A stretch of DNA of 64,000 nt from positions 1 to 64,000 of the forward strand of contig NZ_JAPWGO010000019.1 of the NCBI RefSeq assembly GCF_027213785.1, in the 5' to 3' direction. The position numbers and the translations under genes were made by a program. How positions within the stretch are numbered: position 1 is the first letter of the stretch; every line of letters begins with the position of its first letter. The stretch is from Limimaricola sp. G21655-S1 (lineage in GTDB: Bacteria > Pseudomonadota > Alphaproteobacteria > Rhodobacterales > Rhodobacteraceae). The notes beneath the pieces are model-generated. The model searched no databases. It worked only from the letters and a program-made list of their open reading frames with translations, and was not told the origin of the DNA. This document shows positions 1-64,000 of the stretch, one piece after another.

Positions 1-109
1 CCTCGATCAGGCACGCATGCCCCAGCTTCGCCAAGTCCCGCGCCGACGCAGGCGTCATCGATACCCGCGCCTCGCCGGCGGCCACTTCGCGTGGCGCTCC
101 AATCCTCAC
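1..109 (-). CDS. pntA: NAD(P) transhydrogenase subunit alpha, N-terminal fragment
   Basis: The minus strand from a GTG at 109 reads VRIGAPREVAAGEARVSMTP and continues about 16 codons to the window edge. This matches the start of PntA, the NAD(H)-binding subunit of the membrane proton-translocating transhydrogenase, which makes NADPH from NADH at the expense of the proton gradient. A GGGAGGAC Shine-Dalgarno sequence sits about 8 bases upstream and fixes the GTG start. Alanine dehydrogenase shares this fold at its N-terminus and is the main alternative, but the sequence looks closer to PntA. The gene is cut by the window edge and diverges from the F420 operon. Confidence 0.75.
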   Translation of the reverse strand, partial: MRIGAPREVAAGEARVSMTPASARDLAKLGHACLIE

Positions 110-347
110 GATACTGTCCTCCCATTGCCCCACGGCGCCCTCCCAAGCGCCGAGTGAAGCTTTCCCCGACTATCCGCGTAGTTTTATCTAGTAGTCAATT
201 ATTTTGATCGTGAAGATATTGCATCATATGTTAGTGCACTGACACAAAACGATATAAACTGCTCATAGGCTGTTTTTTGACCTGATACTAAAAATAGTTT
301 TGACAAGTCGCGTCGAGATCGCTCAGCCTTGAGGGCAGGAGGAGATC
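110..347. promoter_or_regulatory. AT-rich divergent control region between pntA and the F420 operon
   Basis: The stretch 178-305 is strikingly AT-rich compared with the GC-rich genes on both sides, as expected for a divergent promoter region. An 8-base perfect palindrome AGTGCACT lies at 233-240 and could be an operator. A possible minus-strand promoter is TTGACT (198-193) with GATAGT 18 bases further on, towards pntA. Towards cofG there are TTGACC at 277-282 and TTGACA at 300-305, but neither has a convincing -10 partner. A GGAGGAG ribosome binding site precedes the cofG ATG. Confidence 0.5.
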
Positions 348-1490
348 ATGACCAGCCACTTGCCCAGCACCGGCGCGCCGCTTGCCGAAACCGGGGATCT
401 CGATGCCCTGATGGCCAGCGCCCGCCAGATCCGCGATGCGGCCTGGGGCCGCAGGATCACCTATTCGCGCAAGGCCTTCGTGCCGCTGACCAACATGTGC
501 CGCGACACCTGCGGCTACTGCACCTTCGTCAAGCACCCCTCCTCGCCCGAGGCGCGGATCATGACGCCCGAACAGGTGCTGGCCGAAGCGCTGCGCGGCG
601 AGCGCGAGGGCTGCAAGGAGTTGCTGTTCAGCCTCGGCGAGAAGCCCGAACTGCGCTACGAGGCGGCGCGCAAGGGGCTGGAACGGTTGGGTTATTCGAG
701 GCTGACCGACTATCTTCGCGACATGTGCGCGCTGGTGCTGCGCGAGACCAGCCTGCTGCCGCATGTCAATGCCGGCACGCTGACCGACGACGAGATCGAC
801 GTGCTCAAGCCGGTCTCGGCCTCCATGGGCATGATGCTCGAAACCGTCAGCCGGCGCCTGACCCGCAAGGGCCAGCCGCATTTCGCCTGCCCCGACAAGA
901 CGCCGGTGCAGCGGCTGCGCACGCTGGAACGCGCCGGTGAAAAGCGCGTGCCCTTCACCACCGGGCTGCTGATCGGCATCGGCGAGACATGGGAGGAGCG
1001 GATCGAGGCGCTGGAGGCGATCAACGCCGCCCATGCCCGCCACGGTCACGTGCAGGAGGTCATCATCCAGAACTTCCAGCGCAAGCCCGACATCGAGATG
1101 GCCGATCACCCCGAGCCCGGGCTCGAGGACATGCTGCGCACCATCGCCGCGGCGCGGATCATCCTCGCGCCGGAGATCAGCCTGCAGGCGCCGCCGAACC
1201 TGAGCGCGCGGCACATCGCCTATCTCGACGCGGGCATCAACGACTGGGGCGGTATCTCGCCCGTCACCATCGATTTCATCAACCCGCAGCACGACTGGCC
1301 CGAGATCCGCAGCCTCGCGCGGTCCTGCGACGAAGCCGGGTTCGAGCTGCGCGAAAGGCTCACCGTCTACCCGAGATACCTCACCGAGGATTCGGGGTTC
1401 ATCAACGCCTCCGTTCGGAACCGCGCGCTCGGCATGGCCGGGGGCGAAGGGCTGGCGCGCGAGCAGCGGCATATCGGAGAGACAGCATGA
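348..1490 (+). CDS. cofG: FO synthase subunit 1 (radical SAM), CofG
   Basis: CofG is one of the two radical-SAM subunits that build FO (7,8-didemethyl-8-hydroxy-5-deazariboflavin), the chromophore of F420, from tyrosine and a ribityl-aminouracil. The 380-residue protein carries CRDTCGYC at residues 51-58, whose C51, C55 and C58 form the CxxxCxxC 4Fe-4S motif. Its length fits the stand-alone archaeal-type CofG rather than the fused FbiC of actinobacteria. A strong GGAGGAG ribosome site lies just upstream of the ATG. The stop overlaps the cofH start as ATGA, so the two subunits are translationally coupled. It is the first gene of the F420 operon. Confidence 0.95.
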   Translation: MTSHLPSTGAPLAETGDLDALMASARQIRDAAWGRRITYSRKAFVPLTNMCRDTCGYCTFVKHPSSPEARIMTPEQVLAEALRGEREGCKELLFSLGEKPELRYEAARKGLERLGYSRLTDYLRDMCALVLRETSLLPHVNAGTLTDDEIDVLKPVSASMGMMLETVSRRLTRKGQPHFACPDKTPVQRLRTLERAGEKRVPFTTGLLIGIGETWEERIEALEAINAAHARHGHVQEVIIQNFQRKPDIEMADHPEPGLEDMLRTIAAARIILAPEISLQAPPNLSARHIAYLDAGINDWGGISPVTIDFINPQHDWPEIRSLARSCDEAGFELRERLTVYPRYLTEDSGFINASVRNRALGMAGGEGLAREQRHIGETA

Positions 1491-2761
1491 CCTACCAGTC
1501 GACGACCCGGCAGTTCGCCTGCGATCCCGCCGCCGTGGGCGGCGCATCCGACCCGATCCGCGCGATCCTCGAAAAGGCGCTTTCGGGTGGCGAGGTGAGC
1601 ACCGAGGAAGGTGTGGCGCTGTTCCGCGCCGAGGGGACGGATATCGACGCCGTCTACCGCACCGCCGACACGCTGCGCCGTCGCGCCAATGGCGACCGGG
1701 TCAGCTTCGTGGTGAACCGCAACATCAACTTCACCAACATCTGCTACATGGGCTGCAAGTTCTGCGGCTTCGCCAAGCGGACCGAGGACAAATCCGCCGA
1801 GTGGCTCGAGCCCGCGCAAATCGTGGAACGGGCGCAGCAGGCCTGGGATCGCGGCGCCACCGAGGTCTGCATCCAGGGCGGGCTGCACCCGAAGATGGAG
1901 GGCACCTACTACCGGGAGATCATCCGCGCCATCAAGACGGCGTTGCCCGGCATGCACATCCACGCCTTCTCGCCCTTCGAGATCTGGTACGGCGCGTCCA
2001 AGACCAAGATGTCCTACCGTGACTTCCTGACCGATCTGAAGGAGGCGGGGCTCGATTCGATGCCCGGCACCGCGGCCGAGATCCTCGACACCGAGGTCCG
2101 AATGCAGCTCACCACCAACAAGCTCTCGGCCGAGCGCTGGGTCGAGATCATCCGCACCGCGCACGAGGTCGGCATCCCGACCACCGCGACGATCATGTAC
2201 GGCCATGTCGACGCGCCCGAGCACTGGGCCGCGCATATCGCGCTGCTGCGCGACATCCAGAAGGACACCGGCGGCTTCACCGAGCTGGTGCCGCTGTCCT
2301 TCGTGCACACCGATTCGCCGCTCTACGCCCAGAACCCCGACAAGGTGCGCCCCGGCCCGACCGCGCAAGAGGTCGACCTGATGCACGCGGTGTCGCGGAT
2401 CATGCTGCATGGCTGGATCGACAACATCCAGGTGAGCTGGACCAAGCTCGGCGCGGCGCGGGCGCAGCAGATGCTGTCGCGCGGGGTCAACGATCTCGGC
2501 GGCACGCTGATGAACGAAAGCATCTCGCGCGCCGCAGGCTCCGACCACGGGCAGGAGATCACTGCCCGCGAGCTGGTGCGGATGATCCGCGCCGCAGGCC
2601 GCGTGCCGGTACGCCGCAACACCGTCTACGAGACGCGCGAGGTGTTCGAGAACCACGACCCCGAGGAGTTGGCGCCGCTCGTAGACCGCAAGGGCCGCGA
2701 CCCGCTTGCCTTTCTCGAGATGTTCCCCGAGCGCCCCGCCGCGATTGAGGCCGCGCGATGA
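1487..2761 (+). CDS. cofH: FO synthase subunit 2 (radical SAM), CofH
   Basis: CofH joins tyrosine to 5-amino-6-ribitylaminouracil by radical chemistry; CofG then closes the deazaflavin ring. The protein has 424 residues from the ATG at 1487, with CYMGCKFC at residues 86-93 (C86, C90, C93) as the cluster-binding motif inside the typical NFTNICYMGC context. The ATG overlaps the cofG stop by four bases, which decides this start over the longer open frame upstream. Its own stop overlaps the cofD start in the same way. CofH resembles MqnC/MqnE of futalosine menaquinone synthesis, but the cof neighbours make that reading unlikely. Confidence 0.95.
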   Translation: MTYQSTTRQFACDPAAVGGASDPIRAILEKALSGGEVSTEEGVALFRAEGTDIDAVYRTADTLRRRANGDRVSFVVNRNINFTNICYMGCKFCGFAKRTEDKSAEWLEPAQIVERAQQAWDRGATEVCIQGGLHPKMEGTYYREIIRAIKTALPGMHIHAFSPFEIWYGASKTKMSYRDFLTDLKEAGLDSMPGTAAEILDTEVRMQLTTNKLSAERWVEIIRTAHEVGIPTTATIMYGHVDAPEHWAAHIALLRDIQKDTGGFTELVPLSFVHTDSPLYAQNPDKVRPGPTAQEVDLMHAVSRIMLHGWIDNIQVSWTKLGAARAQQMLSRGVNDLGGTLMNESISRAAGSDHGQEITARELVRMIRAAGRVPVRRNTVYETREVFENHDPEELAPLVDRKGRDPLAFLEMFPERPAAIEAAR

Positions 2762-3714
2762 GCCCGCGCAAGGTCTGCCTGCTCGCCGGTGGCGTCGGCG
2801 GAGCAAAGATGGCCGAGGGGCTTGCCGCCCATGACGACGTGGCGCTGTCGGTGATCGGCAACGTCGCCGATGACGAGAGCTTCCACGGGCTCTGGGTCTC
2901 GCCCGACATCGACACGCTGACCTACAGCCTCGCCGGGCGGATCGACCGCGCGCAGGGCTGGGGCGTCGCCGATGAGGGGCACCGGGCGCTGGAGACGCTG
3001 AAGCTCCTGGGCGCGGAGACCTGGATGTCGCTGGGCGACCGCGATTTCGGGCTGCACATCCACCGCACGATGCGGCGCGCAAAGGGCGACCGGCCCTCGG
3101 ACATCGCCCGCGACGTGGCCCGCGCCTTTGGCGTGACCCCTGAAATTTTGCTGCCCACCGATGACGTGGTGCAAACTCGGCTGCGGACGACCGACGGGCG
3201 CTGGCTTAGCTTTCAGGAATATTTCGTGCGCGAGCGCTGCGCACCGGAGATCCGGGAGATCGCCTTCACTGGCATGGACATGGCGCGCTCCACGCCCGAG
3301 GCGCTGGCCGCCATCGCCGAGGCCGAGCTGATCGTCGTCGCGCCCTCGAACCCGCTGGTGAGCATCGCGCCGATCCTCGGCATTCCCGGCATCGGCCAGG
3401 CGCTGCGCGCCGCCACCGCGCCGAAGATCGCGGTCAGCCCCTTCATTGACGGCCGAGTGGTCAAGGGCCCGGCCGACCGCATGATGGCGGCGCTGGGGCT
3501 GCGCGCCGACGCGCTCGGCGTCGCGCGGCGCTACAGCGGGCTGGCCGACAGGCTGGTCATCGATCATGCCGATGCCGCGCTGGGGGCCGAGATCGCGACC
3601 GCGGGCCCTGTCCCCCATTGCAGCGATATCCTGATGAAGACCCAGGCGGACAAGGCGCGGCTGGCGCGCGAGATCCTCGATCTCGCCTTCGCGCCTGCGG
3701 AGGCAGTGGCATGA
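2758..3714 (+). CDS. cofD: 2-phospho-L-lactate (or phosphoenolpyruvyl) transferase, CofD
   Basis: CofD moves the phospholactyl or phosphoenolpyruvyl group from the guanylylated intermediate (made by CofC) onto FO, giving F420-0 or dehydro-F420-0. The 318 residues begin with a nucleotide-binding LAGGVGGAKMAEGL segment (residues 9-22), followed by a conserved IGNVADDESFHGLWVSPD region (33-50) and SLGDRDFGLH (91-100), all typical of the family. The sequence does not show which three-carbon donor is used. It overlaps cofH and cofC by ATGA at both ends. Confidence 0.93.
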   Translation: MSPRKVCLLAGGVGGAKMAEGLAAHDDVALSVIGNVADDESFHGLWVSPDIDTLTYSLAGRIDRAQGWGVADEGHRALETLKLLGAETWMSLGDRDFGLHIHRTMRRAKGDRPSDIARDVARAFGVTPEILLPTDDVVQTRLRTTDGRWLSFQEYFVRERCAPEIREIAFTGMDMARSTPEALAAIAEAELIVVAPSNPLVSIAPILGIPGIGQALRAATAPKIAVSPFIDGRVVKGPADRMMAALGLRADALGVARRYSGLADRLVIDHADAALGAEIATAGPVPHCSDILMKTQADKARLAREILDLAFAPAEAVA

Positions 3715-4358
3715 GCGGCACCGCAAAGCGGCTCGTCGCGATCCCGATGAAGGATCCGCGCGATGCCAAGACCCGGCTCGGCCTCGCCCTCTCTCCTGAA
3801 CAGCGCGGTGATCTGGCGTTGATCCTGTTCCGGGCCACGGTGACGCGACTGCGCGAAGCGGTGGAGGGGCTGGAATGCCAGGTCGATCTCGCCGCGGTCA
3901 GCGCCAGCCCGATCATCCGCGACGTCGCCGAGACGCTCGGGCTGACCGTCATCGACGATGGCGGCGCGCCGTCGCTGTCGCTGGCCCTCGAGGCCGCCGC
4001 GGACTGGGCCGCCAGGCATGGCTACGGCGCGCTCTGTATCCTGCCCGGCGATCTCGCCGACCCCGACCCGGTTGATCTCGCATGGCTGCTGGATCACCCG
4101 CTCGAGGGTGGCACGGCGGTGATCTGCCCGGCCAAGGATCTGGGCACCAACGCGCTGATGGTGCCGCTGCCCCGCCCCTTCGCCTTCGCCTATGGGGCGA
4201 AATCGACGATCCGCCACCGCCGCGCCGCCGAGGCCGCCGGGCTGACCCCGGTGATGATGCCACTGGGCAGCCTGCGCGTCGACGTCGACACGGTCGAGGA
4301 TCTCCATCACCTGCCCTCCGGCCATTTGCGGCGCACGCGCCAGGAGCATGCGCAATGA
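3711..4358 (+). CDS. cofC: Phospholactate/PEP guanylyltransferase, CofC
   Basis: CofC activates 2-phospholactate, phosphoenolpyruvate or a related acid with GTP so that CofD can attach it to FO. The 215-residue protein starts at the ATG overlapping the cofD stop. It has the nucleotidyltransferase entry motif PMKDPRDAKTRL at residues 12-23 and an LPGDLADPDP stretch, the metal-binding aspartate region of this GT-A-like fold. Product and substrate are inferred from the family and from its place between cofD and cofE. Identity of the activated acid cannot be read from the sequence. Confidence 0.92.
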   Translation: MSGTAKRLVAIPMKDPRDAKTRLGLALSPEQRGDLALILFRATVTRLREAVEGLECQVDLAAVSASPIIRDVAETLGLTVIDDGGAPSLSLALEAAADWAARHGYGALCILPGDLADPDPVDLAWLLDHPLEGGTAVICPAKDLGTNALMVPLPRPFAFAYGAKSTIRHRRAAEAAGLTPVMMPLGSLRVDVDTVEDLHHLPSGHLRRTRQEHAQ

Positions 4359-5128
4359 GCCTTTCCGTCTCTCTGACCGCCATTCCCGGCATTCCTGACA
4401 TCCGCGAGGGCGACGATCTCGCCGCGATCATTGGCGACCGGCTCGACGCGGCGGGTCTCGGCCTGCGCCACGGCGACATCCTCTGCGTCGCGCAGAAGGT
4501 GTTCTCCAAGGCAGAGGGCTGCATCATCCCGCTCGCCACGGTGACGCCCTCCGACGAGGCGCGGCGCTACGCCGATGAACTGAACAAGGACGCCCGCAAG
4601 GTCGAGGTGGTGCTGCGCGAGAGCACCCGCGTGGTCCGCTCGTTCCGGCGCCCCGACCAGAACGAGGGCACGATGATCTGCGAGCATCGGCTCGGCTTCA
4701 TCTCGGCCAACGCTGCGGTCGATGAATCGAACTTCGGCGAGGAGAGCGCCGTGATGGTGCTGCCGCCCGACCCGGATGCCAGCTGCGCCGCGCTGCGCGA
4801 GGCGCTGCACGCCCGCTTCGGCGCCGAGATCGGCGTGGTGATGACCGACACCTTCGGCCGGCCATGGCGGCTGGGCCAGGTCAACGTCGCGATCGGGCTG
4901 TCGAAGGTGCCCGCGACGATCCGTGAGCAGGGCAACACCGACGCCTGGGGCCGCCCATTGCAGGTGACCGAACCCGCGCTCGCCGACGAGATCGCCGCCG
5001 CCTCGGGGCTGGTGGTGCGCAAGGACGGCAAGACGCCCGCGGTGCTGCTGCGCGGGCTCGACTGGACGCCCGCCGAGAGCCGCGGCGCCGACATACTCCG
5101 CAAGAAACAAGAGGACATGTTCAGATGA
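4355..5128 (+). CDS. cofE: Coenzyme F420-0:L-glutamate ligase, CofE
   Basis: CofE adds gamma-linked glutamates to F420-0 with GTP, producing the tailed cofactor. The 257 residues match the stand-alone archaeal-type CofE in length. They lack the C-terminal nitroreductase-like FMN domain that FbiB of mycobacteria carries. In actinobacteria that extra domain reduces the dehydro form made from PEP, so its absence leaves open either phospholactate use or a separate reductase elsewhere. The ATG overlaps the cofC stop, and the stop overlaps the next ATG. Confidence 0.93.
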
Positions 5129-5793
5129 CTATCGCGATCATTGGCGGCACCGGGCCGCAGGGACAGGGCCTCGCCTTGCGCTTCGCCCGCGCCGGCGTCG
5201 AGGTGGTGCTGGGCGGCCGCGACGGCCCGCGCGCCGCCGCCATCGCCGAGGAGCTTCAGGCGCAGCTGCCTTCGGACGCGGCGAAGATCCGCGGCCTCGA
5301 CAACGAGGGTGCGACCAAGGCTGCCGAGGAGATGGTGATCCTCGCGGTTCCCTTCTCGGCCCACAACGCCACGCTCGAGGCGCTCAAGCCTGCGCTCGCG
5401 GGCAAGATCCTTGTCGACATCGTCGTGCCGCTGGCCGAGGGCGACCCCAAGAAGGTCGACATGCCGCCCGAGGGCTCTGCCACCGAGGCCGCGCAGGCGC
5501 TCTTGGGCCCCGACATCCCGGTGATCGGCGCGCTGCACAACGTCTCGGCGGTGACGCTCAAGGCGCTCGACCAGTCGATCAACTGCGACATCCTCGTCTG
5601 CGGCAACAGTCTCGAGGCCCGCAAGAAGGTGATCGAGCTGGTGCGCAAGCTCGGCGTCGAGGCCTACAACGCGGGCGACGCGCAGTCCGCGCGCTGCATC
5701 GAGGCGATCACGCCGATCCTGATCCGGCTGAACATCTCGAAAGCGGTGCCCTTCAGCCATGCGGGCATCCGTATCTGCCCGCCCGACCACTGA
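5125..5793 (+). CDS. npdG: F420:NADPH oxidoreductase (Fno/NpdG)
   Basis: This enzyme moves hydride between NADPH and F420 and so links the deazaflavin pool to central metabolism. The 222 residues start with an NADP-binding Rossmann motif [13 protein letters not shown] (residues 5-17), as in archaeal Fno and bacterial NpdG. It is coupled to cofE by an ATGA overlap, so cofactor synthesis and cofactor reduction are made from one message. A 41-base gap separates it from the following LLM oxidoreductase. NADP-oxidoreductase-like domains also occur in ferric reductases, but the context makes F420 the clear partner. Confidence 0.9.
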
Positions 5794-5834
5794 CCCAAAA
5801 CAAGACCATCGATTTTCTAGGGAGGAAAAATCAC

Positions 5835-6875
5835 ATGGAATTCGGCATCTGCTTCAAGGGCTTCGTCGAGCCCGAACGCGCCCGCGCCCTGGTCCGCCAG
5901 GCCGAGAACGCAGGCTTCGACTATTGCTGGTTCTACGACAGCCACATCCTGTGGCGCGAGAGCTTCGTCGCCATGGCGATGTGCATGGAGCACACCACCA
6001 AGATGCGCTTCGGCCCGCTCGTGACCAACCCGAACTCGCGCGAGTGGTCGGTCGCGGCCTCGCTGTTCGGCTCGCTGGCCAAGCAGTCCGGCGGCCGCTT
6101 CGACATCGGCCTCGGGCGCGGCGACAGCGCGGTGCGTGTCATGGGCAAGAAGCCCTCGACCCTCAAGCGCCTCGAGGAGTTCACCCACGTGGTGAAGGCG
6201 CTCATTCGCGGCGAAGAAGTGCAGTACGGCGAATGCCCCGAGCCGGTGAAGTTCCCCTGGGCCGACGGCTACGAGCTTCCCGTCTGGATCGGCGCCTATG
6301 GCCCCAAGGCGCTGGCCTCGGCGGGCCGCGTCGGCGATGGCGTGGTGCTGCAGATCGCCGAGCCGAAGATCGTCAAGTGGCTCGCGGACCAGGCGAAGAA
6401 TGCCGGCACCGAGGCCGGGCTCGACATGTCGAACTACAAGGTGATGGCCGCCGCCCCCGCCCATACCGGGCCGATCGACGAGGCGATCGAGAAGGTGAAG
6501 TGGTTCCCCGCCATGGTCGGCAACCACGTCGCCGACATCGTCGAGAAATACGGCGCCGACAGCGACCAGGTGCCCTCCTCGCTCACCTCCTACATCGAGA
6601 ACCGCAAGGGCTACGACTACTCCAAGCATGGCCAGAGCGATAACCCGTATCTCGACTTTATCACCGAGGACATCATCAAGAGCTTCTGCGTGCTCGGCAC
6701 CCCGGAGGAACACATCGCCAAGATTCGCGAGCTCGAGGAAGCGGGCACCACGCAGTTCAACATCTATCTCGACAGCGGCGACGAGGAAAAGATCATCGCC
6801 GATTACGGCGACACGGTGATCCCGGCCTTCCGCGAGAAGGCGGACAACGTCACCAAGTTGAAGGCCGTCTCCTAA
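5835..6875 (+). CDS. LLM-class F420-dependent oxidoreductase (methylene-H4MPT reductase-like)
   Basis: The 346-residue protein is a TIM-barrel luciferase-like oxidoreductase. It opens with MEFGICFKGFVEPERARALV, continues with the FGPLVTNPNSR barrel segment, GGRFDIGLGRGDSAVR near residues 90-105, and LPVWIGAYGPKALASAGRVG near 150-170. The family is close to archaeal Mer. I recall it as the CPS_4043-type group, whose proteobacterial members tend to sit beside F420 synthesis genes. It is therefore the likely consumer of the F420 made by the operon. The substrate is unknown. A GGGAGG ribosome site precedes it, and a 12-bp hairpin follows. Confidence 0.85.
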   Translation: MEFGICFKGFVEPERARALVRQAENAGFDYCWFYDSHILWRESFVAMAMCMEHTTKMRFGPLVTNPNSREWSVAASLFGSLAKQSGGRFDIGLGRGDSAVRVMGKKPSTLKRLEEFTHVVKALIRGEEVQYGECPEPVKFPWADGYELPVWIGAYGPKALASAGRVGDGVVLQIAEPKIVKWLADQAKNAGTEAGLDMSNYKVMAAAPAHTGPIDEAIEKVKWFPAMVGNHVADIVEKYGADSDQVPSSLTSYIENRKGYDYSKHGQSDNPYLDFITEDIIKSFCVLGTPEEHIAKIRELEEAGTTQFNIYLDSGDEEKIIADYGDTVIPAFREKADNVTKLKAVS

Positions 6876-6898
6876 GGCGCCCCCGCGCGGAGACGCCC

Positions 6899-6928
6899 AC
6901 CGGCGGGCAGCCCACCCTGCCCGCCGGT
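6899..6928 (+). terminator. GC-rich hairpin ending the F420 operon
   Basis: A perfect 12-bp inverted repeat (6899-6910 against 6917-6928, 6-base loop) lies 24 bases after the LLM oxidoreductase stop. There is no T-run, so it may slow polymerase or protect the 3' end rather than terminate fully. Confidence 0.5.
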
Positions 6929-7009
6929 ACGGTCCGCCCCCGCTGGCCTCGCCACTCCAGTTGTGCGATAGGGCGGGCGGATCGACCTATACGAGGGGCT
7001 GGACGGCTC

Positions 7010-7633
7010 ATGGCACGCATGGCAGGCACGAAGCCCAAGACCCGGATCCAGCGCAAGAACACCGAACAGATCCTCGGCGCCGCGCTCGAGGTCTTCGCGC
7101 AGCACGGCTCCTCGGGCGCCTCAATCAACCTGATCGCCAAGACCGCCGGGCTGACCACGCCGAACCTGCTCTACTACTTCGAAAGCAAGGACGCGATCCG
7201 CCGCGAGCTTCTGGCCCGCACCCTGCAGCTGTGGATGGCGCCTCTGAACATGCTCAGCCCGCATGGCGAGCCGGTCGAGGAGATCTGCCAGTACATCCGG
7301 CGCAAGCTTGACATCTCCAAGAATTTTCCCAAGGAAAGCAAGTTCTTCGCCAACGAGATCCTGAGCGGGCTGCCGCAGTCCAAGAGCGAGATCTTCGGTC
7401 CGCTGAAGGAGCTCTACAACGCCAAGATCGCGGTGCTGGAAGACTGGATCCAGGCGGGCCGCATCGCGCCCGTCGATCCGCATCACCTGCTCTACTCGAT
7501 CTGGGCCACGACCCAGCACTACGCCGATTTCGACGTCCAGATCGAGGAGATCGCGCCGGAAAAGGCCAAGGACCGCTTCGCGGATGCCGAGGCGTTCCTG
7601 ATCGAGATGTACCGGAAGCTGCTCACCGTTTAA
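7010..7633 (+). CDS. TetR-family regulator with RutR-like effector domain
   Basis: The 207 residues comprise an N-terminal TetR helix-turn-helix (about residues 18-65; IAKTAGLTTPNLLYYFESKD at 42-61) and a RutR-type C-terminal domain. The RutR likeness shows in YIRRKLDISKNFPKESKFF, in PVDPHHLLYSIWATTQHYAD and in LWMAPL. E. coli RutR binds uracil or thymine and controls pyrimidine breakdown. Here the gene follows the F420 operon, so it may control that operon or the pathway of the LLM enzyme; this is inference. Two in-frame ATGs (7010 and 7019) are possible starts. It has its own upstream gap of 134 bases. Confidence 0.85.
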   Translation: MARMAGTKPKTRIQRKNTEQILGAALEVFAQHGSSGASINLIAKTAGLTTPNLLYYFESKDAIRRELLARTLQLWMAPLNMLSPHGEPVEEICQYIRRKLDISKNFPKESKFFANEILSGLPQSKSEIFGPLKELYNAKIAVLEDWIQAGRIAPVDPHHLLYSIWATTQHYADFDVQIEEIAPEKAKDRFADAEAFLIEMYRKLLTV

Positions 7634-7810
7634 TCCGGCCGATCAGTCCCGTCCCTCGGCCGGGAGATCGGACAGGACGCCGGCCGACTTCGGCGTTTCC
7701 GGCGCGTCGTCGCCCAAGCTCCGACTTCGTCAGGCCGGTCGCCGCAGTCACCCTTTTGCCGCTCGGCCCGCGGGCGTATGAGGGACCTCGCAGGGGAAGA
7801 AAGGACTGAC

Positions 7811-10153
7811 ATGGATCGCGCCACCCGTATCAACCGGACCATCGGCCAGGACATCGGGGCGAACGCGACCCAGGTCGCGGCCGCGATCAAGCTGCTCGAC
7901 GAGGGGGCGACCGTCCCCTTCATCGCGCGCTACCGCAAGGAGGCCACGGGCGGGCTCGACGACGCGCAGCTGCGCCTGCTGGCCGAACGGCTCGGCTATC
8001 TGCGCGAGCTCGACGACCGGCGCGACGCGATCCTCAAGTCGATCCGCGAGCAGGACAAGCTCACCGACGCGCTGGCCCGCGCGATCGGCGCCGCGGAAAC
8101 CAAGACCCAGCTCGAGGACATCTACCTGCCCTTCAAGCCCAAGCGCCGCACCAAGGCGATGATCGCGCGCGAAAACGGGCTCGAGCCCCTGCGCGACGCG
8201 ATCATGGCGGACCGGACCCGCGACCCGGAAACGCTCGCGAAAGCCTATCTGAGCGAGGCGGTGCCGGATGTGAAGGAGGCGCTGAACGGCGCCCGCGACA
8301 TCCTCACCGAGGAGCTGTCGGAGACCGCCGAGTTGCTGGGCGACCTTCGGAATTATCTCCGGAGGGAAGCCATCGTGACCGCCAAGGTGGTCTCCGGTCA
8401 GGAAGAGGCCGGGGCCAAGTTCTCGGATTACTTCGACCATTCCGAGAAGTGGTCCAGCATGCCTTCGCACCGCGCCTTGGCGCTGCTGCGCGCCATGAAG
8501 GAGGGCGTCATCCGCTTCGAAATCGGCCCCGACAAGGAGGTCGGCGAGCCGCGCTGCGAGGCCATGATCGCCGCGCGGCTGAACCCCTCGGGCGATGGCC
8601 CCGGCGACCGCTGGCTGCGTGATGTCGCGAGCTGGGCCTGGCGGGTAAAGCTATCGACCTCGATGATGACCGAATTGGTGGCCGAGCTGCGCGCCCGGGC
8701 GCATGAGGAGGCCATCTCCGTCTTCGCGCGCAACCTCAAGGACCTTCTGCTGGCGGCCCCGGCGGGCGCGCGGCCGACGCTCGGGCTCGACCCAGGCATC
8801 CGCACCGGCGTGAAGGCCGCCGTGATCGACGCCACCGGCAAGCTGCTGGCCACCGACACCCTCTACCCCTTCCAGCCCAAGAAGGACGTGCAGGGCGCCC
8901 AGTCCCGGATCATCGGCCTGATCAAGGCGCATGGGATCGAGCTCATCGCCATCGGCAACGGCACCGCCTCGCGCGAGACCGAAAAGCTGGTCGCGGACAC
9001 GCTTGCCTTGCTCCCTGCCGACGTGAAGAAGCCGACGAAGGTGATCGTCAGCGAGGCGGGCGCCTCGGTCTATTCCGCCTCCGAGCTGGCATCGAAGGAG
9101 TTCCCCGGCCTCGACGTGTCGCTGCGCGGGGCGGTCTCGATCGCCCGGCGGCTTCAGGATCCGCTCGCCGAGCTGGTGAAGATCGAGCCCAAGAGCATTG
9201 GCGTCGGCCAGTACCAGCACGACGTCGACCAGCGCCGCCTGTCGAAATCGCTCGAAGCAGTGGTCGAGGACGCGGTGAACGCGGTCGGCGTCGATCTCAA
9301 CACCGCCTCGGCACCGCTGCTCGCGCGTGTCTCGGGCCTGACACCGGGGCTGGCGGAATCGATCGTCGCCCATCGCGACGAGGCCGGGGCCTTCACCACC
9401 CGCAAGGACCTTCTGAAGGTCAGCCGCCTCGGCCCCCGCGCCTTCGAGCAATGCGCTGGTTTCCTGCGCATCCGCGATGGCCGCGAGCCGCTCGATGCCT
9501 CGGCGGTTCACCCCGAGGCCTATGGCGTGGCGCGCCGGATCCTGGCGGATTGCGGCCGCGACCTGCGCGCGCTCCAGTCCAATCCCGAGGCGCTGAAGAA
9601 CCTGCGGGCGGAGGCATATGTCGACGAGCATTTCGGTCTTCCGACCGTGCGCGACATCCTCGCCGAGCTGGAAAAGCCCGGCCGCGACCCGCGCCCCAGC
9701 TTCAAGACGGCGACATTCGCCGAGGGCGTGGAGCAGATCACCGACCTGCGCGAGGGCATGCGCCTCGAAGGCACGGTGACCAATGTCGCGGCCTTCGGCG
9801 CCTTCGTGGATATCGGCGTGCATCAGGACGGCTTGGTCCATGTGAGCCAACTCGCGGACCGCTTCGTGAAGGACCCGCATGAGGTGGTGAAGGCGGGCGA
9901 CGTCGTGCAGGTGCGCGTGACCGAGGTGGACGTGGCGCGCAAGCGCATCGGCCTGACGATGCGCAAGGATGGCGGCGCCTCGGCCAAGGAGGAGCGCAAC
10001 GCCCGGGGCGACCGGCAGGCGCCGCGCCGGGATGCCCCGCGAAACGCCGGAAAGCCGTCTCATAAAGGTGGTCACGGGCGCGGCGCTTCCAAGAGTGGGG
10101 ATCAACCCGGCGCCTTCGGCTCGGCCCTGCTCGAGGCGATGAAGAAGCGCTGA
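7811..10153 (+). CDS. tex: Tex family RNA-binding transcription accessory protein
   Basis: Tex is a large nucleic-acid-binding protein related to eukaryotic Spt6, with an N-terminal helical region, a YqgF/RNase H-like domain ([16 protein letters not shown]), helix-hairpin-helix repeats ([31 protein letters not shown]) and a C-terminal S1 RNA-binding domain near residues 648-716. The start at 7811 is chosen because AAAGGAC lies upstream and the protein then begins [16 protein letters not shown], as in the family; an earlier in-frame ATG at 7778 is less likely. The 780-residue length is normal. The tail is basic ([10 protein letters not shown] region), fitting RNA binding. Confidence 0.95.
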
Positions 10154-10618
10154 GAACGAGCCCCGCCCGAGGTGGCAAGGGGCGGCGGCACAGGGGCCGT
10201 CGCCATCCCCTCGGGTCCGAATGACCGCCGCAGTCCGATGGTGTCGACGGCAGGCACGTGCATAGGAGTCATCTGCGGCAACGGGGTGAGAAACACACCG
10301 GGGGGGAGCTCCGACGAGCCGTCTTGCGGCGACTTCCCGGCCCGCATGAAGGGCATGCCGCTTTACCGGACCGACTGCTGTCGACCGGGTGACTTCGATC
10401 AAAGGATTAGAGGCGGAGATCATGCGGCCACGCCGCCACCCATGCCTCTGCATCCGAACCGGAGGGATCGGCGGCGCTGCCTCGGGGCACGCGCAAACGA
10501 GTGGGCGACACTCGATCCCCGCGATACTATGCTGATCACGCGGGCGTTTCCCCCGTGTGATCGATGCAAAGCGAAAGGCGCCAGGGCGCCGACCGCCGCC
10601 AAGACAGGAGATGCCCCA
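10154..10618. other. Intergenic region without a recognised gene
   Basis: I see no gene here that resembles a known family. The short open frames on either strand have no ribosome site or recognisable product. The one clear structure is the hairpin near its right end, listed separately. Confidence 0.5.
10534..10562 (+). promoter_or_regulatory. Inverted repeat upstream of the universal stress gene
   Basis: GATCACGCGGG (10534-10544) and CCCGTGTGATC (10552-10562) form an 11-bp stem with one mismatch around a 7-base loop, ending 56 bases before the USP start. It could be an operator or a leader hairpin. No T-run follows. Confidence 0.4.
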
Positions 10619-11056
10619 ATGACGACACGGCTCGTAGTCGGTCTGGACGGCCATGCCTCGGGGGAACGCGCCCTCGACTTTGCCGTCACCCAGGCCCGGC
10701 TCATCGGCGATTGCGATCTCGTGGTCGCCTATGTGATCGAATGGTCGCCATTCTCGTTCCACTCCGCCGAGGAGAACGCGCAGCGCCACAGGCGCCGCGA
10801 GGAGGAGATCAGCACGGTGATGAGCCGGGTGATCGACCCGGCGGTGAATAAACTCGAAAAGCTGGGGATCAAGGCCACCGGTGTCGTGCGCCATGGCGAC
10901 GTGGCCGACACGCTCAACGCCATCGCCAAGCAGCAGAAGGCGGCGCAGATCATCGTGGCGCGCTCCTCCGAGGGCGGCTTTTCCAGCCGCATCTTCGGCT
11001 CCTCGACCTTCAACCTCGTGAAGGGGGCCGATCTGCCGGTCACGGTGGTGCAATGA
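10619..11056 (+). CDS. Universal stress protein (UspA family)
   Basis: The 145-residue protein has the Usp fold: [20 protein letters not shown] at the start (beta strand and ATP-loop aspartate) and a C-terminal ATP-binding loop with [16 protein letters not shown] and [11 protein letters not shown] at the end. An AGGAG site eight bases before the ATG at 10619 fixes the start. Its stop overlaps the start of the downstream alanine symporter (ATGA), so it is translated together with a membrane transporter. Usp proteins often accompany transporters as nucleotide-sensing partners; that role here is inference. Confidence 0.9.
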
Positions 11057-12615
11057 GGGGGCCGCGGATGACCGCAACCGCGATGGCGGCGTTCGCCGCG
11101 ACACTTCTGACCGCAGGCGCCGCGCGGGCGCAGGAGGCCATGACGCTCGACGAGCGCGTCAACCAGATCTTCGCCGAGATCACGGGACCCTTCGTCAGCT
11201 TCATCTTCGCGCCGCTCTACGGCACCGATTTCCCCTGGATCGTGATGTGGCTGGTGATCGCGGCCACCGTGTTCACCCTCTATTTCGGCTTCGTGCAGTT
11301 CCGCTATTTCGGCCATTCGATCCGGCTGGTGAAGGGCGACTACTCCGACCCTGACGATGCGGGCGAGGTCAGCCACTTCCAGGCGCTGGCCACGGCGCTT
11401 TCGGGCACGGTGGGGCTTGGCAACATCGCGGGCGTCGCGGTGGCGGTCGGCATCGGCGGGCCGGGCGCGACCTTCTGGATGATCCTCGCGGGGCTCCTCG
11501 GGATGGCGTCCAAGTTCACCGAATGCACCTTGGGCGTGAAGTACCGCAACGAGTACGAGGACGGCACCGTTTCCGGCGGCCCGATGTACTACCTGTCGAA
11601 GGGCTTCCGCGAGTTGGGCCTGCCGGGCGGCGGCGTGCTGGCGGTGCTATTCTCAGTGTTCTGCATCCTCGGCTCGCTGGGCGGCGGCAACATGTTCCAG
11701 GCCAACCAGGCGCATGCCCAGATCTCGGGCATTCTCGGCGACTACCCCGGCTGGATCACCGGTCTCGTCTTCGCCTTCGTGGTGTTCCTGGTGATCGTCG
11801 GCGGTATCAAGTCGATCGCGCGGGTCACCGAAAAGATCGTGCCCTTCATGGGCATCCTCTATGTCGGCGCGGCCCTGATCATCCTGATCGTCGAATACGA
11901 CAAGATCGGCTGGGCCTTCGGTCAGATCTTCGAAGGCGCCTTCAGCGGGCTCGGCGTGGCGGGCGGTCTCGTGGGCGCGCTGATCCAAGGCTTCAAGCGG
12001 GCGGCCTTCTCGAACGAGGCAGGCGTGGGCTCCGCCGCGATCGCCCACTCGGCGGTGCGCACCAAGGAGCCGATCACCGAGGGCTTCGTCTCGCTCTTGG
12101 AGCCGCTGATCGACACGGTGGTGATCTGCACGATGACCGCGCTCGTGATCACCATCTCGGGGCAGCTCATCACCGACCCGCAGACCGGCCGCTTCGTGCT
12201 CGACGAGGCCGGTGCCGCGATCGCCACGATCGACGGCAATACCGGCGTGGCGCTGACCTCGGCCGCCTTCGCGACCGGGATCAGCTGGTTCCCATACGTG
12301 CTGGCCGTGGCGGTGGTGCTCTTCGCCTTCTCGACGATGATCAGCTGGTCCTATTACGGGCTGAAGGCCTGGACTTACCTGTTCGGCGAGGGCAAGACCA
12401 AGGAGTTGATCTTCAAGCTGATCTTCTGCGCCTTCGTGGTGATCGGCGCGGCCGCCAATCTCGGGCCGGTGATCGACTTCTCCGATGCCGCGATCTTCGC
12501 CATGGCCGTGGTCAACATCCTTGGCCTCTACTTCCTGATGAAGGTGGTTCGCCAAGAGCTCCGTTCTTATGGCAGGCGGCTGCGCTCGGGTGAGATCGTC
12601 GCCTACAGGACCTGA
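11053..12615 (+). CDS. Sodium/alanine symporter family protein (AGCS)
   Basis: This inner-membrane protein takes up alanine, glycine or related small amino acids with Na+ or H+. It has 520 residues. A hydrophobic, signal-like N-terminus (residues 10-26, ending GAARAQEA) precedes about ten membrane helices. AGCS signatures are [20 protein letters not shown] near residues 114-133 and [20 protein letters not shown] near 317-336. It is coupled to the universal stress gene by a four-base overlap. A second in-frame ATG at 11068 is possible. A 12-bp hairpin follows the stop. Confidence 0.92.
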
Positions 12616-12638
12616 AGCGCGAGGATGCTCGGAAACCA

Positions 12639-12669
12639 CCCCGCCGACCGGCCCGGACGGTCGGCGGGG
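12639..12669 (+). terminator. Hairpin after the alanine symporter
   Basis: A perfect 12-bp stem (12639-12650 with 12658-12669, 7-base loop) lies 23 bases after the stop. It is GC-rich and lacks a strong T-run. Confidence 0.55.
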
Positions 12670-12824
12670 ATCGTCGCGAGGGCGGTACGACGAACACGAA
12701 AGGCGCGAAAACTCGGCATTTTCTCGCGCAATACCCTATCGTCACGTCCGTTTCAGCGCGCGCCCCACCGCCACGTGACCGCGTTCCCCTTGCGAAGCCG
12801 GACGAAGATCGCACATATCGTCCC

Positions 12825-13154
12825 ATGATCCGCCTCGTCGCCATCTGCCTGCTTTTGATCGGCTCCCTGGTCCAGCTGTCGACGGCTGCGCCCGCGGGTC
12901 CCGTGAGCGGTCACGAGATGGCGATGGCCCAAACCTCCCCGCACTGCCCCGACTGCGCTCCCGGCGACAGCCGCGCCATCATGGATTGCGCGGTCACCGG
13001 GCTTTGCGCCCCGGCCCCGGGCGTGCTGGCCCCGGCCATCGACCCGTCCGGCCCCGGTTCGGTCTGCAGCGAGTTGCCACGCTGCTTTGCAGTGGAGACG
13101 CCAACCGGCGGCCATCCTGTCCCGATTCCCGCCCCTCCGAAACATACGGCCTGA
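12825..13154 (+). CDS. Small Cys-rich secreted protein of unknown function
   Basis: The 109-residue protein begins with a signal peptide (hydrophobic residues 3-20, likely cleavage near residue 22). The mature part has six cysteines (C41, C44, C55, C61, C81, C87), including CPDC, and a histidine- and methionine-containing stretch before them (GHEMAMAQTSPHC). I do not recognise a named family. Downstream lie a DUF411 protein, a Met-rich membrane peptide and a cytochrome c, all types found around copper-resistance genes. Periplasmic metal or redox handling is a reasonable guess, not a demonstrated function. Confidence 0.6.
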   Translation: MIRLVAICLLLIGSLVQLSTAAPAGPVSGHEMAMAQTSPHCPDCAPGDSRAIMDCAVTGLCAPAPGVLAPAIDPSGPGSVCSELPRCFAVETPTGGHPVPIPAPPKHTA

Positions 13155-13335
13155 TCGATCGCACGGTTTCGCGACGCGAAGCCATGCCACGCACAGCGTG
13201 GTTCTCGTCAAACCGGAACGGCCATCTTCGCCCCTTCTGCCCCTTCACGCACGGAGAACGGGGCCGGATGATGGCCGGGACCGGGAGCCCTTTCAGGCCG
13301 CCGATGGCGGCATTCACGACCGACAGGATATCACC

Positions 13336-13770
13336 ATGAAAACCATCAGAACCCTCGCGACCGCCACCGTGTTCGGCTTTGCCGCGCTGCCGGTGCTCGC
13401 CCAGTCCATGACGCTTCACAAGGATCCGAATTGCGGCTGCTGCACGGCGCATGCCGAGTATCTGCGCGAGAACGGCTTCGAGGTGGAGATCCGCGAGACC
13501 TACGATCTCGCCACCGTCAACAAGGAAGCCGGCGTACCGCTCGGCCAGCACGGCTGCCATACGGCGGTGGTCGACGGCTATGCGATCAGCGGCCATGTCC
13601 CGGCCGACCTGATCAAACGCTTCCTCGAGGAAAAGCCCGAAGGCGCCATCGGCATCACCCTCCCCGGCATGCCGATGGGCGCGCCGGGCATGGGCGACGA
13701 TCCGGAGGCGCAGCTCGACGTGATGCTGATCGACGCCGAGGGTGTGTCGCACCCCTACCCGGCCGAGTGA
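13336..13770 (+). CDS. DUF411 periplasmic metal-binding protein
   Basis: The 144-residue protein has a signal peptide (residues 1-22, ending LPVLAQ). A DUF411 domain follows, with a thioredoxin-like NCGCCTAH motif at residues 32-39 (C33, C35, C36) and a further C74-H75 in GQHGCHTAVV. DUF411 proteins (CopG-like) are common in copper and silver resistance clusters and probably bind metal in the periplasm. The tail MPMGAPGMGDDPEAQ is also methionine-rich. A perfect 26-base palindrome follows directly. The start at 13336 leaves a normal signal peptide; the longer open frame upstream does not. Confidence 0.88.
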   Translation: MKTIRTLATATVFGFAALPVLAQSMTLHKDPNCGCCTAHAEYLRENGFEVEIRETYDLATVNKEAGVPLGQHGCHTAVVDGYAISGHVPADLIKRFLEEKPEGAIGITLPGMPMGAPGMGDDPEAQLDVMLIDAEGVSHPYPAE

Positions 13771-13779
13771 GCCGGCCTT

Positions 13780-13805
13780 GGCGGGACCGGCGCGCCGGTC
13801 CCGCC
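13780..13805. terminator. Perfect 26-base palindrome after the DUF411 gene
   Basis: Positions 13780-13805 are fully self-complementary (GGCGGGACCGG then its reverse complement). It lies between the DUF411 stop and the next small gene, so it may act as a terminator or as a processing hairpin that sets different expression for the two. Confidence 0.55.
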
Positions 13806-13824
13806 CGCAGATCGAATCGATGGG

Positions 13825-13965
13825 ATGGATACCGACATGATGATGATGAACGGCATGGGGGGCGGCATGATGCTCGCCATGGGCGCGGTCTGCCTGCTGG
13901 CAGTCGCGGTGCTGCTGCTCGCGGCGGCCGCCTTGGTCAAGTACCTCCGCAGCCCGGAAAACTAG
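13825..13965 (+). CDS. Methionine-rich micro-membrane protein (46 aa)
   Basis: The frame from ATG 13825 reads MDTDMMMMNGMGGGMMLAMG, followed by one hydrophobic helix (about residues 17-37) and a short basic end. Such tiny proteins, with a methionine-rich N-terminus and one membrane span, are frequent beside copper-resistance genes; the methionines could bind Cu(I) or Ag(I). The stop is one base from the GTG of the next gene, so the two are probably translated together. The start could also be one of the ATGs at 13837-13846. The gene is too short for most automatic calls. Confidence 0.6.
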   Translation: MDTDMMMMNGMGGGMMLAMGAVCLLAVAVLLLAAAALVKYLRSPEN

Positions 13966-13966
13966 G

Positions 13967-14401
13967 GTGAAGGGCAAGGCGCGCATCGCCATGGCCGCCG
14001 GGGCCGGCGCCGTGGCTTTGGCGGCGGGGGGCCTGTTGCTTTGGCCATCGGTCCCGGAGGTCAATGGCCGTGCGCTCTATCTCGACAATTGCGCGTCCTG
14101 TCACGGCGCGGCGCTCGAGGGGCAGCCCGATTGGCGCCGGCCCGGCCCCTCGGGGCGCCTGCCCGCGCCGCCGCATGACGCGAGCGGCCATACCTGGCAT
14201 CACCCGGACCGGGTGCTGCGCGAGATCGTGCGGCGCGGCTCCGCCGCCGTGGTGGGACAAGGCTACGAAAGTGACATGCCGGGCTTCGAAGACATTCTGA
14301 CCGATGCCGAGATCGACGCGATCCTCGACTACATCAAGTCCACATGGCCCGACCGCGAACGCAGCTTCCAATCCCGCGTCACCGAGGCGGAGGGCGGCTG
14401 A
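13967..14401 (+). CDS. Monohaem c-type cytochrome
   Basis: The 144-residue protein starts with GTG at 13967. It has an N-terminal signal or anchor (residues 8-26) and a single haem-attachment motif CASCH at residues 42-46. A likely axial methionine is M104 in ESDMPGF, and a C-terminal helix ends in DAILDYIKSTW. It is a class I cytochrome c exposed to the periplasm. Copper-resistance clusters of related bacteria often include a similar cytochrome. The electron partner is not in this window. Confidence 0.88.
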   Translation: MKGKARIAMAAGAGAVALAAGGLLLWPSVPEVNGRALYLDNCASCHGAALEGQPDWRRPGPSGRLPAPPHDASGHTWHHPDRVLREIVRRGSAAVVGQGYESDMPGFEDILTDAEIDAILDYIKSTWPDRERSFQSRVTEAEGG

Positions 14402-14532
14402 GACGCGCGCGCGCCACGGGTCCGGCCGCGCGACGCGCCCGGACCGCGATCGGGGGTGCGCCCGGCCCGCCGAAGCTGTAGGGATGCGTTCCGTGGCGCC
14501 TGGGCGCCGCGGGACACCAGAGGGGCCCTTGC

Positions 14533-15876
14533 ATGTTGTCATGGGGCGTGCCGGCGCTGCTGCTGGCGACGATCGTGAACCAGCTGCCGGTGATCAGCGT
14601 CTTCGTGCCGACCGAACCGGTCTATGTCTATCTCGGCACCCAGCTTCCGCAGGGCGGCTGGACCTCGCTACTGGCCTGCATGCTAGGGGCGTGGATCGGC
14701 GCGCAGGGCTCGTTCTGGCTCGGGCGCACGGCCGGGGCGCGGGTGCTGGCGCGAATGAACGCCGCCCCCGCCGCCATGGCCCGTGCCCGCGCCCTGTTCG
14801 AGCGCCGAGGCCCGCCCTTCGTGGTGCTGGCGCAGCTGATCTGGCCGATCGCCACGCTCTGCCAGGTGCTGGCGGGGGCCTGGGGCATGCGACCGCGCAC
14901 CTATCTCGTGGTTTCGGCGCTGGGCGCGGTGCTGGCGGTGCTGCAATACGCGGCGATCGGCTATGCCTCGGCCACCGGCCTTGCGGCGCTGGGGTTGCAG
15001 CCCAAGGAGCCGCTTCTGGTGCTGCTCGGGCCCTACTGGCTACTGATCGGGCTGGCGCTGATGCTGCTGGTGGGCTGGGCACTGATCCTGCGCCGGGCGC
15101 GCCACGCGCTGCCGCTGCGCATCGCCCATGCCGCGCTTCTGGCGCTGGCCATGTTCGTGGCGATCAACCTCGGCACCCTGACCGGCCGGGCCGAGGCGGC
15201 GGGCCGCATCGCGCCTCTGCCGCTGGAACTGGCCTGCCGCGCGCTCGACGAGACGCTGATCGCCCGGACCGGCGAGACGCCGCTGCACGCGGCGCAGCCG
15301 GTCAACCTCGCCCTCGTCGGTTACTATGCCCCCGATGCCTTGCTTGGCGGGCTGGGCTGGCTGCGCAACCGCACCTATGCGGGTGATGATCTCGATCCGG
15401 CCGAGATCCTGCGCCTCACCTATCGGGGGCTGCCCCCGGCCTCGTCGCTGCTGATCGAGGGCGTCGCCACCGACCTCGCCTGGCAGGAACGACGCGGCGC
15501 GGTGCCCCGCACCCAGCTGCGGCTCTGGCCGGTGGCCGTGCCCTCCGGGGTGCCGCCGCTCTATCTCGGGTCGGTGGGGCGGATCGACGCGGTGACGCTG
15601 CGCCTCGCCGGGCGAATTCCGCTGCCGGTGCTGGCCTACGACCTGTTTCCCTTCACCGACAGCGCCCGCAACAGCCAGGCCGAGGCGATCACCCGCGCCG
15701 TCCCGGGGGCAAGCTGGCAGCTGCTCGGCCCGTCGAGCCGGCCCGAGGAAGAGAGCCAGTTCGAGACCGATGGCCGCATCGCGGTGCTGCGCACGCCGGG
15801 CGCGCCCACTCTGACGCAGATCTGTGCGGAAACCGCCCCCAATCCTTTGGGCATGGCCCTTCCGACCGAGGGGTGA
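14533..15876 (+). CDS. DedA-family membrane protein fused to an LssY-type C-terminal domain
   Basis: The 447-residue protein has two parts. Residues 1-200 are a DedA/SNARE-associated membrane domain with hydrophobic helices and the re-entrant-type VPTEPVYVYLGTQLP and GAWIGAQGSFWLGR segments. DedA proteins act in membrane lipid flipping and homeostasis. Residues 250-420 match the LssY C-terminal domain (QPVNLALVGYYAPDALLGGL, and a terminal RTQLRLWPV stretch), whose function is not known. A helix near residue 200 joins the parts. It may continue the metal/cytochrome operon, but a 131-base gap separates them. Confidence 0.75.
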   Translation: MLSWGVPALLLATIVNQLPVISVFVPTEPVYVYLGTQLPQGGWTSLLACMLGAWIGAQGSFWLGRTAGARVLARMNAAPAAMARARALFERRGPPFVVLAQLIWPIATLCQVLAGAWGMRPRTYLVVSALGAVLAVLQYAAIGYASATGLAALGLQPKEPLLVLLGPYWLLIGLALMLLVGWALILRRARHALPLRIAHAALLALAMFVAINLGTLTGRAEAAGRIAPLPLELACRALDETLIARTGETPLHAAQPVNLALVGYYAPDALLGGLGWLRNRTYAGDDLDPAEILRLTYRGLPPASSLLIEGVATDLAWQERRGAVPRTQLRLWPVAVPSGVPPLYLGSVGRIDAVTLRLAGRIPLPVLAYDLFPFTDSARNSQAEAITRAVPGASWQLLGPSSRPEEESQFETDGRIAVLRTPGAPTLTQICAETAPNPLGMALPTEG

Positions 15877-15924
15877 GGGCCGCGCCGCCTGCCCTATCAC
15901 TGCACGGTGTGGCGTAGGTGATAG

Positions 15925-15949
15925 TCGGGCCCCGGCGCGCGGGGCCCGA
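15925..15949. terminator. Shared terminator hairpin between convergent genes
   Basis: A 10-bp stem (15925-15934 with 15940-15949, 5-base loop) lies between the convergent DedA-type and TRAP permease genes and could serve both strands. Confidence 0.5.
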
Positions 15950-15954
15950 ACGGA

Positions 15955-18597
15955 TCAGAAGGCGGGAACGGTCTGGCGGCGGCGCTGCAGCAGCACCACG
16001 CCCGCCAGCAGCAACAGTGCCGGGATGTAGAACACGTATTTGGTGATCCGTTCGCGCGGCGCCTGCACCTGTGCGATCTGCACCGGCCTGTCCGAATAGA
16101 AGTCGAAATCGGCCAGCTTCTCGGCGGCCGGAGTGCCGAACATCGGCTCGTCGAGCCGCACGACCTCGCCCTCCGGGAACAGCAGCAGCCCGGACGCGTC
16201 GATCCGCTCGGCGGCGCCGCCCTCGCCCTCGATATCCATCACCAGCGTGGTCGAGGTCAGCGCGCCCGAGTTGAAGTCGGGCCCCTCGATCCTGAGCCGC
16301 AGCCGGTCGCCCGGGTTGGCCTCGGCCACGGCGGTTTCGAACTCGGCCGGGGCAAAGGTCTGGAACGGGCTCTGCATCTGGTTCAGCCAGAAGCCCGGCA
16401 CGAAGAGGGTGAAGGCCACGACCAGCAGCGCCGCGGATTCGTGGATCTTCGACGGTGCCAGGAAATACCCCTGGGTGGCGGCGGCGAAGAGCAGCATCGC
16501 AATGGTCGCGACCACGAAGATGAACGCCGCCTGACCGATCCCGAACCACGTGCCGAGGTCGATGCCGTAGAGGATCAGCGCCGGGTTGTAGATGAACAGG
16601 AACGGCAGCGCGACGGTGCGCAGGCTGTAGAAGAAGGCCGTGAAGCCGGTCTTGATCGGATCGCCCCCCGAGACGGCGGCGGCCGCGAAGCTCGCGAGAC
16701 CCACGGGCGGCGTCACATCGGCCATGATGCCGAAGTAGAAGACGAAGAGATGCGCCGCGATCAGCGGCACGATCAGCCCTTCCTGCGCGCCCAGATTCAC
16801 CACCACCGAGGCCATCAGCGACGACACCACGATGTAGTTCGCCGTGGTCGGCAGCCCCATGCCGAGGATCAGCGAGAACAGACCCACGAAGATCAGCATC
16901 AGGATCAGGATGCCGCCCGAGAGCTGCTCGACGAGACCGGCGAGCTCGGTGCCGATCGGGGTCTTGGTGACGGTGGCGACGATGATGCCGGCGGCCGCCG
17001 TGGCGACGCCGATGCCGATCATGTTGCGCGCGCCCGCGACAAGGCCGTCGCGCAGGTCGTGGAGCCCGGCGCCGAATTCATGGGCGATCTCGCCGCCCCT
17101 GCCCCGGAACAGCGCCTTGAGCGGGCGCTGGGTGACGATGATCAGCAGCATCAGGCAGGTGGCGTAGAAGGCCGATTTCGCCGGGCTCTGCCGCTCGACC
17201 ATCAGGAACCACACCAGCACCAGGATCGGCAGCACGTAATGCAGGCCGGTGGCATAGACCTCGGCCACGGTGGGCAGCTTGATCTCCTCGTCGGAGGGAT
17301 CGTCGATATGCAGGTCGGGCCGCTTGGCCGCGACCCAGACGAGGCCGAGATAGACCGCCGCCAGCACCAGCATCATGATCGGCGCGGTGAGCGAGGGCAG
17401 CGCGGATTCCAGCGCGTCGACGCCGTAGATCAGCGCCGTGAAGCCGATGCCCGCGACCACGAAGCCGATCGCGAACTTCACGATCATGCCGGCGAAGCTC
17501 TTGCTCTCGCCCAGCGCCGGCATACCACGCTTCAGCGCTTCGAGATGCACGATGTAGACCAGCGCGATGTAGGAGATCACCGCCGGGATGAAGGCGTGCT
17601 TGATCACCTCGAGATAGGAGATGCCGATGAACTCGACCATCAGGAAGGCGGCGGCGCCCATCACCGGGGGCATGATCTGGCCATTGACCGAGGAGGCCAC
17701 CTCGACCGCGCCCGCCTGTTCCCGCGAGAAGCCCACACGCTTCATCAGCGGGATCGTGAAGGTGCCGGTGGTCACCACGTTGGCGATCGACGAGCCCGAA
17801 ATCAGGCCGGTCATCGCGGAGCCGACGACCGCCGCCTTCGCGGGACCGCCGCGCAGATGCCCCAGCCCCGCGAATGCGAGCTGGATGAAGTAGTTGCCGG
17901 CGCCCGCCTTGTCGAGAAGCGAGCCGAACAGCACGAACAGGAACACGAAGGCGGTGGAGACGCCGAGCGGGATGCCGAAGACGCCGGCGGTGTCGAGCCA
18001 CTGCGCGTTGATCAACGAGGTGAAGGAGAGACCCTCATGCTCGACCAGATCGGGGATCAGCCAGCCGGTGCCGAAATAGGCATAGGCCAGGAACAGCCCG
18101 CCGACGATGGTGAGCGCGGGGCCCAGCGCCCGGCGCGACGCCTCGAGCAGCACCAGTATGCCGACCGAGCCGATGATCACCTGCGTCTGCGTCGGCAGGC
18201 CGGAGCGCGCCGTCATCGCCAGCGTGTCGGAGAACCAGAACACGTAGAAGGCGCAGAAGGCCCCGATCAGCGCCAGGGCCCAATCCGCCAGCGGCACCTT
18301 GTGGCGCGGGCTCGACTTGAAGGCCGGATAGGCGAGGAAGGCGAGGAAGATCGCGAAGGTGAGGTGAATGGGTCGGGTCTGCGAGGAGTTCAGCACCGGC
18401 AGGTAGGCGCCGAACCACAGCTGCGGCTGCGCGATCCAGAGCTGGAACAGCGACCAGGCCATGGCGGTGCCCGCGATCAGCATCGCGGTGGCGCGGTTCA
18501 CGGGCGCGCGGGCGCCGGAATCCGAACTGGTGACGAGATCCTGCAGGTCGTCGTCCGAATATTGCCGGTCGTCCCGGTCCTCGCGCTGCTCGGCCAT
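15955..18597 (-). CDS. TRAP transporter fused 4TM/12TM permease (TAXI type) with DUF3394 tail
   Basis: This inner-membrane protein joins the small (DctQ-like) and large (DctM-like) TRAP subunits in one chain of about 880 residues. The DctM part contains typical motifs such as MTGLISGSSIANVVTTGTFT, GQIMPPVMGAAAFLMVEF and GLFSLILGMGLPTTANYIVV. The last roughly 170 residues form a DUF3394-type soluble domain before a final membrane helix. The ATG at 18597 is preferred because GGGAG lies upstream; an earlier in-frame ATG at 18636 adds 13 unlikely residues. It is transcribed after the TAXI receptor gene and separated from it by a strong hairpin. Confidence 0.93.
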   Translation of the reverse strand: MAEQREDRDDRQYSDDDLQDLVTSSDSGARAPVNRATAMLIAGTAMAWSLFQLWIAQPQLWFGAYLPVLNSSQTRPIHLTFAIFLAFLAYPAFKSSPRHKVPLADWALALIGAFCAFYVFWFSDTLAMTARSGLPTQTQVIIGSVGILVLLEASRRALGPALTIVGGLFLAYAYFGTGWLIPDLVEHEGLSFTSLINAQWLDTAGVFGIPLGVSTAFVFLFVLFGSLLDKAGAGNYFIQLAFAGLGHLRGGPAKAAVVGSAMTGLISGSSIANVVTTGTFTIPLMKRVGFSREQAGAVEVASSVNGQIMPPVMGAAAFLMVEFIGISYLEVIKHAFIPAVISYIALVYIVHLEALKRGMPALGESKSFAGMIVKFAIGFVVAGIGFTALIYGVDALESALPSLTAPIMMLVLAAVYLGLVWVAAKRPDLHIDDPSDEEIKLPTVAEVYATGLHYVLPILVLVWFLMVERQSPAKSAFYATCLMLLIIVTQRPLKALFRGRGGEIAHEFGAGLHDLRDGLVAGARNMIGIGVATAAAGIIVATVTKTPIGTELAGLVEQLSGGILILMLIFVGLFSLILGMGLPTTANYIVVSSLMASVVVNLGAQEGLIVPLIAAHLFVFYFGIMADVTPPVGLASFAAAAVSGGDPIKTGFTAFFYSLRTVALPFLFIYNPALILYGIDLGTWFGIGQAAFIFVVATIAMLLFAAATQGYFLAPSKIHESAALLVVAFTLFVPGFWLNQMQSPFQTFAPAEFETAVAEANPGDRLRLRIEGPDFNSGALTSTTLVMDIEGEGGAAERIDASGLLLFPEGEVVRLDEPMFGTPAAEKLADFDFYSDRPVQIAQVQAPRERITKYVFYIPALLLLAGVVLLQRRRQTVPAF

Positions 18598-18652
18598 CGG
18601 ACGCGCTCCCTCATGCTGTGTCGGTGTCAGGCCCATCCCTCGGGACAGGAAT

Positions 18653-18681
18653 GGCCGGGGCGCATCACGCGCGCCCCGGCC
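18653..18681 (-). terminator. Stem-loop between TAXI receptor and TRAP permease genes
   Basis: An 11-bp perfect stem (18653-18663 with 18671-18681) lies just after the receptor stop. A hairpin here probably causes partial termination or stabilises the receptor message, so that more receptor than permease is made. Confidence 0.6.
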
Positions 18682-18704
18682 GGTCGTTCAGCGCGGCTGG
18701 GCGA

Positions 18705-19673
18705 TCACTCGATCAGCCCGGCTTCGCGGTAGTACTTCTCGGCGCCCGCATGCAGCGGCGCGGAGAGACCGTCGGCGACCATCTCTTCCTTGGTCAGCTC
18801 GGCAAAGGCCGGGTGCAGGCCCTTGAACTGGTCGAAGTTCTCGAACACGGCCTTCACGGTCTCGTAAACCACCTCCTCGGGCACGGTGGCCGAGGTCACG
18901 AAGGTCGCGCCGACGCCGAAGGTCTCGGTCGGCTCGTCATTGCCGCGATACATGCCGCCCGGAATGGTGGCGGTGCGGTAATAGGGGTTTTCCTCGACGA
19001 GCTTGTCCACCGCCTCGCCCGAAACGTCGACCAGCACCGCGTCGCAGGCGGTGGTCGCCTCTTGGATCGAGCCCGAGGGGTGACCCACGGTGTAGACCAT
19101 CGCGTCGATGTTGTTGTCGCACAGCGCCTGGGACTGCTCGGCGGCCTGCAGCTCGGAGGTGAGCTGGAAGTCGTCCATGGTCCAGCCCATGGCTTCCATC
19201 AGCACCTCCATGGTGCCGCGCTGGCCGGAGCCGGGGTTGCCGACATTGACGCGCTTGCCCTTGAGATCCTCGAAGGTCTCGATTCCGGCATCGGCGCGGG
19301 CCACGACGGTGAAGGGCTCGGGGTGGACCGAGAACACCGCGCGCAGATCCTCGAACGGGCCCTGCTCCTCGAACTGCGAGGTGCCCTCGATCGCGTGGAA
19401 CTGCCAGTCGGACTGGGCCACGCCGAACTCGAGCTCGCCCGAGCGGACGGCGTTGATGTTGTAGACCGAACCACCGGTCGATTCGACGCCGCAGCGGATG
19501 CCGTGATCGGCGCGACCGCGGTTCACCAGGCGGCAGATCGCGCCGCCGGTCGGGTAGTAGACGCCGGTGACGCCACCGGTGCCGATCGAGATGAATTGCT
19601 GGCCGTCCTGCGCGGCGGCACCGCCAGCGGCGAGGGTCAGCGCGGTCGCGGCTCCGACGAGATAGGTCTTCAT
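18705..19673 (-). CDS. TRAP transporter solute receptor, TAXI family
   Basis: This is the periplasmic binding protein of the TRAP-TAXI system. Its 322 residues start with a signal peptide (cleavage near GGAAAQ, residue 22), followed by the TAXI hallmark [20 protein letters not shown]. It contains [20 protein letters not shown] and [20 protein letters not shown], as usual for this group. GGGAGAG precedes the ATG. TAXI systems are reported to take up glutamate, 2-oxoglutarate or other acids; the ligand cannot be read here. Confidence 0.94.
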
Positions 19674-20325
19674 GATGTCTCTCCCTTAGAGTTCTTGCTT
19701 GTCGTTGGTCGCCTCGGCGATTGGCTCGCCTAAGCGTGATGTCCCCCCCGTGAAAGTCAACACTCCGCCGGTGTCAACGGGTTACGGCACGGGCGCTTGA
19801 TCCGGTTCCGCCTGTAACTTGGCTTTTACCCCAGCGTTCGCTTGCAGTTTGGGGGTGCAAGCGAGAGTAGTGCTGGCGCCGTTCGGGACGACCGGGTCGG
19901 TCATGGTCTCACGGACCGGCAAGGCCTCGATCCCGGCCCGTCGGTCGAGGCTGGGGCGCGTGCAGTCAGGAAGTATGCCCCCCTCACATGCGGCGGGCCC
20001 CAGCTTGAAGGATCGGCTGAGATGGGAGCCCCATTCGCCACAGGCGCCGCACCGGTGAGCGATGTACAGGATCACCGCTCCGGTTTCATTCGTGCGACCT
20101 CGCCGAAGATGATCACAGGCGGTGGTCCTGCCGTGATCTTCGTTTTGCGAATGTCCCCGGAGGTTGGACCGGCTCCTTCCCTGTGCCGCGCCGGCCGCGC
20201 CGGAGCTGACATTGGGCAAAGCGGGCAAAGGACATGCCACGAGGAACCTCCACAGCCGGATACGCAGGAGGATGCCGTCGTGTTGCCCTTGGCGCAACCT
20301 TGCAGAAGGAGGCAAACTAGGCCGA
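19674..20325. other. Intergenic region without a recognised gene
   Basis: About 650 bases upstream of the TAXI receptor and after the molybdopterin-domain gene. Open frames exist on both strands, but none has a convincing ribosome site or resembles a family. It probably holds the TRAP operon promoter near 19680-19780 and otherwise looks like decayed sequence. Confidence 0.45.
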
Positions 20326-20808
20326 TCAGGGAACGAGGTTCACCTGCGCCAGCTGCCAGATGCTGCGCGCGAAGGTCGCCTCGGTGCGGTAGCGGGGATC
20401 CAGATCGTAGGGATAGACCACCCAATAGGGCCCCATTTCGCGGACCGGAACGGTCTCCCCGTCGATCCGGGTGGCGACGATCGGTGCGCTGTCGTCGATC
20501 TCTTCGATCGGGATCTCGACCCGGTAATCGTTGAGCGCCACCAGCTCGATCGTTCCGGCCTCGGCCGCGACACCCAACCGGTCGAGCAGCGCCGCCAGCG
20601 GCACGCCCGAGAACCGCGCATCGCCATCGGTCCAGATCGTGCCGGTGACAAAGGATTCCTGTGGCATGGCGTCGAGCGCCGCGAGATCGAGCATCGTCAC
20701 CGATCGGTCGGGTCCCGTCACGCTCAGCGCCATGGAGCCGGGCTGCGCGGCAGCTGGCAGGCCGGTCAGACAGGAAATGGTCAGGGCAGTTGTCAGAGCC
20801 TTGAGCAT
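20326..20808 (-). CDS. Small periplasmic molybdopterin-oxidoreductase-like domain protein
   Basis: The 160-residue protein has a signal peptide (residues 1-21, ending LPAAAQ) and then a shortened sulfite-oxidase-type domain. Recognisable parts are TGTIWTDGDARFSGVPLAALLDRLG near residues 57-80 and YWVVYPYDLDP near 131-141. Proteins of this size are usually labelled molybdopterin-dependent oxidoreductases, but they lack much of the full cofactor pocket and may not bind molybdenum. It is transcribed away from the response-regulator gene at 21092, so the two may share the 283-base control region. Confidence 0.7.
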   Translation of the reverse strand: MLKALTTALTISCLTGLPAAAQPGSMALSVTGPDRSVTMLDLAALDAMPQESFVTGTIWTDGDARFSGVPLAALLDRLGVAAEAGTIELVALNDYRVEIPIEEIDDSAPIVATRIDGETVPVREMGPYWVVYPYDLDPRYRTEATFARSIWQLAQVNLVP

Positions 20809-21091
20809 GTCGAATCACCCTCCGGTTGCGACACCGCGACATTGCGGGAAAGTCCAGCCAGGCGCTACGAGGCATCCGGTCATTTCCCTATTCGAACGGA
20901 TAGGAAGTTTCCCGAAATGCCTCGAATTCGAAACATCGATACCGGGCCAAAAGGAGTTCACGATTTGAACCGCCTTGAACGCACCGTCACATGGCACGAA
21001 AGGGCCAATCGCCACGAAATGGCCGGGATTTGGCAAGGTTCTTGCTGCATAAATTGAGCAGGCGCGACCGCAGCTGCAACCGGAGGACCTC

Positions 21092-21697
21092 ATGCATATC
21101 CTGATCGCCGATGACCACGACCTCGTGCGGGAAATGCTGGCGGCGTTTCTCGAGCGCGATGGCGGGATGCGGGTCGTTCAGGCCGCCAGCCATGGCGAGG
21201 CGATGGCCGAGATGTGGCGCAAGGGGCCGTTCGAACTGGTGATGCTCGACTACATGATGCCGGGGATGCAGGGACTCGAAGGGCTGCGCAGCGCGCTCGC
21301 CGCCAATGGCGGCAACCCGGTCGCGCTGATCTCGGGCAGCGCCGACCGCCGGGTCGCCGAGGCCGCGCTGGCGGCCGGTGCCGCCGGCTTCCTGCCCAAG
21401 ACCATGGCGGCGCGCTCGCTGGTGAACGCCGTGAAGTTCATGGTGATGGGCGAAACCTACGCCCCGGTCGATTTCATGAACGGCGCCGAGGAAGCGCCCG
21501 CCGCCGGCTTCCTCACCCCCCGCGAGCGGCAGGTGCTCGAAGGGCTGACTCAGGGCAAGTCGAACAAGGAAATCGCGCTCGACCGCGACATCCAGGAGGT
21601 GACGGTCAAGCTGCACGTCAAGACGCTGTGCCGCAAGCTGGGTGCCCGAAACCGTACCCAGGCCGCCATGATGGCACGCGACCAGAGCCTGATCTGA
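21092..21697 (+). CDS. LuxR/NarL-type response regulator
   Basis: The 201 residues form a receiver domain (acidic D7-D8, phosphoacceptor D53 in MLDYMMPGMQ, conserved K in GFLPKTMA) and a C-terminal LuxR helix-turn-helix from about residue 138 (LTPRERQVLEGLTQGKSNKE). A two-component DNA-binding regulator is clear. The nearest kinase is the PAS-HWE kinase encoded about 0.9 kb downstream, with a hydrolase gene between them. This suggests a shared signalling unit, though the genes are not overlapping. Confidence 0.92.
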   Translation: MHILIADDHDLVREMLAAFLERDGGMRVVQAASHGEAMAEMWRKGPFELVMLDYMMPGMQGLEGLRSALAANGGNPVALISGSADRRVAEAALAAGAAGFLPKTMAARSLVNAVKFMVMGETYAPVDFMNGAEEAPAAGFLTPRERQVLEGLTQGKSNKEIALDRDIQEVTVKLHVKTLCRKLGARNRTQAAMMARDQSLI

Positions 21698-21816
21698 CCC
21701 CCTCGGGGCGAACGGGGCAAAGGACGCTCTCGCGACCCGCCATTGCCATGGAATGCATCGAATATCTGTCCTAGCATGAGACACGGGCTTCGGGCTGTGG
21801 GAATGGGACGGGAACG

Positions 21817-22623
21817 ATGAGGGCGACGGAACGCAACAACGTGACCGTGACGGGTGCGCCCGATGGCACGCCGCTGGTCCTCGTGCATGGTTTCGGCTGC
21901 GACCAGACGATGTGGCGTCAGGTGCTGCCGGCCTTTACCGACCGCCACAAGCTGATCCTCTACGACCTCACCGGCATGGGCAAATCCGACCTCGCCGCCT
22001 ATGTGCCCAACCGCTACGCCGATCTCGGCGCCCATGCCGAGGACCTGCTCGAGATCCTCGATGAGCTGCAGCTCGCGAAGGCGGTGCTGATCGGGCATTC
22101 GATCGGCGCGACGATCGCCCTGCTGGCAGCCAACCGCGCCCCGCATCTGGTGTCGCGGCTCGTGATGGTCTCGCCCACCCCGTCATTCCTCGAGGATGCC
22201 GAACAGGGCTATGCGGGCGGCTTCTCACGCGCGGATCTCGAAGGCCTGGTGGGGTTTCTCGACGAGAATCACCTCGGCTGGTCGGCCCAGATGGCGCCCA
22301 CCATCGCGGGTCAGCCCGCCGGCTCCGAGGCGACCGAGGAGCTGACCCAGAGCTTCTGCCGCACCGACCCGGCCATCGCGCGGCATTTCGGACATGTCAC
22401 CTTCTTCGCCGACCGCCGTACCGATTTCGAAAGCGCGGCCAGGCCGTCGCTGATCCTGCATTGCGACGATGACGCGCTGGTGCCGATGCCGGTGGCGGAT
22501 TGGATGCGCGAGAAGGTCCCGGGCGCGACGCTGCGGGTGATTTCCGCCACCGGGCACTGCCCCCACATGACCGTGCCGGACGTCGTCTCGGCCGAAACCC
22601 GCGATTATCTCGGATCGGGCTGA
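21817..22623 (+). CDS. RsbQ-like alpha/beta hydrolase
   Basis: The 268-residue protein resembles Bacillus RsbQ along its whole length: VHGFGCDQTMWRQVLPAF near residues 24-40, GHSIGATIALLA around S95, SFCRTDPAIARHF, and GHCPHMTVP with H247. The likely triad is S95, D218 or D219 and H247. RsbQ supports the PAS-domain phosphatase RsbP in the energy-stress pathway and is kin to the plant karrikin and strigolactone receptors KAI2 and D14. Here the stop overlaps the start of a PAS histidine kinase (TGATG), so the same hydrolase-plus-PAS pairing occurs with a kinase instead of a phosphatase. Confidence 0.9.
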   Translation: MRATERNNVTVTGAPDGTPLVLVHGFGCDQTMWRQVLPAFTDRHKLILYDLTGMGKSDLAAYVPNRYADLGAHAEDLLEILDELQLAKAVLIGHSIGATIALLAANRAPHLVSRLVMVSPTPSFLEDAEQGYAGGFSRADLEGLVGFLDENHLGWSAQMAPTIAGQPAGSEATEELTQSFCRTDPAIARHFGHVTFFADRRTDFESAARPSLILHCDDDALVPMPVADWMREKVPGATLRVISATGHCPHMTVPDVVSAETRDYLGSG

Positions 22624-23954
22624 TGGCCGACCTCGCTCAGCCCCGGCATCTCGACGTCGCCGCCGAATTGATCGAGGACGCGCCCTGTGGCATCGCCGTG
22701 ACCGACCCCGACGGTCGCCTGCAATACATCAACGCCACCCTGTCGAACTGGCTGGCCCTCAACGCCCGGCCAGAGCGGCCGCGGCGCCGGCTGTCCGAAC
22801 TGCTCACCCTGCCGGGGCGAATGTATTACGAGACCCACATGGCCCCGATGATGCGGCTGCAGGGCTACGTGCGCGAGATCTCCTGCGCGCTCGAGGTGGA
22901 GGGCGGCCCGCCCTTGCCGGTGATGCTCAGCGGCGTCGCGCGGCGCGACGCGGGCGGCAGCTTCACGCGCTTCGACTACACCATTTTCGACGCTCGCGAA
23001 CGCCGCGTCTACGAGGAGGAGCTGCGCCATGCCCAGCGCGAGGCGGACGAGCTCGCCGCGATCGTGCGCAGCTCTCCCAACGCGATCCTGCGGGTCGATG
23101 CCGCGGGCCGGGTGCGTCGCTGGAACGCCGGGGCGACGCGGCTTTTCGGGCTCGATGCCGAGGCGGCGCTAGGACGGCAGGTGGACGAGGTCATCCCGTT
23201 CGAGGATCGGCCGGACTGGTTCACGGCGAGCGTCGCGCCGGGCTGCGACGGGCCCGAGATCCTGTTCGAGGCCGTTCATGGATGCGGTCGCGCCTTCGAG
23301 GTGACGCTCACCCCGATCGGCGAGCGCGGCCTGCCGGACGAGGAGGACTGGTCGGTCATCCTGCGCGACGTCAGCCGCCGCCACGCCGCCGAGCAGCATT
23401 TGCGGGTGATGGTCGACGAGATGAAGCACCGGGTGAAGAACACGCTCGGCGTGGTATCGGGCATCGCGCGGCAGAGCCTCGGACGGGAGGAGGCCGCGCA
23501 ATTCGTGTCGCGGCTGCAGGCGCTGTCGCAGGCACATGACGCGCTCACCGCCACCGATGGCACCGGCGCCGAGCTGCACGACCTTCTCGATTTCGCCCGT
23601 CGCGAGGCAGGCGGTGAAGCGCGGCTGCACATCAACGGCCCGCCGGTGCGGCTCGGCGCGCGGCAGGCCACCTCGCTCTCGATGGCGCTGCACGAGCTGG
23701 TCACCAACGCCCTGAAATACGGCGCGCTGTCTCGCGCCGAGGGCCATGTGCAGGTCGATCTCGACATTGAGGATGATGGCCGGCTGCGGCTGCTCTGGCG
23801 CGAGCATGGCGGCCCGCCGGTGGTGCCGCCGACCCGGCGCGGCTTCGGCACCAAGATGATCGGACTGGTGCTGAAGGCCGAGCTGGGGGCCGAGGTCAGC
23901 TTCGATTTCGACCCTGCGGGCTTCTGCTTTCAGGTGATCTTCGTGCCGGGCTAG
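22623..23954 (+). CDS. PAS-domain sensor histidine kinase of the HWE family
   Basis: The 443 residues contain two PAS-like domains (about 12-125 and 140-255) and then an HWE-type kinase core. The phosphoacceptor is H269 in EMKHRVKNTLG, the N-box is HELVTNALKYGALS at residues 357-370, and the WRE triplet at 392-394 gives the family its name. No membrane helix is visible, so it senses a cytoplasmic signal. It overlaps the RsbQ-like hydrolase by one base. HWE kinases of alphaproteobacteria often feed the PhyR general stress response; whether this one does so, or works on the LuxR regulator upstream, is open. Confidence 0.92.
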   Translation: MADLAQPRHLDVAAELIEDAPCGIAVTDPDGRLQYINATLSNWLALNARPERPRRRLSELLTLPGRMYYETHMAPMMRLQGYVREISCALEVEGGPPLPVMLSGVARRDAGGSFTRFDYTIFDARERRVYEEELRHAQREADELAAIVRSSPNAILRVDAAGRVRRWNAGATRLFGLDAEAALGRQVDEVIPFEDRPDWFTASVAPGCDGPEILFEAVHGCGRAFEVTLTPIGERGLPDEEDWSVILRDVSRRHAAEQHLRVMVDEMKHRVKNTLGVVSGIARQSLGREEAAQFVSRLQALSQAHDALTATDGTGAELHDLLDFARREAGGEARLHINGPPVRLGARQATSLSMALHELVTNALKYGALSRAEGHVQVDLDIEDDGRLRLLWREHGGPPVVPPTRRGFGTKMIGLVLKAELGAEVSFDFDPAGFCFQVIFVPG

Positions 23955-24928
23955 GCCCGCGCCAGCGCCGCCGCGATTTCCTCGCGCGAGGCCCGTTTCG
24001 CGAGCAGCGCCGAAAGCAGCAGCCGCGCCTTGAGACCGCTCAGCGTGCCGCAAAGCAGCGCCCCCGCCTCGACCAGCGTCGTGGCGCCGCTGTCGCCGCC
24101 ATAGACCGCGCGCGTCCGCCCCTCGTAGCAGCGCGAGGCGACCAGCACCGGTACGCCTGCGGCCGTCAGCCGCGCCACCACGCTCGCGAAGCCGCGCGGC
24201 GCGTTGCCCCGGCCGAAGCCCTCGATGACGATGCCGGGCGCGCCGCTCTCGGCGCAGAATTCCAGGAATGCCGGTGTCGTGCCGAGCGCCAGCTTCAACA
24301 GCTCGACCCCTTCGACGAGACCCGCATCCTCCACCACCCGGCGCGGACCGGGATGGCGATAGAGATGAACCTCGCGCAGATCGACCTCGCCGATCTTGCC
24401 CATGCCGGGCGAGCGGAAGGTGTCGGTGCGCGAGGCATGCGCCTTGGTCACGTCGCGCGCGGCATGGATCTCGCCCTCGAACACGATCGCCGCGCCGATG
24501 CCGCGCGTGGCCGGGTCGGCCGCCACGCGGATCGCGTCGGCGATGTTGCGCGGCCCGTCGGTGTCCGGGTCGCCCGCATGGCGCTGCGCCCCGGTGAAGA
24601 CCACCGGCTTGTCGCCTGCCACGAGGATGTCGGCGAGATAGGCGCTTTCCTCCATCGTGTCGGTGCCATGGGTCACGACCACGCCGTCGCAATCGGGCCG
24701 CGCCAGCGCGGCGCGGATCGCGGCCACGAGGCCATGCGCATCCTGAAGCGTCAGCGCGAAGCTGTTGAGTTCGCGGAATTCCTCCACCCGGACCTCAATC
24801 CCGTCGATCGGGTCGTGCAGCGCCGCCAGCAAAGCGCTGCCGCCCAGCCCGGCGACCACCGCGCCCGCCTTCTCGGAATGGCGCGAGGCGATGGTACCGC
24901 CCGTCGAAATCAGCGTGACCCCGGTCAT
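23951..24928 (-). CDS. L-asparaginase
   Basis: The enzyme hydrolyses asparagine to aspartate and ammonia. From the ATG at 24928 the protein has 325 residues, with the first active-site threonine in ISTGGTIASRH (about residues 6-16) and the second motif THGTDTMEESAYLAD. GAGGAACGG before the ATG supports this start over the upstream ATG at 24994. There is no clear signal peptide, so it is probably the cytoplasmic type. Its stop shares a CTAG with the stop of the convergent kinase gene. Confidence 0.92.
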   Translation of the reverse strand: MTGVTLISTGGTIASRHSEKAGAVVAGLGGSALLAALHDPIDGIEVRVEEFRELNSFALTLQDAHGLVAAIRAALARPDCDGVVVTHGTDTMEESAYLADILVAGDKPVVFTGAQRHAGDPDTDGPRNIADAIRVAADPATRGIGAAIVFEGEIHAARDVTKAHASRTDTFRSPGMGKIGEVDLREVHLYRHPGPRRVVEDAGLVEGVELLKLALGTTPAFLEFCAESGAPGIVIEGFGRGNAPRGFASVVARLTAAGVPVLVASRCYEGRTRAVYGGDSGATTLVEAGALLCGTLSGLKARLLLSALLAKRASREEIAAALARA

Positions 24929-24954
24929 GATCCGTTCCTCGTTTGTGTCGGGAT

Positions 24955-24978
24955 TGGTGCCCACGTCCGGCCTGCGGC
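24955..24978 (+). repeat. Degenerate copy of the tRNA-Leu 3' end (possible old attachment site)
   Basis: The + strand here starts TGGTGCCCACGTCCGG, close to TGGTGCCCGCGGCCGG at the 3' end of tRNA-Leu (from 26092), in the same orientation. The two would bracket the integrase remnant as imperfect direct repeats. The match is short and interrupted, so chance is possible. Confidence 0.25.
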
Positions 24979-25170
24979 TGGCTGCGCCCACCAAGACATC
25001 AGCTAAAGCTTTGTGAAACCCTGCTTTTGCGCAATCTTATCGAGCCCGCAGCACATGCGGAAGGGGAAAGCTCCCTTCCGCAAATTTCGCCTTGCCTTAC
25101 CACTGGTCAAGGACTGGGCGGGTACTAGCTTAGCTCATGTTAACTAGTACAATGTTACTATTGTAGCGGG

Positions 25171-25962
25171 TCATGGCCGATGGTGATTGCTAATTCTGTC
25201 TAATTCTAAAGTACGGACAGCGCGTAGCCGTTTCCATAGCCATGACCCACAGTCTCGGTCTTCCAGCCGCCCATCTGACCGACGATATCTGCCGGGCATT
25301 CCACGGCACGCGGTCCGGCAAAGCGGCCAAGTTGCTTCCCACGGGCGCATTCCCGTATCCGCGACCATGGGCATCAGCCAAGGGACCTCGTTGTCCAGGC
25401 GATAACACTCGGCCGGTGCGGCACGGATAGCTTCGACCGGGACGGGCTGGCGATCCGACATATCTGCGGATCGGTCGGAGTAGACCTCGCCGAAGGGATT
25501 TGTCAGCCGACCCCACTTGACGAAGACTTAGGGGATATTGCTGCCAGTCATGCCTCTGGCGCTCAGAGCATCACGAAAGGCATGAGCATCCAGCGCCGTG
25601 TAGTCGGTAAGCAGCATGCCGCAAGTGTCGGTCAAGTAACCGCAGGCCCGCTCGGCTGCCTGATGGGTGATCCCCTTCCCACCGCCTCTGAGCCGCAGGT
25701 ACACCACCACAGCGTCGGAGAGGCTCATACAGTCGATGTCGGCCCCGCCGCCATCGGAGGCTTGCTGGCCGGGACCACCCACACTCAGACGCGGCATGGG
25801 CGCACTCGAAAGATCCTCGTCCTGGCATCGTAGGTCATACCAGTAGCCGTCGAATTGGCTCGCTGCCTGTACGGCCCGTGCAGCTGCAACCCGCACTGAC
25901 CTCGCCGTCAGAGAATACGAAATTCTTGATGGCGTATATCGGCGTCTAAACCCAAGCAGCAC
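25171..25962 (-). pseudogene. Decayed tyrosine site-specific integrase
   Basis: Reading the minus strand in one frame gives an integrase-like N-terminal part (AASQFDGYWYDLRCQDEDL; HQAAERACGYLTDTCG; LTDYTALDAHAFRDALSARG). An in-frame TAA follows at 25530-25528. The same frame then resumes with TNPFGEVYSDRSADMSDRQP and VEAIRAAPAECYRLDN, ending in the catalytic-domain start VADTGMR. The rest, including the Arg-His-Arg-Tyr end, is scrambled. Several residues normally found between the two halves are missing. The gene lies 130 bases from the 3' end of tRNA-Leu, the usual integration position. It is dead and marks an island that has been lost or eroded. Confidence 0.8.
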
Positions 25963-26091
25963 CCGACGCTGGAAATAGATGATGCCGTCCTTCCGGAAGC
26001 AAGGAGGGACGGAAAGGGACTCCGGCGTGTGCTACGCCTTGGCCTGATCTGACTGAAAGCTGATAGTCATCAGCGCCTTAAGAAAAAGTCC

Positions 26092-26177
26092 TGGTGCCCG
26101 CGGCCGGACTCGAACCGGCACGCCCCGAAGAGCAAGAGATTTTAAGTCTCGTGTGTCTACCATTTCACCACGCGGGC
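26092..26177 (-). tRNA. tRNA-Leu (anticodon TAA)
   Basis: The minus strand from 26177 folds as a class II tRNA: acceptor GCCCGCG paired with CGCGGGC, anticodon loop CTTAAAA (anticodon TAA), a variable arm with CTCTTCGGG, and a T arm with GGTTCGAGTCC. CCA is encoded (26094-26092). It reads Leu codon UUA. Its 3' end faces the decayed integrase. Confidence 0.96.
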
Positions 26178-26242
26178 CCGGGCGCAGGCTTACGATGCCA
26201 AGGCGCGGTGGTAAAGCGTCAGCGAAAGCGTCGTCGCCCGCT

Positions 26243-26785
26243 TCAGATATCGGTGCCCGGCGCCTCGAACAGGCTACGCTCCGGCAGCCAGGGGTTGCGC
26301 GCCAGCGCGTCGTCAAGGGCGCGACGCGCCTCGGCTTCGCGGCCCAGATGAAACAGCGCCAAGGCCCGGCCCGACAGCGCGCCGACATGGTCGGGCAGAA
26401 GCCTCAGCGCCACGTCGAGATCCGCGAGCGCGGTCATATGGTCGCCCTGCAGGAAATGCAGATAGGCGCGCTGGTTCCAGCCCTCGGCATAATCGGGGCA
26501 TTCGGCCACCAGCTGGTCGAGCGCCGCCATTGCCCCTTCGCCCTGCCCCGCCTCGCGCAGCGCCATCGCCCGGTCCAGCAGCAGCTGCGCCTCGGCATCG
26601 GGCGCAATGAGCCAGAGCGTCCAGAGCCGGTCCATCAGCCGCTGCGCGGTGAGCGGATCGGGGGCGCGGGCGAGCCGGTCGAGCAGCCCCGCCATGACGC
26701 TGGCGTGATCGGGTGGCGATGGGCAGTCACGCGCCGCGGCGGGGGCGGCGGCAAGGCACAGGACCATGGCGACGGCGCGGATCAT
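26243..26785 (-). CDS. Secreted TPR-repeat protein
   Basis: The 180-residue protein has a signal peptide (residues 1-18, AAPAAARD) and about three tetratricopeptide units, seen in AEGWNQRAYLHFLQGDHMTA, ALADLDVALRLLPDHVGA and GRALALFHLGREAEARRALD. It is probably a periplasmic scaffold for protein contacts. It diverges from the rhomboid gene, with start codons about 80 bases apart. No specific partner can be named. Confidence 0.85.
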   Translation of the reverse strand: MIRAVAMVLCLAAAPAAARDCPSPPDHASVMAGLLDRLARAPDPLTAQRLMDRLWTLWLIAPDAEAQLLLDRAMALREAGQGEGAMAALDQLVAECPDYAEGWNQRAYLHFLQGDHMTALADLDVALRLLPDHVGALSGRALALFHLGREAEARRALDDALARNPWLPERSLFEAPGTDI

Positions 26786-26868
26786 GCTACATGCTGCCCA
26801 AGCGCCACCCCGCGCGTCAACTGCCCACGCGCGGCACCGCGCTTCACGTTTTCCAGACCGGACCCCGC

Positions 26869-27612
26869 ATGTTCCCGATCCGCGACCACAACCCCTCGAC
26901 CGGCACGCCCTATGTCACCTGGAGCCTGATCGCGCTCAACGTGGCGATCTACCTGTGGATGGTGGTGGCGCTCGACACCGGCGAAGACCTGGCGCGGCTC
27001 TATTACGGCTGGGCGATGATCCCGGCGCGGATCACCGCGTTCGAGAACCCGGTCTCGCTGGTCAGCTCGCTGTTCCTGCATGGCGGGCTGTTCCACCTCG
27101 CGGGCAACATGCTGTTCCTGTTCATCTTCGGCGACAACATGGAGGAGCAGCTGGGCCATGGCGGCTTCGCCGGATTCTACCTCGCCTCCGGTGTCGCGGC
27201 CAACCTCGTGCAGCTCGGCTCGGAGCCGTTCTCGATCGTGCCGACCATCGGTGCCTCGGGCGCGATCGCCGGGGTGATGGGCGGCTACCTGCTGCTGTTC
27301 CCCCGCGCCCGGATCGACATACTGATCTTCCTGATCGTGTTCATCAGGCTGATACCGGTGCCGGCCTGGCTGGTGCTGGCGGTCTGGTTCGGGATGCAGC
27401 TGCTGGGCGGGATCGGCACCGACCCGGAGACCGGCGGCATCGCCTACTGGGCCCATGCCGGGGGCTTCGCCGCGGGTCTCGCCTTCGCGGTGCCGCTCTG
27501 GCTCCGGCGCGGCGGCCCCGCCTTCTGGAGCCGCACCCATGGCCTGCCGCCGCACGATCCCGCGCCGCCGCTGGGCCGCAGCAACATCCCCGTCGTGAGG
27601 AAACGCAGATGA
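26869..27612 (+). CDS. Rhomboid-family intramembrane serine protease
   Basis: The 247-residue membrane protein has about six helices. It carries the HxxxxHxxxNM motif (HGGLFHLAGNM, H71 to N80), the catalytic serine S130 in IGASGAIAG and the catalytic H196 in YWAHAGGF. These make it a likely active protease that cuts membrane-spanning substrates. The ATG at 26869 starts MFPIRDHNPS, as in the family. The stop overlaps the next gene by four bases. Confidence 0.92.
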   Translation: MFPIRDHNPSTGTPYVTWSLIALNVAIYLWMVVALDTGEDLARLYYGWAMIPARITAFENPVSLVSSLFLHGGLFHLAGNMLFLFIFGDNMEEQLGHGGFAGFYLASGVAANLVQLGSEPFSIVPTIGASGAIAGVMGGYLLLFPRARIDILIFLIVFIRLIPVPAWLVLAVWFGMQLLGGIGTDPETGGIAYWAHAGGFAAGLAFAVPLWLRRGGPAFWSRTHGLPPHDPAPPLGRSNIPVVRKRR

Positions 27613-27986
27613 GCCTGAAGGATCCTATCCACCATGTGAGCTGCCACTGTGGCGCGGTCGAGCTACGGGTGCATCTCAAGCACGGGCTGTCCGGCGCGCA
27701 TCGCTGCGACTGTTCCTATTGCCGCCGCCGCGGCTACGTCGCAGGGCCGGTCGATCTCGACCAGCTGGAGCTGCTGCGGGGTGCGGAGATGCTGACGCTC
27801 TACCAGTGGAACACGATGACCGCGAAGCACTGGTTCTGCCGGATCTGCGGCAACCACACGCATCACCAGCGCCGCTCCAACCCGAACGAATACAGCGTCA
27901 ACATGGGCGCGATCGCGGGGCTGAACCCCCGCGACCTCGGCGAGATCCCGTGGTCGGACGGCGTCAACCACGCCGCCGACCGCTAG
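27609..27986 (+). CDS. GFA-family zinc protein (glutathione-dependent formaldehyde-activating fold)
   Basis: The 125 residues carry the zinc-binding cysteines of the Mss4/GFA fold: CHCG at 12-15, CDCSYC at 33-38 and CRIC at 77-80. Members include Gfa and centromere protein V-like proteins; many have no proven enzymatic role. The ATG lies within the rhomboid stop, so it is co-translated. The convergent inositol monophosphatase gene ends four bases downstream. Confidence 0.88.
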   Translation: MSLKDPIHHVSCHCGAVELRVHLKHGLSGAHRCDCSYCRRRGYVAGPVDLDQLELLRGAEMLTLYQWNTMTAKHWFCRICGNHTHHQRRSNPNEYSVNMGAIAGLNPRDLGEIPWSDGVNHAADR

Positions 27987-27990
27987 AACC

Positions 27991-28785
27991 TCAGGCCTCG
28001 CGGGCGCGGACCAGCTTGGCGAACTTCTCGAAGATGTCGGCATTGGCGGCGACCACGTCGCCATGCTCGAGCGGATCGTGGCCGTCGCGGATTGCACCGA
28101 CGAAGCCGCCGGCCTCGGTGACGATGATCATGCCCGCCGCGATGTCCCAGATCTTAAGCTCGCGCTCCCAGTAGCCCTCGGTGCGGCCCGCCGCCACATA
28201 GGCCATGTTGAGCGCGGCCGAGCCGTACTGCCGCACGCCGGACACCTCGGGGGCGATCCGCGCGAGATCCTGGATCATCGCCGGCAGGGTGCGGCGGCCG
28301 GCGCAGGGCACGCCGGTCGCGAAGATCGATTCGACCAGACGGTGGCGCGCCGACACCCGCAGCCGGCTCTCGTTGAGCCAGGCGCCCTCGCCCTTCTCGG
28401 CGTGGAACATCTCGTCCTTGACCGGATCGTAGATCACCCCCGCGACGATCTTGCCCTTGTGCTCGAGCGCGATCGAGATCGCCCAGTGCGGCATGCCGTG
28501 CAGGTAGTTGGTGGTGCCGTCGAGCGGATCGACGATCCAGCGCCGGGTCGGGTCCTCGCCCTCCAAGGGTCCGCCCTCTTCGCCCAGGAAACCATAGGAG
28601 GGCCGCGCCTCCATCAGCGCCTCGCGGATGGTCTGCTCGGCCTGCCGGTCGGCGCGGGTGACGAAGTCGCCCGGCCCCTTGGTCGAGACCTGCAGCTGCT
28701 CGACCTCGGCAAAGTCCTTGAGCAGCGCCCGACCGGCGCGGCGGGCGGTCTTCATCATCACGTTGAGATTGGCGGAACGGGCCAT
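27991..28785 (-). CDS. suhB: Inositol monophosphatase family protein (SuhB type)
   Basis: The 264-residue enzyme has the metal-binding motifs of the family: GFLGEEGG near residue 65 and WIVDPLDGTTNYLHG at 83-97 (Asp pair and DGT). The second-half IWDIAAGMIIVTEAGG also fits. It cleaves inositol monophosphate; in enterobacteria SuhB also joins the rRNA antitermination complex. The symbol follows this family likeness. A possible terminator of the regulator gene lies just upstream. Confidence 0.9.
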   Translation of the reverse strand: MARSANLNVMMKTARRAGRALLKDFAEVEQLQVSTKGPGDFVTRADRQAEQTIREALMEARPSYGFLGEEGGPLEGEDPTRRWIVDPLDGTTNYLHGMPHWAISIALEHKGKIVAGVIYDPVKDEMFHAEKGEGAWLNESRLRVSARHRLVESIFATGVPCAGRRTLPAMIQDLARIAPEVSGVRQYGSAALNMAYVAAGRTEGYWERELKIWDIAAGMIIVTEAGGFVGAIRDGHDPLEHGDVVAANADIFEKFAKLVRAREA

Positions 28786-28810
28786 CGGGGCCTCCTCGGG
28801 CTATGGGCTG

Positions 28811-28832
28811 TCAGGCCCTTCGGGGCCCTGAG
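28811..28832 (-). terminator. Hairpin after the MetR-like gene
   Basis: An inverted repeat (AGGCCC and GGGCCCT around TTCG) lies between the regulator stop and the downstream monophosphatase. No clear T-run is present. Confidence 0.35.
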
Positions 28833-28892
28833 ATGTACGGATCACGGGGCCATAGCCGCTCGCGCTCCGCCGGGCAAGAGGCCCAAGGGGGC

Positions 28893-29798
28893 CTAGCCCC
28901 TTTGCAGCTTCACCGCCTCCTGCCGCGCCAGCCGCGTGAAATGCGCGATATAGGGGCGCGAGGTGTCGTCGGAACGGGTCGCGGCATAGAGCCTGCGGGT
29001 CTTGCCCTGCGCGGTGAGCGGCCGCGTCACGTAGTCGGAGTTGCTGCGCAGCTGTCGCACCACCCAGTCGGGCAGCACCGAGACGCCGCGGTTCGAGGCC
29101 ACCAGAAGCAGGATCACCGCCGTCAGTTCGACTTGGCGGATCGCTGCCGGCTCCACTTTCGCAGGGATCAGAAGCTCGGTGAACACGTCGAGCCGGGTCC
29201 GTTCCACCGGGTAGGTGATGAGAGTCTGGTCCGCGAAATCCCCGGCCTCGACGAAGGGCTTCTCGGCCAGCGGGTTGGCGGACGAGGCGACGAAGACCGG
29301 CTCGTAGTCGAAGAGCGGCGTGAAATCGGTCTCGGGCAGATCCTCGGGGTCCGAGGAGATCACCAGATCGACCATCTCGCGCCGGAGCGCCGGCAGCGCG
29401 TCGAAGGCGAGGCCGGGGCGGATGTCGACGTCGACCTCGGGCCAGGCCTTGCGGAACTGCTCCAGCACCGGAAGCAGCCATTCGAAGCAGGCATGGCATT
29501 CGATCGCGATGTGTAGCCGCCCCGACTTGCCCGCGACCAGACCGGCGAACTCGGCCTCCAGATCGGCGACGCGCGGCAGGATGTCCTCGGCGGCGGCTAG
29601 GAGCTTCATCCCGGCGGCCGAGAGCTTCAGCGGCTTGGAGCGGCGCACGAAGAGCTCGACCCCGGCCTGGTCCTCGATTCCCTTGATCTGATGCGACAGC
29701 GCCGATTGTGTTATGTTCAGCAGATCGGCCGCCCGGGCCAGACCGCCGGTGTCATGGATCGCCTTGATCGTGCGCAGATGCCGGAACTCGATATGCAA
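28893..29798 (-). CDS. metR: LysR-type regulator resembling MetR
   Basis: The 301-residue protein has an N-terminal winged helix-turn-helix (GGLARAADLLNITQSALSHQ near residues 16-35) and a LysR effector domain. The N-terminal HIEFRHLRTIKAI wording and the divergent metF point to MetR, which activates methionine synthesis genes with homocysteine as co-activator. No ATG fits the N-terminus; a TTG at 29798 gives the expected M-HIEFRHL start, with only a weak ribosome site. The TTG start may keep its level low. Confidence 0.82.
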   Translation of the reverse strand: MHIEFRHLRTIKAIHDTGGLARAADLLNITQSALSHQIKGIEDQAGVELFVRRSKPLKLSAAGMKLLAAAEDILPRVADLEAEFAGLVAGKSGRLHIAIECHACFEWLLPVLEQFRKAWPEVDVDIRPGLAFDALPALRREMVDLVISSDPEDLPETDFTPLFDYEPVFVASSANPLAEKPFVEAGDFADQTLITYPVERTRLDVFTELLIPAKVEPAAIRQVELTAVILLLVASNRGVSVLPDWVVRQLRSNSDYVTRPLTAQGKTRRLYAATRSDDTSRPYIAHFTRLARQEAVKLQRG

Positions 29799-29826
29799 GT
29801 GAAACTCATCATCGTCGTGAGGGTTA

Positions 29827-29839
29827 TGAATTTGTCTCA
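29827..29839. promoter_or_regulatory. Possible MetR box between metR and metF
   Basis: TGAATTTGTCTCA differs at one base from the MetR consensus TGAA-N5-TTCA. It lies in the 87-base divergent region, 47 bases before metF. Confidence 0.4.
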
Positions 29840-29885
29840 CAGCCCCCCATCTGCGACAAGCTCCCCATCCCACAGGAGACCGTCC

Positions 29886-30752
29886 ATGACCCGCCCCGCC
29901 GTCAGTTTCGAATTCTTTCCGCCGAAGAACATCGAAGGCTCGTTCCGTCTTTGGGACACGGTGCAGGCATTGGCGCCGATGGGACCGGAGTTCGTCTCCG
30001 TGACCTATGGCGCTGGCGGCACGACCCGCAAGCTGACCCACGAGGCGGTGGACGCGATCCATAAGAAGACCGATCTGCGTGTCGCGGCGCACCTGACCTG
30101 CGTCGACGCCACCCGCGCCGAGACGATGGAGATCGTCGACGGCTATGCCAAGGCGGGGGTCGAGGAGATCGTGGCGCTCAGGGGCGATCCGCCCAAGGGC
30201 ACCGGCGGTTTCCGCCCCCATGCCGAGGGCTTCTCGGGCTCGGTCGAACTGATCGAGGCGCTGGCCGCGCGCGGCAATTTCCGGATCCGCGTCGGCGCCT
30301 ATCCCGAGCCGCATCCCGACGCCGCGCATGAGCTGGCCGATGTCGAGCACCTGAAGCGCAAGTTCGATGCCGGCGCCCACAGCGCGATCACCCAGTTCTT
30401 CTTCGAAGCGGACACCTTCTTCCGGTTTCGCGATGCCTGCGCGAAGGCCGGGATCGAGGGGCCGATCATCCCCGGCATCCTGCCGATCGAGAACTGGAAC
30501 GGCGCGCGGAAATTCGCGGCGATGTGCGGCACCTCGATCCCGCAGGTCGTGGCCGACGGCTTCGAGCATGCCAAGGATCAGGCCGAGGCCGACCTGCTGG
30601 CCACCGCGCTCGCCACGGAGCTGTGCGACAAGCTGATCGCGGGCGGCGTCGAGCACCTGCATTTCTATACGCTCAACAAGCCGGACCTCACCCGCGACGT
30701 CTGCCATGCGCTGGGCATCGCGCCCAAGGCCACGCTGAGCGAGGTGGCCTGA
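29886..30752 (+). CDS. metF: 5,10-methylenetetrahydrofolate reductase
   Basis: MetF reduces methylene-THF to methyl-THF, the methyl donor for methionine synthesis. The 288 residues begin with SFEFFPPKNIEGSFRLWDTV and contain VSVTYGAGGTTRKLTHEAV, VEEIVALRGDPPKGTGGF and the FAD-binding ITQFFFEADTFFRFRD. AGGAGA precedes the ATG at 29886. A dispersed intergenic repeat follows the stop. Confidence 0.96.
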   Translation: MTRPAVSFEFFPPKNIEGSFRLWDTVQALAPMGPEFVSVTYGAGGTTRKLTHEAVDAIHKKTDLRVAAHLTCVDATRAETMEIVDGYAKAGVEEIVALRGDPPKGTGGFRPHAEGFSGSVELIEALAARGNFRIRVGAYPEPHPDAAHELADVEHLKRKFDAGAHSAITQFFFEADTFFRFRDACAKAGIEGPIIPGILPIENWNGARKFAAMCGTSIPQVVADGFEHAKDQAEADLLATALATELCDKLIAGGVEHLHFYTLNKPDLTRDVCHALGIAPKATLSEVA

Positions 30753-30756
30753 GCCG

Positions 30757-30815
30757 CGAGGGGCTTCGCCCCCGGGTCTTCGGTCCTCCCCCGGCGAATT
30801 TGGAGAGAGATGGAC
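30757..30815 (+). repeat. Intergenic REP-like element, copy 1
   Basis: A small hairpin (GGGGCTTCGCCCC) is followed by a CTCCCCCGGCGAATTTGGAG stretch, right after the metF stop. The same order of parts recurs at 63583-63640 after another + strand gene. Confidence 0.5.
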
Positions 30816-30894
30816 AAGGGAAGCGCGCCGTCCTCGTTCATCTTTCCATCAATACGCACTACCCGGCCCCGGCCCCGGCGCTACCCTCGGGGGC

Positions 30895-31923
30895 ATGGCC
30901 GATCTTCTGACCTTCACCGACCGGGGTATCTACTGCGAAGCGGGCGATTTCTACATCGACCCGTGGCGCCCCGTGGACCGCGCGCTCGTCACCCACGGGC
31001 ATGCCGACCACGCGCATGAGGGCATGGCCCGCTACCTCGCGACCGACATCGCCGCGCCGGTGATGCGCCACCGGCTCGGCGAGATCTCCCTCGACACGAT
31101 CCGCTATGGCGAAACGCGGCGCATCGGCGACGTCACGGTATCCTTCCACCCCGCCGGGCACGTGCCCGGCTCCGCGCAGATCCGGGTCGAGCGAAAGGGC
31201 GAGGTCTGGGTCGCCTCGGGCGATTACAAGACCATCGATGACGGGCTTTCGACGCCGTTCGAGCCGGTGCGTTGCGATGCCTTCATCACCGAATCGACCT
31301 TCGGCCTGCCGGTGTTCAAATGGACCCCGCAGGCGGAGCTCGCCCGTGACCTCAATGCTTGGTGGGCCGCCAATGCCGCGGAGGGACGGTTCTCGCTGAT
31401 CGGGGCCTATGCGCTGGGCAAGGCGCAGCGGATCCTGACGCTCGCCGATACCTCGATCGGCCCGATCCTCACCCATGGCGCGGTCGAGAACACCAACGAG
31501 GTGCTGCGCGCGCAGGGCATCGCGCTCCCCGACACGATCCGCGTGACGCCCGATCTCGACCTCAAGGCGCATGCGGGCGCGCTGGTCGTGGCGACGCCGC
31601 CGGGCCTCGGCGGGCCCTGGGCGCGGCGGTTCAACGTCGCGGGCAATCCCGCCTCCACCGCCTTCGCTTCCGGCTGGATGGCGCTTCGGGGCGTGCGCCG
31701 CAGGCGCGCCGCCGATCGCGGCTTCATCATGTCCGATCACGCCGACTGGCCCGGCCTCAACGCCGCGATCCGCGAAACCGGGGCGCGGAAGATCTTCGTC
31801 ACCCATGGCTATACCTCGATCTTTCGACGCTGGCTGGAGAGCGAAGGCTTCGAGGCCCATGTCGTCTCGACCGAATATGCGGGCGAGAACGTCGATGCCG
31901 ACGACGAGGGAGAGGCCGCGTGA
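30895..31923 (+). CDS. Ligase-associated metallo-beta-lactamase-fold DNA exonuclease
   Basis: The 342-residue protein has the HGHADH metal motif at residues 34-39, then SGDYKTIDDG and ITESTFGLPVF, as in the SNM1/CPSF-like exonucleases that travel with an ATP-dependent DNA ligase. It probably trims DNA ends before ligation in stationary-phase repair. Its stop overlaps the GTG of the ligase gene (GTGA), so the pair is co-translated. The helicase and PdeM phosphoesterase that usually complete the set are absent here. Confidence 0.92.
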   Translation: MADLLTFTDRGIYCEAGDFYIDPWRPVDRALVTHGHADHAHEGMARYLATDIAAPVMRHRLGEISLDTIRYGETRRIGDVTVSFHPAGHVPGSAQIRVERKGEVWVASGDYKTIDDGLSTPFEPVRCDAFITESTFGLPVFKWTPQAELARDLNAWWAANAAEGRFSLIGAYALGKAQRILTLADTSIGPILTHGAVENTNEVLRAQGIALPDTIRVTPDLDLKAHAGALVVATPPGLGGPWARRFNVAGNPASTAFASGWMALRGVRRRRAADRGFIMSDHADWPGLNAAIRETGARKIFVTHGYTSIFRRWLESEGFEAHVVSTEYAGENVDADDEGEAA

Positions 31924-33524
31924 AGCGCTTTGCCGAACTGTTCCGCGCCGTCGACCAGACCACCCGCACCACCAAGAAGGTCGCGGCGATGGCTGCCTAT
32001 TTCCGCGAGGCGCCCGATGCCGACAAGCTGTGGACCGTGGCACTTTTCTCGGGGCGCCGGCCGCGCCGGACCATCACCGCGACCGTGCTGCGCGAATGGG
32101 CCGCGGAACGGGCGGGCATTCCCCTGTGGCTGTTCGAGGAAGCCTATCCGATCGTCGGCGATCTGGCCGAAACCATATCGCTGGTCCTGCCGCCCGCCGA
32201 GGCCGAGGAGGATCGCCCGCTCAGCCACTGGATCGATGAGATCCGCCGCCTGTCGAAGCAGGACGATGCCGCGCGCAAGGCCGGCATCCTCGCGGCGTGG
32301 GACCGGCTCGGCCCGACCGAGCGGCTCCTGTTCACCAAGCTGCTGACGGGCAGCTTCCGCGTCGGGGTCAGCCAGAAACTGATGACGCGCGCGCTGGCGC
32401 AGGCCACCGAGATCGACGAGGCCGAGTTGACGCACCGGCTGATGGGGTCATGGACGCCCGACGACATCACCTGGCACAGCCTCGTCCATGCGCCGGACCC
32501 GACGGCGAGCCTGTCGCGCCCCTACCCCTTCTACCTCGCCTACCAGCTCGACGATCCGGAAGCGCTGGGCGACCCTGCCCAATGGATGGCCGAGCGCAAA
32601 TGGGACGGCATCCGCGGCCAGTTGATCCTGCGCGGCGGCGATCACCATCTCTGGTCGCGCGGCGAGGAGCTGATGACGGACCGCTTTCCCGAACTCGCAC
32701 GCATGAAGGATTTCCTGCCGATGGGCACGGTGATCGACGGCGAGGTGCTGGGCTGGGGCGACGAGGTGCCGCTCTCCTTCAACGCGTTGCAGAAGCGGAT
32801 CGGCCGCAAGACCGTGCCGAAGAAGCTCCTGGCCGAGGCGCCGGTGATCCTCATGGGTTACGATCTCCTGGAGCAGGACGGCGAGGACATCCGCGCCCTG
32901 CCCTTCGCCGAGCGCCGCGCCCGGCTCGACGCGCTGGGGCGCGACCTGCCGCCCGAGGCGCCGTTCCGGCTGTCGCCGCTGGTGCCGGTGAAAAGCCTTG
33001 ACCAGCTGGCCGAGGAACGTGCCAAGTCGCGCGAACTGATGGCCGAGGGGCTGATGCTCAAGCGCGCCGACAGCCCCTATCTTTCGGGGCGCAAGAAGGG
33101 CGACTGGTGGAAATGGAAGGTCGATCCGCTGACCATCGACGCGGTGATGGTCTATGCGCAGGCAGGCTCGGGGCGGCGCGCCAACATGTTCACCGACTTC
33201 ACCTTCGCGGTGAGGGATGGCAATGGGCTGGTCCCCTTCACCAAGGCCTATAGCGGCCTGACCGATGCCGAGTTTCGCAAGATCACCGCATGGGTGCGCA
33301 AGAACACGCTGGAGCGCTATGGCCCGGTGCGTCACGTGAAACCCGAGCACGTCTTCGAGATCGGCTTCGAGGGCATCCAGCCCAGCCCGCGCCACAAGTC
33401 CGGCGTGTCTTTACGCTTTCCCCGCATGCTGCGCTGGCGCCACGACAAGCCTCTCGACGAGATCAACACGCTCGAGGATCTCAGGCAGATGCTCGCGGCC
33501 TATGGCGGGGAGAGCGCCGCATGA
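31920..33524 (+). CDS. ATP-dependent DNA ligase (cisplatin/repair-associated type)
   Basis: The 534-residue enzyme seals DNA nicks with ATP. An N-terminal DNA-binding domain (residues 1-200) precedes the nucleotidyltransferase core with the adenylation lysine K227 in ERKWDGIRGQ. Then follow VIDGEVLGWGD, EGLMLKRADSPYLSGRKKGDWW and a C-terminal OB fold. The GTG at 31920, within the exonuclease stop, is the best start. Its length excludes the short single-domain ligases and the multi-domain LigD. It is followed by an overlapping membrane nuclease-like gene. Confidence 0.93.
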   Translation: MKRFAELFRAVDQTTRTTKKVAAMAAYFREAPDADKLWTVALFSGRRPRRTITATVLREWAAERAGIPLWLFEEAYPIVGDLAETISLVLPPAEAEEDRPLSHWIDEIRRLSKQDDAARKAGILAAWDRLGPTERLLFTKLLTGSFRVGVSQKLMTRALAQATEIDEAELTHRLMGSWTPDDITWHSLVHAPDPTASLSRPYPFYLAYQLDDPEALGDPAQWMAERKWDGIRGQLILRGGDHHLWSRGEELMTDRFPELARMKDFLPMGTVIDGEVLGWGDEVPLSFNALQKRIGRKTVPKKLLAEAPVILMGYDLLEQDGEDIRALPFAERRARLDALGRDLPPEAPFRLSPLVPVKSLDQLAEERAKSRELMAEGLMLKRADSPYLSGRKKGDWWKWKVDPLTIDAVMVYAQAGSGRRANMFTDFTFAVRDGNGLVPFTKAYSGLTDAEFRKITAWVRKNTLERYGPVRHVKPEHVFEIGFEGIQPSPRHKSGVSLRFPRMLRWRHDKPLDEINTLEDLRQMLAAYGGESAA

Positions 33525-34600
33525 GGAGAGCCCTCGCCATCGCCGCGGGCGTCTTGCTCGCCCTTCTTTGCGCGGCTTCGCTGCTGCCGCTGGCCGAAAC
33601 GGATGCGTGGTGGGTGCGCTATCTCGATTTCCCACGCCTGCAGATCGCCGTGCTGCTGGTGATTTTCTGGATCGCGATGGTGGCGCTTGGTGGCATCGGT
33701 CATGGCGCCGCGCGCTGGCTCACGGTGCTGGCCATCGCCGCGCTCGCCTATCACGGCTGGCGGCTCTGGCCCTATCAGCCACTCGCCGCGAAGATGGACC
33801 CCGGCCTCGCCAGCTGCGCGCCGGAAGAGCGGTTGAGCGTCCTCGTCGCCAATGTGCAGCGCAAGAACCACCAATCCGAAGAGGTCATCGCCCTGGCCCG
33901 CGAACAGAATCCCGATCTGTTCTTCGTGCTCGAGACCGACGGTTGGTGGGACGAGGCGCTGACCCCGCTCGACGCCAATTATGCGCATCACGTCCAGGAC
34001 ATCCCCAGGGAGGCGACCTATTACGGCATGCACGTCTTCTCCCGCCATCCCTTCGACAGCGCCGAAATGCGCTTTCCCTATGGCGCCGATACGCCGCTGT
34101 TCGACGGCGTGCTGGCGCATCCCGCGGGCAAGCTGCGGGTCTTCGGCGTGCATCCGCGCCCGCCGCAGATGGGTCAGCCCTCGACGTTGCGCGACGCGAC
34201 GATGCTGGAGGCGGCGATGGGGGCGCGGGACGACATACACCCGGCCCTGCTCGCCGGCGATTTCAATGCCACCCCCTGGGAGCGCACCTCGCGCCGCAGC
34301 TTGCGGCTGGGGCGGCTGATCGATCCGCGCGCCGGGCGCGGACCGATGGTCAGCTTCGACGCCAATTCCTGGTGGATGAAATGGCCGCTGGACCAGATCC
34401 TGTGGCAGCAGGGGCTGGCCATGTCCCGCTTCGAGGTGCTGCCGGGCATCGGCTCCGACCACTACCCGGTGCTGGCCGAGCTGTGCTTCACCGTGAACGC
34501 GGACCAGCGCATCCTCACCGTGAACGACCGCGATCTCGAAGAGGCGCGCACCACCTTCGACAAGGCCCGCGCGCTGTCGGACGCGGCGATGGACGGCTGA
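33521..34600 (+). CDS. Membrane-anchored endonuclease/exonuclease/phosphatase-family protein
   Basis: The 359 residues start with three hydrophobic helices (about 3-22, 39-60, 66-80). A DNase I-like EEP domain follows, with LVANVQRKNHQSEEVIALA, the catalytic ETDGWW region, AGDFNATPWE and a C-terminal GSDHYPVLAELCF (the SDHYP histidine). The domain probably faces the periplasm. It is co-translated with the ligase (ATGA overlap), but membrane EEP proteins may act on lipids or phosphates rather than DNA. Function is therefore uncertain. Confidence 0.85.
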   Translation: MRRALAIAAGVLLALLCAASLLPLAETDAWWVRYLDFPRLQIAVLLVIFWIAMVALGGIGHGAARWLTVLAIAALAYHGWRLWPYQPLAAKMDPGLASCAPEERLSVLVANVQRKNHQSEEVIALAREQNPDLFFVLETDGWWDEALTPLDANYAHHVQDIPREATYYGMHVFSRHPFDSAEMRFPYGADTPLFDGVLAHPAGKLRVFGVHPRPPQMGQPSTLRDATMLEAAMGARDDIHPALLAGDFNATPWERTSRRSLRLGRLIDPRAGRGPMVSFDANSWWMKWPLDQILWQQGLAMSRFEVLPGIGSDHYPVLAELCFTVNADQRILTVNDRDLEEARTTFDKARALSDAAMDG

Positions 34601-34669
34601 GACGGGTTGAGCCGCCTCCGCCGCGATCCTATCTTTCGCCTCCATGACAAAAGACGAGAAGGCCAGAGC

Positions 34670-36487
34670 ATGACCCAGACCCCCCGCTTCGACGCCGCGA
34701 CCGAGACCGGGGGCCGCCCCTTGGGCAACCTGCCGGAATGGGACCTGACCGACCTCTACCCGGCTCCGGATTCGGCCGAGATCAAGAACGACATCGACTG
34801 GCTCGAAAAAGCCTGCGCCGAGTTCGCCGGCGATTACGAGGGCAAGCTCGCCACGCTCGACGCGCATGGCCTGCTCGAGGCGGTGCAGCGCTACGAGCGC
34901 ATCGACATCGTGGCGGGCCGGATCATGTCCTATGCCGGGCTGCGCTACTACCAGCAGACCACCGACAGCGAACGGGCCAAGTTCATGTCGGACTGCCAGG
35001 ACCGGATCACCGCCTATACCACGCCGCTGGTCTTCTACGGGCTGGAGTTCAACCGTCTCGACGAGGATCACCTCGAGACACTGCTCGGCCAGAGCCAGGA
35101 GCTGAACCGCTACCGCCCGGTCTTCGAGCGGATGCGCGCGATGAAGCCCTACCAGCTCTCCGACGAGCTGGAGAAATTCCTCCACGACCAGTCCAGCGTC
35201 GGTGCCGCCGCATGGAACAAGGTGTTCGACGAGACCATCGCCGGCTTGACCTTCACCGTCGATGGCGAGGAGCTCGGCATCGAGGGCACGCTGAACCTGC
35301 TGACCGAGCAGGACCGTGCCAAGCGCGAGGCCGCGACGCTGGAACTGGCGCGGGTGTTCAAGACCCAGATCCGGCTCTTCTCGCGGATCCACAACACGCT
35401 CGCCAAGGAAAAGGAGATCGAGGATCGCTGGCGCGGCATGCCGACGCCGCAGACCGGGCGCCACCTCGCCAACCATGTCGAGCCCGAGGTGGTCGAGGCG
35501 CTGCGCGATGCCGTCGTCGCCGCCTATCCGCGCCTGTCGCATCGCTACTACGCGCTCAAGGCGAAGTGGCTCGGCCTCGACCGCATGCAGGTCTGGGACC
35601 GCAACGCGCCCCTGCCGATGGAAACCGACCGGATCGTCGGCTGGGACGAGGCGCGCGCAATGGTCGAGGAGGCTTACGGCGATTTCGATCCGCGCATGGC
35701 CGAACTGGCGAAACCGTTCTTCGACGAAGGCTGGACCGACGCGGCGGTGAAGCCGGGCAAGGCGCCCGGCGCCTTCGCGCATCCCACCGTCTCGACCGTC
35801 CATCCCTACGTGATGCTGAACTACCTCGGCAAACCGCGCGACGTGATGACGCTGGCGCATGAGCTGGGGCATGGCGTGCATCAGCGCCTCGCTGCCGGTC
35901 AGGGCGAGCTTCTGTCCTCCACCCCGCTGACCCTGGCCGAAACGGCGAGCGTGTTCGGCGAGATGCTCACCTTCCGCAAGCTGCTCGCCAAGGCGAAGGA
36001 CACCAACGAGCGCAAGGTGCTGCTCGCCGGCAAGGTCGAGGACATGATCAACACGGTCGTGCGCCAGATCGCCTTCTACGATTTCGAATGCAAGCTGCAC
36101 GCGGCCCGCGCGCAGGGCGAGCTGACCCCCGACGACATCGATGCGCTGTGGATGAGCGTGCAGGCCGAGAGCCTCGGGCCGATCTTCGACTTCGCGCCGG
36201 GCTATGAGAGCTTTTGGGCCTATATTCCGCACTTCGTGCATTCGCCCTTCTACGTCTACGCCTACGCCTTCGGCGATGGCCTCGTGAACGCGCTCTACGC
36301 GGTCTACGAGGAGGGTGGCGAGGATTTCCAGGAGAAGTATTTCGAGATGCTCAAGGCGGGCGGCTCGAAGCACCACAAGGAGCTTCTGGCGCCCTTCGGC
36401 CTCGACGCCTCGGATCCGGCCTTCTGGGACAAGGGCCTGTCGATGATCGAGGGCATGATCGACGAGTTGGAGAAGATGGAGGCGTGA
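34670..36487 (+). CDS. pepF: M3-family oligoendopeptidase F
   Basis: The 605-residue zinc peptidase carries HELGH at residues 397-401, followed by the ETASVFGE glutamate ligand region, as in PepF. It degrades short cytoplasmic peptides. The ATG at 34670 gives MTQTPRFDAATETGG; the earlier ATG at 34607 would add 21 residues without support. The stop overlaps the following GNAT gene by a GTGA. Confidence 0.94.
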   Translation: MTQTPRFDAATETGGRPLGNLPEWDLTDLYPAPDSAEIKNDIDWLEKACAEFAGDYEGKLATLDAHGLLEAVQRYERIDIVAGRIMSYAGLRYYQQTTDSERAKFMSDCQDRITAYTTPLVFYGLEFNRLDEDHLETLLGQSQELNRYRPVFERMRAMKPYQLSDELEKFLHDQSSVGAAAWNKVFDETIAGLTFTVDGEELGIEGTLNLLTEQDRAKREAATLELARVFKTQIRLFSRIHNTLAKEKEIEDRWRGMPTPQTGRHLANHVEPEVVEALRDAVVAAYPRLSHRYYALKAKWLGLDRMQVWDRNAPLPMETDRIVGWDEARAMVEEAYGDFDPRMAELAKPFFDEGWTDAAVKPGKAPGAFAHPTVSTVHPYVMLNYLGKPRDVMTLAHELGHGVHQRLAAGQGELLSSTPLTLAETASVFGEMLTFRKLLAKAKDTNERKVLLAGKVEDMINTVVRQIAFYDFECKLHAARAQGELTPDDIDALWMSVQAESLGPIFDFAPGYESFWAYIPHFVHSPFYVYAYAFGDGLVNALYAVYEEGGEDFQEKYFEMLKAGGSKHHKELLAPFGLDASDPAFWDKGLSMIEGMIDELEKMEA

Positions 36488-36981
36488 GCCTCGATCTGAC
36501 GGGGGCGGCGCCGGTGACGCTGGCGCCGCTCGATCCCGCGCATTTGCCGGTGCTGCGCGGCCTCGCGCCGCATCCGGCGCAGGAGCAATTCTCGGGCAGT
36601 GCCGCCGCGATCCTTGCCGATCCGCGCGAAAGCGTCGCGTTTCACGTGATACTTTCGGGCGGCGTACCGGTCGGCCTGTTCAAGACCGACAGCGACTACG
36701 AGGACGGGCGGCATTTGGCGGAGGCCGGCGCCTGGGGGCTGCGCGGCGTGATGATCGACGCGCGGGCGCAGGGGCGCGGCATCGGCCGCGCCGCCTTCGC
36801 GGCGCTGCCGCCCTACCTGCGGCGGGGCCACCCGGGGCTGCGGCGGATCTGGCTCACCGTGAATTGCCGCAACCCGGTCGCGCGGCGCGTCTATCTGCGC
36901 GGCGGCTGGATCGATGACGGCGTGCTCTACCACAATGGATCGGCCGGGCCGCAGCATGTCATGCGGCTCGAGCTTTCCTAG
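36484..36981 (+). CDS. GNAT-family N-acetyltransferase
   Basis: The 165-residue protein starts with GTG inside the pepF stop. It shows the acetyl-CoA-binding pattern ARAQGRGIGRAAFAALPPYL (Q/R-x-x-G-x-G/A) and a C-terminal NPVARRVYLRGGWIDDG. The acceptor substrate is unknown. Its stop and that of the convergent oxidoreductase share one CTAG. Confidence 0.88.
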   Translation: MSLDLTGAAPVTLAPLDPAHLPVLRGLAPHPAQEQFSGSAAAILADPRESVAFHVILSGGVPVGLFKTDSDYEDGRHLAEAGAWGLRGVMIDARAQGRGIGRAAFAALPPYLRRGHPGLRRIWLTVNCRNPVARRVYLRGGWIDDGVLYHNGSAGPQHVMRLELS

Positions 36982-37679
36982 GCCAGCATCTCCTTCACCA
37001 CCTCGAAGGACGAGTTCAACTCCTCGGCCTCGGGCCGCGCGATCGCCGGGGTCTGCCGGATCCATTCGCCGTTTTCCACGCAATGCAGCATGAAATGCGC
37101 CAGATCGGCATGGCGGGTGCGGATCAGATCCTCGGGGATCACGTCGGGCGCGACGACGTAATCGGCCGTCAACGGCTCGGGCAGCAGCCAGCCGGGCCGC
37201 ACCGCGGTCCAGTCGAGATCGCTGGCGCGCAGCATATCCTCCATCTCGCCCATCTGGTGCAGCACCCGGGTCAGCGCCGGGATCGCCGTGGTGCGGAACA
37301 GCAGCGGCCCGCGGTCATGCGTGACCACGAAGCTCGCCGAGATCGTCACCAGCCGCTTCACGCCGCGCGACGCCATCGCGTCGATCAGGTTGCGGGTGCC
37401 TTGGGTGTAGAGCGGCGGCGGGTCCAGCAGCGTCTTGGGATCGCCCGGGACGCCCAGCGCGGATATCACCGCGTCGACGCCCTCGACGATCGTACCGAGG
37501 TCGTCCTCGATCACGTTGGCGGTCACCCGCTCGACATTGTGCCCGGCGGGGGGCGCGTCCTCGGGCCATTTCATCTCGGCGGCGCGGACATGGTGGCCCT
37601 TCGCCACCGCCTGTTTCACCACCTCCTGCCCGGTCACGCCATGCGCACCGAGCACGAGGATCTTCATCTGGTCAGCCAT
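36978..37679 (-). CDS. NAD(P)-binding atypical short-chain reductase (NmrA-like)
   Basis: The 233 residues open with a Rossmann motif VLGAHGVTGQEVVKQAV (about residues 8-24) and continue with VDAVISALGVPGD and a TISASFVV strand, as in atypical SDRs. GGAGG eight bases upstream fixes the ATG at 37679. No catalytic YxxxK is obvious, which fits the NmrA-like or quinone-reductase-like subgroup. Substrate is unknown. Confidence 0.8.
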   Translation of the reverse strand: MADQMKILVLGAHGVTGQEVVKQAVAKGHHVRAAEMKWPEDAPPAGHNVERVTANVIEDDLGTIVEGVDAVISALGVPGDPKTLLDPPPLYTQGTRNLIDAMASRGVKRLVTISASFVVTHDRGPLLFRTTAIPALTRVLHQMGEMEDMLRASDLDWTAVRPGWLLPEPLTADYVVAPDVIPEDLIRTRHADLAHFMLHCVENGEWIRQTPAIARPEAEELNSSFEVVKEMLA

Positions 37680-37724
37680 CGCGGTTGCCTCCGGTGATCT
37701 TCGCCGGAACAACCGCGATCCGGC

Positions 37725-38702
37725 TCAGCCGTTCCCGCCCTTGGCATAGACCATGTCGATCATCGCCTGCGTGCCCCGGCTGAATTCCAGCGGGCAGGCG
37801 TAATCCGCGCCATCGATCGCGGCGGTGAAGGCCTCGACCTGCAGCTTGTAGTGATCGATGCCGGGCCAGCGCTCGTGCATCACCCGCATGCCCTCGGTCT
37901 CGAGCGTCATCTCGGCCTGGCCGAAGGTGTTGGCGTTGAACGGGCACAACATCTTCAGCACGCCCTCCTCGCCATGGAAGGTGACCTCCTGGCGCGGATG
38001 CAGCCGCATCGACACCATGCCGGAATAGTCGAAGCTCGCGAAGCGCGCCGCGACCTGCGCATAGACATCGACGCCGTTCTCGTAGCGGATATTGGCGTGG
38101 CGAACCTCCTGCGGCTCCTCGCCGGTGACGAAGCGCACCGAGCCGAACGCATAGACGCCGATATCGGGCAGCCCGCCGCCGCCGGTCTCGGGCTTGTTGC
38201 GGATGTTGTCGGTCTGGGACGCGTTGTTGAAGCTGAACGCCGCCTCGACATGGCGCAGCCGGCCGATCGCGCCGCCCCGGACCAGTTCGCGCGCGCGGAT
38301 CCATTGCGGGTGGTGCACGATCATGTAGGCCTCGGCCGCCATCAGCCCGGTCGCGTCGCGCTTGGCGATCACCGCGTCGAACTCCTCTGCCTTCATCGCC
38401 AGCGGCTTTTCGCATAGCACGTGCTTGCCCGCCTCGAGCGCCTTGAGTGTCCACTCGACATGCATGGCGTTGGGCAACGGGATGTAGATCGCATCGATCT
38501 CCGGATCGTCGAGCAGCGCTTGGTAATCGAGATGGACGCGCAGCCGGGGCTGGAAGGCGCGGAACGGCGCGGCCTTTTCCTCCGAGGAGGTGGCCAGCGC
38601 CGCGAACTCGGAACCCTCGGCGGAATGGATGGCGCGGGCCATGGCGCCCAGCGCGAATTTCGAGGCGCCCAGCACGCCCCAGCGGATCGGTTCACTCATC
38701 AC
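37725..38702 (-). CDS. Gfo/Idh/MocA-family oxidoreductase
   Basis: The 325-residue protein has an N-terminal NAD(P)-binding domain (WGVLGASKFALGAMARAI near residues 8-25), the family motif CEKPLAMKAEEFDAV, and a C-terminal substrate domain. Members oxidise or reduce sugars, inositols or their derivatives. It may be co-transcribed with the short-chain reductase 45 bases downstream. The substrate cannot be read. Confidence 0.9.
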   Translation of the reverse strand: MMSEPIRWGVLGASKFALGAMARAIHSAEGSEFAALATSSEEKAAPFRAFQPRLRVHLDYQALLDDPEIDAIYIPLPNAMHVEWTLKALEAGKHVLCEKPLAMKAEEFDAVIAKRDATGLMAAEAYMIVHHPQWIRARELVRGGAIGRLRHVEAAFSFNNASQTDNIRNKPETGGGGLPDIGVYAFGSVRFVTGEEPQEVRHANIRYENGVDVYAQVAARFASFDYSGMVSMRLHPRQEVTFHGEEGVLKMLCPFNANTFGQAEMTLETEGMRVMHERWPGIDHYKLQVEAFTAAIDGADYACPLEFSRGTQAMIDMVYAKGGNG

Positions 38703-38727
38703 GGTTTTTCCCTGCCTGCCGGAAAGG

Positions 38728-38760
38728 AAAAACCCCTCCCCGGTCTCCCGGGGAAGGGTA
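38728..38760 (-). terminator. Intrinsic terminator of rpoH
   Basis: On the minus strand a stem of ACCCTTCCCCGG with CCGGGGAGGGGT around GAGA is followed by a T-run (38732-38728). It ends the rpoH message 27 bases after the stop. Confidence 0.88.
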
Positions 38761-38786
38761 ATTCACGTGGCGCGGAGTGCAACGCG

Positions 38787-39686
38787 TCAGGCGTTCTCGA
38801 GCATGCCCCGCTCGCGGGCCAGCTCCTGCATCCGCTTCTGCAGCTTCTCGAAGGCGCGCACTTCGATCTGACGGATCCGCTCGCGGCTCACCTCGTACTG
38901 CCCCGACAGCTCCTCGAGCGTCACCGCCTCATCCTGAAGCCGCCGCTGCACGAGGATGTCGCGCTCGCGCTCGTTCAGGACGCCCATCGCCTCGGCCATC
39001 AGCTCGCGCCGGGCGTCGAGCTCGTCGCGCTCCTCGTAATCGGTGGCCTGATCGGCGCTGTCATCCTCGAGCCAGTCCTGCCATTGCGTGGCGCTGTCGC
39101 CCTCGGTGCCGACCATGGCATTGAGCGAGGCGTCGCCGCCCGACATGCGCCGGTTCATCGACACGACCTCTTCCTCGGTCACGCCGAGATCGGTGGCGAT
39201 CTTCTTGACGTTTTCGGGCCGCAGATCGCCTTCTTCCAGCGCGCCGAGCCGCGCCTTGGCCTTGCGCAGGTTGAAGAACAGCTTCTTCTGGCCCGAGGTG
39301 GTGCCGAGCTTGACCATGGACCACGACCGCAGCACGTATTCCTGAATCGAGGCGCGGATCCACCACATCGCGTAGGTGGCGAGGCGGAAGCCCTTCTCGG
39401 GGTCGAACTTCTTCACCGCCTGCATCAGGCCGACATTGGCCTCGGAGATGACCTCGGCCTGAGGCAGGCCGTAGCCGCGGTAGCCCATGGCGATCTTCGC
39501 CGCGAGGCGCAGGTGCGAGGTGACGAGCCGATGCGCGGCCGAGGCGTCCTCGTGGTCCACCCAGCGCTTCGCCAGCATGTATTCCTCTTCCGGCTCCAGC
39601 ATCGGAAACTTGCGGATTTCCTGCAGGTAGCGATTCAGCCCCTGTTCCGGCGACGGGGCGGGGAGATTGGTATAGGTCTCTGCCAT
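38787..39686 (-). CDS. rpoH: Heat-shock sigma factor RpoH (sigma-32)
   Basis: The 299-residue sigma factor has regions 2.1-2.4 (RLVTSHLRLAAKIAMGYRGY; GFRLATYAMWWIRASIQEY) and region 4 with ERERDILVQRR and ELSGQYEVSRERIRQIE. The RpoH box QKKLFFNLR sits at residues 133-141 and separates it from RpoD and RpoS types. It directs transcription of heat-shock and, in this order, singlet-oxygen stress genes. AAAGGAGGGG before the ATG is a strong ribosome site. The genome may have a second rpoH outside this window. Confidence 0.95.
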   Translation of the reverse strand: MAETYTNLPAPSPEQGLNRYLQEIRKFPMLEPEEEYMLAKRWVDHEDASAAHRLVTSHLRLAAKIAMGYRGYGLPQAEVISEANVGLMQAVKKFDPEKGFRLATYAMWWIRASIQEYVLRSWSMVKLGTTSGQKKLFFNLRKAKARLGALEEGDLRPENVKKIATDLGVTEEEVVSMNRRMSGGDASLNAMVGTEGDSATQWQDWLEDDSADQATDYEERDELDARRELMAEAMGVLNERERDILVQRRLQDEAVTLEELSGQYEVSRERIRQIEVRAFEKLQKRMQELARERGMLENA

Positions 39687-39851
39687 GGGCCCCTCCTTTC
39701 GGTCCTTGTGTCACCCGAGCGATACGTCCCTTGCCCCTGCCCGGCAAGCGCCGCCATCGCATCAGCCTTGTGCAATGATGAACCCTTCGCCCCCAACCCG
39801 GCGAGGGGGCGTGCGAAAGGCTCGATCATATGTGAATTCTGTTACGGCCTT

Positions 39852-40883
39852 TCAACCCCTCAGCGCGGAGAGGAGTTCCGCCATATCGGCCGGCAGCGGG
39901 CTCTCGAAGCGCAGCTTTTCGCCGGTCACGGGATGGGCAAAGCCGAGGCTCGCCGCGTGCAGCGCCTGCCGCCCGAAACGCCCCGCCAGAGCCACGGCGG
40001 CCGTGCCATGCGCCTTTTCCGACAGCTTGCGCCGACCGCCATAGACCGGGTCGCCGATCAGCGCGTGCCCGGCATGCGACATGTGCACCCGGATCTGGTG
40101 TGTGCGCCCGGTCTCGAGACGGCATTCGACCAACGCCGCGCCGGCGAAGGCCTCGATCACCTTCACCCGCGTCACCGCGTGGCGGCCCTGCTCGAAGCTC
40201 ACCGCCTGCCGCTGCCGGTCGGTGCGGTGACGGCCAAGCATGGTCTGGATCTTCAGCACCGAACCGGTCTCGAAGCTCGCGCCCTTCACGCCGCGCAACC
40301 GCGGATCGTTGGGATCGGGCACGCCGTGGCACAGGGCGAGGTAGTGCCGCTCGGCGCTGTGCTTCTCGAACTGGATCGCCAGCCCCTGATGCGCGCGATC
40401 GGTCTTGGCCACGACGAGGAGCCCCGACGTGTCCTTGTCGATCCGGTGCACGATGCCGGGCCGCTTGGCGCCACCGACGCCCGAGAGATCCTCGCCGCAA
40501 TGATGGATCAGCGCGTTGACCAGCGTGCCGTCGGGCGAGCCCGGCGCCGGGTGCACCACCATGCCGGCTGGTTTGTCGATCACGATCAGGTCGTGATCCT
40601 CCCAGACGACGTGGAGCGGGATCTCCTGCGCGCCGATATGGCTCTCGGCGGCCTCGGGCACCGAGATCTCGACCTCGGCCCCCTCGGCGATGGCGGCTTT
40701 CGCATCCGTTGCGACCACGCCGTCGACCCGCACCGCACCCTCGGCCAGAAGCTTGGCGATGCGCGAGCGCGACAGCGCCGCCTGCTCTGGCACATCGCGG
40801 GCCAGCGCCTTATCAAGACGCGCCGGCGGATCGTCGGCGATGATGAAGCGGACGGTGGACGGATCGTTGGAGGTATCGGCCAT
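39852..40883 (-). CDS. rluD: RluA/RluD-family pseudouridine synthase
   Basis: The 343-residue enzyme has an N-terminal S4 RNA-binding domain (residues 15-75) and a catalytic core with HRIDKDTSGL (catalytic D149) and the ending motif ETGRTHQIRVHMSHAGHAL. RluD makes pseudouridines in helix 69 of 23S rRNA. The symbol follows overall likeness. The start codon (40883-40881) and that of the divergent small membrane gene share a single CATG, so the two genes overlap at their start codons. Confidence 0.9.
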   Translation of the reverse strand: MADTSNDPSTVRFIIADDPPARLDKALARDVPEQAALSRSRIAKLLAEGAVRVDGVVATDAKAAIAEGAEVEISVPEAAESHIGAQEIPLHVVWEDHDLIVIDKPAGMVVHPAPGSPDGTLVNALIHHCGEDLSGVGGAKRPGIVHRIDKDTSGLLVVAKTDRAHQGLAIQFEKHSAERHYLALCHGVPDPNDPRLRGVKGASFETGSVLKIQTMLGRHRTDRQRQAVSFEQGRHAVTRVKVIEAFAGAALVECRLETGRTHQIRVHMSHAGHALIGDPVYGGRRKLSEKAHGTAAVALAGRFGRQALHAASLGFAHPVTGEKLRFESPLPADMAELLSALRG

Positions 40884-41187
40884 GCAGGCTCCCGAGACAG
40901 ACGGCCCGGCCCGGATCCCGCCAGAGCTGCGATGGCTCAAATGGCTGGTGATCGCGCTAGCAGGCGTGATGATCGCAGGCTTCCTAGTGCTGATCGCGGC
41001 GATTGTCATCCGCCTCGATGCCGAACCGCTGCCGCTGCCCGAGCGGATCGCCCTGCCCGAGGGCGCCGAGGCGATGGCCTTCACCCAAGGACGTGACTGG
41101 ATCGCCGTGGTTACGACGGATGACCAAGTGCTGATCTTCGGCCGCGACGGCGCGTTGCGGCAGAGCGTGGAGATCGAGCCGCAGTGA
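40882..41187 (+). CDS. Small single-span membrane protein (DUF6476-like)
   Basis: The 101-residue protein has one strong membrane helix (about residues 22-44, WLVIALAGVMIAGFLVLIAAI) and a short C-terminal domain. That domain contains LPEGAEAMAFTQGRDWIAVV, resembling a beta-propeller strand. I recall this family as restricted to Rhodobacterales, next to rluD, and without known function. A good terminator follows. Confidence 0.8.
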   Translation: MQAPETDGPARIPPELRWLKWLVIALAGVMIAGFLVLIAAIVIRLDAEPLPLPERIALPEGAEAMAFTQGRDWIAVVTTDDQVLIFGRDGALRQSVEIEPQ

Positions 41188-41189
41188 GA

Positions 41190-41213
41190 AGCCGCCCCCG
41201 AGGGGGCGGCTTT
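41190..41213 (+). terminator. Intrinsic terminator after the small membrane gene
   Basis: GCCGCCCCC and GGGGGCGGC around GA, then TTT, two bases after the stop. Confidence 0.8.
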
Positions 41214-41230
41214 CAGACGTTGCCGCGAAA

Positions 41231-41929
41231 TCAGTTCGCGGTCGTCGTGTCGGCCTGTGCATCGGCCTCGCTGCCGGCAGTGGTTTCGCCCGAAGCGTCG
41301 GCCTCGGTCGAGCCTGCAGTCTCGGCCGAGGCATCGGTGCCCGTCGCGGCGCTTTCGGGCGCCGGGCTTGCCTCGATCTGATCGCTTGGCGCCCCCTCGG
41401 TCACCGGTGCCTCGGCGTCCGGTGTCTCGCCCCCTGCATCCGATCCGGTGGGTTGCGGCGCGATCAGGTCCTCGGTCGTGGTATCGGAGCGATCCGCGTC
41501 GGTCGCGTTGCCCAGCGGCTGCTCGGTCGGCGCCGAGGCGGTATCGCCCGCCGCGGTCTGGCTGTTGGTCACGTATTGGGTGGCGATGGTGGTGTTGGTG
41601 GCGCTGCATTCCGGCGTGTCGGAACCGAGTTGCCCCCCACCCAGAGCGCCCACATCGACGCCGCAGACATTCGCCGCCGCGGCCACGGGCAGCTGGATGG
41701 TGATCGGCACGTTTTGCAGATCGATGTCGAGATCCTTGGCGATCTCGGCGCGGATGTTCTCGAGATTGACCGAAACGAGGCCGGGCAGTTGCTGCCCGCC
41801 GCCGGAGGTCGGCAGCGTCGAAAGATCGGGCATTCCCGGCAGGGTCTGGCCGGACGTCTGCGCAAGGGCCGGCGCGGCGGCGCAACCGAGGGCAAGGGCG
41901 ATGGCGGTGGCGGTGGTCTTGAAGGTCAT
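41231..41929 (-). CDS. Secreted acidic protein of unknown function, paralogue B
   Basis: The 232-residue protein (from the ATG at 41929, with GGAG upstream) has a signal peptide ending PALAQ. A conserved core of about 65 residues follows: VNLENIRAEIAKDLDIDLQN, VPITIQLPVAAAANVCGVDV, GGGQLGSDTPECSATN. The rest is a long, disordered, acidic tail of Ala, Thr, Glu, Asp, Ser and Pro. The core matches the neighbouring protein nearly motif for motif. Two cysteines (NVCG and PEC) could form a disulfide. The two genes are probably one operon. I do not know the function. Confidence 0.8.
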   Translation of the reverse strand: MTFKTTATAIALALGCAAAPALAQTSGQTLPGMPDLSTLPTSGGGQQLPGLVSVNLENIRAEIAKDLDIDLQNVPITIQLPVAAAANVCGVDVGALGGGQLGSDTPECSATNTTIATQYVTNSQTAAGDTASAPTEQPLGNATDADRSDTTTEDLIAPQPTGSDAGGETPDAEAPVTEGAPSDQIEASPAPESAATGTDASAETAGSTEADASGETTAGSEADAQADTTTAN

Positions 41930-41946
41930 GTTCATCTCCGGGGTCA

Positions 41947-42618
41947 TCACTGGGCGGCTGCGTCGGCCTGCGACGCTTCGGTGCCGGAATCGGCCGAGGC
42001 ATCGGCTGCGGGGTCCGACGCGGGATCGCTGGTTTCCGTCATGGATTCGGGGTTCGTCCCGGGTTCGGGGTTCGTCCCGGGTTCGGCTTGGGATGTCGCG
42101 GCGGCATCGCCATCGCTCGTTGAGGACGGCGTGGTTTCGCCTGCCGTCGCATCGACCGGCGCCTCAATCGCCTCCTGCCCGGTATCGGCAGCGGTGGGTT
42201 CGGTGGTCTCGTCGGTCGGAGTTTCAGCGGTGGCACCACTCTCGGTCGTGTCGGCGGGCCCGGGCACGGTGCCGGCGGAGTTCTCCGGCGCCTGCGCAGC
42301 GCTGCCGCTGCCACTGCCACTGCCGATCAGGTTCGAGACGAGCTGCGTCGCCATGGTGACGTTGTTGGCATCGCATTCGGGCTTGTCGCCGCCCAGCGTC
42401 GCGCCGCCCAGCGCCGCCACGTCGATGCCGCAGACATTCGCCGCGACGCTGATCGGCAGCAGCACGTTGATCGGGACCTTGTCGAGGTCGAGATTCAGAT
42501 TCTTCGCGATCTCGATGTTCACGTTCGACAGGTTGACGGAGATTAGGGAGATTTGCGCCGAGGCCATGCCAACCGGCGCCGCCGCGAGCGTGCTCGCGAC
42601 GATCAAGGGCTTGAACAT
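41947..42618 (-). CDS. Secreted acidic protein of unknown function, paralogue A
   Basis: This 223-residue protein has a signal peptide (residues 1-21, GMASAQ). Its core is the same as in paralogue B: VNLSNVNIEIAKNLNLDLDK, VPINVLLPISVAANVCGIDV, GGATLGGDKPECDANN. A GSGSGSGS linker and an acidic, Ala/Thr-rich tail follow. A short GTNPEPGTNPES repeat is also present. The core may be a small folded secreted domain with one disulfide; the tails look unstructured. Tandem duplication explains the pair. Confidence 0.82.
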   Translation of the reverse strand: MFKPLIVASTLAAAPVGMASAQISLISVNLSNVNIEIAKNLNLDLDKVPINVLLPISVAANVCGIDVAALGGATLGGDKPECDANNVTMATQLVSNLIGSGSGSGSAAQAPENSAGTVPGPADTTESGATAETPTDETTEPTAADTGQEAIEAPVDATAGETTPSSTSDGDAAATSQAEPGTNPEPGTNPESMTETSDPASDPAADASADSGTEASQADAAAQ

Positions 42619-42759
42619 GTTTCATTTTCCTTGCTGGAAACCTGCGCCGAAAACCCGTTGCGCCGGGGAGCGGTTCCACCTGGCGATGCATGTTCGGCCC
42701 GGTTTCGCGCAAGGCGCGCGGCGGTCGGCGGCATGCCGCCCGGGAACGCCGCGCGTCAG

Positions 42760-43104
42760 TCAGGCATGTCCACCTTCATGCGGAATCAGATGCGACCACA
42801 GCGCCGCCACGGCGAGCACTATGCCGCATACCACCGCGTTCCATGAGGCGACCGCCACGGCGGTGAAGCCCACCATCCAAGGCGCCGCGATGATCAGCAG
42901 CGCGACCACCGCCACCGCGTAATCGGTCCAGTCCTGCGCCTCGGTCTGCAACAGGCCGATCGCCCCCAGGATCACGACCAGAGCACCAAGCGCCATCATG
43001 CTCCATGTCGCGGCGCCGGTCATGCCGAGGATCCAGGGCGAAACGATCAGCCAGAGACCGATCACGCCGAACACCCAGTCCTGCCAGTGATGTCGATGTT
43101 TCAT
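42760..43104 (-). CDS. SPW-repeat membrane protein
   Basis: The 114-residue protein from ATG 43104 (GGGAG upstream) has four hydrophobic helices with two SPW-type motifs: VSPWILGM and AAPWMVGF. SPW proteins are small integral membrane proteins of unknown function. It starts MKHRHHWQDWVFGV and ends in a histidine-containing tail. The longer open frame upstream is not supported. Confidence 0.88.
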   Translation of the reverse strand: MKHRHHWQDWVFGVIGLWLIVSPWILGMTGAATWSMMALGALVVILGAIGLLQTEAQDWTDYAVAVVALLIIAAPWMVGFTAVAVASWNAVVCGIVLAVAALWSHLIPHEGGHA

Positions 43105-43315
43105 CTGCAGTCTCCCTCCCGGGGCCGGAAGCCTTGCCCGCGAGGGCCCTGCCCGGCCCGCATGTTCGCGGCCTCTCCGAGCCGCCCGTCCTGTCGGGAA
43201 ACGGCCCTGAGGCCACGGGTGCCGAAATCCGGCCCCAAGGAAAAAATGGCGATCGCCGCGGCACCACAAAAGCCACGGCGCGGATCAATTTTTCGGGATC
43301 ATCGCTTTGGGGAGA

Positions 43316-43392
43316 TGGTACCGCCTCCCTGGCTTGAACAGGGGACCTCTGGATCCACAATCCAGCGCTCTAACCAACTGAGCTAAGGCGGC
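43316..43392 (-). tRNA. tRNA-His (anticodon GTG)
   Basis: The minus strand from 43392 folds with acceptor GCCGCCT against AGGCGGT, D arm TAGCTCAGTTGG, anticodon loop TTGTGGA (GTG) and T arm with TTCAAGC. CCA is encoded. The discriminator is A73 and position 1 is G paired with U72, with no encoded extra G at -1 opposite a C73, as described for many alphaproteobacterial tRNA-His. Confidence 0.95.
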
Positions 43393-43517
43393 ACTGGCGC
43401 GGAATTAGCGCCGCGGGCGGGGGATTGCAACCCCCTGCCGCGGCTTCCGCGACGACCGCCGCCTTGCCCGCCGCGCGCGCCGGCGCTAGGCACGTCCCAG
43501 CTTGGAAAGGAACCGAC

Positions 43518-43712
43518 ATGGGCATCGACACCGAACGCGACATCGAGGCGAATCTGCAGATCGGCCCCACCGATCAGGGCATGGTGCGGCTGTTCATCGA
43601 GGCGGGCGCGACCGAGATCCCGATGGATTTCGACCCCGAGGAGGCCGAGGACATCGCCGAGGAGATCATGGCCGCGGCGCGCGCCGCGCGGTCCCTCAAG
43701 AAGAAAGGCTGA
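43518..43712 (+). CDS. Small conserved protein (DUF6324-like, 64 aa)
   Basis: The 64-residue acidic protein starts MGIDTERDIEANLQIGPTDQ and contains MDFDPEEAEDIAEEI. GGAAAGGA precedes the ATG. I recall this as a short, strongly conserved protein of Rhodobacterales with no known role. It overlaps the convergent mmcB-like gene at the 3' end by 17 bases. Confidence 0.75.
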   Translation: MGIDTERDIEANLQIGPTDQGMVRLFIEAGATEIPMDFDPEEAEDIAEEIMAAARAARSLKKKG

Positions 43713-44238
43713 TCGCCGGATCGCGCGCCTTGTGCCAGCGCAGCGCCGCATGGCGCGCGAATTTCTGCAGCATCACCTTGCGCCGGGCGCCCGAGAGCTT
43801 TGCCTCCGGCGCCATGGTCACGATCTCCGCGTCGTAGCCGTCGGCGATGATCACGCCGGTCTCCTCGGGCAGCAGCTCGAGCGGAAACGCGTCGTCCACC
43901 GCCCAGAAATAGCGGTCGCAATAGTCGAGATAGCCCTGCCACTTGCGATCCGAGGTGAAATCGGCGCGGCTGGACTTGCATTCGATCACCCATAGCTCGC
44001 CCTTGGGGCCCAGCGCCATCACGTCGACCCGAAGCCCCGGGGCCGGCACGAACTCCTCAATGGTGACGAAGCCGTGACCCAGCAGGTGGCGACAGACGCC
44101 CCGGGCCAGGATCTGCCCCGGTTGTGGAACGGCACGCGGCCGCGACAGCGCCTCGGCCGAAAGCGCGTCATCGGGCAGCGCGGCGACGCGGCGCTCCCCC
44201 TCTTCCCAGTCATCCCAATCATCAGGCATGGTCGCCAT
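43696..44238 (-). CDS. mmcB: MmcB-family DNA repair protein
   Basis: The 180-residue protein contains ARGVCRHLLGHGFVTIEEF, RVDVMALGPKGELWVIECKS and SDRKWQGYLDYCDRYFWAVD. The E-C-K pattern suggests a PD-(D/E)xK nuclease-like fold, as in MmcB of Caulobacter, which is linked to mitomycin C resistance. The start is uncertain: ATG at 44241, 44238 or 44229. The 3' end overlaps the convergent small gene. Confidence 0.82.
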   Translation of the reverse strand: MATMPDDWDDWEEGERRVAALPDDALSAEALSRPRAVPQPGQILARGVCRHLLGHGFVTIEEFVPAPGLRVDVMALGPKGELWVIECKSSRADFTSDRKWQGYLDYCDRYFWAVDDAFPLELLPEETGVIIADGYDAEIVTMAPEAKLSGARRKVMLQKFARHAALRWHKARDPAISLSS

Positions 44239-44290
44239 CATGAACAATCTGGCAACACGCTTCAAGCGGCGAAAGCCCGCATGCCGCCCC

Positions 44291-44319
44291 TTGTCACGTC
44301 CCCGGTACGATCCTAGATG
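44291..44319 (+). promoter_or_regulatory. Sigma-70 type promoter of the structured RNA
   Basis: TTGTCA (44291-44296), a 17-base spacer and TAGATG (44314-44319) make a near-consensus housekeeping promoter. Transcription would start near 44325. Confidence 0.6.
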
Positions 44320-44324
44320 TGGTC

Positions 44325-44495
44325 GCGGCGGGTTCTGCTCTTCTCGTGCCAAGGGGTCAAATTCCAGAGGCCTTAAGCAATTCCACGGGAGCTGGCTCTG
44401 TTCGGACCCTGGTTCGATTACCTGGCGCCCACCTGTATACACAGGTCCCCGGGAATTCTCACCCCTACGGTCGCTGCGGTTCCCGCCACCTTTCC
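44325..44495 (+). ncRNA. ssrS: Structured non-coding RNA, probable 6S RNA
   Basis: The stretch has no coding frame but folds as a long rod. The closing stem pairs GTGG/CCAC and GGCGGG/CCCGCC ends, then AGGGGT (44352-44357) with ACCCCT (44461-44466), then AATTCC (44360-44365) with GGAATT (44452-44457). Next comes a large bubble whose 3' side holds a small hairpin, CCTGTATACACAGG (44432-44445). The tip is a stem GGGAGCTGG/CCTGGCGCCC and a 6-bp hairpin with loop CCTG. This matches the 6S RNA plan, a decoy promoter for sigma-70 RNA polymerase. A good promoter precedes it. The family call is by shape, not by a search. Confidence 0.6.
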
Positions 44496-44606
44496 AGCGA
44501 GCCCATGACATAGCCCCGAGGTCCGATGGCGCGGCAACTGCCGTGCGGCTTCGGAGCACCCTGAATGTCATGATATGCCTGAGGCTGCCGCCTTGGAGGC
44601 TGGGAC

Positions 44607-45038
44607 ATGATTCTCTCGACCATCGGATACGAATCCGCGACGCTGCCGGAGGTGATCGCGAAGCTGCGCATCGCGGGCGTGGAGGTGGTCATCGATGTCC
44701 GGGCCGTGGCTGCCTCGCGGCGGGCCGGGTTCTCCAAGACCATGCTGCGCGCGTCGCTGGAGGCCGAGGGCATCGCCTACGAGCATCTGCGGGGGCTCGG
44801 CACGCCCAAGCCGGGGCGGGAAGCGGCCCGTCGGGGCCGCATCACCGAAATGGAAGCGATCTTCGACGCGCATATGCAGTCGCCCGAGGCGCAGGACGGC
44901 CTTGCCTTGGCAATAGCCATCGCCCGGGAGCGGCACGCGGCGCTGCTGTGCTTCGAGGCCTGCGCCAAGGGCTGCCATCGCCGGATCGTGGCAGAGAGGA
45001 TGCGTGAGGCCACGGGGTGCGAGATCGACAATCTTTAG
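44607..45038 (+). CDS. DUF488 family protein
   Basis: The 143-residue protein has the DUF488 start MILSTIGYESATLPEVIAKL, then VIDVRAVAASRRAGFSK and the end CFEACAKGCHRRIVAE with two cysteines. DUF488 proteins are small, cytoplasmic and of unknown biochemical function. It stands alone, downstream of the structured RNA. Confidence 0.88.
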   Translation: MILSTIGYESATLPEVIAKLRIAGVEVVIDVRAVAASRRAGFSKTMLRASLEAEGIAYEHLRGLGTPKPGREAARRGRITEMEAIFDAHMQSPEAQDGLALAIAIARERHAALLCFEACAKGCHRRIVAERMREATGCEIDNL

Positions 45039-45093
45039 TTCCGAGCCGCTCTGCGGCGCATTATCCGCAATCCCCTCCGGCTGCCGACATGCA

Positions 45094-45120
45094 AAAGGGC
45101 GCAGCCAGCGGCCGCGCCCC
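45094..45120 (-). terminator. Intrinsic terminator of the rib-nusB operon
   Basis: On the minus strand GGGCGC-G-GCC and GGC-T-GCGCCC pair around GCT and are followed by TTTT (45097-45094), just after nusB. Confidence 0.85.
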
Positions 45121-45145
45121 TCGAAATGCGATGCTCCTGGGCCGG

Positions 45146-45613
45146 TCAGAACGCCTCCGGCCGCGCCTCCCGCGCCATGTGATCGAGCACGGCGTTGACG
45201 AATTTCGATTCCTTGCCATCGGGGTAGAACGCCTTGGCGATCTCCACGAACTCCACGATCACCACCTTGGGCGGCGTCACCTTGCCGAGCAGCTCGGCCC
45301 CGGCCGCACGGAACAGCGCCCTGAGCGTCGGGTCGATCCGCGCGATCGGCCATTTGGCGACCAGCGCGCGATGGGTCATCTGGTCGATCTTGGCCTGCTC
45401 TTCGACCGCGCCCTCCATCAGGTTGCGGAAGGTGGCGAGATCGCCCTCCTCCCACTCCACCTCGTCATAGGTGGCGCCGAAGCGATGCGTTTCGAACTCG
45501 CGCATCACCCGGTCGACGGTCTGGCCCGCGGCCTCCATCTGGAACAGCGCCTGCACCGCATACATCCGCGAGGCCGAGCGCATGCGCCGCTTCTGGGTGT
45601 TCGATTCGGCCAT
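45146..45613 (-). CDS. nusB: Transcription antitermination factor NusB
   Basis: NusB binds boxA RNA with NusE (S10) to keep rRNA transcription going. The 155-residue helical protein begins RSASRMYAVQALFQMEAAG and includes IDQMTHRALV, ARIDPTLRALFRAAGAELL and PPKVVIVEFVEIAKAFYP, all typical. It starts within the ribH stop (TGATG) and is followed by a terminator. Confidence 0.95.
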   Translation of the reverse strand: MAESNTQKRRMRSASRMYAVQALFQMEAAGQTVDRVMREFETHRFGATYDEVEWEEGDLATFRNLMEGAVEEQAKIDQMTHRALVAKWPIARIDPTLRALFRAAGAELLGKVTPPKVVIVEFVEIAKAFYPDGKESKFVNAVLDHMAREARPEAF

Positions 45614-46131
45614 CAGCCCTCTCCCAGCCGATCGGCGGTGAAGCCGAGGCCCTTGTCCTTGCGCGCGAGCTTGCGCGACAGCGCGACGAGATGCAGCGCA
45701 GCCGCCGCCGCGCCGCCGCCCTTGTTCTGACCCTGCGGATCGGCGCGCACCGCCGCCTGCTCGTAATTCTCGACGGTCAGGATGCCGTTGCCGATGCAGA
45801 TCCCCTGCAGGCCCAGCAGCGTCAGACCGCGCGAGCTGTCGTTGCACACGGTGTCGTAATGCGTGGTCTCGCCGCGGATCACGCAGCCCAGCGCGACGAA
45901 GCCGTCATATTCGCCCATCCGGGCGGCGATGCCGATGGCCGAGGGCAGTTCCAGCGCGCCCGGCATCTCGACGACCTCGTAGGTGCCGCCAGCGGCCTCG
46001 ACCTCGGCCATGGCACCGGCGACGAGATTGTCGGCGATGTCCTTGTAATAGGGGGCGACGACGATGAGGATCTTGGGACCCTCGTCGAATTCGGGACGCG
46101 CGAGCGCGTGGTGGGTGGGGCCGGCCATCAT
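45613..46131 (-). CDS. ribH: 6,7-dimethyl-8-ribityllumazine synthase
   Basis: RibH makes the lumazine precursor of riboflavin from 5-amino-6-ribitylaminouracil and dihydroxybutanone phosphate. The 172 residues contain EMPGALELPSAIGIAARMG, ALGCVIRGETTHYDTVCND and GICIGNGILTVENYEQA with the catalytic histidine in RGETTHYD. The ribityl-aminouracil substrate is also the precursor of FO, so flavin and F420 synthesis compete for it. Two adjacent ATGs (46131 and 46128) are possible starts. Confidence 0.95.
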   Translation of the reverse strand: MMAGPTHHALARPEFDEGPKILIVVAPYYKDIADNLVAGAMAEVEAAGGTYEVVEMPGALELPSAIGIAARMGEYDGFVALGCVIRGETTHYDTVCNDSSRGLTLLGLQGICIGNGILTVENYEQAAVRADPQGQNKGGGAAAAALHLVALSRKLARKDKGLGFTADRLGEG

Positions 46132-47258
46132 CCGATCTCCGAGATCTTGCGGGTGTCGATGATCTCGAGCCCGTAGGCGTCGAGCCCGACCACGCGGGGT
46201 TTGGGGGAGTTGGTCAGCAGCACGATCCGCGACAGGCCGAGGGCCGAGAGGATCTGCGCGCCGAGACCGTATTGCCGGAGCACGTGCGGCGAATGCTCCT
46301 CGGTGGTGGCGAGTTTCATGTGCAGGTCGCGCAGGAGCACCAGCACGCCGCGCCCTTCTTCGGCGATGACCTGCATCGCGTCGCCGAATTCACGTGCCCG
46401 GCCCTTGGGGCCGGTGCCCACCACGTCGAGCATCGGATCGAGCGTGTGCATCCGCGTCAGCACCGGCGCATCGCCCGAGATGTCACCCTTGATCAGCGCG
46501 ATGTGCTCGGCGCCCTGGGTGGTGTCGGTGTAGACGCGCAGGGTCCAGTCGCCGCCGAACTCGCTCTGGATCTGCTGCTCGTCGCGCAGCCGCACGAGGT
46601 TGTCGTGGCGCCGGCGATAGGCGATCAGGTCGCTGATCGTGCCGATCTTGAGCGCGTGCTTCTGCGCGAAGGCGACGAGGTCGGGCAGACGGGCCATGGT
46701 CCCGTCCTCCTTCATGATCTCGCAGATCACCCCGGAGGGGTTCAGCCCCGCGAGACGCGAGATGTCGACGGCGGCCTCGGTATGACCGGCGCGCACCAGC
46801 ACCCCGCCCTCGCGGGCGCGCAGCGGGAACACGTGGCCCGGCGTGGCGATGTCGGCGGCGGTCTTCGAGGCGTCGATCGCCACCGCCACGGTGAGCGCCC
46901 GGTCATGCGCCGAGATGCCGGTCGAGACGCCGTCGCGCGCCTCGATCGAGACCGTGAAGGCGGTCTCGTGGCGCGAGGAGTTGTTGGTGGACATCAAGGG
47001 CAGCCCCAGCGCATCGATGCGCGAGCCCGGCATCGACAGGCAGATCAGGCCGCGGCCATGGGTGGCCATGAAGTTGATCGCGTCGGGCGTCGCCATCTGC
47101 GCCGGGATCACCAGGTCGCCTTCGTTCTCGCGGTCCTCGTGATCGACGAGAATGAACATGCGCCCGTTGCGCGCGTCGTTGATGATCTCCTCGATCGGGC
47201 TGATCGCGTCGGACCAGTCGCGCTCCACGGGGCCTGGGGTCTCGAAGCTTTCGGTCAC
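46128..47258 (-). CDS. ribB: 3,4-dihydroxy-2-butanone-4-phosphate synthase with degenerate RibA domain (RibBX type)
   Basis: The N-terminal half (about residues 15-210) is a normal RibB: FILVDHEDRENEGDLVIPAQ, HGRGLICLSM, SRHETAFTVSIEARDGVSTG and GHTEAAVDISRLAGL. The C-terminal half resembles GTP cyclohydrolase II but lacks its zinc cysteines: the place of the usual Cys-x10-Cys-x-Cys reads RMHTLDPMLDVVGTGPKGR. So only the RibB reaction is expected; such proteins have been called RibBX. A GTG at 47258 (AGGA upstream) is the likely start of this 376-residue protein. It is the first gene of a ribB-ribH-nusB operon. Confidence 0.93.
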   Translation of the reverse strand: MTESFETPGPVERDWSDAISPIEEIINDARNGRMFILVDHEDRENEGDLVIPAQMATPDAINFMATHGRGLICLSMPGSRIDALGLPLMSTNNSSRHETAFTVSIEARDGVSTGISAHDRALTVAVAIDASKTAADIATPGHVFPLRAREGGVLVRAGHTEAAVDISRLAGLNPSGVICEIMKEDGTMARLPDLVAFAQKHALKIGTISDLIAYRRRHDNLVRLRDEQQIQSEFGGDWTLRVYTDTTQGAEHIALIKGDISGDAPVLTRMHTLDPMLDVVGTGPKGRAREFGDAMQVIAEEGRGVLVLLRDLHMKLATTEEHSPHVLRQYGLGAQILSALGLSRIVLLTNSPKPRVVGLDAYGLEIIDTRKISEIG

Positions 47259-47380
47259 TGGCGATTCCTGACGATATTGGGGCCGAGGCGGGGATGCTGG
47301 TGCAGATAACGGCTGGGGCCGGTTTTGCAAAGCCCGCAAGGCTGCGCGCCGGGTTGACCTCGCGCGGGGAGCATGTGCGC

Positions 47381-48052
47381 TCAGCGCGGCGGCCAGCCCT
47401 CCGGCGCACTCTTGAGTCCCGCCAGCACCGCGTCGAGCGCGGCGCGCGGCGCGATGGCCAGCATCAAAGGCGCGTCGACCCGCAGCCGCACGGGCCCGGT
47501 CACCTCGTTCGAGGTGCCGATGCGTTGCGCCGGCGAGAAGGCGATGCCCGCCGTGGGCCAGCGCAGCCCCTCGGAGACGCAGCCGACCTCGCCCATCGGG
47601 AACAGCGAGAAGGGCTGTCCCGGCATGATGTCGAGCGCGATCTCGGGCGGGCAGAGAAACACCAGGCTCTCGGTACCGATCAGCAGACAGCGCCGGTCGG
47701 GCCGCGCCGCGAGCACGTGAAACGCCGCCAACTCGTGGTCCAGACGACCGCCGGTAAAGCCCACCGCCAGCACCAACCCCGCCTCGATGCTCCTGAGCGC
47801 CTTGTCGAAATCGGTGCTGTCCTGCTCGGCGATCTCGTGCAGCCGGTCGGCGAAACGGGCGGCGGCATCGCCGAGGCTGTCCATGTCGCCGATCACGGCG
47901 CGGGGCTCCAGCCCGGCAGCGGCGGCGTGGCGCGCGCCGCCATCGGCCGCGACGAGCACCGGCGCGCGCGCCAGAGCCAGCGCGAGGTCCCCCTCGCCGA
48001 GGGCCCCGCCCCCCAATAGAGTAACCTCATTGGCGCACTGGACAATCGTCAC
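47381..48052 (-). CDS. thiN: Thiamine diphosphokinase
   Basis: The enzyme transfers pyrophosphate from ATP to thiamine. The 223 residues include VLVAADGGARHAAAAGLEP, VIGDMDSLGDAA, DSTDFDKAL and VGFTGGRLDHELAAFHVL, the characteristic aspartate-rich motifs of the family. It lies upstream of ribB on the same strand with a 122-base gap. I see no TPP-riboswitch motifs before it. Confidence 0.93.
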   Translation of the reverse strand: MTIVQCANEVTLLGGGALGEGDLALALARAPVLVAADGGARHAAAAGLEPRAVIGDMDSLGDAAARFADRLHEIAEQDSTDFDKALRSIEAGLVLAVGFTGGRLDHELAAFHVLAARPDRRCLLIGTESLVFLCPPEIALDIMPGQPFSLFPMGEVGCVSEGLRWPTAGIAFSPAQRIGTSNEVTGPVRLRVDAPLMLAIAPRAALDAVLAGLKSAPEGWPPR

Positions 48053-48195
48053 GGCCTTCCCCCATCATCCCCGCGAACCAAACGGTCGGCCGCGGTTTTG
48101 CCATGAAATCATCCCACGGCCACCCATGTCGTGATCCCGTTTCAAACCTATTCACTGCTACATCGGGACGGACAGGGTAGAAAGCGAGCACTCAG

Positions 48196-50394
48196 ATGGT
48201 TGGATCAAGCAAGATACTCACGGTGTCCTACGGGACCTTTTCCTGCACGCTGGAGGGGTTCGACGACTCGTTCGACACGATGAAGGCCATCGCCGAGTAT
48301 TTCCGCGATCTGGCCGCCGATGACCGTTACTTCGGGGCCGAACCCCCGACCCCGGATGCTGAGATGCTGGCGCGCATCGCCGAACGCGAGGTCGCACGCC
48401 GGGTCGAGGCCCGCACCGAATCGAGCGGCATCGTGTTGCGCGCGGGTCAGGCCCTGCCGCCGATGGCCCCGACGGCCAGCCCGGCGCCCCAGCCTTCCGC
48501 GCAACCCGCTCCGCAGGCCCAGCCGGCCCCCGCGCCCGAAGCGCAGGAGCAGGACGAGCCGCAGGCGGAACCCGTGCCGCAGCCCGCCGCCGAGGCGCCG
48601 CGCGAGGCCGAGCCGCAGCCGACCCAGCAACCCGCCCAGGCGGAACGCCCCGCCGCGCCGCAGGGGGCGCCGCGTCCCGAAACCGCCGAGCAGGCGCCCG
48701 CCCCGGCGCAGCCGCGCCCTGCCCCGCAGCGCCCGGCCATGGATGGCGACAGCGTCGCGGCCAAGCTACAGCGCATCCGCGCCGTGGTCGGCCGCCAGCC
48801 TTCCTTTGCCAGCGATGAGGAGGAGGAGGACATCGCGCCCGCCTCCCGCCAGCGCCCCGCCGCCGGGCTGTTCGACACCGCCCCCGTCCGGACCCCCAGG
48901 CCCGCCGCTCCGCAACCGGCCGCGACCGAGCCCGCAGCGGAGAAGGAGCAGAAGCAGGAGCCCGCGGAGGCCGAATCCTCTTCGGCCCAGTCGAGCGAGC
49001 CGGCGGCGGAACAGACCGACGCGGCGCGCCCGGCACGCGCCCGCGTGGTGCGGATGCGCAAGGCCGATTTCGAACGCGCCGTCGCGCGCGGTGAAGCGCA
49101 TCGGGCCGTGAGCGAGGCGACCGAAGCCGCGCCATCCCAAGCCGAAGCCTCGGACGCGGTTTCCGACGACGCGGATGCCGACGCCGACATCATGGAGGCC
49201 CTTGCACGGCAGGGCGCCGAGGAGGCCGCACGCGAGACGGATGAGACGGCAGCCGCCGCCGAAACCTCGCAGGAGGACATGACGCCTTCGACCAGCGAGG
49301 ACGCGGACCTGTCGGCCGAGGCCGAGCGGGCGTTGCTCGAAGAGCTGGCGGCGCTGGAGCGCGAGATGGGCGTCGGCCAGGATGGCCCCGCCTCCCAGGA
49401 GATCGCGGCAGACGAATCGTCCGTCCCGGAGAGCGAGGCCGAGAGCGCCGAAATCGAAACCCGTGATGCGGATGCCGATCTCGAAGCCGCGGTGGCGGCG
49501 CTGTCGGACGAGGATGAGGATCAGGACGACGCGGCGGCACCGACCGAGACTTCGGCCGAGGCCAAACCCGATGAAGACGAGGCCGTCGAAGCCGAGGTCA
49601 AGGTCGAGGCACCGCAGGACGATGTCGCGGGCGCGGCCCGGTCGGCGGCGCATCATGCGCTGGCCACCGACGAGGCGGACCTGTCGCGCATCATGTCCGC
49701 CACGGATGCCCGCATGGCGGACCCCGAAACTGGCCGCCGCCGCGAATCGATCTCGCAGCTCAAGGCCGCCGTCGCCGCCACCGAGGCCGCCCGCCGGCTG
49801 GGAGATGTGGAACGCCCCGCAAAGGTGGAGGAAGCGTTCCGCGACGATCTGCGCCAAGCGGTCCGGCCGCGCCGACCGGCGCTGCCGCCGCGCGGTCACG
49901 ACGAGGCCGCAGAGGCCCGGCCCGAGCGGCCGCGCCCCGCGCCGCTCAAGCTGGTTGCCGCCCAGCGCGTCGATCTGAGCGACGCGCCCTCGCAGGAGCG
50001 CGCCGCACCGGTGCGGCCGCGCCGGGTCTCCGTCGCCGATGCCAGCGAACCGGCGCCGCAGCCCGCCCGCCCCGCAGCCAGTGCGGAGCCGATCTCGGCC
50101 CCGACCCCTTCCGAGAGCTTCTCGGCCTTCGCGGCGCGAATGGGCGCGCAGGAGCTGGGCGAACTTCTCGAAGCCGCCGCCGCCTATGCCGCCTTCATCG
50201 AGGGGGCCGAGGATGTCTCGCGCCCGCAACTGATGGAGCGGGTGCGCGAGGCCAGCCCGGAACCGGTCAGCCGCGAGGACGGGCTGCGCAGCTTCGGCAC
50301 GCTGTTGCGGCAGGGTGCGCTGACGCGGGTGCGCAGCGGCCGCTTCGCCGTGGCGCCGTCGAGCCGCTTCAACCCGCAGCGCCGCGCCGGCTGA
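48196..50394 (+). CDS. Large low-complexity protein with conserved ends, unknown function
   Basis: The 732-residue protein has a conserved N-terminus (ILTVSYGTFSCTLEGFDDSF, DTMKAIAEYFRDLAADDRYF). It also has a conserved C-terminus (FAARMGAQELGELLEAAAAY, RPQLMERVREASPEPVSRED, LRSFGTLLRQGALTRVRSGR). About 500 residues of Ala-, Pro-, Glu- and Gln-rich disordered sequence lie between them. It is cytoplasmic by appearance, without signal or membrane segments. Such proteins in Rhodobacterales are sometimes labelled chemotaxis-like, but I see no such domain. The architecture suggests a scaffold. A terminator follows. Confidence 0.8.
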   Translation: MVGSSKILTVSYGTFSCTLEGFDDSFDTMKAIAEYFRDLAADDRYFGAEPPTPDAEMLARIAEREVARRVEARTESSGIVLRAGQALPPMAPTASPAPQPSAQPAPQAQPAPAPEAQEQDEPQAEPVPQPAAEAPREAEPQPTQQPAQAERPAAPQGAPRPETAEQAPAPAQPRPAPQRPAMDGDSVAAKLQRIRAVVGRQPSFASDEEEEDIAPASRQRPAAGLFDTAPVRTPRPAAPQPAATEPAAEKEQKQEPAEAESSSAQSSEPAAEQTDAARPARARVVRMRKADFERAVARGEAHRAVSEATEAAPSQAEASDAVSDDADADADIMEALARQGAEEAARETDETAAAAETSQEDMTPSTSEDADLSAEAERALLEELAALEREMGVGQDGPASQEIAADESSVPESEAESAEIETRDADADLEAAVAALSDEDEDQDDAAAPTETSAEAKPDEDEAVEAEVKVEAPQDDVAGAARSAAHHALATDEADLSRIMSATDARMADPETGRRRESISQLKAAVAATEAARRLGDVERPAKVEEAFRDDLRQAVRPRRPALPPRGHDEAAEARPERPRPAPLKLVAAQRVDLSDAPSQERAAPVRPRRVSVADASEPAPQPARPAASAEPISAPTPSESFSAFAARMGAQELGELLEAAAAYAAFIEGAEDVSRPQLMERVREASPEPVSREDGLRSFGTLLRQGALTRVRSGRFAVAPSSRFNPQRRAG

Positions 50395-50414
50395 GCTTGG
50401 CCACATGACATGCG

Positions 50415-50448
50415 AAAAAGGGCGGCACCGCACGGTGCCGCCCTTTTT
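50415..50448. terminator. Bidirectional intrinsic terminator
   Basis: GGGCGGCACCG (50420-50430) pairs with CGGTGCCGCCC (50433-50443). It is flanked by A-run and T-run, so it can end both the + strand gene and the minus-strand purA-DUF2842 unit. Confidence 0.9.
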
Positions 50449-50471
50449 CGCGTTTCGACTCGACGCCGGTC

Positions 50472-50705
50472 TCAGCCGTCGTCGCGCTCTTCCGGATCGG
50501 CCTTGCCGACGCCGAGAAAGATCCGTCGGAACGGCAACGCCCAGACCAGGCCGAGGCTGACATAGATCGCCAGCTCGACCAGGATCGAGGGCCGCTCGAT
50601 CAGCCCGACCAGCGTGATCGCCACCACGATGTAGCCCGGCAGGCCGACCAGCAGAATCAGGAGCGACAGACGTCGCCGCGCCTTGTGGCTGAGCTTTCGC
50701 GCCAT
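50472..50705 (-). CDS. DUF2842 small membrane protein
   Basis: The 77-residue protein starts MARKLSHKARRRLSLL, has two membrane helices (about 14-35 and 42-58, with IYVSLGLVWALPFRRIFLGV) and an acidic tail. This is the DUF2842 family, known from alphaproteobacteria and of unknown function. The ATG at 50705 lies just after the purA stop, so it is co-transcribed with purA. Confidence 0.85.
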   Translation of the reverse strand: MARKLSHKARRRLSLLILLVGLPGYIVVAITLVGLIERPSILVELAIYVSLGLVWALPFRRIFLGVGKADPEERDDG

Positions 50706-50712
50706 GCCCGCC

Positions 50713-52005
<1,293 letters not shown>

Positions 52006-52179
52006 GGACGTACCCTCTCCGGTCTTTCAATCCGGCGTCCCTATAGCGCCGGGCGCGGCTCCGCGAAACCGCAAACTGGCCCGCGACCTCCGGCCCCGCC
52101 CACTTCGGGGTTGCGACAGAGGCCGCCCTCTTCTAGATACGGCGCGTTCCGCCCCACCCCGCCGCACGCAGAGGTCCGC

Positions 52180-52536
52180 ATGGAAAACGTCGTCCTGATC
52201 GTCCACCTGATCCTCGCCTTGTCGCTGATCGGCGTGGTTCTGCTGCAGCGTTCCGAAGGCGGCGGCCTCGGCATGGGCGGTGGCGGCGGCGGCGTGATGT
52301 CGGGCCGCGCGGCCGCGACCGCGCTGGGCAAGGTCACTTGGGGCCTCGCCGCGGCCTTCATCGTCACCTCGATCGCGCTGACGATCATCGCCGCCGAGAA
52401 CTCGGCCGGCGGTTCGGTGCTCGACCGGCTGACCGCCGGGACCCCGGCGGAAGAGGATGCGCCCGCCACCGATCTGGGTGACAGCCTGCTGCCGCCCGCG
52501 CCGACCGACGGCCCCGTCGTGCCGCTGGCCGAGTAA
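52180..52536 (+). CDS. secG: Preprotein translocase subunit SecG
   Basis: SecG is a small partner of SecYE in protein export. The 118-residue protein starts MENVVLIVHLILALSLIGVV, then has QRSEGGGLGMGGGGGGVMSG and a second helix, as usual. The C-terminal tail is acidic and rich in Pro, longer than in E. coli. It stands upstream of pyrG in the order common in alphaproteobacteria. Confidence 0.95.
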   Translation: MENVVLIVHLILALSLIGVVLLQRSEGGGLGMGGGGGGVMSGRAAATALGKVTWGLAAAFIVTSIALTIIAAENSAGGSVLDRLTAGTPAEEDAPATDLGDSLLPPAPTDGPVVPLAE

Positions 52537-52639
52537 AGGCCACCCACAACCACTGGGCGTTGGCCGATTTCGGCCACATGATCTTGCGCCCCCGGTTGCG
52601 GTCACGGGCCGAATCCGGATATCCTCAAATCCCGTGATG

Positions 52640-52665
52640 CCGCGAAGCCTTCGTTTCGCGGCAGT
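52640..52665 (+). terminator. Hairpin between secG and pyrG
   Basis: TGCCGCGAA (52640-52648) pairs with TTCGCGGCA (52657-52665). It is a partial terminator or attenuator upstream of pyrG. Confidence 0.4.
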
Positions 52666-52709
52666 CTTCCATTCGATGCTCATTCGACGATCACGGGGTA
52701 CTTCCGACC

Positions 52710-54353
<1,644 letters not shown>

Positions 54354-54374
54354 GTACGGCGTCTTCGGAATTCG

Positions 54375-54405
54375 AAAGGGCCGGTCCGAGAGGACCGGCC
54401 CTTTT
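54375..54405. terminator. Intrinsic terminator after pyrG
   Basis: GGGCCGGTCC (54378-54387) pairs with GGACCGGCCC (54392-54401), with flanking A-run and T-run. It also serves the convergent MipA gene. Confidence 0.9.
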
Positions 54406-54503
54406 CATATTTGCTTCAAGTGTCCCGTTCGACCGTAACGAGATGCGGCGCGAGGCCCGCCCCCAGGCCATGCCGTGCAGCCGAGGGACAAAGCCCGCCT
54501 GAT

Positions 54504-55286
54504 TCAGAACCGGAAATCGATCCGCCGGGTGATCCCCAGCCGCGCGCCGAGTTGTTCCTCATCCTCGGTGATGGGGCTGTCGGCGGCGTCGTTCAGCAGC
54601 CGCTCATAGGTGACGGCGCCGTCGAGCCCCCAGTCCTCGCTGAACGCGTAGATGCCGCCGACCTCGACGCCGGCCGAGATCAGCCCGCCATCGGCATCGA
54701 AGCCCGGCGTGCCGAAATAGGTCTGGGCGTAGTCGTCCTCGGCGAAGAGCGCGCGCGGCCCGGCGCGCAGGGTCAGCCGCTCGGTCGGGTAGGCATAGAC
54801 GTCGGCGCCCAGCTCGGCCACGAAGCTTTCATGCCCGCCGAAACCGCGCCGGACATCCGCGAAAACGCCGAAATTGCGGGTGTCGTATCCCGCGCCCAGA
54901 CCCAGCTCCAGCGCCGCATCGACGTCGTCGAGCCCGGCCACGCCGTCGACATCATCGGCGTCGCGCTCGCCGATATAGCGGAACGAGCCGCGCAGCCCGA
55001 AGCCGGTCGAGACGAAATCCGGGTCGTCATTCCCGATGTCGAGGGGGCCGAAGCGCAGCCGGTCGAGCGCGAAACCGAGATCCGGGCCGGTCTGGTAATC
55101 ATCCGAGCCGAAATACTCCGGCGAGACCGCGACGCCGCCGCGCAGCGTGAAGGCGAGCACCCGGCCGTGGGCCGCCGGTGCGGGCGCGGCGGGCACGATG
55201 ACCGGATCGGCGACCGGCTGATCCAGCGCCCCCGCCATGGCAGGCAGAGGTGCGAGGGCGATGGCGAGAAGCGGGAGGCGGCGCAT
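54504..55286 (-). CDS. MipA/OmpV-family outer-membrane protein
   Basis: The 260-residue protein has a signal peptide (residues 1-19, LPAMAG). A beta-barrel pattern follows, with LRGGVAVSPEYFGSDDYQTG, the GLRGSFRYIGERDADD strand and a final Arg-Phe pair (RIDFRF), the aromatic C-terminus of outer-membrane barrels. MipA scaffolds murein enzymes in E. coli; OmpV members have various roles. GAAAAGGA precedes the ATG at 55286. Confidence 0.87.
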   Translation of the reverse strand: MRRLPLLAIALAPLPAMAGALDQPVADPVIVPAAPAPAAHGRVLAFTLRGGVAVSPEYFGSDDYQTGPDLGFALDRLRFGPLDIGNDDPDFVSTGFGLRGSFRYIGERDADDVDGVAGLDDVDAALELGLGAGYDTRNFGVFADVRRGFGGHESFVAELGADVYAYPTERLTLRAGPRALFAEDDYAQTYFGTPGFDADGGLISAGVEVGGIYAFSEDWGLDGAVTYERLLNDAADSPITEDEEQLGARLGITRRIDFRF

Positions 55287-55467
55287 GACGGGTCCTTTTC
55301 GATGAGGCTTGGCCCGAAAGATACGCCGCGCGGGCGGCGAGGCAAACCGCGCAGGCATATCCCCCGCACGCGTGGCGCGCGGGCAACTCCCTAGCGCGCT
55401 CGACGTGCGGGCCACGGCTTGCCCCGCGCCCGCCCCGCCGCTAGTGCGGGGCCCGAAGGAGACGCCC

Positions 55468-56253
55468 ATGCTGTCCTACCAGCACGCCTATCACGCCGGG
55501 AACCTCGCCGATGTGCACAAGCACGCGCTGCTGGCATGGATGCTCGCCTATCTGACGCGCAAGCCGAAACCGCTGAGCTATATCGAGAGCCATGCGGGGC
55601 GCGCGCTCTACAGGCTCGACGCGGCCGAGGCCGCCAAGACCGGCGAGGCGGCGCAGGGCATCGCCCGGGTGGCGGGCTGGTTCGCCCCCGACCACCCCTA
55701 TGCCCGGGTTCTGGAGGCGACCCGTGCCGAGCACGGCGCCCATGCCTATCCGGGTTCACCCGAGATCGCGGCGCGGCTGCTGCGCGCCGACGACCGGCTG
55801 CACCTCGCCGAGCTGCATCCGCAGGAACACGCGGCACTGCAGGCCGCCATGGCGGGCCGCGCCCAGGTGCACCGCCGCGACGGCATAGAGATGGCGGTGG
55901 CGCTGACCCCGCCGGAGCCGAGGCGTGGCGTGCTGCTGATCGACCCGAGTTGGGAGATCAAGGAGGATTACCGCGCCATCCCGCAGGCGATGCGGCGGAT
56001 TTCGAAGAAATGGCCGGTCGGCACCCTCGTGCTGTGGTACCCCCTTTTGCGCGACGCGCCGCACGCGCCGATGCTGCGGACGCTAGAGCGCGACATTCCC
56101 GACGGCGTGCGCCACGAGGTCGCCTTTCCCCCGGCCCGCGCCGGGCATGGCATGACCGGCTCGGGCCTCTTCGTGGTCAACCCGCCCTACGGCTTCCACG
56201 CGCAGGCGCAATGGCTGAGCGCGCGCTTCGCGACGCTGATGCCGCAGCGCTGA
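55468..56253 (+). CDS. rlmJ: 23S rRNA (adenine-2030-N6)-methyltransferase
   Basis: RlmJ methylates A2030 of 23S rRNA. The 261 residues begin MLSYQHAYHAGNLADVHKHA, the family signature, then have YIESHAGRALYRLD, LLIDPSWEIKEDY and NPPYGF (catalytic motif IV). AAGGAGA precedes the ATG at 55468. Confidence 0.93.
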   Translation: MLSYQHAYHAGNLADVHKHALLAWMLAYLTRKPKPLSYIESHAGRALYRLDAAEAAKTGEAAQGIARVAGWFAPDHPYARVLEATRAEHGAHAYPGSPEIAARLLRADDRLHLAELHPQEHAALQAAMAGRAQVHRRDGIEMAVALTPPEPRRGVLLIDPSWEIKEDYRAIPQAMRRISKKWPVGTLVLWYPLLRDAPHAPMLRTLERDIPDGVRHEVAFPPARAGHGMTGSGLFVVNPPYGFHAQAQWLSARFATLMPQR

Positions 56254-56292
56254 GCCCTTTTCCCCGGGCCGGGGGCGGCTATATTCGCTCCC

Positions 56293-56739
56293 ATGTTTGC
56301 AGATCTCATCCGCCGCCTCACCGATCCCGCGCCCGAGCGCCTTCCCGATGCCGATGCGCGTCTCGCGCTGGGTGCACTTTTGGTGCGGATTGCCCGCGCC
56401 GACGGGCAGTACAGCGCCGAGGAGGCGCGGCGCATCGACCGGATCCTCGGGACGCGCTACGCCCTGAGCGACGGCGCGGCCGCGGCGCTGCGAGCCGATT
56501 GCGAGGTCATGGAGGCGGAGGCCCCCGACACGGTGCGCTTTACCCGCGCGATCAAGGATGCGGTCTCCTACGAGGAGCGCGAGGCGGTGATCGAGGCGCT
56601 GTGGGAGGTGGTTCTGGCCGATGGGCAGCGCGACGAGGAGGAGGACGCGCTGATGCGGATGGTCGCGCCAATGCTCGGCGTCTCGGATCCCGACAGCGCC
56701 CGCGCCCGCCAACGCGCCGCAGGACGAATGCAAAGTTGA
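56293..56739 (+). CDS. TerB-family protein
   Basis: The 148-residue helical protein has two halves with repeated acidic motifs, VRIARADGQYSAEEARRID and VVLADGQRDEEEDALMRM. These are typical of the TerB/tellurite-resistance-type helical fold that binds metal ions. Its role in this organism is unknown. It lies between rlmJ and the ABC operon. Confidence 0.85.
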   Translation: MFADLIRRLTDPAPERLPDADARLALGALLVRIARADGQYSAEEARRIDRILGTRYALSDGAAAALRADCEVMEAEAPDTVRFTRAIKDAVSYEEREAVIEALWEVVLADGQRDEEEDALMRMVAPMLGVSDPDSARARQRAAGRMQS

Positions 56740-56850
56740 GAAAACCGATTTTCCGTGGCGTGCCTGACGCCGGGGCAAAGGGCTAGGCCCCGTTGCATTT
56801 CTTGCGAAACTGTCCCCTACTCTCTCGCCAGACAGGGGACATGAGAGCAC

Positions 56851-57639
56851 GTGAGCGACACCAAACCGGTCATCGAGATCCGCGATCTGCATAAATCCTA
56901 CGGGTCCCTCGAGGTTCTCAAGGGCGTGGACATCAGCGCGCCCGCCGGGCACGTCGTGTCGATGATCGGCTCCTCGGGATCGGGCAAGTCGACGCTGCTG
57001 CGCTGCTGCAACTTGCTTGAGGACAGCCAGCAGGGCGAGGTGATCTTCGAGGGCGAGCCGGTGCGCTGGAAGGGTCAGGGGCTGCATCGCCGCCCCGCCG
57101 ACCCCAAGCAGGTGACGCGCATCCGCACCAACCTCGCCATGGTGTTCCAGCAGTTCAACCTCTGGGCCCATATGACGATCCTGCAGAACGTCATGGAGGC
57201 GCCGGTGACGGTGCTGGGCCGCGACCGGGCCGAGGTCGAGGCCAAGGCGCGCGAATATCTCGACAAGGTCGGCATCGGCGACAAGGCGGATGCCTGGCCC
57301 GCGCAGCTTTCGGGCGGCCAGCAGCAGCGCGCCGCGATCGCCCGCGCGCTGTGCATGGAGCCGCGCGCTCTGCTGTTCGACGAGCCGACCTCGGCGCTCG
57401 ACCCCGAACTGGAGCAGGAGGTGGTGCGCGTGATCAAGGACCTCGCCGAAGAGGGCCGCACCATGATCATCGTTACCCATGACATGCGCATGGCGCATGA
57501 CGTGGCCGACCACGTGGTGTTCCTGCACCAGGGCCTGATCGAGGAGCAGGGCCCGCCCGCCGAGCTGTTCGGCAACCCAAAGTCAGAGCGGCTGCGGCAA
57601 TTCCTGTCGCATTCCGCCCCGCATCCGCAGCCCGCCTGA
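56851..57639 (+). CDS. Polar amino-acid-type ABC transporter ATP-binding protein
   Basis: This cytoplasmic ATPase of the uptake system has 262 residues from a GTG at 56851. It shows Walker A GSSGSGKST (near residue 38), the signature LSGGQQQR, Walker B ALLFDEPTSALD and the switch histidine IIVTHDMRMAH. It resembles HisP. The binding protein and two permeases follow, which makes a complete PAAT-family importer. Glutamine-handling genes downstream suggest the substrate is an amine or amino acid. Confidence 0.95.
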   Translation: MSDTKPVIEIRDLHKSYGSLEVLKGVDISAPAGHVVSMIGSSGSGKSTLLRCCNLLEDSQQGEVIFEGEPVRWKGQGLHRRPADPKQVTRIRTNLAMVFQQFNLWAHMTILQNVMEAPVTVLGRDRAEVEAKAREYLDKVGIGDKADAWPAQLSGGQQQRAAIARALCMEPRALLFDEPTSALDPELEQEVVRVIKDLAEEGRTMIIVTHDMRMAHDVADHVVFLHQGLIEEQGPPAELFGNPKSERLRQFLSHSAPHPQPA

Positions 57640-57680
57640 GAGCGGGCGCGGTTCTTTCCCCAACAGGAGACCACCCCAAG

Positions 57681-58418
57681 ATGAAGACGCTGATCCTCAC
57701 CACCGCTGCGCTCGCCCTGAGCGCCGGTGCCGCGCTGGCCGAAAGCCACATGCAGACCGTGCGCATGGGCACCGAGGGCGCCTACCCTCCGTACAACTTC
57801 CTCAACGATGCCGGCGAGGTCGACGGGTTCGAGCGCGAGGTCGGCGACGAGATCTGCGCCCGCGCCGAGCTTTCCTGCGAATGGGTCACCAATGATTGGG
57901 ACTCGATCATTCCGAACCTCGTGTCGGGCAACTACGACACGATCATCGCGGGCATGAGCATCACCGACGAGCGCGACGAGGTCATCGACTTCACGCAGAA
58001 CTACTTCCCGCCCGCCGCCTCCGCCTATGCCGCGCCCTCCGAGGACGTGGACCTCGAGGGCGGCGTGATCTCGGCGCAGGCGACCACGATCCAGGCCGGC
58101 CATGTCGCCGATAGCGGCGCCGCGCTTCTGGAATTCGCGACCCCCGACGAGGCCGTGGCCGCGGTGCGCAACGGCGAGGCCGACGCGGTCTTCGCCGACA
58201 AGGACTTCCTCGCGCCGATCGTCGAATCCTCGGGCGGCGAGCTGATCTTCGTGGGCGAGGACGTGCCGCTGGGCGACGGCATCGGCGTCGGCCTGCGCGA
58301 GAGCGACGCCGAGCTGCGCGACAAGCTCGACGCGGCGATCCAGTCGATGAAGGATGACGGCTCGCTCAACGAGCTGATCCTCAAGTGGTTCGGCGAAGAC
58401 GCCAAGACCTTCGAGTGA
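57681..58418 (+). CDS. Polar amino-acid-type ABC transporter substrate-binding protein
   Basis: The 245-residue periplasmic protein has a signal peptide (residues 1-21, GAALAES) and then the PAAT binding fold: VRMGTEGAYPPYNFLNDAGE, GFEREVGDEICARAELSCEW and DTIIAGMSITDERDEVIDFT. The DGF/E region at the pocket is as in amino-acid binders, but ligand identity cannot be read. A 9-bp hairpin follows and separates it from the permeases. Confidence 0.95.
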   Translation: MKTLILTTAALALSAGAALAESHMQTVRMGTEGAYPPYNFLNDAGEVDGFEREVGDEICARAELSCEWVTNDWDSIIPNLVSGNYDTIIAGMSITDERDEVIDFTQNYFPPAASAYAAPSEDVDLEGGVISAQATTIQAGHVADSGAALLEFATPDEAVAAVRNGEADAVFADKDFLAPIVESSGGELIFVGEDVPLGDGIGVGLRESDAELRDKLDAAIQSMKDDGSLNELILKWFGEDAKTFE

Positions 58419-58426
58419 CCTGACCT

Positions 58427-58451
58427 GCGGGGCGGCCCCGCGCCGCCCCGC
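58427..58451 (+). terminator. Stem-loop between binding protein and permease genes
   Basis: GCGGGGCGG (58427-58435) pairs with CCGCCCCGC (58443-58451). It sits exactly after the binding-protein gene, as in many ABC operons where it raises binding-protein yield over permease. Confidence 0.6.
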
Positions 58452-58463
58452 TAGAGAGCCCCC

Positions 58464-59369
58464 ATGTTCGCATCCTGCGCCGATCCCGAAACGCTGTCCG
58501 GCCTGAGCTGGCTGATGTGCTACCTGACCACGGGCAAGCACCTCGCCTTCTATGGCGCCTTCGGCACCGTGCTGCTGCTGCTGGCGATCACCGCCCCGGT
58601 GGCGCTGCTGTTCGGCTTCGGCGGCGCGGTAGCGGCGCGCTCGCGCTTCGCGCCGCTGTCGTGGCTGGGCCGCGGCTACATCGCCGTGGTGCGCGGCGTG
58701 CCCGACATCGCCTTCTTCCTGTTCTTCGTGATCGCGCTCGACCAGGGCATCGAATGGCTGCGCCACAAGGCGAAATGCCCCGATTGGGACCAGCCGATCC
58801 GGCAGGGCAACGATTTCATCGTCTGCGCCGAGGCCAAGATGCCGCTCTCGACCTCGGCCCAATGGGTGCACGAGGTCTACGGCTTCTGGCTCGCCGTCTT
58901 CACCTTCGCCCTCGTCTTCGGCGCCTTCGCGGCCAACGTGCTGTTCGGCGCGATGCGCGCCGTCCCCCGTCCCCAGATCGAGACCGCCGAGGCCTATGGC
59001 ATGACCCGCGCGCAGGTGTTCCGCCGTATCCTGGTGCCACAGATGTGGGTCTATGCCCTGCCCGGTCTCTCGAATCTGTGGATGGTGCTGATCAAGGCCT
59101 CGCCGCTGCTGTTCCTCCTGGGCGTCGAGGACATCGTCTACTGGGCCCGCGAGCTCGGCTCGACCAAGACGCCGCAATTCACCGACTACCCGCATGGCGA
59201 CTGGCGGATGTGGTACTTCCTGTTCCTGCTGGTCTTCTATCTCGGCTTCACCCGGATCTCCGAGATCGTGCTCGACCGCATCATGCTGCGGCTCAGCCAC
59301 GGGCAGGAGACGCTCGCCAACCACAAGCGCACCGGACCCATCGGCATGAACAAGGCGGGCCCGCCATGA
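58464..59369 (+). CDS. Amino-acid-type ABC transporter permease (first)
   Basis: The 301-residue membrane protein has about five helices and the permease EAA-type loop ETAEAYGMTRAQVFRRILVP that contacts the ATPase. It contains an extra extracytoplasmic stretch (residues 90-135) compared with HisQ, as is common in this subgroup. Its stop overlaps the next permease by ATGA. Confidence 0.93.
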   Translation: MFASCADPETLSGLSWLMCYLTTGKHLAFYGAFGTVLLLLAITAPVALLFGFGGAVAARSRFAPLSWLGRGYIAVVRGVPDIAFFLFFVIALDQGIEWLRHKAKCPDWDQPIRQGNDFIVCAEAKMPLSTSAQWVHEVYGFWLAVFTFALVFGAFAANVLFGAMRAVPRPQIETAEAYGMTRAQVFRRILVPQMWVYALPGLSNLWMVLIKASPLLFLLGVEDIVYWARELGSTKTPQFTDYPHGDWRMWYFLFLLVFYLGFTRISEIVLDRIMLRLSHGQETLANHKRTGPIGMNKAGPP

Positions 59370-60172
59370 TCTGCTACGACACCCTCATGGATTACGGGCT
59401 GCGCTCGCTCGGCTATGGCGAGCGGCTGCTGCCGCGCTCGGATTTCACGCTGTGCCAGCAATTCGTGCTGATCGGTTCGGGCATGATCTGGAACGTCTAT
59501 TTCGGCATCGTGGCGCTCCTGTCGGGCTTCGCGCTCGCCACCGCGCTCGCGGTGGGCAAGGCCTCGGCCTCGCCATGGTTCCGCAAGCCCGCCGAGTGGG
59601 TGATCTTCCTGTTTCGCGGCTCGCCGCTCTTCATCCAGTTCTTCTTCGCCTATTTCCTGTTCCTGTCGCTCAAGGGGCAGGTCCCGGCCTTCGACGCGCT
59701 GACCTCCGCATGGCTCGGCGCCGCCGTGGTGCTGTTCTTCAACACCGCCGCATATTCGGGCGAGATCTTCTACGGCGCGCTGCGCTCGGTGCCCCGCGGC
59801 GAGGTCGAGGCGGCGGACGCCTACGGGCTGTCGGGCTGGAGCAAGTTCCGCCGGGTGATCTGGCCCACCACGCTGCGGCTGGCATGGCCCGCCTACACCA
59901 ACGAGGCGATCTTCCTGTTCCACGCCACGACGCTGGTGTTCTTCTCGGGCTTTCCCGCGTCGCGGCAGCAGGGCGACGCGCTCTACTACGCCTCCTATTT
60001 CGCGGACAAGACCTTCAACCCCTTCGTGCCCTACCCGATCCTCGCGGGGTATTTCGTGCTGCTGACGCTGGTGGTGATCGGCGTGATGGGGATGATCGGG
60101 CGGCGCCTGAACCGCCACCTGCCAAGCGCGGCGCCGCGCCGGGCGCGGGGCTTCGGGTTGTTGATGCGCTGA
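59366..60172 (+). CDS. Amino-acid-type ABC transporter permease (second)
   Basis: The 268-residue membrane protein has about five helices, with FRGSPLFIQFFFAYFLFLSL and the EAA loop EVEAADAYGLSGWSKFRRVI. It pairs with the first permease to form the channel. It starts inside the previous stop. Confidence 0.93.
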   Translation: MICYDTLMDYGLRSLGYGERLLPRSDFTLCQQFVLIGSGMIWNVYFGIVALLSGFALATALAVGKASASPWFRKPAEWVIFLFRGSPLFIQFFFAYFLFLSLKGQVPAFDALTSAWLGAAVVLFFNTAAYSGEIFYGALRSVPRGEVEAADAYGLSGWSKFRRVIWPTTLRLAWPAYTNEAIFLFHATTLVFFSGFPASRQQGDALYYASYFADKTFNPFVPYPILAGYFVLLTLVVIGVMGMIGRRLNRHLPSAAPRRARGFGLLMR

Positions 60173-60240
60173 GACGCGCACCGCTTGCCCCGGCCCCCTG
60201 CCCGGTCTAGCTTCCGTGGTATTCACAGACACGGTGCTTC

Positions 60241-60918
60241 ATGCAGATCGGCATACTCGAAACAGGCCATGCGCCAGACGCGCTGCGCCCGGAACTTGGC
60301 GACTATTCGGACCTGTTCGAGCGGCTGCTCGACGGGCATGGCTTCGCCTTCCGTCGCTACGATGTGGAGGCGATGGAGTTTCCGGACGGCCCGGAGGACT
60401 GCGCCGGCTGGCTCATCACCGGCTCCAAGCACGGCGCCTACGAGGACCATCCCTTCATCGCGCCGCTGGAGGCGTTGATCCGGGAGATTCACGGGAAACG
60501 GATGCCGCTCGTGGGCGTCTGCTTCGGCCACCAGATCATCGCGCAGGCGCTCGGCGGCCGGGTTGAGAAGTTCGACCGGGGCTGGTCGGTGGGCCGCAAG
60601 ACCTATGACTTCGAAGGCCGTGAGATCGCGCTCAACGCCTGGCATCAGGACCAAGTGGTCGAGCGCCCCGAGGGCGCGCGTGTCGTTGCCTCGAACGATT
60701 TCTGCGCCCATGCGGCGCTGGCCTGGGACGACCACGTCTTCACCGTCCAACCGCATCCCGAATTCGGCGCCCGCTTCATCGAGGGGCTCGCCACGACCCG
60801 CGCCATCGGCGTGGTGCCGCAGGAGCAGATCGACGAGGCGCTCGCCAATCTCGACAAGCCGGTCGATGCCGACGTGCTGGCCGCGCGCATGGCCCGCGTG
60901 CTGAAGGGGGCCGCATGA
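60241..60918 (+). CDS. Type 1 glutamine amidotransferase
   Basis: The 225-residue protein has the class I amidotransferase nucleophile in LVGVCFGHQIIAQALGG (C near residue 92) and the HPEFGARF histidine-glutamate pair near the end. It probably hydrolyses a gamma-glutamyl bond released by the pathway enzymes downstream, in the position of PuuD, but the wording around the cysteine differs from E. coli PuuD. It is coupled to the GS-like gene by ATGA. Confidence 0.85.
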   Translation: MQIGILETGHAPDALRPELGDYSDLFERLLDGHGFAFRRYDVEAMEFPDGPEDCAGWLITGSKHGAYEDHPFIAPLEALIREIHGKRMPLVGVCFGHQIIAQALGGRVEKFDRGWSVGRKTYDFEGREIALNAWHQDQVVERPEGARVVASNDFCAHAALAWDDHVFTVQPHPEFGARFIEGLATTRAIGVVPQEQIDEALANLDKPVDADVLAARMARVLKGAA

Positions 60919-62267
60919 ACTGGATCGACGAGATCCCCGAAGCCGCCCGCCTCTATCTCGACCAGCACCGCCTCGACGAGGTGGAGTGCGTGATCGCCGA
61001 CCTGCCGGGCATCGCCCGGGGCAAGGCGGTCCCCGCGGCAAAGTGGGAGAAGCAGCAGTTCTTCCACCTGCCGAACTCGATCTTCTTCCAGACCATCACC
61101 GGGGATTGGGGCGAGGCGGCGGGCCCGGAGGGCTTCGTCGAGCCCGACATGATCCTCAAGCCCGACCTCGCCACCACCACCGCTGCGCCCTGGGCCGCCG
61201 ACGGCACGCTGCAGGTGATCCACGACGCCTATGACCAGAAGGGCCGACCGGTCGGCTGCGCGCCGCGCAACGTCCTGAAGCGCGTCGTCGATCTCTACAA
61301 GGCCGAGGGCTGGACCCCGGTGGTGGCACCCGAAATGGAGTTCTACCTCGTCGGCAAGAACGTCGACCCGGCCAAGGCGATCGAGCCGATGCTGGGCCGC
61401 ACCGGCCGCCCCGCCGCCGCGCGGCAGGCCTACTCGATGACCGCGGTGGACGAATACGGCCCCGTGATCGACGACATCTACGAATATGCCGAGATCCAGG
61501 GCTTCGAGATCGACGGCATCACGCAAGAGGGCGGCGCCGGCCAGCTCGAGATCAACCTGCGCCATGGCGACCCGGTGAAGCTCGCCGACGAGGTGTTCTT
61601 CTTCAAGCGGTTGATCCGCGAGGCGGCGCTGAAGCATGACTGCTTCGCCACATTCATGGCCAAGCCGATCGAGGGCGAGCCCGGTTCGGCCATGCATGTC
61701 CACCACTCGATCATCGACGCCAAGGGGCGCAACCTGTTCACCGGCCCGCAAGGCGGCGAGACCGACGCCTTCTTCAACTTCATCGGCGGTCTGCAGGAGC
61801 ACATGCCGAGCGTGATCGCGATGATCGCGCCCTATGTGAACTCGTTCCGCCGCTACGTGCGCGACCACGCTGCGCCAATCAACCTCGAATGGGGCCGCGA
61901 CAACCGCACCACCGGCATCCGGGTGCCGATCTCGCCACCGCAGGCGCGCCGCGTCGAGAACCGGCTCGCCGGGATGGACTGCAACCCGTATCTCTGCATC
62001 GCCGCCTCCCTCGCCTGCGGATACTTGGGCATGAAGAACGAGATCTGGCCCGACAAGCGGTTCCGGGGCGATGCCTACGAGGCCGCCGACGAGATCCCGC
62101 AAGGGCTCTACGCCGCGCTCGACCTGTTCGACGGGGCGAAGGAGCTGCACGAGGTGCTCGGACCGGAATTCGTGCGGGTCTACTCGATCGTCAAGCGGGC
62201 CGAATACAACGAGTTCCTGCAGGTGATCAGCCCGTGGGAGCGTCAGCACCTGCTCCTGAACGTATGA
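60915..62267 (+). CDS. puuA: Glutamine synthetase-like gamma-glutamylpolyamine synthetase
   Basis: The 450-residue protein has the GS fold: an N-terminal beta-grasp, then APEMEFYLVGKNVDP, QEGGAGQLEINLRHGDPVKL, GSAMHVHHSIIDAKGRN and NRTTGIRVPI. These resemble PuuA-type enzymes that join glutamate to putrescine or another amine, more than true glutamine synthetase. The FAD oxidoreductase downstream fits the same pathway. The amine substrate is inferred. Confidence 0.85.
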   Translation: MNWIDEIPEAARLYLDQHRLDEVECVIADLPGIARGKAVPAAKWEKQQFFHLPNSIFFQTITGDWGEAAGPEGFVEPDMILKPDLATTTAAPWAADGTLQVIHDAYDQKGRPVGCAPRNVLKRVVDLYKAEGWTPVVAPEMEFYLVGKNVDPAKAIEPMLGRTGRPAAARQAYSMTAVDEYGPVIDDIYEYAEIQGFEIDGITQEGGAGQLEINLRHGDPVKLADEVFFFKRLIREAALKHDCFATFMAKPIEGEPGSAMHVHHSIIDAKGRNLFTGPQGGETDAFFNFIGGLQEHMPSVIAMIAPYVNSFRRYVRDHAAPINLEWGRDNRTTGIRVPISPPQARRVENRLAGMDCNPYLCIAASLACGYLGMKNEIWPDKRFRGDAYEAADEIPQGLYAALDLFDGAKELHEVLGPEFVRVYSIVKRAEYNEFLQVISPWERQHLLLNV

Positions 62268-63568
62268 ACCCGCTCTATCGCAACGACCGCCCCGGCCAGA
62301 TGCCGCGCAGCTGGTACGTGGCCTCGGCCGGGCCCGCGGCCGACCGTGCGCCGCTGAGTGGCGACCGCCGCTGCGACCTTGCGATCGTAGGGGCGGGCTT
62401 CACCGGCCTCTGGGCGGCGCTGACCGCTGCACGGGCGGGTCTCGACGTCGTCGTGCTCGACGCGCATCGCGCCGGTTTCGGGGCCTCGGGGCGCAATGGC
62501 GGTCAGGTCGGGTCCGGCTTCAACAAGGGGCAGCTCTGGCTGGAGCAGCGCCTCGGCGAAAGCCCGGCCCGGCAGCTGTGGGAGCTCGCCGAGGAGGCCA
62601 AGCGGCAGCTGCGCGACTTCTGCGAAACCCATGCGCCGGAAGCGCGCTACCTGCCGGGGGTGGTGCATGGCGCCTATTCGGGGCGCGAGGCGGCCGATGA
62701 CCGCGCCGAGGCCGAGCACCTGTCGACGGCCTATGGCTACGACGCCATCCGGCCGCTCGGCCGCAACGAGATCCGCGCCCTCGTGAAGACCGAGGCCTAT
62801 CATGGCGGGCTGATCGACGAAGGCGCGGGCCATCTGCACCCGCTGCGCTATGCCAGGGCGCTGGCGCGCGAGGCCGAAATCGCCGGCGCCACGATCCACG
62901 AGCTGTCCGAGGTCACGCGGGTGGAGCGCGGCGCTGCCGCCGTGCTGCACACCCCGAAGGGGCGGGTGACGGCGGATCACGTGATCCTCGCGGGCAACGG
63001 CTACCTGCCCGACATCATGCCCGAGGTGGCGGCTAGGGTGATGCCGATCAACAGCTTCATCGCCGCGACCGAACCGCTGGGCGAGCGCTGGCGCGAGGTG
63101 CTGGCACGCGACATCGCCGTCGCTGATTCGCGATTCGTGGTGAACTACTACCGGATGAGCGAGGATCGCCGCTTTCTCTTCGGCGGCCGCGAAAGCTACG
63201 GCATCGGCTTTCCGACCGATATCACGACCAAGCTGCGCACGCGGATGGAGAGCCTGTTCCCGCAACTGTCGGGCGTGCGCATCGACAATGTCTGGGGCGG
63301 CACGCTGGGCATCACCATGTCGCGCCTGCCCTCGTTGCAGCGGATCGGACCGAACATCCTGTCGGGAGCCGGTTTCTCGGGGCACGGTGTGGCCCTGTCG
63401 GGCATGGCGGGTCGGGTGATGGCCGAGGCGGTGGCCGGACAGGCCGGGCGCTTCGATACCTTCTCGGGCCTGCCGGTGCCGGAATTTCCGGGCGGTGCGC
63501 GATACCGTGCGCCGCTGCTGACGCTGGCGATGACCTGGTTCTCGCTACGCGACCGACTGGGCGTCTGA
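62264..63568 (+). CDS. puuB: FAD-dependent oxidoreductase (gamma-glutamylputrescine oxidase-like)
   Basis: The 434-residue flavoenzyme has the FAD-binding CDLAIVGAGFTGLWAALTAA at about residues 37-56, GASGRNGGQVGSG, and a C-terminal GAGFSGHGVALSGMAGRVMA, as in the DAO/PuuB family. It would oxidise the gamma-glutamyl amine made by the GS-like enzyme. It is coupled to it by an ATGA overlap. Other DAO-type substrates are possible. Confidence 0.85.
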   Translation: MNPLYRNDRPGQMPRSWYVASAGPAADRAPLSGDRRCDLAIVGAGFTGLWAALTAARAGLDVVVLDAHRAGFGASGRNGGQVGSGFNKGQLWLEQRLGESPARQLWELAEEAKRQLRDFCETHAPEARYLPGVVHGAYSGREAADDRAEAEHLSTAYGYDAIRPLGRNEIRALVKTEAYHGGLIDEGAGHLHPLRYARALAREAEIAGATIHELSEVTRVERGAAAVLHTPKGRVTADHVILAGNGYLPDIMPEVAARVMPINSFIAATEPLGERWREVLARDIAVADSRFVVNYYRMSEDRRFLFGGRESYGIGFPTDITTKLRTRMESLFPQLSGVRIDNVWGGTLGITMSRLPSLQRIGPNILSGAGFSGHGVALSGMAGRVMAEAVAGQAGRFDTFSGLPVPEFPGGARYRAPLLTLAMTWFSLRDRLGV

Positions 63569-63582
63569 GAGGGCGAGAGGGG

Positions 63583-63640
63583 GCTCCGCCCCCGCCCCTG
63601 CGGGGCTCCCCCGGCGTATTTCAGGAACAAAGTCGCGAAA
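63583..63640 (+). repeat. Intergenic REP-like element, copy 2
   Basis: GGGGGCTCCGCCCCC hairpin, a second GC hairpin, then CTCCCCCGGCGTATTTCAGG. The order and the CCCCCGGCG(A/T)ATTT core match copy 1 at 30757-30815. Both lie right after a + strand stop codon. Confidence 0.5.
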
Positions 63641-63644
63641 TGGA

Positions 63645-63675
63645 GAAAGGCCGCGCTCTTTTCGGAACGCGGCCC
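63645..63675 (-). terminator. Terminator of rpmG
   Basis: On the minus strand GGCCGCG and CGCGGCC pair around a 12-base loop and are followed by TTTCT, 25 bases after the rpmG stop. Confidence 0.65.
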
Positions 63676-63699
63676 TGAACTCTGCCGAGGAGGCTCAGA

Positions 63700-63867
63700 T
63701 CACTTGATCTTGCCTTCCTTGTACTCGACATGCTCGCGCTTGACGGGGTCGTACTTACGCACGACCATCTTCTCGGTCATGGTGCGGGCGTTCTTCTTGG
63801 TCACGTAGAAGTGGCCGGTCCCCGCGGTCGAGTTCAGGCGGATCTTGATCGTCGTCGGCTTCGCCAT
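63700..63867 (-). CDS. rpmG: 50S ribosomal protein L33
   Basis: The minus strand from ATG 63867 reads [20 protein letters not shown] and continues through [20 protein letters not shown] to a TGA at 63700, 55 residues. This is L33 of the large subunit, in the form without zinc-binding cysteines. AGGAGAG lies before the ATG. It is too short for most open-frame lists. A promoter and a terminator flank it, so it is a single-gene unit. Confidence 0.95.
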
Positions 63868-63933
63868 GGTCGTCTCTCCTGCTCGCGGGGCGTGCGCGTT
63901 GACGGCGCCCGCGTAAATACGTCTGAGCCCCGG

Positions 63934-63961
63934 CTTTTAACCGTGCGCTTCGCGCTGTCAA
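63934..63961 (-). promoter_or_regulatory. Promoter of rpmG
   Basis: On the minus strand TTGACA (63961-63956), a 16-base spacer and TAAAAG (63939-63934) form a sigma-70-like promoter about 70 bases before the rpmG start. Confidence 0.55.
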
Positions 63962-64000
63962 CCGCGAAACGGGCCGATGATTTGCGCGGATGGCCTGTAA

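Follow-up and report, generated by a model that had tools for sequence, protein, structure and literature searches.

In bacteria, the uracil reductases of the PydA type are described as dihydroorotate-dehydrogenase-like iron-sulfur flavoproteins with several Fe-S clusters, for which NADPH, NADH or ferredoxin serves as the electron donor (PMC7332683). The ferredoxin-dependent PydAc of Clostridium is an earlier case of a switched electron donor in the first Pyd step, but according to the same source it is homologous to PydA, has FMN and Fe-S domains and is not an F420 enzyme (PMC7332683). In Chloroflexota, gene context has led to the proposal that a luciferase-family protein, the putative yanthine reductase, uses F420 to reduce a uracil-like ring and takes the place of a PydA- or YgfK-type enzyme. 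This protein, however, belongs to a uric acid pathway in another phylum, and no proposal of an F420-based pyrimidine catabolism was found in the accessible part of that paper (PMC12507026). In Streptomyces, SSGG-03002/NpsU reduces the C5-C6 bond of the uracil moiety of uridyl-peptide antibiotics in vivo, as reported from gene disruption and NMR, and is predicted to contain an F420 or FMN domain; it differs in that it acts in antibiotic biosynthesis, its F420/FMN cofactor is putative and in vitro assays failed (PMC10714638). Our literature search retrieved no publication that connects F420 with pyrimidine breakdown; a paper on Epidermidibacterium (PMC10143877), as far as its text was available, has no bearing on this question. 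A review mentions trace amounts of F420 in Paracoccus denitrificans and treats the purpose of F420 synthesis in Proteobacteria as an unanswered question (PMC8498797).

Here, we analysed a 64,000-nucleotide stretch of the genome of Limimaricola sp. G21655-S1 (contig NZ_JAPWGO010000019.1, positions 1 to 64,000), referred to as the window. The features of its F420 locus are as follows, where the cut-offs for the Cof, Fno and LLM proteins are those of the curated NCBIfam models:

2-109, minus strand: 5' end of pntA (NAD(P) transhydrogenase alpha subunit), truncated at the contig end (tblastn and DNA identity)
110-347, no strand: divergent intergenic control region (alignment of cofG upstream regions), with a putative operator/promoter role
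348-1490, plus strand: cofG, FO synthase subunit 1 (TIGR03550, 455 bits, cut-off 213)
1487-2761, plus strand: cofH, FO synthase subunit 2 (TIGR03551, 512 bits, cut-off 374)
2758-3714, plus strand: cofD, 2-phospho-L-lactate transferase (TIGR01819, 266 bits, cut-off 257, a narrow pass)
3711-4358, plus strand: cofC, 2-phospho-L-lactate guanylyltransferase (TIGR03552, 127 bits, cut-off 105)
4355-5128, plus strand: cofE, F420-0:L-glutamate ligase (TIGR01916, 233 bits, cut-off 181)
5125-5793, plus strand: fno (npdG), NADPH:F420 oxidoreductase (TIGR01915, 193 bits, equivalog cut-off 150)
5835-6875, plus strand: LLM enzyme, proposed F420H2-dependent uracil/thymine reductase (TIGR03842, 508 bits, cut-off 295; fold; genome context)
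7010-7633, plus strand: RutR-like regulator of the TetR type, proposed to repress the locus and to respond to uracil (PF08362, PF00440 and match to RutR, PDB 3loc)

All eight genes from cofG to tetR are complete and in frame, and each of the five junctions between cofG and fno is a 4-bp overlap. The F420 biosynthesis set is complete, as CofG, CofH, CofD, CofC and CofE each score above the curated cut-off; in CofE, Pfam detects the ligase domain only, without the reductase domain of FbiB. Gene order and model scores therefore confirm the eight-gene set of the initial annotation, namely six overlapping cof/fno genes followed by an LLM gene and a regulator. The set is not a product of chance, because it recurs with identical content and order in many further genomes.

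The same annotation regarded the module as self-contained, which is not borne out. The F420 module forms one of the two arms of a divergent locus for pyrimidine catabolism, and the second arm lies beyond the contig end. The start of pntA was recognized by tblastn with the Halomonas PntA protein (42% identity, E 7e-5, across the first 36 residues) and is 93% identical at the DNA level to the equivalent position in L. soesokkakensis (L009), a genome in which homologues of PntA and PntB come next. The opposite arm is found on a separate contig (C186), whose position beside the window was derived from synteny to two relatives within Limimaricola and not from assembled sequence, and codes for the end of PntB, an omega-aminotransferase, an M20 amidohydrolase, a dihydropyrimidinase and an NCS1 permease. 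By way of this synteny-placed contig, a dihydropyrimidinase and an amidohydrolase of the beta-ureidopropionase kind, the pair that marks a Pyd pathway, occur in one locus; the substrate of the amidohydrolase is ambiguous, as the matching models are named for allantoate or carbamoyl amino acids. The locus thus resembles the PydA/PreTA systems in its pathway position, its predicted uracil to dihydrouracil step, its dihydropyrimidinase, amidohydrolase and aminotransferase neighbours and its type of regulator. In contrast to PydA/PreTA, the LLM enzyme is a single-gene protein that is expected to use F420H2, and no sequence relation between the two was found. The same genome possesses a second, parallel locus with PreT-PreA, an M20 amidohydrolase, a dihydropyrimidinase and a regulator with 49% identity to that of the window, in which PreTA occupies the place of the LLM enzyme. 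The dihydropyrimidinase of this second locus is 73% identical to a Thalassovita dihydropyrimidinase that belongs to an F420 locus.

The linkage extends well beyond Limimaricola. Among 80 LLM loci, at least three cof genes are present at 70, fno at 67, a RutR-like TetR gene at 55 and a dihydropyrimidinase or M20 amidohydrolase gene at 44, and 62 loci carry one or more of a pyrimidine-pathway enzyme, a permease and the regulator. Against a general linkage, 18 of the 80 loci have no pyrimidine gene in the stretch examined, namely six Devosia-type loci, five Roseibium-type loci (L034, L036, L037, L044 and L058) and a further seven, with short contigs in several cases. The linkage is seen in several arrangements in alpha- and gammaproteobacteria, and P. 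denitrificans carries the same locus (L022). Representative neighbours pass the models for dihydropyrimidinase (TIGR02033), the amidase family TIGR01879, omega-aminotransferase (NF052567), PntA (NF006942), cytosine permease (NF008241) and cytosine deaminase (NF006685), where homologues of the latter two are additions in some Halomonas-type loci. A role in allantoin degradation was considered and rejected, as the hydrolase passes TIGR02033 (609 bits, cut-off 393) and fails the allantoinase model (237 bits, cut-off 358).

The regulator combines a TetR_N domain (PF00440) with the YcdC/RutR C-terminal domain (PF08362) and matches the RutR structure 3loc with an E value of 6e-45, but it scores below the RutR equivalog cut-off (TIGR03613, 202 versus 368 bits). 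The residues that contact uracil in E. coli RutR, W77, Y97, W167, Q171 and Q179, correspond to W75, Y95, W165, Q169 and Q177, and all five are kept in 56 of 56 regulator copies. When the sequences upstream of 15 cofG genes, taken from Rhodobacterales and Pseudovibrio, were aligned, with a mean column identity of 45% that is highest among Limimaricola, two conserved elements became apparent in the intergenic region, TTTTATCTAGTAGTCAATTATTTTGAT at about positions 182-208 and TTTTTTGACC...TAAAAAT...TTGACA at about positions 273-305. A RutR-like palindrome pattern matched the window four times, with two of the sites intergenic, versus 3.9 matches expected from shuffled sequences, and simple inverted repeats differ from species to species. 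We therefore claim conserved elements only and no operator.

Based on gene content, gene order, co-occurrence, conservation and fold class, all of which were computed, we consider it probable that the locus serves an F420-run reductive pyrimidine catabolism, in which the LLM enzyme acts as an F420H2-dependent uracil/thymine reductase fed by PntAB and Fno; from these data, we infer the catalytic steps, cofactor binding, the identity of the substrate and the direction of regulation. To this end, F420 would be made by CofGHDCE and reduced by Fno with NADPH, which may come partly or wholly from the co-located PntAB. The LLM enzyme would transfer a hydride from F420H2 onto the C5=C6 double bond, in uracil and probably also in thymine, yielding the 5,6-dihydropyrimidine. 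In the next steps, the ring would be opened by the dihydropyrimidinase, the M20 amidohydrolase would set free beta-alanine along with ammonia and CO2, and further conversion of the beta-alanine would fall to the omega-aminotransferase. The base would be imported by the NCS1 permease, or in other species by an ABC transporter or a cytosine permease, and binding of uracil by the RutR-like regulator would release the divergent promoters.

Genome searches for the pathway enzymes in 49 LLM genomes, chosen from the 80 loci, point in the same direction. A dihydropyrimidinase is encoded in 48 of these genomes; for Roseisalinus (L058/G323), none was found at the threshold used. PreA, the usual uracil reductase, is present in ten genomes, three of them Limimaricola, and the first pathway enzyme is otherwise mostly missing: 39 genomes, including that of P. 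denitrificans (L022/G303), lack a PreA match above the cut-off, and RutA was found in none of the 49 (TIGR03612, E 1e-60). Among 295 genomes of the same family, CofG over the cut-off and LLM occur in 13 genomes each and together in 12, with one exception each way (p 2e-19, phylogeny ignored), and PreA is present in 3 of the 13 genomes with LLM versus 236 of the 282 without (Fisher p 5e-6, phylogeny ignored). LLM and PreA never occur together in a Halomonas-centred group of 151 genomes; with six LLM genomes, this anticorrelation is only a trend (p 0.18, not significant). The notion that LLM always replaces PreA is rejected by the ten genomes with both, and, as in the window's genome, LLM there has a rival candidate and might act on a related base. 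One might speculate that the LLM enzyme reduces a different but related ring (such as thymine only, a hydantoin-like compound, or a pyrimidine substituted at position 5 or at a nitrogen), the product of which is processed by the hydrolases, while PreTA or another enzyme, where there is one, handles uracil. The presence of both systems in Limimaricola and other genomes, the at least two dihydropyrimidinases in all ten PreA-bearing genomes, the name D-hydantoinase borne by model TIGR02033 and the report that the mureidomycin enzyme left uracil unreduced in the assays tried (PMC10714638) are in line with such a role. We nevertheless regard it as unlikely, given the 39 genomes without PreA, 31 of which have a single dihydropyrimidinase, the absence of RutA throughout the 49, the uracil contacts kept in the regulator and the cytosine permease and deaminase homologues, leading to uracil, in some Halomonas-type loci.

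The TIGR03842 model is of the kind 'hypoth_equivalog', and no paper on TIGR03842 or CPS_4043 was found in our literature search. The LLM enzyme matches 22 NCBIfam families, which include neither the dihydroorotate-dehydrogenase-like PydA/PreA family (NF006183) nor the RutA family (TIGR03612). In a Foldseek search with the LLM model, the top 17 hits are chains of F420 enzymes, Mer first and then Adf, FGD2 and FGD1. An FMN luciferase first appears at rank 18 (E 1e-14), near the FGD1 hits and far behind Mer (E 1e-23), so that fold alone gives a weak separation of F420 from FMN enzymes. The nearest solved structure is that of Mer, the F420-dependent methylene-tetrahydromethanopterin reductase (TMq 0.74-0.80, 26-29% identity), but Glu6 of Mer, which is altered in PDB entry 8qq8, aligns with a Cys in the LLM enzyme, and a Mer function was rejected (TIGR03555, 132 bits, cut-off 349). 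Four further LLM proteins were found in the window's genome, the nearest families of which are not named as F420-dependent (SsuD-like, Atu2307/SP_0267, MsnO8 and the NRPS-embedded TIGR04020). Together with the co-occurrence of CofG and LLM, this supports the earlier suggestion that F420 from this locus is used chiefly by the LLM enzyme, as judged among the LLM-type proteins of the genome.

RutA and the LLM enzyme share a Pfam superfamily. This, and the RutR-like regulator, would fit an LLM enzyme that works as an FMN-dependent monooxygenase and, in the manner of RutA, attacks uracil by oxidation, with the F420 genes serving another purpose. We consider this very improbable, as the nearest solved relatives by both sequence and fold are F420 enzymes, the neighbouring genes code for hydrolases from the reductive pathway and CofG and LLM are distributed together; a RutA-like oxidative ring opening was rejected on the missing RutA family match and the lack of RutA in the genomes searched. 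Equally improbable is a general F420 enzyme for stress, detoxification or sugar oxidation in a hitch-hiking gene block. This would suit the Roseibium- and Devosia-type loci that show no pyrimidine gene in the stretch examined, and the F420-dependent G6P dehydrogenase homologue, with no Fno match, at several of them, but not the near-universal dihydropyrimidinase, the frequent lack of PreA or a pyrimidine linkage that outlasts rearrangement into several layouts, including a locus (L075) that has no cof genes in its 19.9-kb stretch and an LLM gene 40 bp behind a dihydropyrimidinase gene of the same strand.

Returning to an F420H2-dependent uracil reductase, we propose with somewhat less confidence that F420 has one main purpose in a range of Proteobacteria, a uracil-induced pyrimidine catabolism, in which a single-chain, non-homologous F420H2 dihydropyrimidine dehydrogenase replaces PydA. 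This replacement for the Fe-S enzyme is expected to be metal-free and would be powered by Fno and often by a dedicated transhydrogenase; it is tempting to speculate that saving iron is the reason for it. F420 synthesis itself would be under the control of the uracil sensor, which would account for the finding of only trace F420 in P. denitrificans. Taken together, the pyrimidine context gives proteobacterial F420 a specific, testable job in place of an unknown purpose. If true, the first step of reductive pyrimidine breakdown would have a second, unrelated enzyme class, the TIGR03842 family would gain a function, and the synthesis of a cofactor would belong to a catabolic regulon.

The window, which starts at the left end of contig C110, holds eight complete genes in one direction, in the order cofG, cofH, cofD, cofC, cofE, fno, llm and tetR, of which the first six (cofG to fno) are joined by 4-bp overlaps in the window sequence. 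The six overlapping genes described in the initial annotation, with separate CofG and CofH proteins and followed by an LLM gene and a regulator, are all present and complete, and seven of the eight proteins pass a curated NCBIfam family cut-off, the exception being the regulator. The module had also been described as self-contained, which does not hold, as two further gene sets show:

2-109, minus strand: PntA, first 36 residues, at the left end of the window
C186, a contig of the same genome: end of PntB, omega-aminotransferase, M20 amidohydrolase, dihydropyrimidinase, NCS1 permease, in this order

The assembly (4.23 Mb, 584 contigs) contains no assembled join between the two contigs, and C186 was set beside the window by synteny because of the gene order in two relatives. 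In Limimaricola soesokkakensis (L009), the genes directly preceding cofG encode homologues of the aminotransferase, PntB and PntA. In L. cinnabarinus (L011) this place is taken by dihydropyrimidinase, amidohydrolase and aminotransferase, and no PntAB match was found there. The F420 module is one half of a divergent locus. Further into the window, a TRAP transporter gene was noted:

15955-18636, minus strand: TRAP transporter DctM protein with a C-terminal DUF3394 domain

The source is a Limimaricola: the window's LLM protein shares 100% identity with the L. soesokkakensis one and 97-99% with those of four other Limimaricola. Its relatives were studied in the best 80 of 103 confirmed loci from named genomes (LLM identity 72-100%), across which the LLM is more conserved than CofC. 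Within these best 80 loci, three or more of the five cof genes are present in 70 and all five in 66, fno in 67 and a RutR-like TetR gene in 55. Dihydropyrimidinase was found in 32, M20 amidohydrolase in 40 (either one in 44), an NCS1 permease in 30, PntA or PntB in 15 and the aminotransferase in 11; in 62 loci a pyrimidine-pathway enzyme, an NCS1 permease or the regulator is present, and 18 have none of these, some loci being cut by contig ends. The layout is divergent in Rhodobacterales and Pseudovibrio. Marinomonas loci start with the regulator and have amidohydrolase and permease on the divergent side; in Halomonas and Marinobacter the LLM gene is followed by amidohydrolase, PntA and PntB, and some Halomonas-type loci additionally encode cytosine permease and cytosine deaminase homologues. 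SAR116 and Cohaesibacter have dihydropyrimidinase, an ABC transporter and an NMT1-type binding protein upstream. In one locus (L075), the LLM gene lies 40 bp downstream of dihydropyrimidinase in a stretch lacking cof genes. Judged by their sequences, the neighbours would cover uptake and the reductive pyrimidine steps to beta-alanine and its transamination, leaving the first reduction as the gap.

Several side observations were made in these loci. A TonB-dependent receptor homologue, perhaps for uptake of nucleobase-containing compounds, adjoins or lies near the cassette in Alteromonas-type loci (L069:11400-13718, L071, L073) and in L042. A small DMT/YdcZ-family membrane protein (L068:16745-17236) has cluster members in the pyrimidine-type loci L059, L063, L068, L070 and L078. 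A Leisingera-like cassette, its LLM 90% identical to that of the window, occurs in a probably misnamed record titled Nocardioides marinus (L019).

Of the genomes with the best 80 of the 103 loci, 49 were searched for PreA, RutA and dihydropyrimidinase. RutA was found in none, with positive search controls, and dihydropyrimidinase in 48. PreA (NF006183) scored above its cut-off in ten, namely three Limimaricola, one Thalassovita, three Leisingera, Epibacterium, Tritonibacter and Roseibium MMSF_3412, all ten of which have two or more dihydropyrimidinases. Among the 39 PreA-negative genomes, 31 have one dihydropyrimidinase, seven have two and one, Roseisalinus (L058), has none at the threshold used. 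The window's genome itself has a second pyrimidine locus on contig C44, with PreT, PreA, TetR, M20 amidohydrolase, dihydropyrimidinase and an ABC transporter with binding protein. The two loci share the regulator type (the TetR proteins are 49% identical) and the hydrolases, but differ in the reductase, which is PreTA at C44 and LLM plus F420 at the window locus, and also in transporter and aminotransferase. With the dihydropyrimidinase of a Thalassovita F420 locus as query, identity was 73% for C44 and 89% for C186.

The window's own family was covered with 295 genomes (294 genera). CofG above its cut-off and LLM were each found in 13 genomes, 12 of them shared (p 2e-19, kinship ignored). One genome has LLM alone; its assembly is 74% complete, and the contig with LLM carries a weak match to the CofG model, perhaps cofH. 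One has cofG alone, with an 815-aa open frame over cofG. Frames of 810 and 815 aa in two genomes of the family (G042, G269) are consistent with a possible CofG-CofH fusion, and fused FbiC is the form in Proteobacteria according to a review (PMC8498797). PreA, present in 239 of the 295 genomes, was found in 3/13 genomes with LLM versus 236/282 without (p 5e-6; p 6e-6 when restricted to genomes with at least 90% completeness and no more than 5% contamination; kinship ignored in both). Of the 151 genomes in a Halomonas-centred group, six have LLM, 46 PreA and none both (p 0.18, kinship ignored).

The LLM was modelled with AlphaFold2 from 35 sequences (mean pLDDT 85, pTM 0.86). The closest structures are Mer (E about 1e-23), followed by Adf, FGD2 and FGD1, and the first FMN luciferase ranks 18th, with an E-value near that of FGD1. 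A profile search likewise placed Mer on top, other F420 enzymes next and luciferases after. Unlike Mer, which has Glu6, the LLM has a Cys at the aligned position. These comparisons support the idea that the LLM uses F420, probably in a reaction other than that of Mer. Residues 223-276 or so, nearly invariant across the family and modelled with lower confidence, are a candidate substrate region. The window's genome also encodes an NRPS-like protein with an embedded FMN-type LLM domain, TIGR04020 (L008, contig C111 around 272890-276813).

Regarding cofactor supply, a domain search of the window's CofE found no FbiB reductase domain. The Paracoccus denitrificans CofC is one of several reported to use 2-phospho-L-lactate best, in an assay that, according to its authors, cannot tell the natural substrate (PMC8764529). 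Roseibium-type and some Devosia-type loci encode, with the same LLM, a homologue of F420-dependent G6P dehydrogenase:

L034, L036, L037, L044, L058, at about 4.7-5.9 kb: homologue near LLM
L084:4796-5893: homologue near LLM
L087:11148-12146: homologue near LLM

The L034 protein scores 490 versus 420 bits with TIGR03554, and the remaining loci were assigned by clustering. As these loci lack an Fno match, their sequences suggest that the F420-reducing partner can be swapped.

E. coli RutR holds uracil in a stack between W77 and W167, with further contacts from Q171, Y97 (via water) and, on the partner chain, Q179 (PMC10891134). The window regulator has W75, W165, Q169, Y95 and Q177 at these positions, and all five residues are kept in 56/56 homologues (55 loci from the best 80 of 103, plus C44), at identities down to 36%. 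Since it scores under the RutR equivalog cut-off, we class it by sequence as RutR-like and distinct from RutR. The region upstream of cofG contains conserved elements, but palindrome and inverted-repeat searches defined no operator.

Among the titles and opening lines of abstracts listed from the open-access literature, we found no paper linking F420 with pyrimidine catabolism. Precedents for uric acid (PMC12507026) and a uracil-containing antibiotic (PMC10714638) lend plausibility to the proposed chemistry and lessen its novelty somewhat. On the simplest reading, the LLM would be an F420H2-dependent uracil/thymine reductase, and these bacteria would make F420 as part of pyrimidine catabolism. 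If cof expression needs pyrimidines, only trace F420, as reported for P. denitrificans (PMC8498797), would be expected there in ordinary media.
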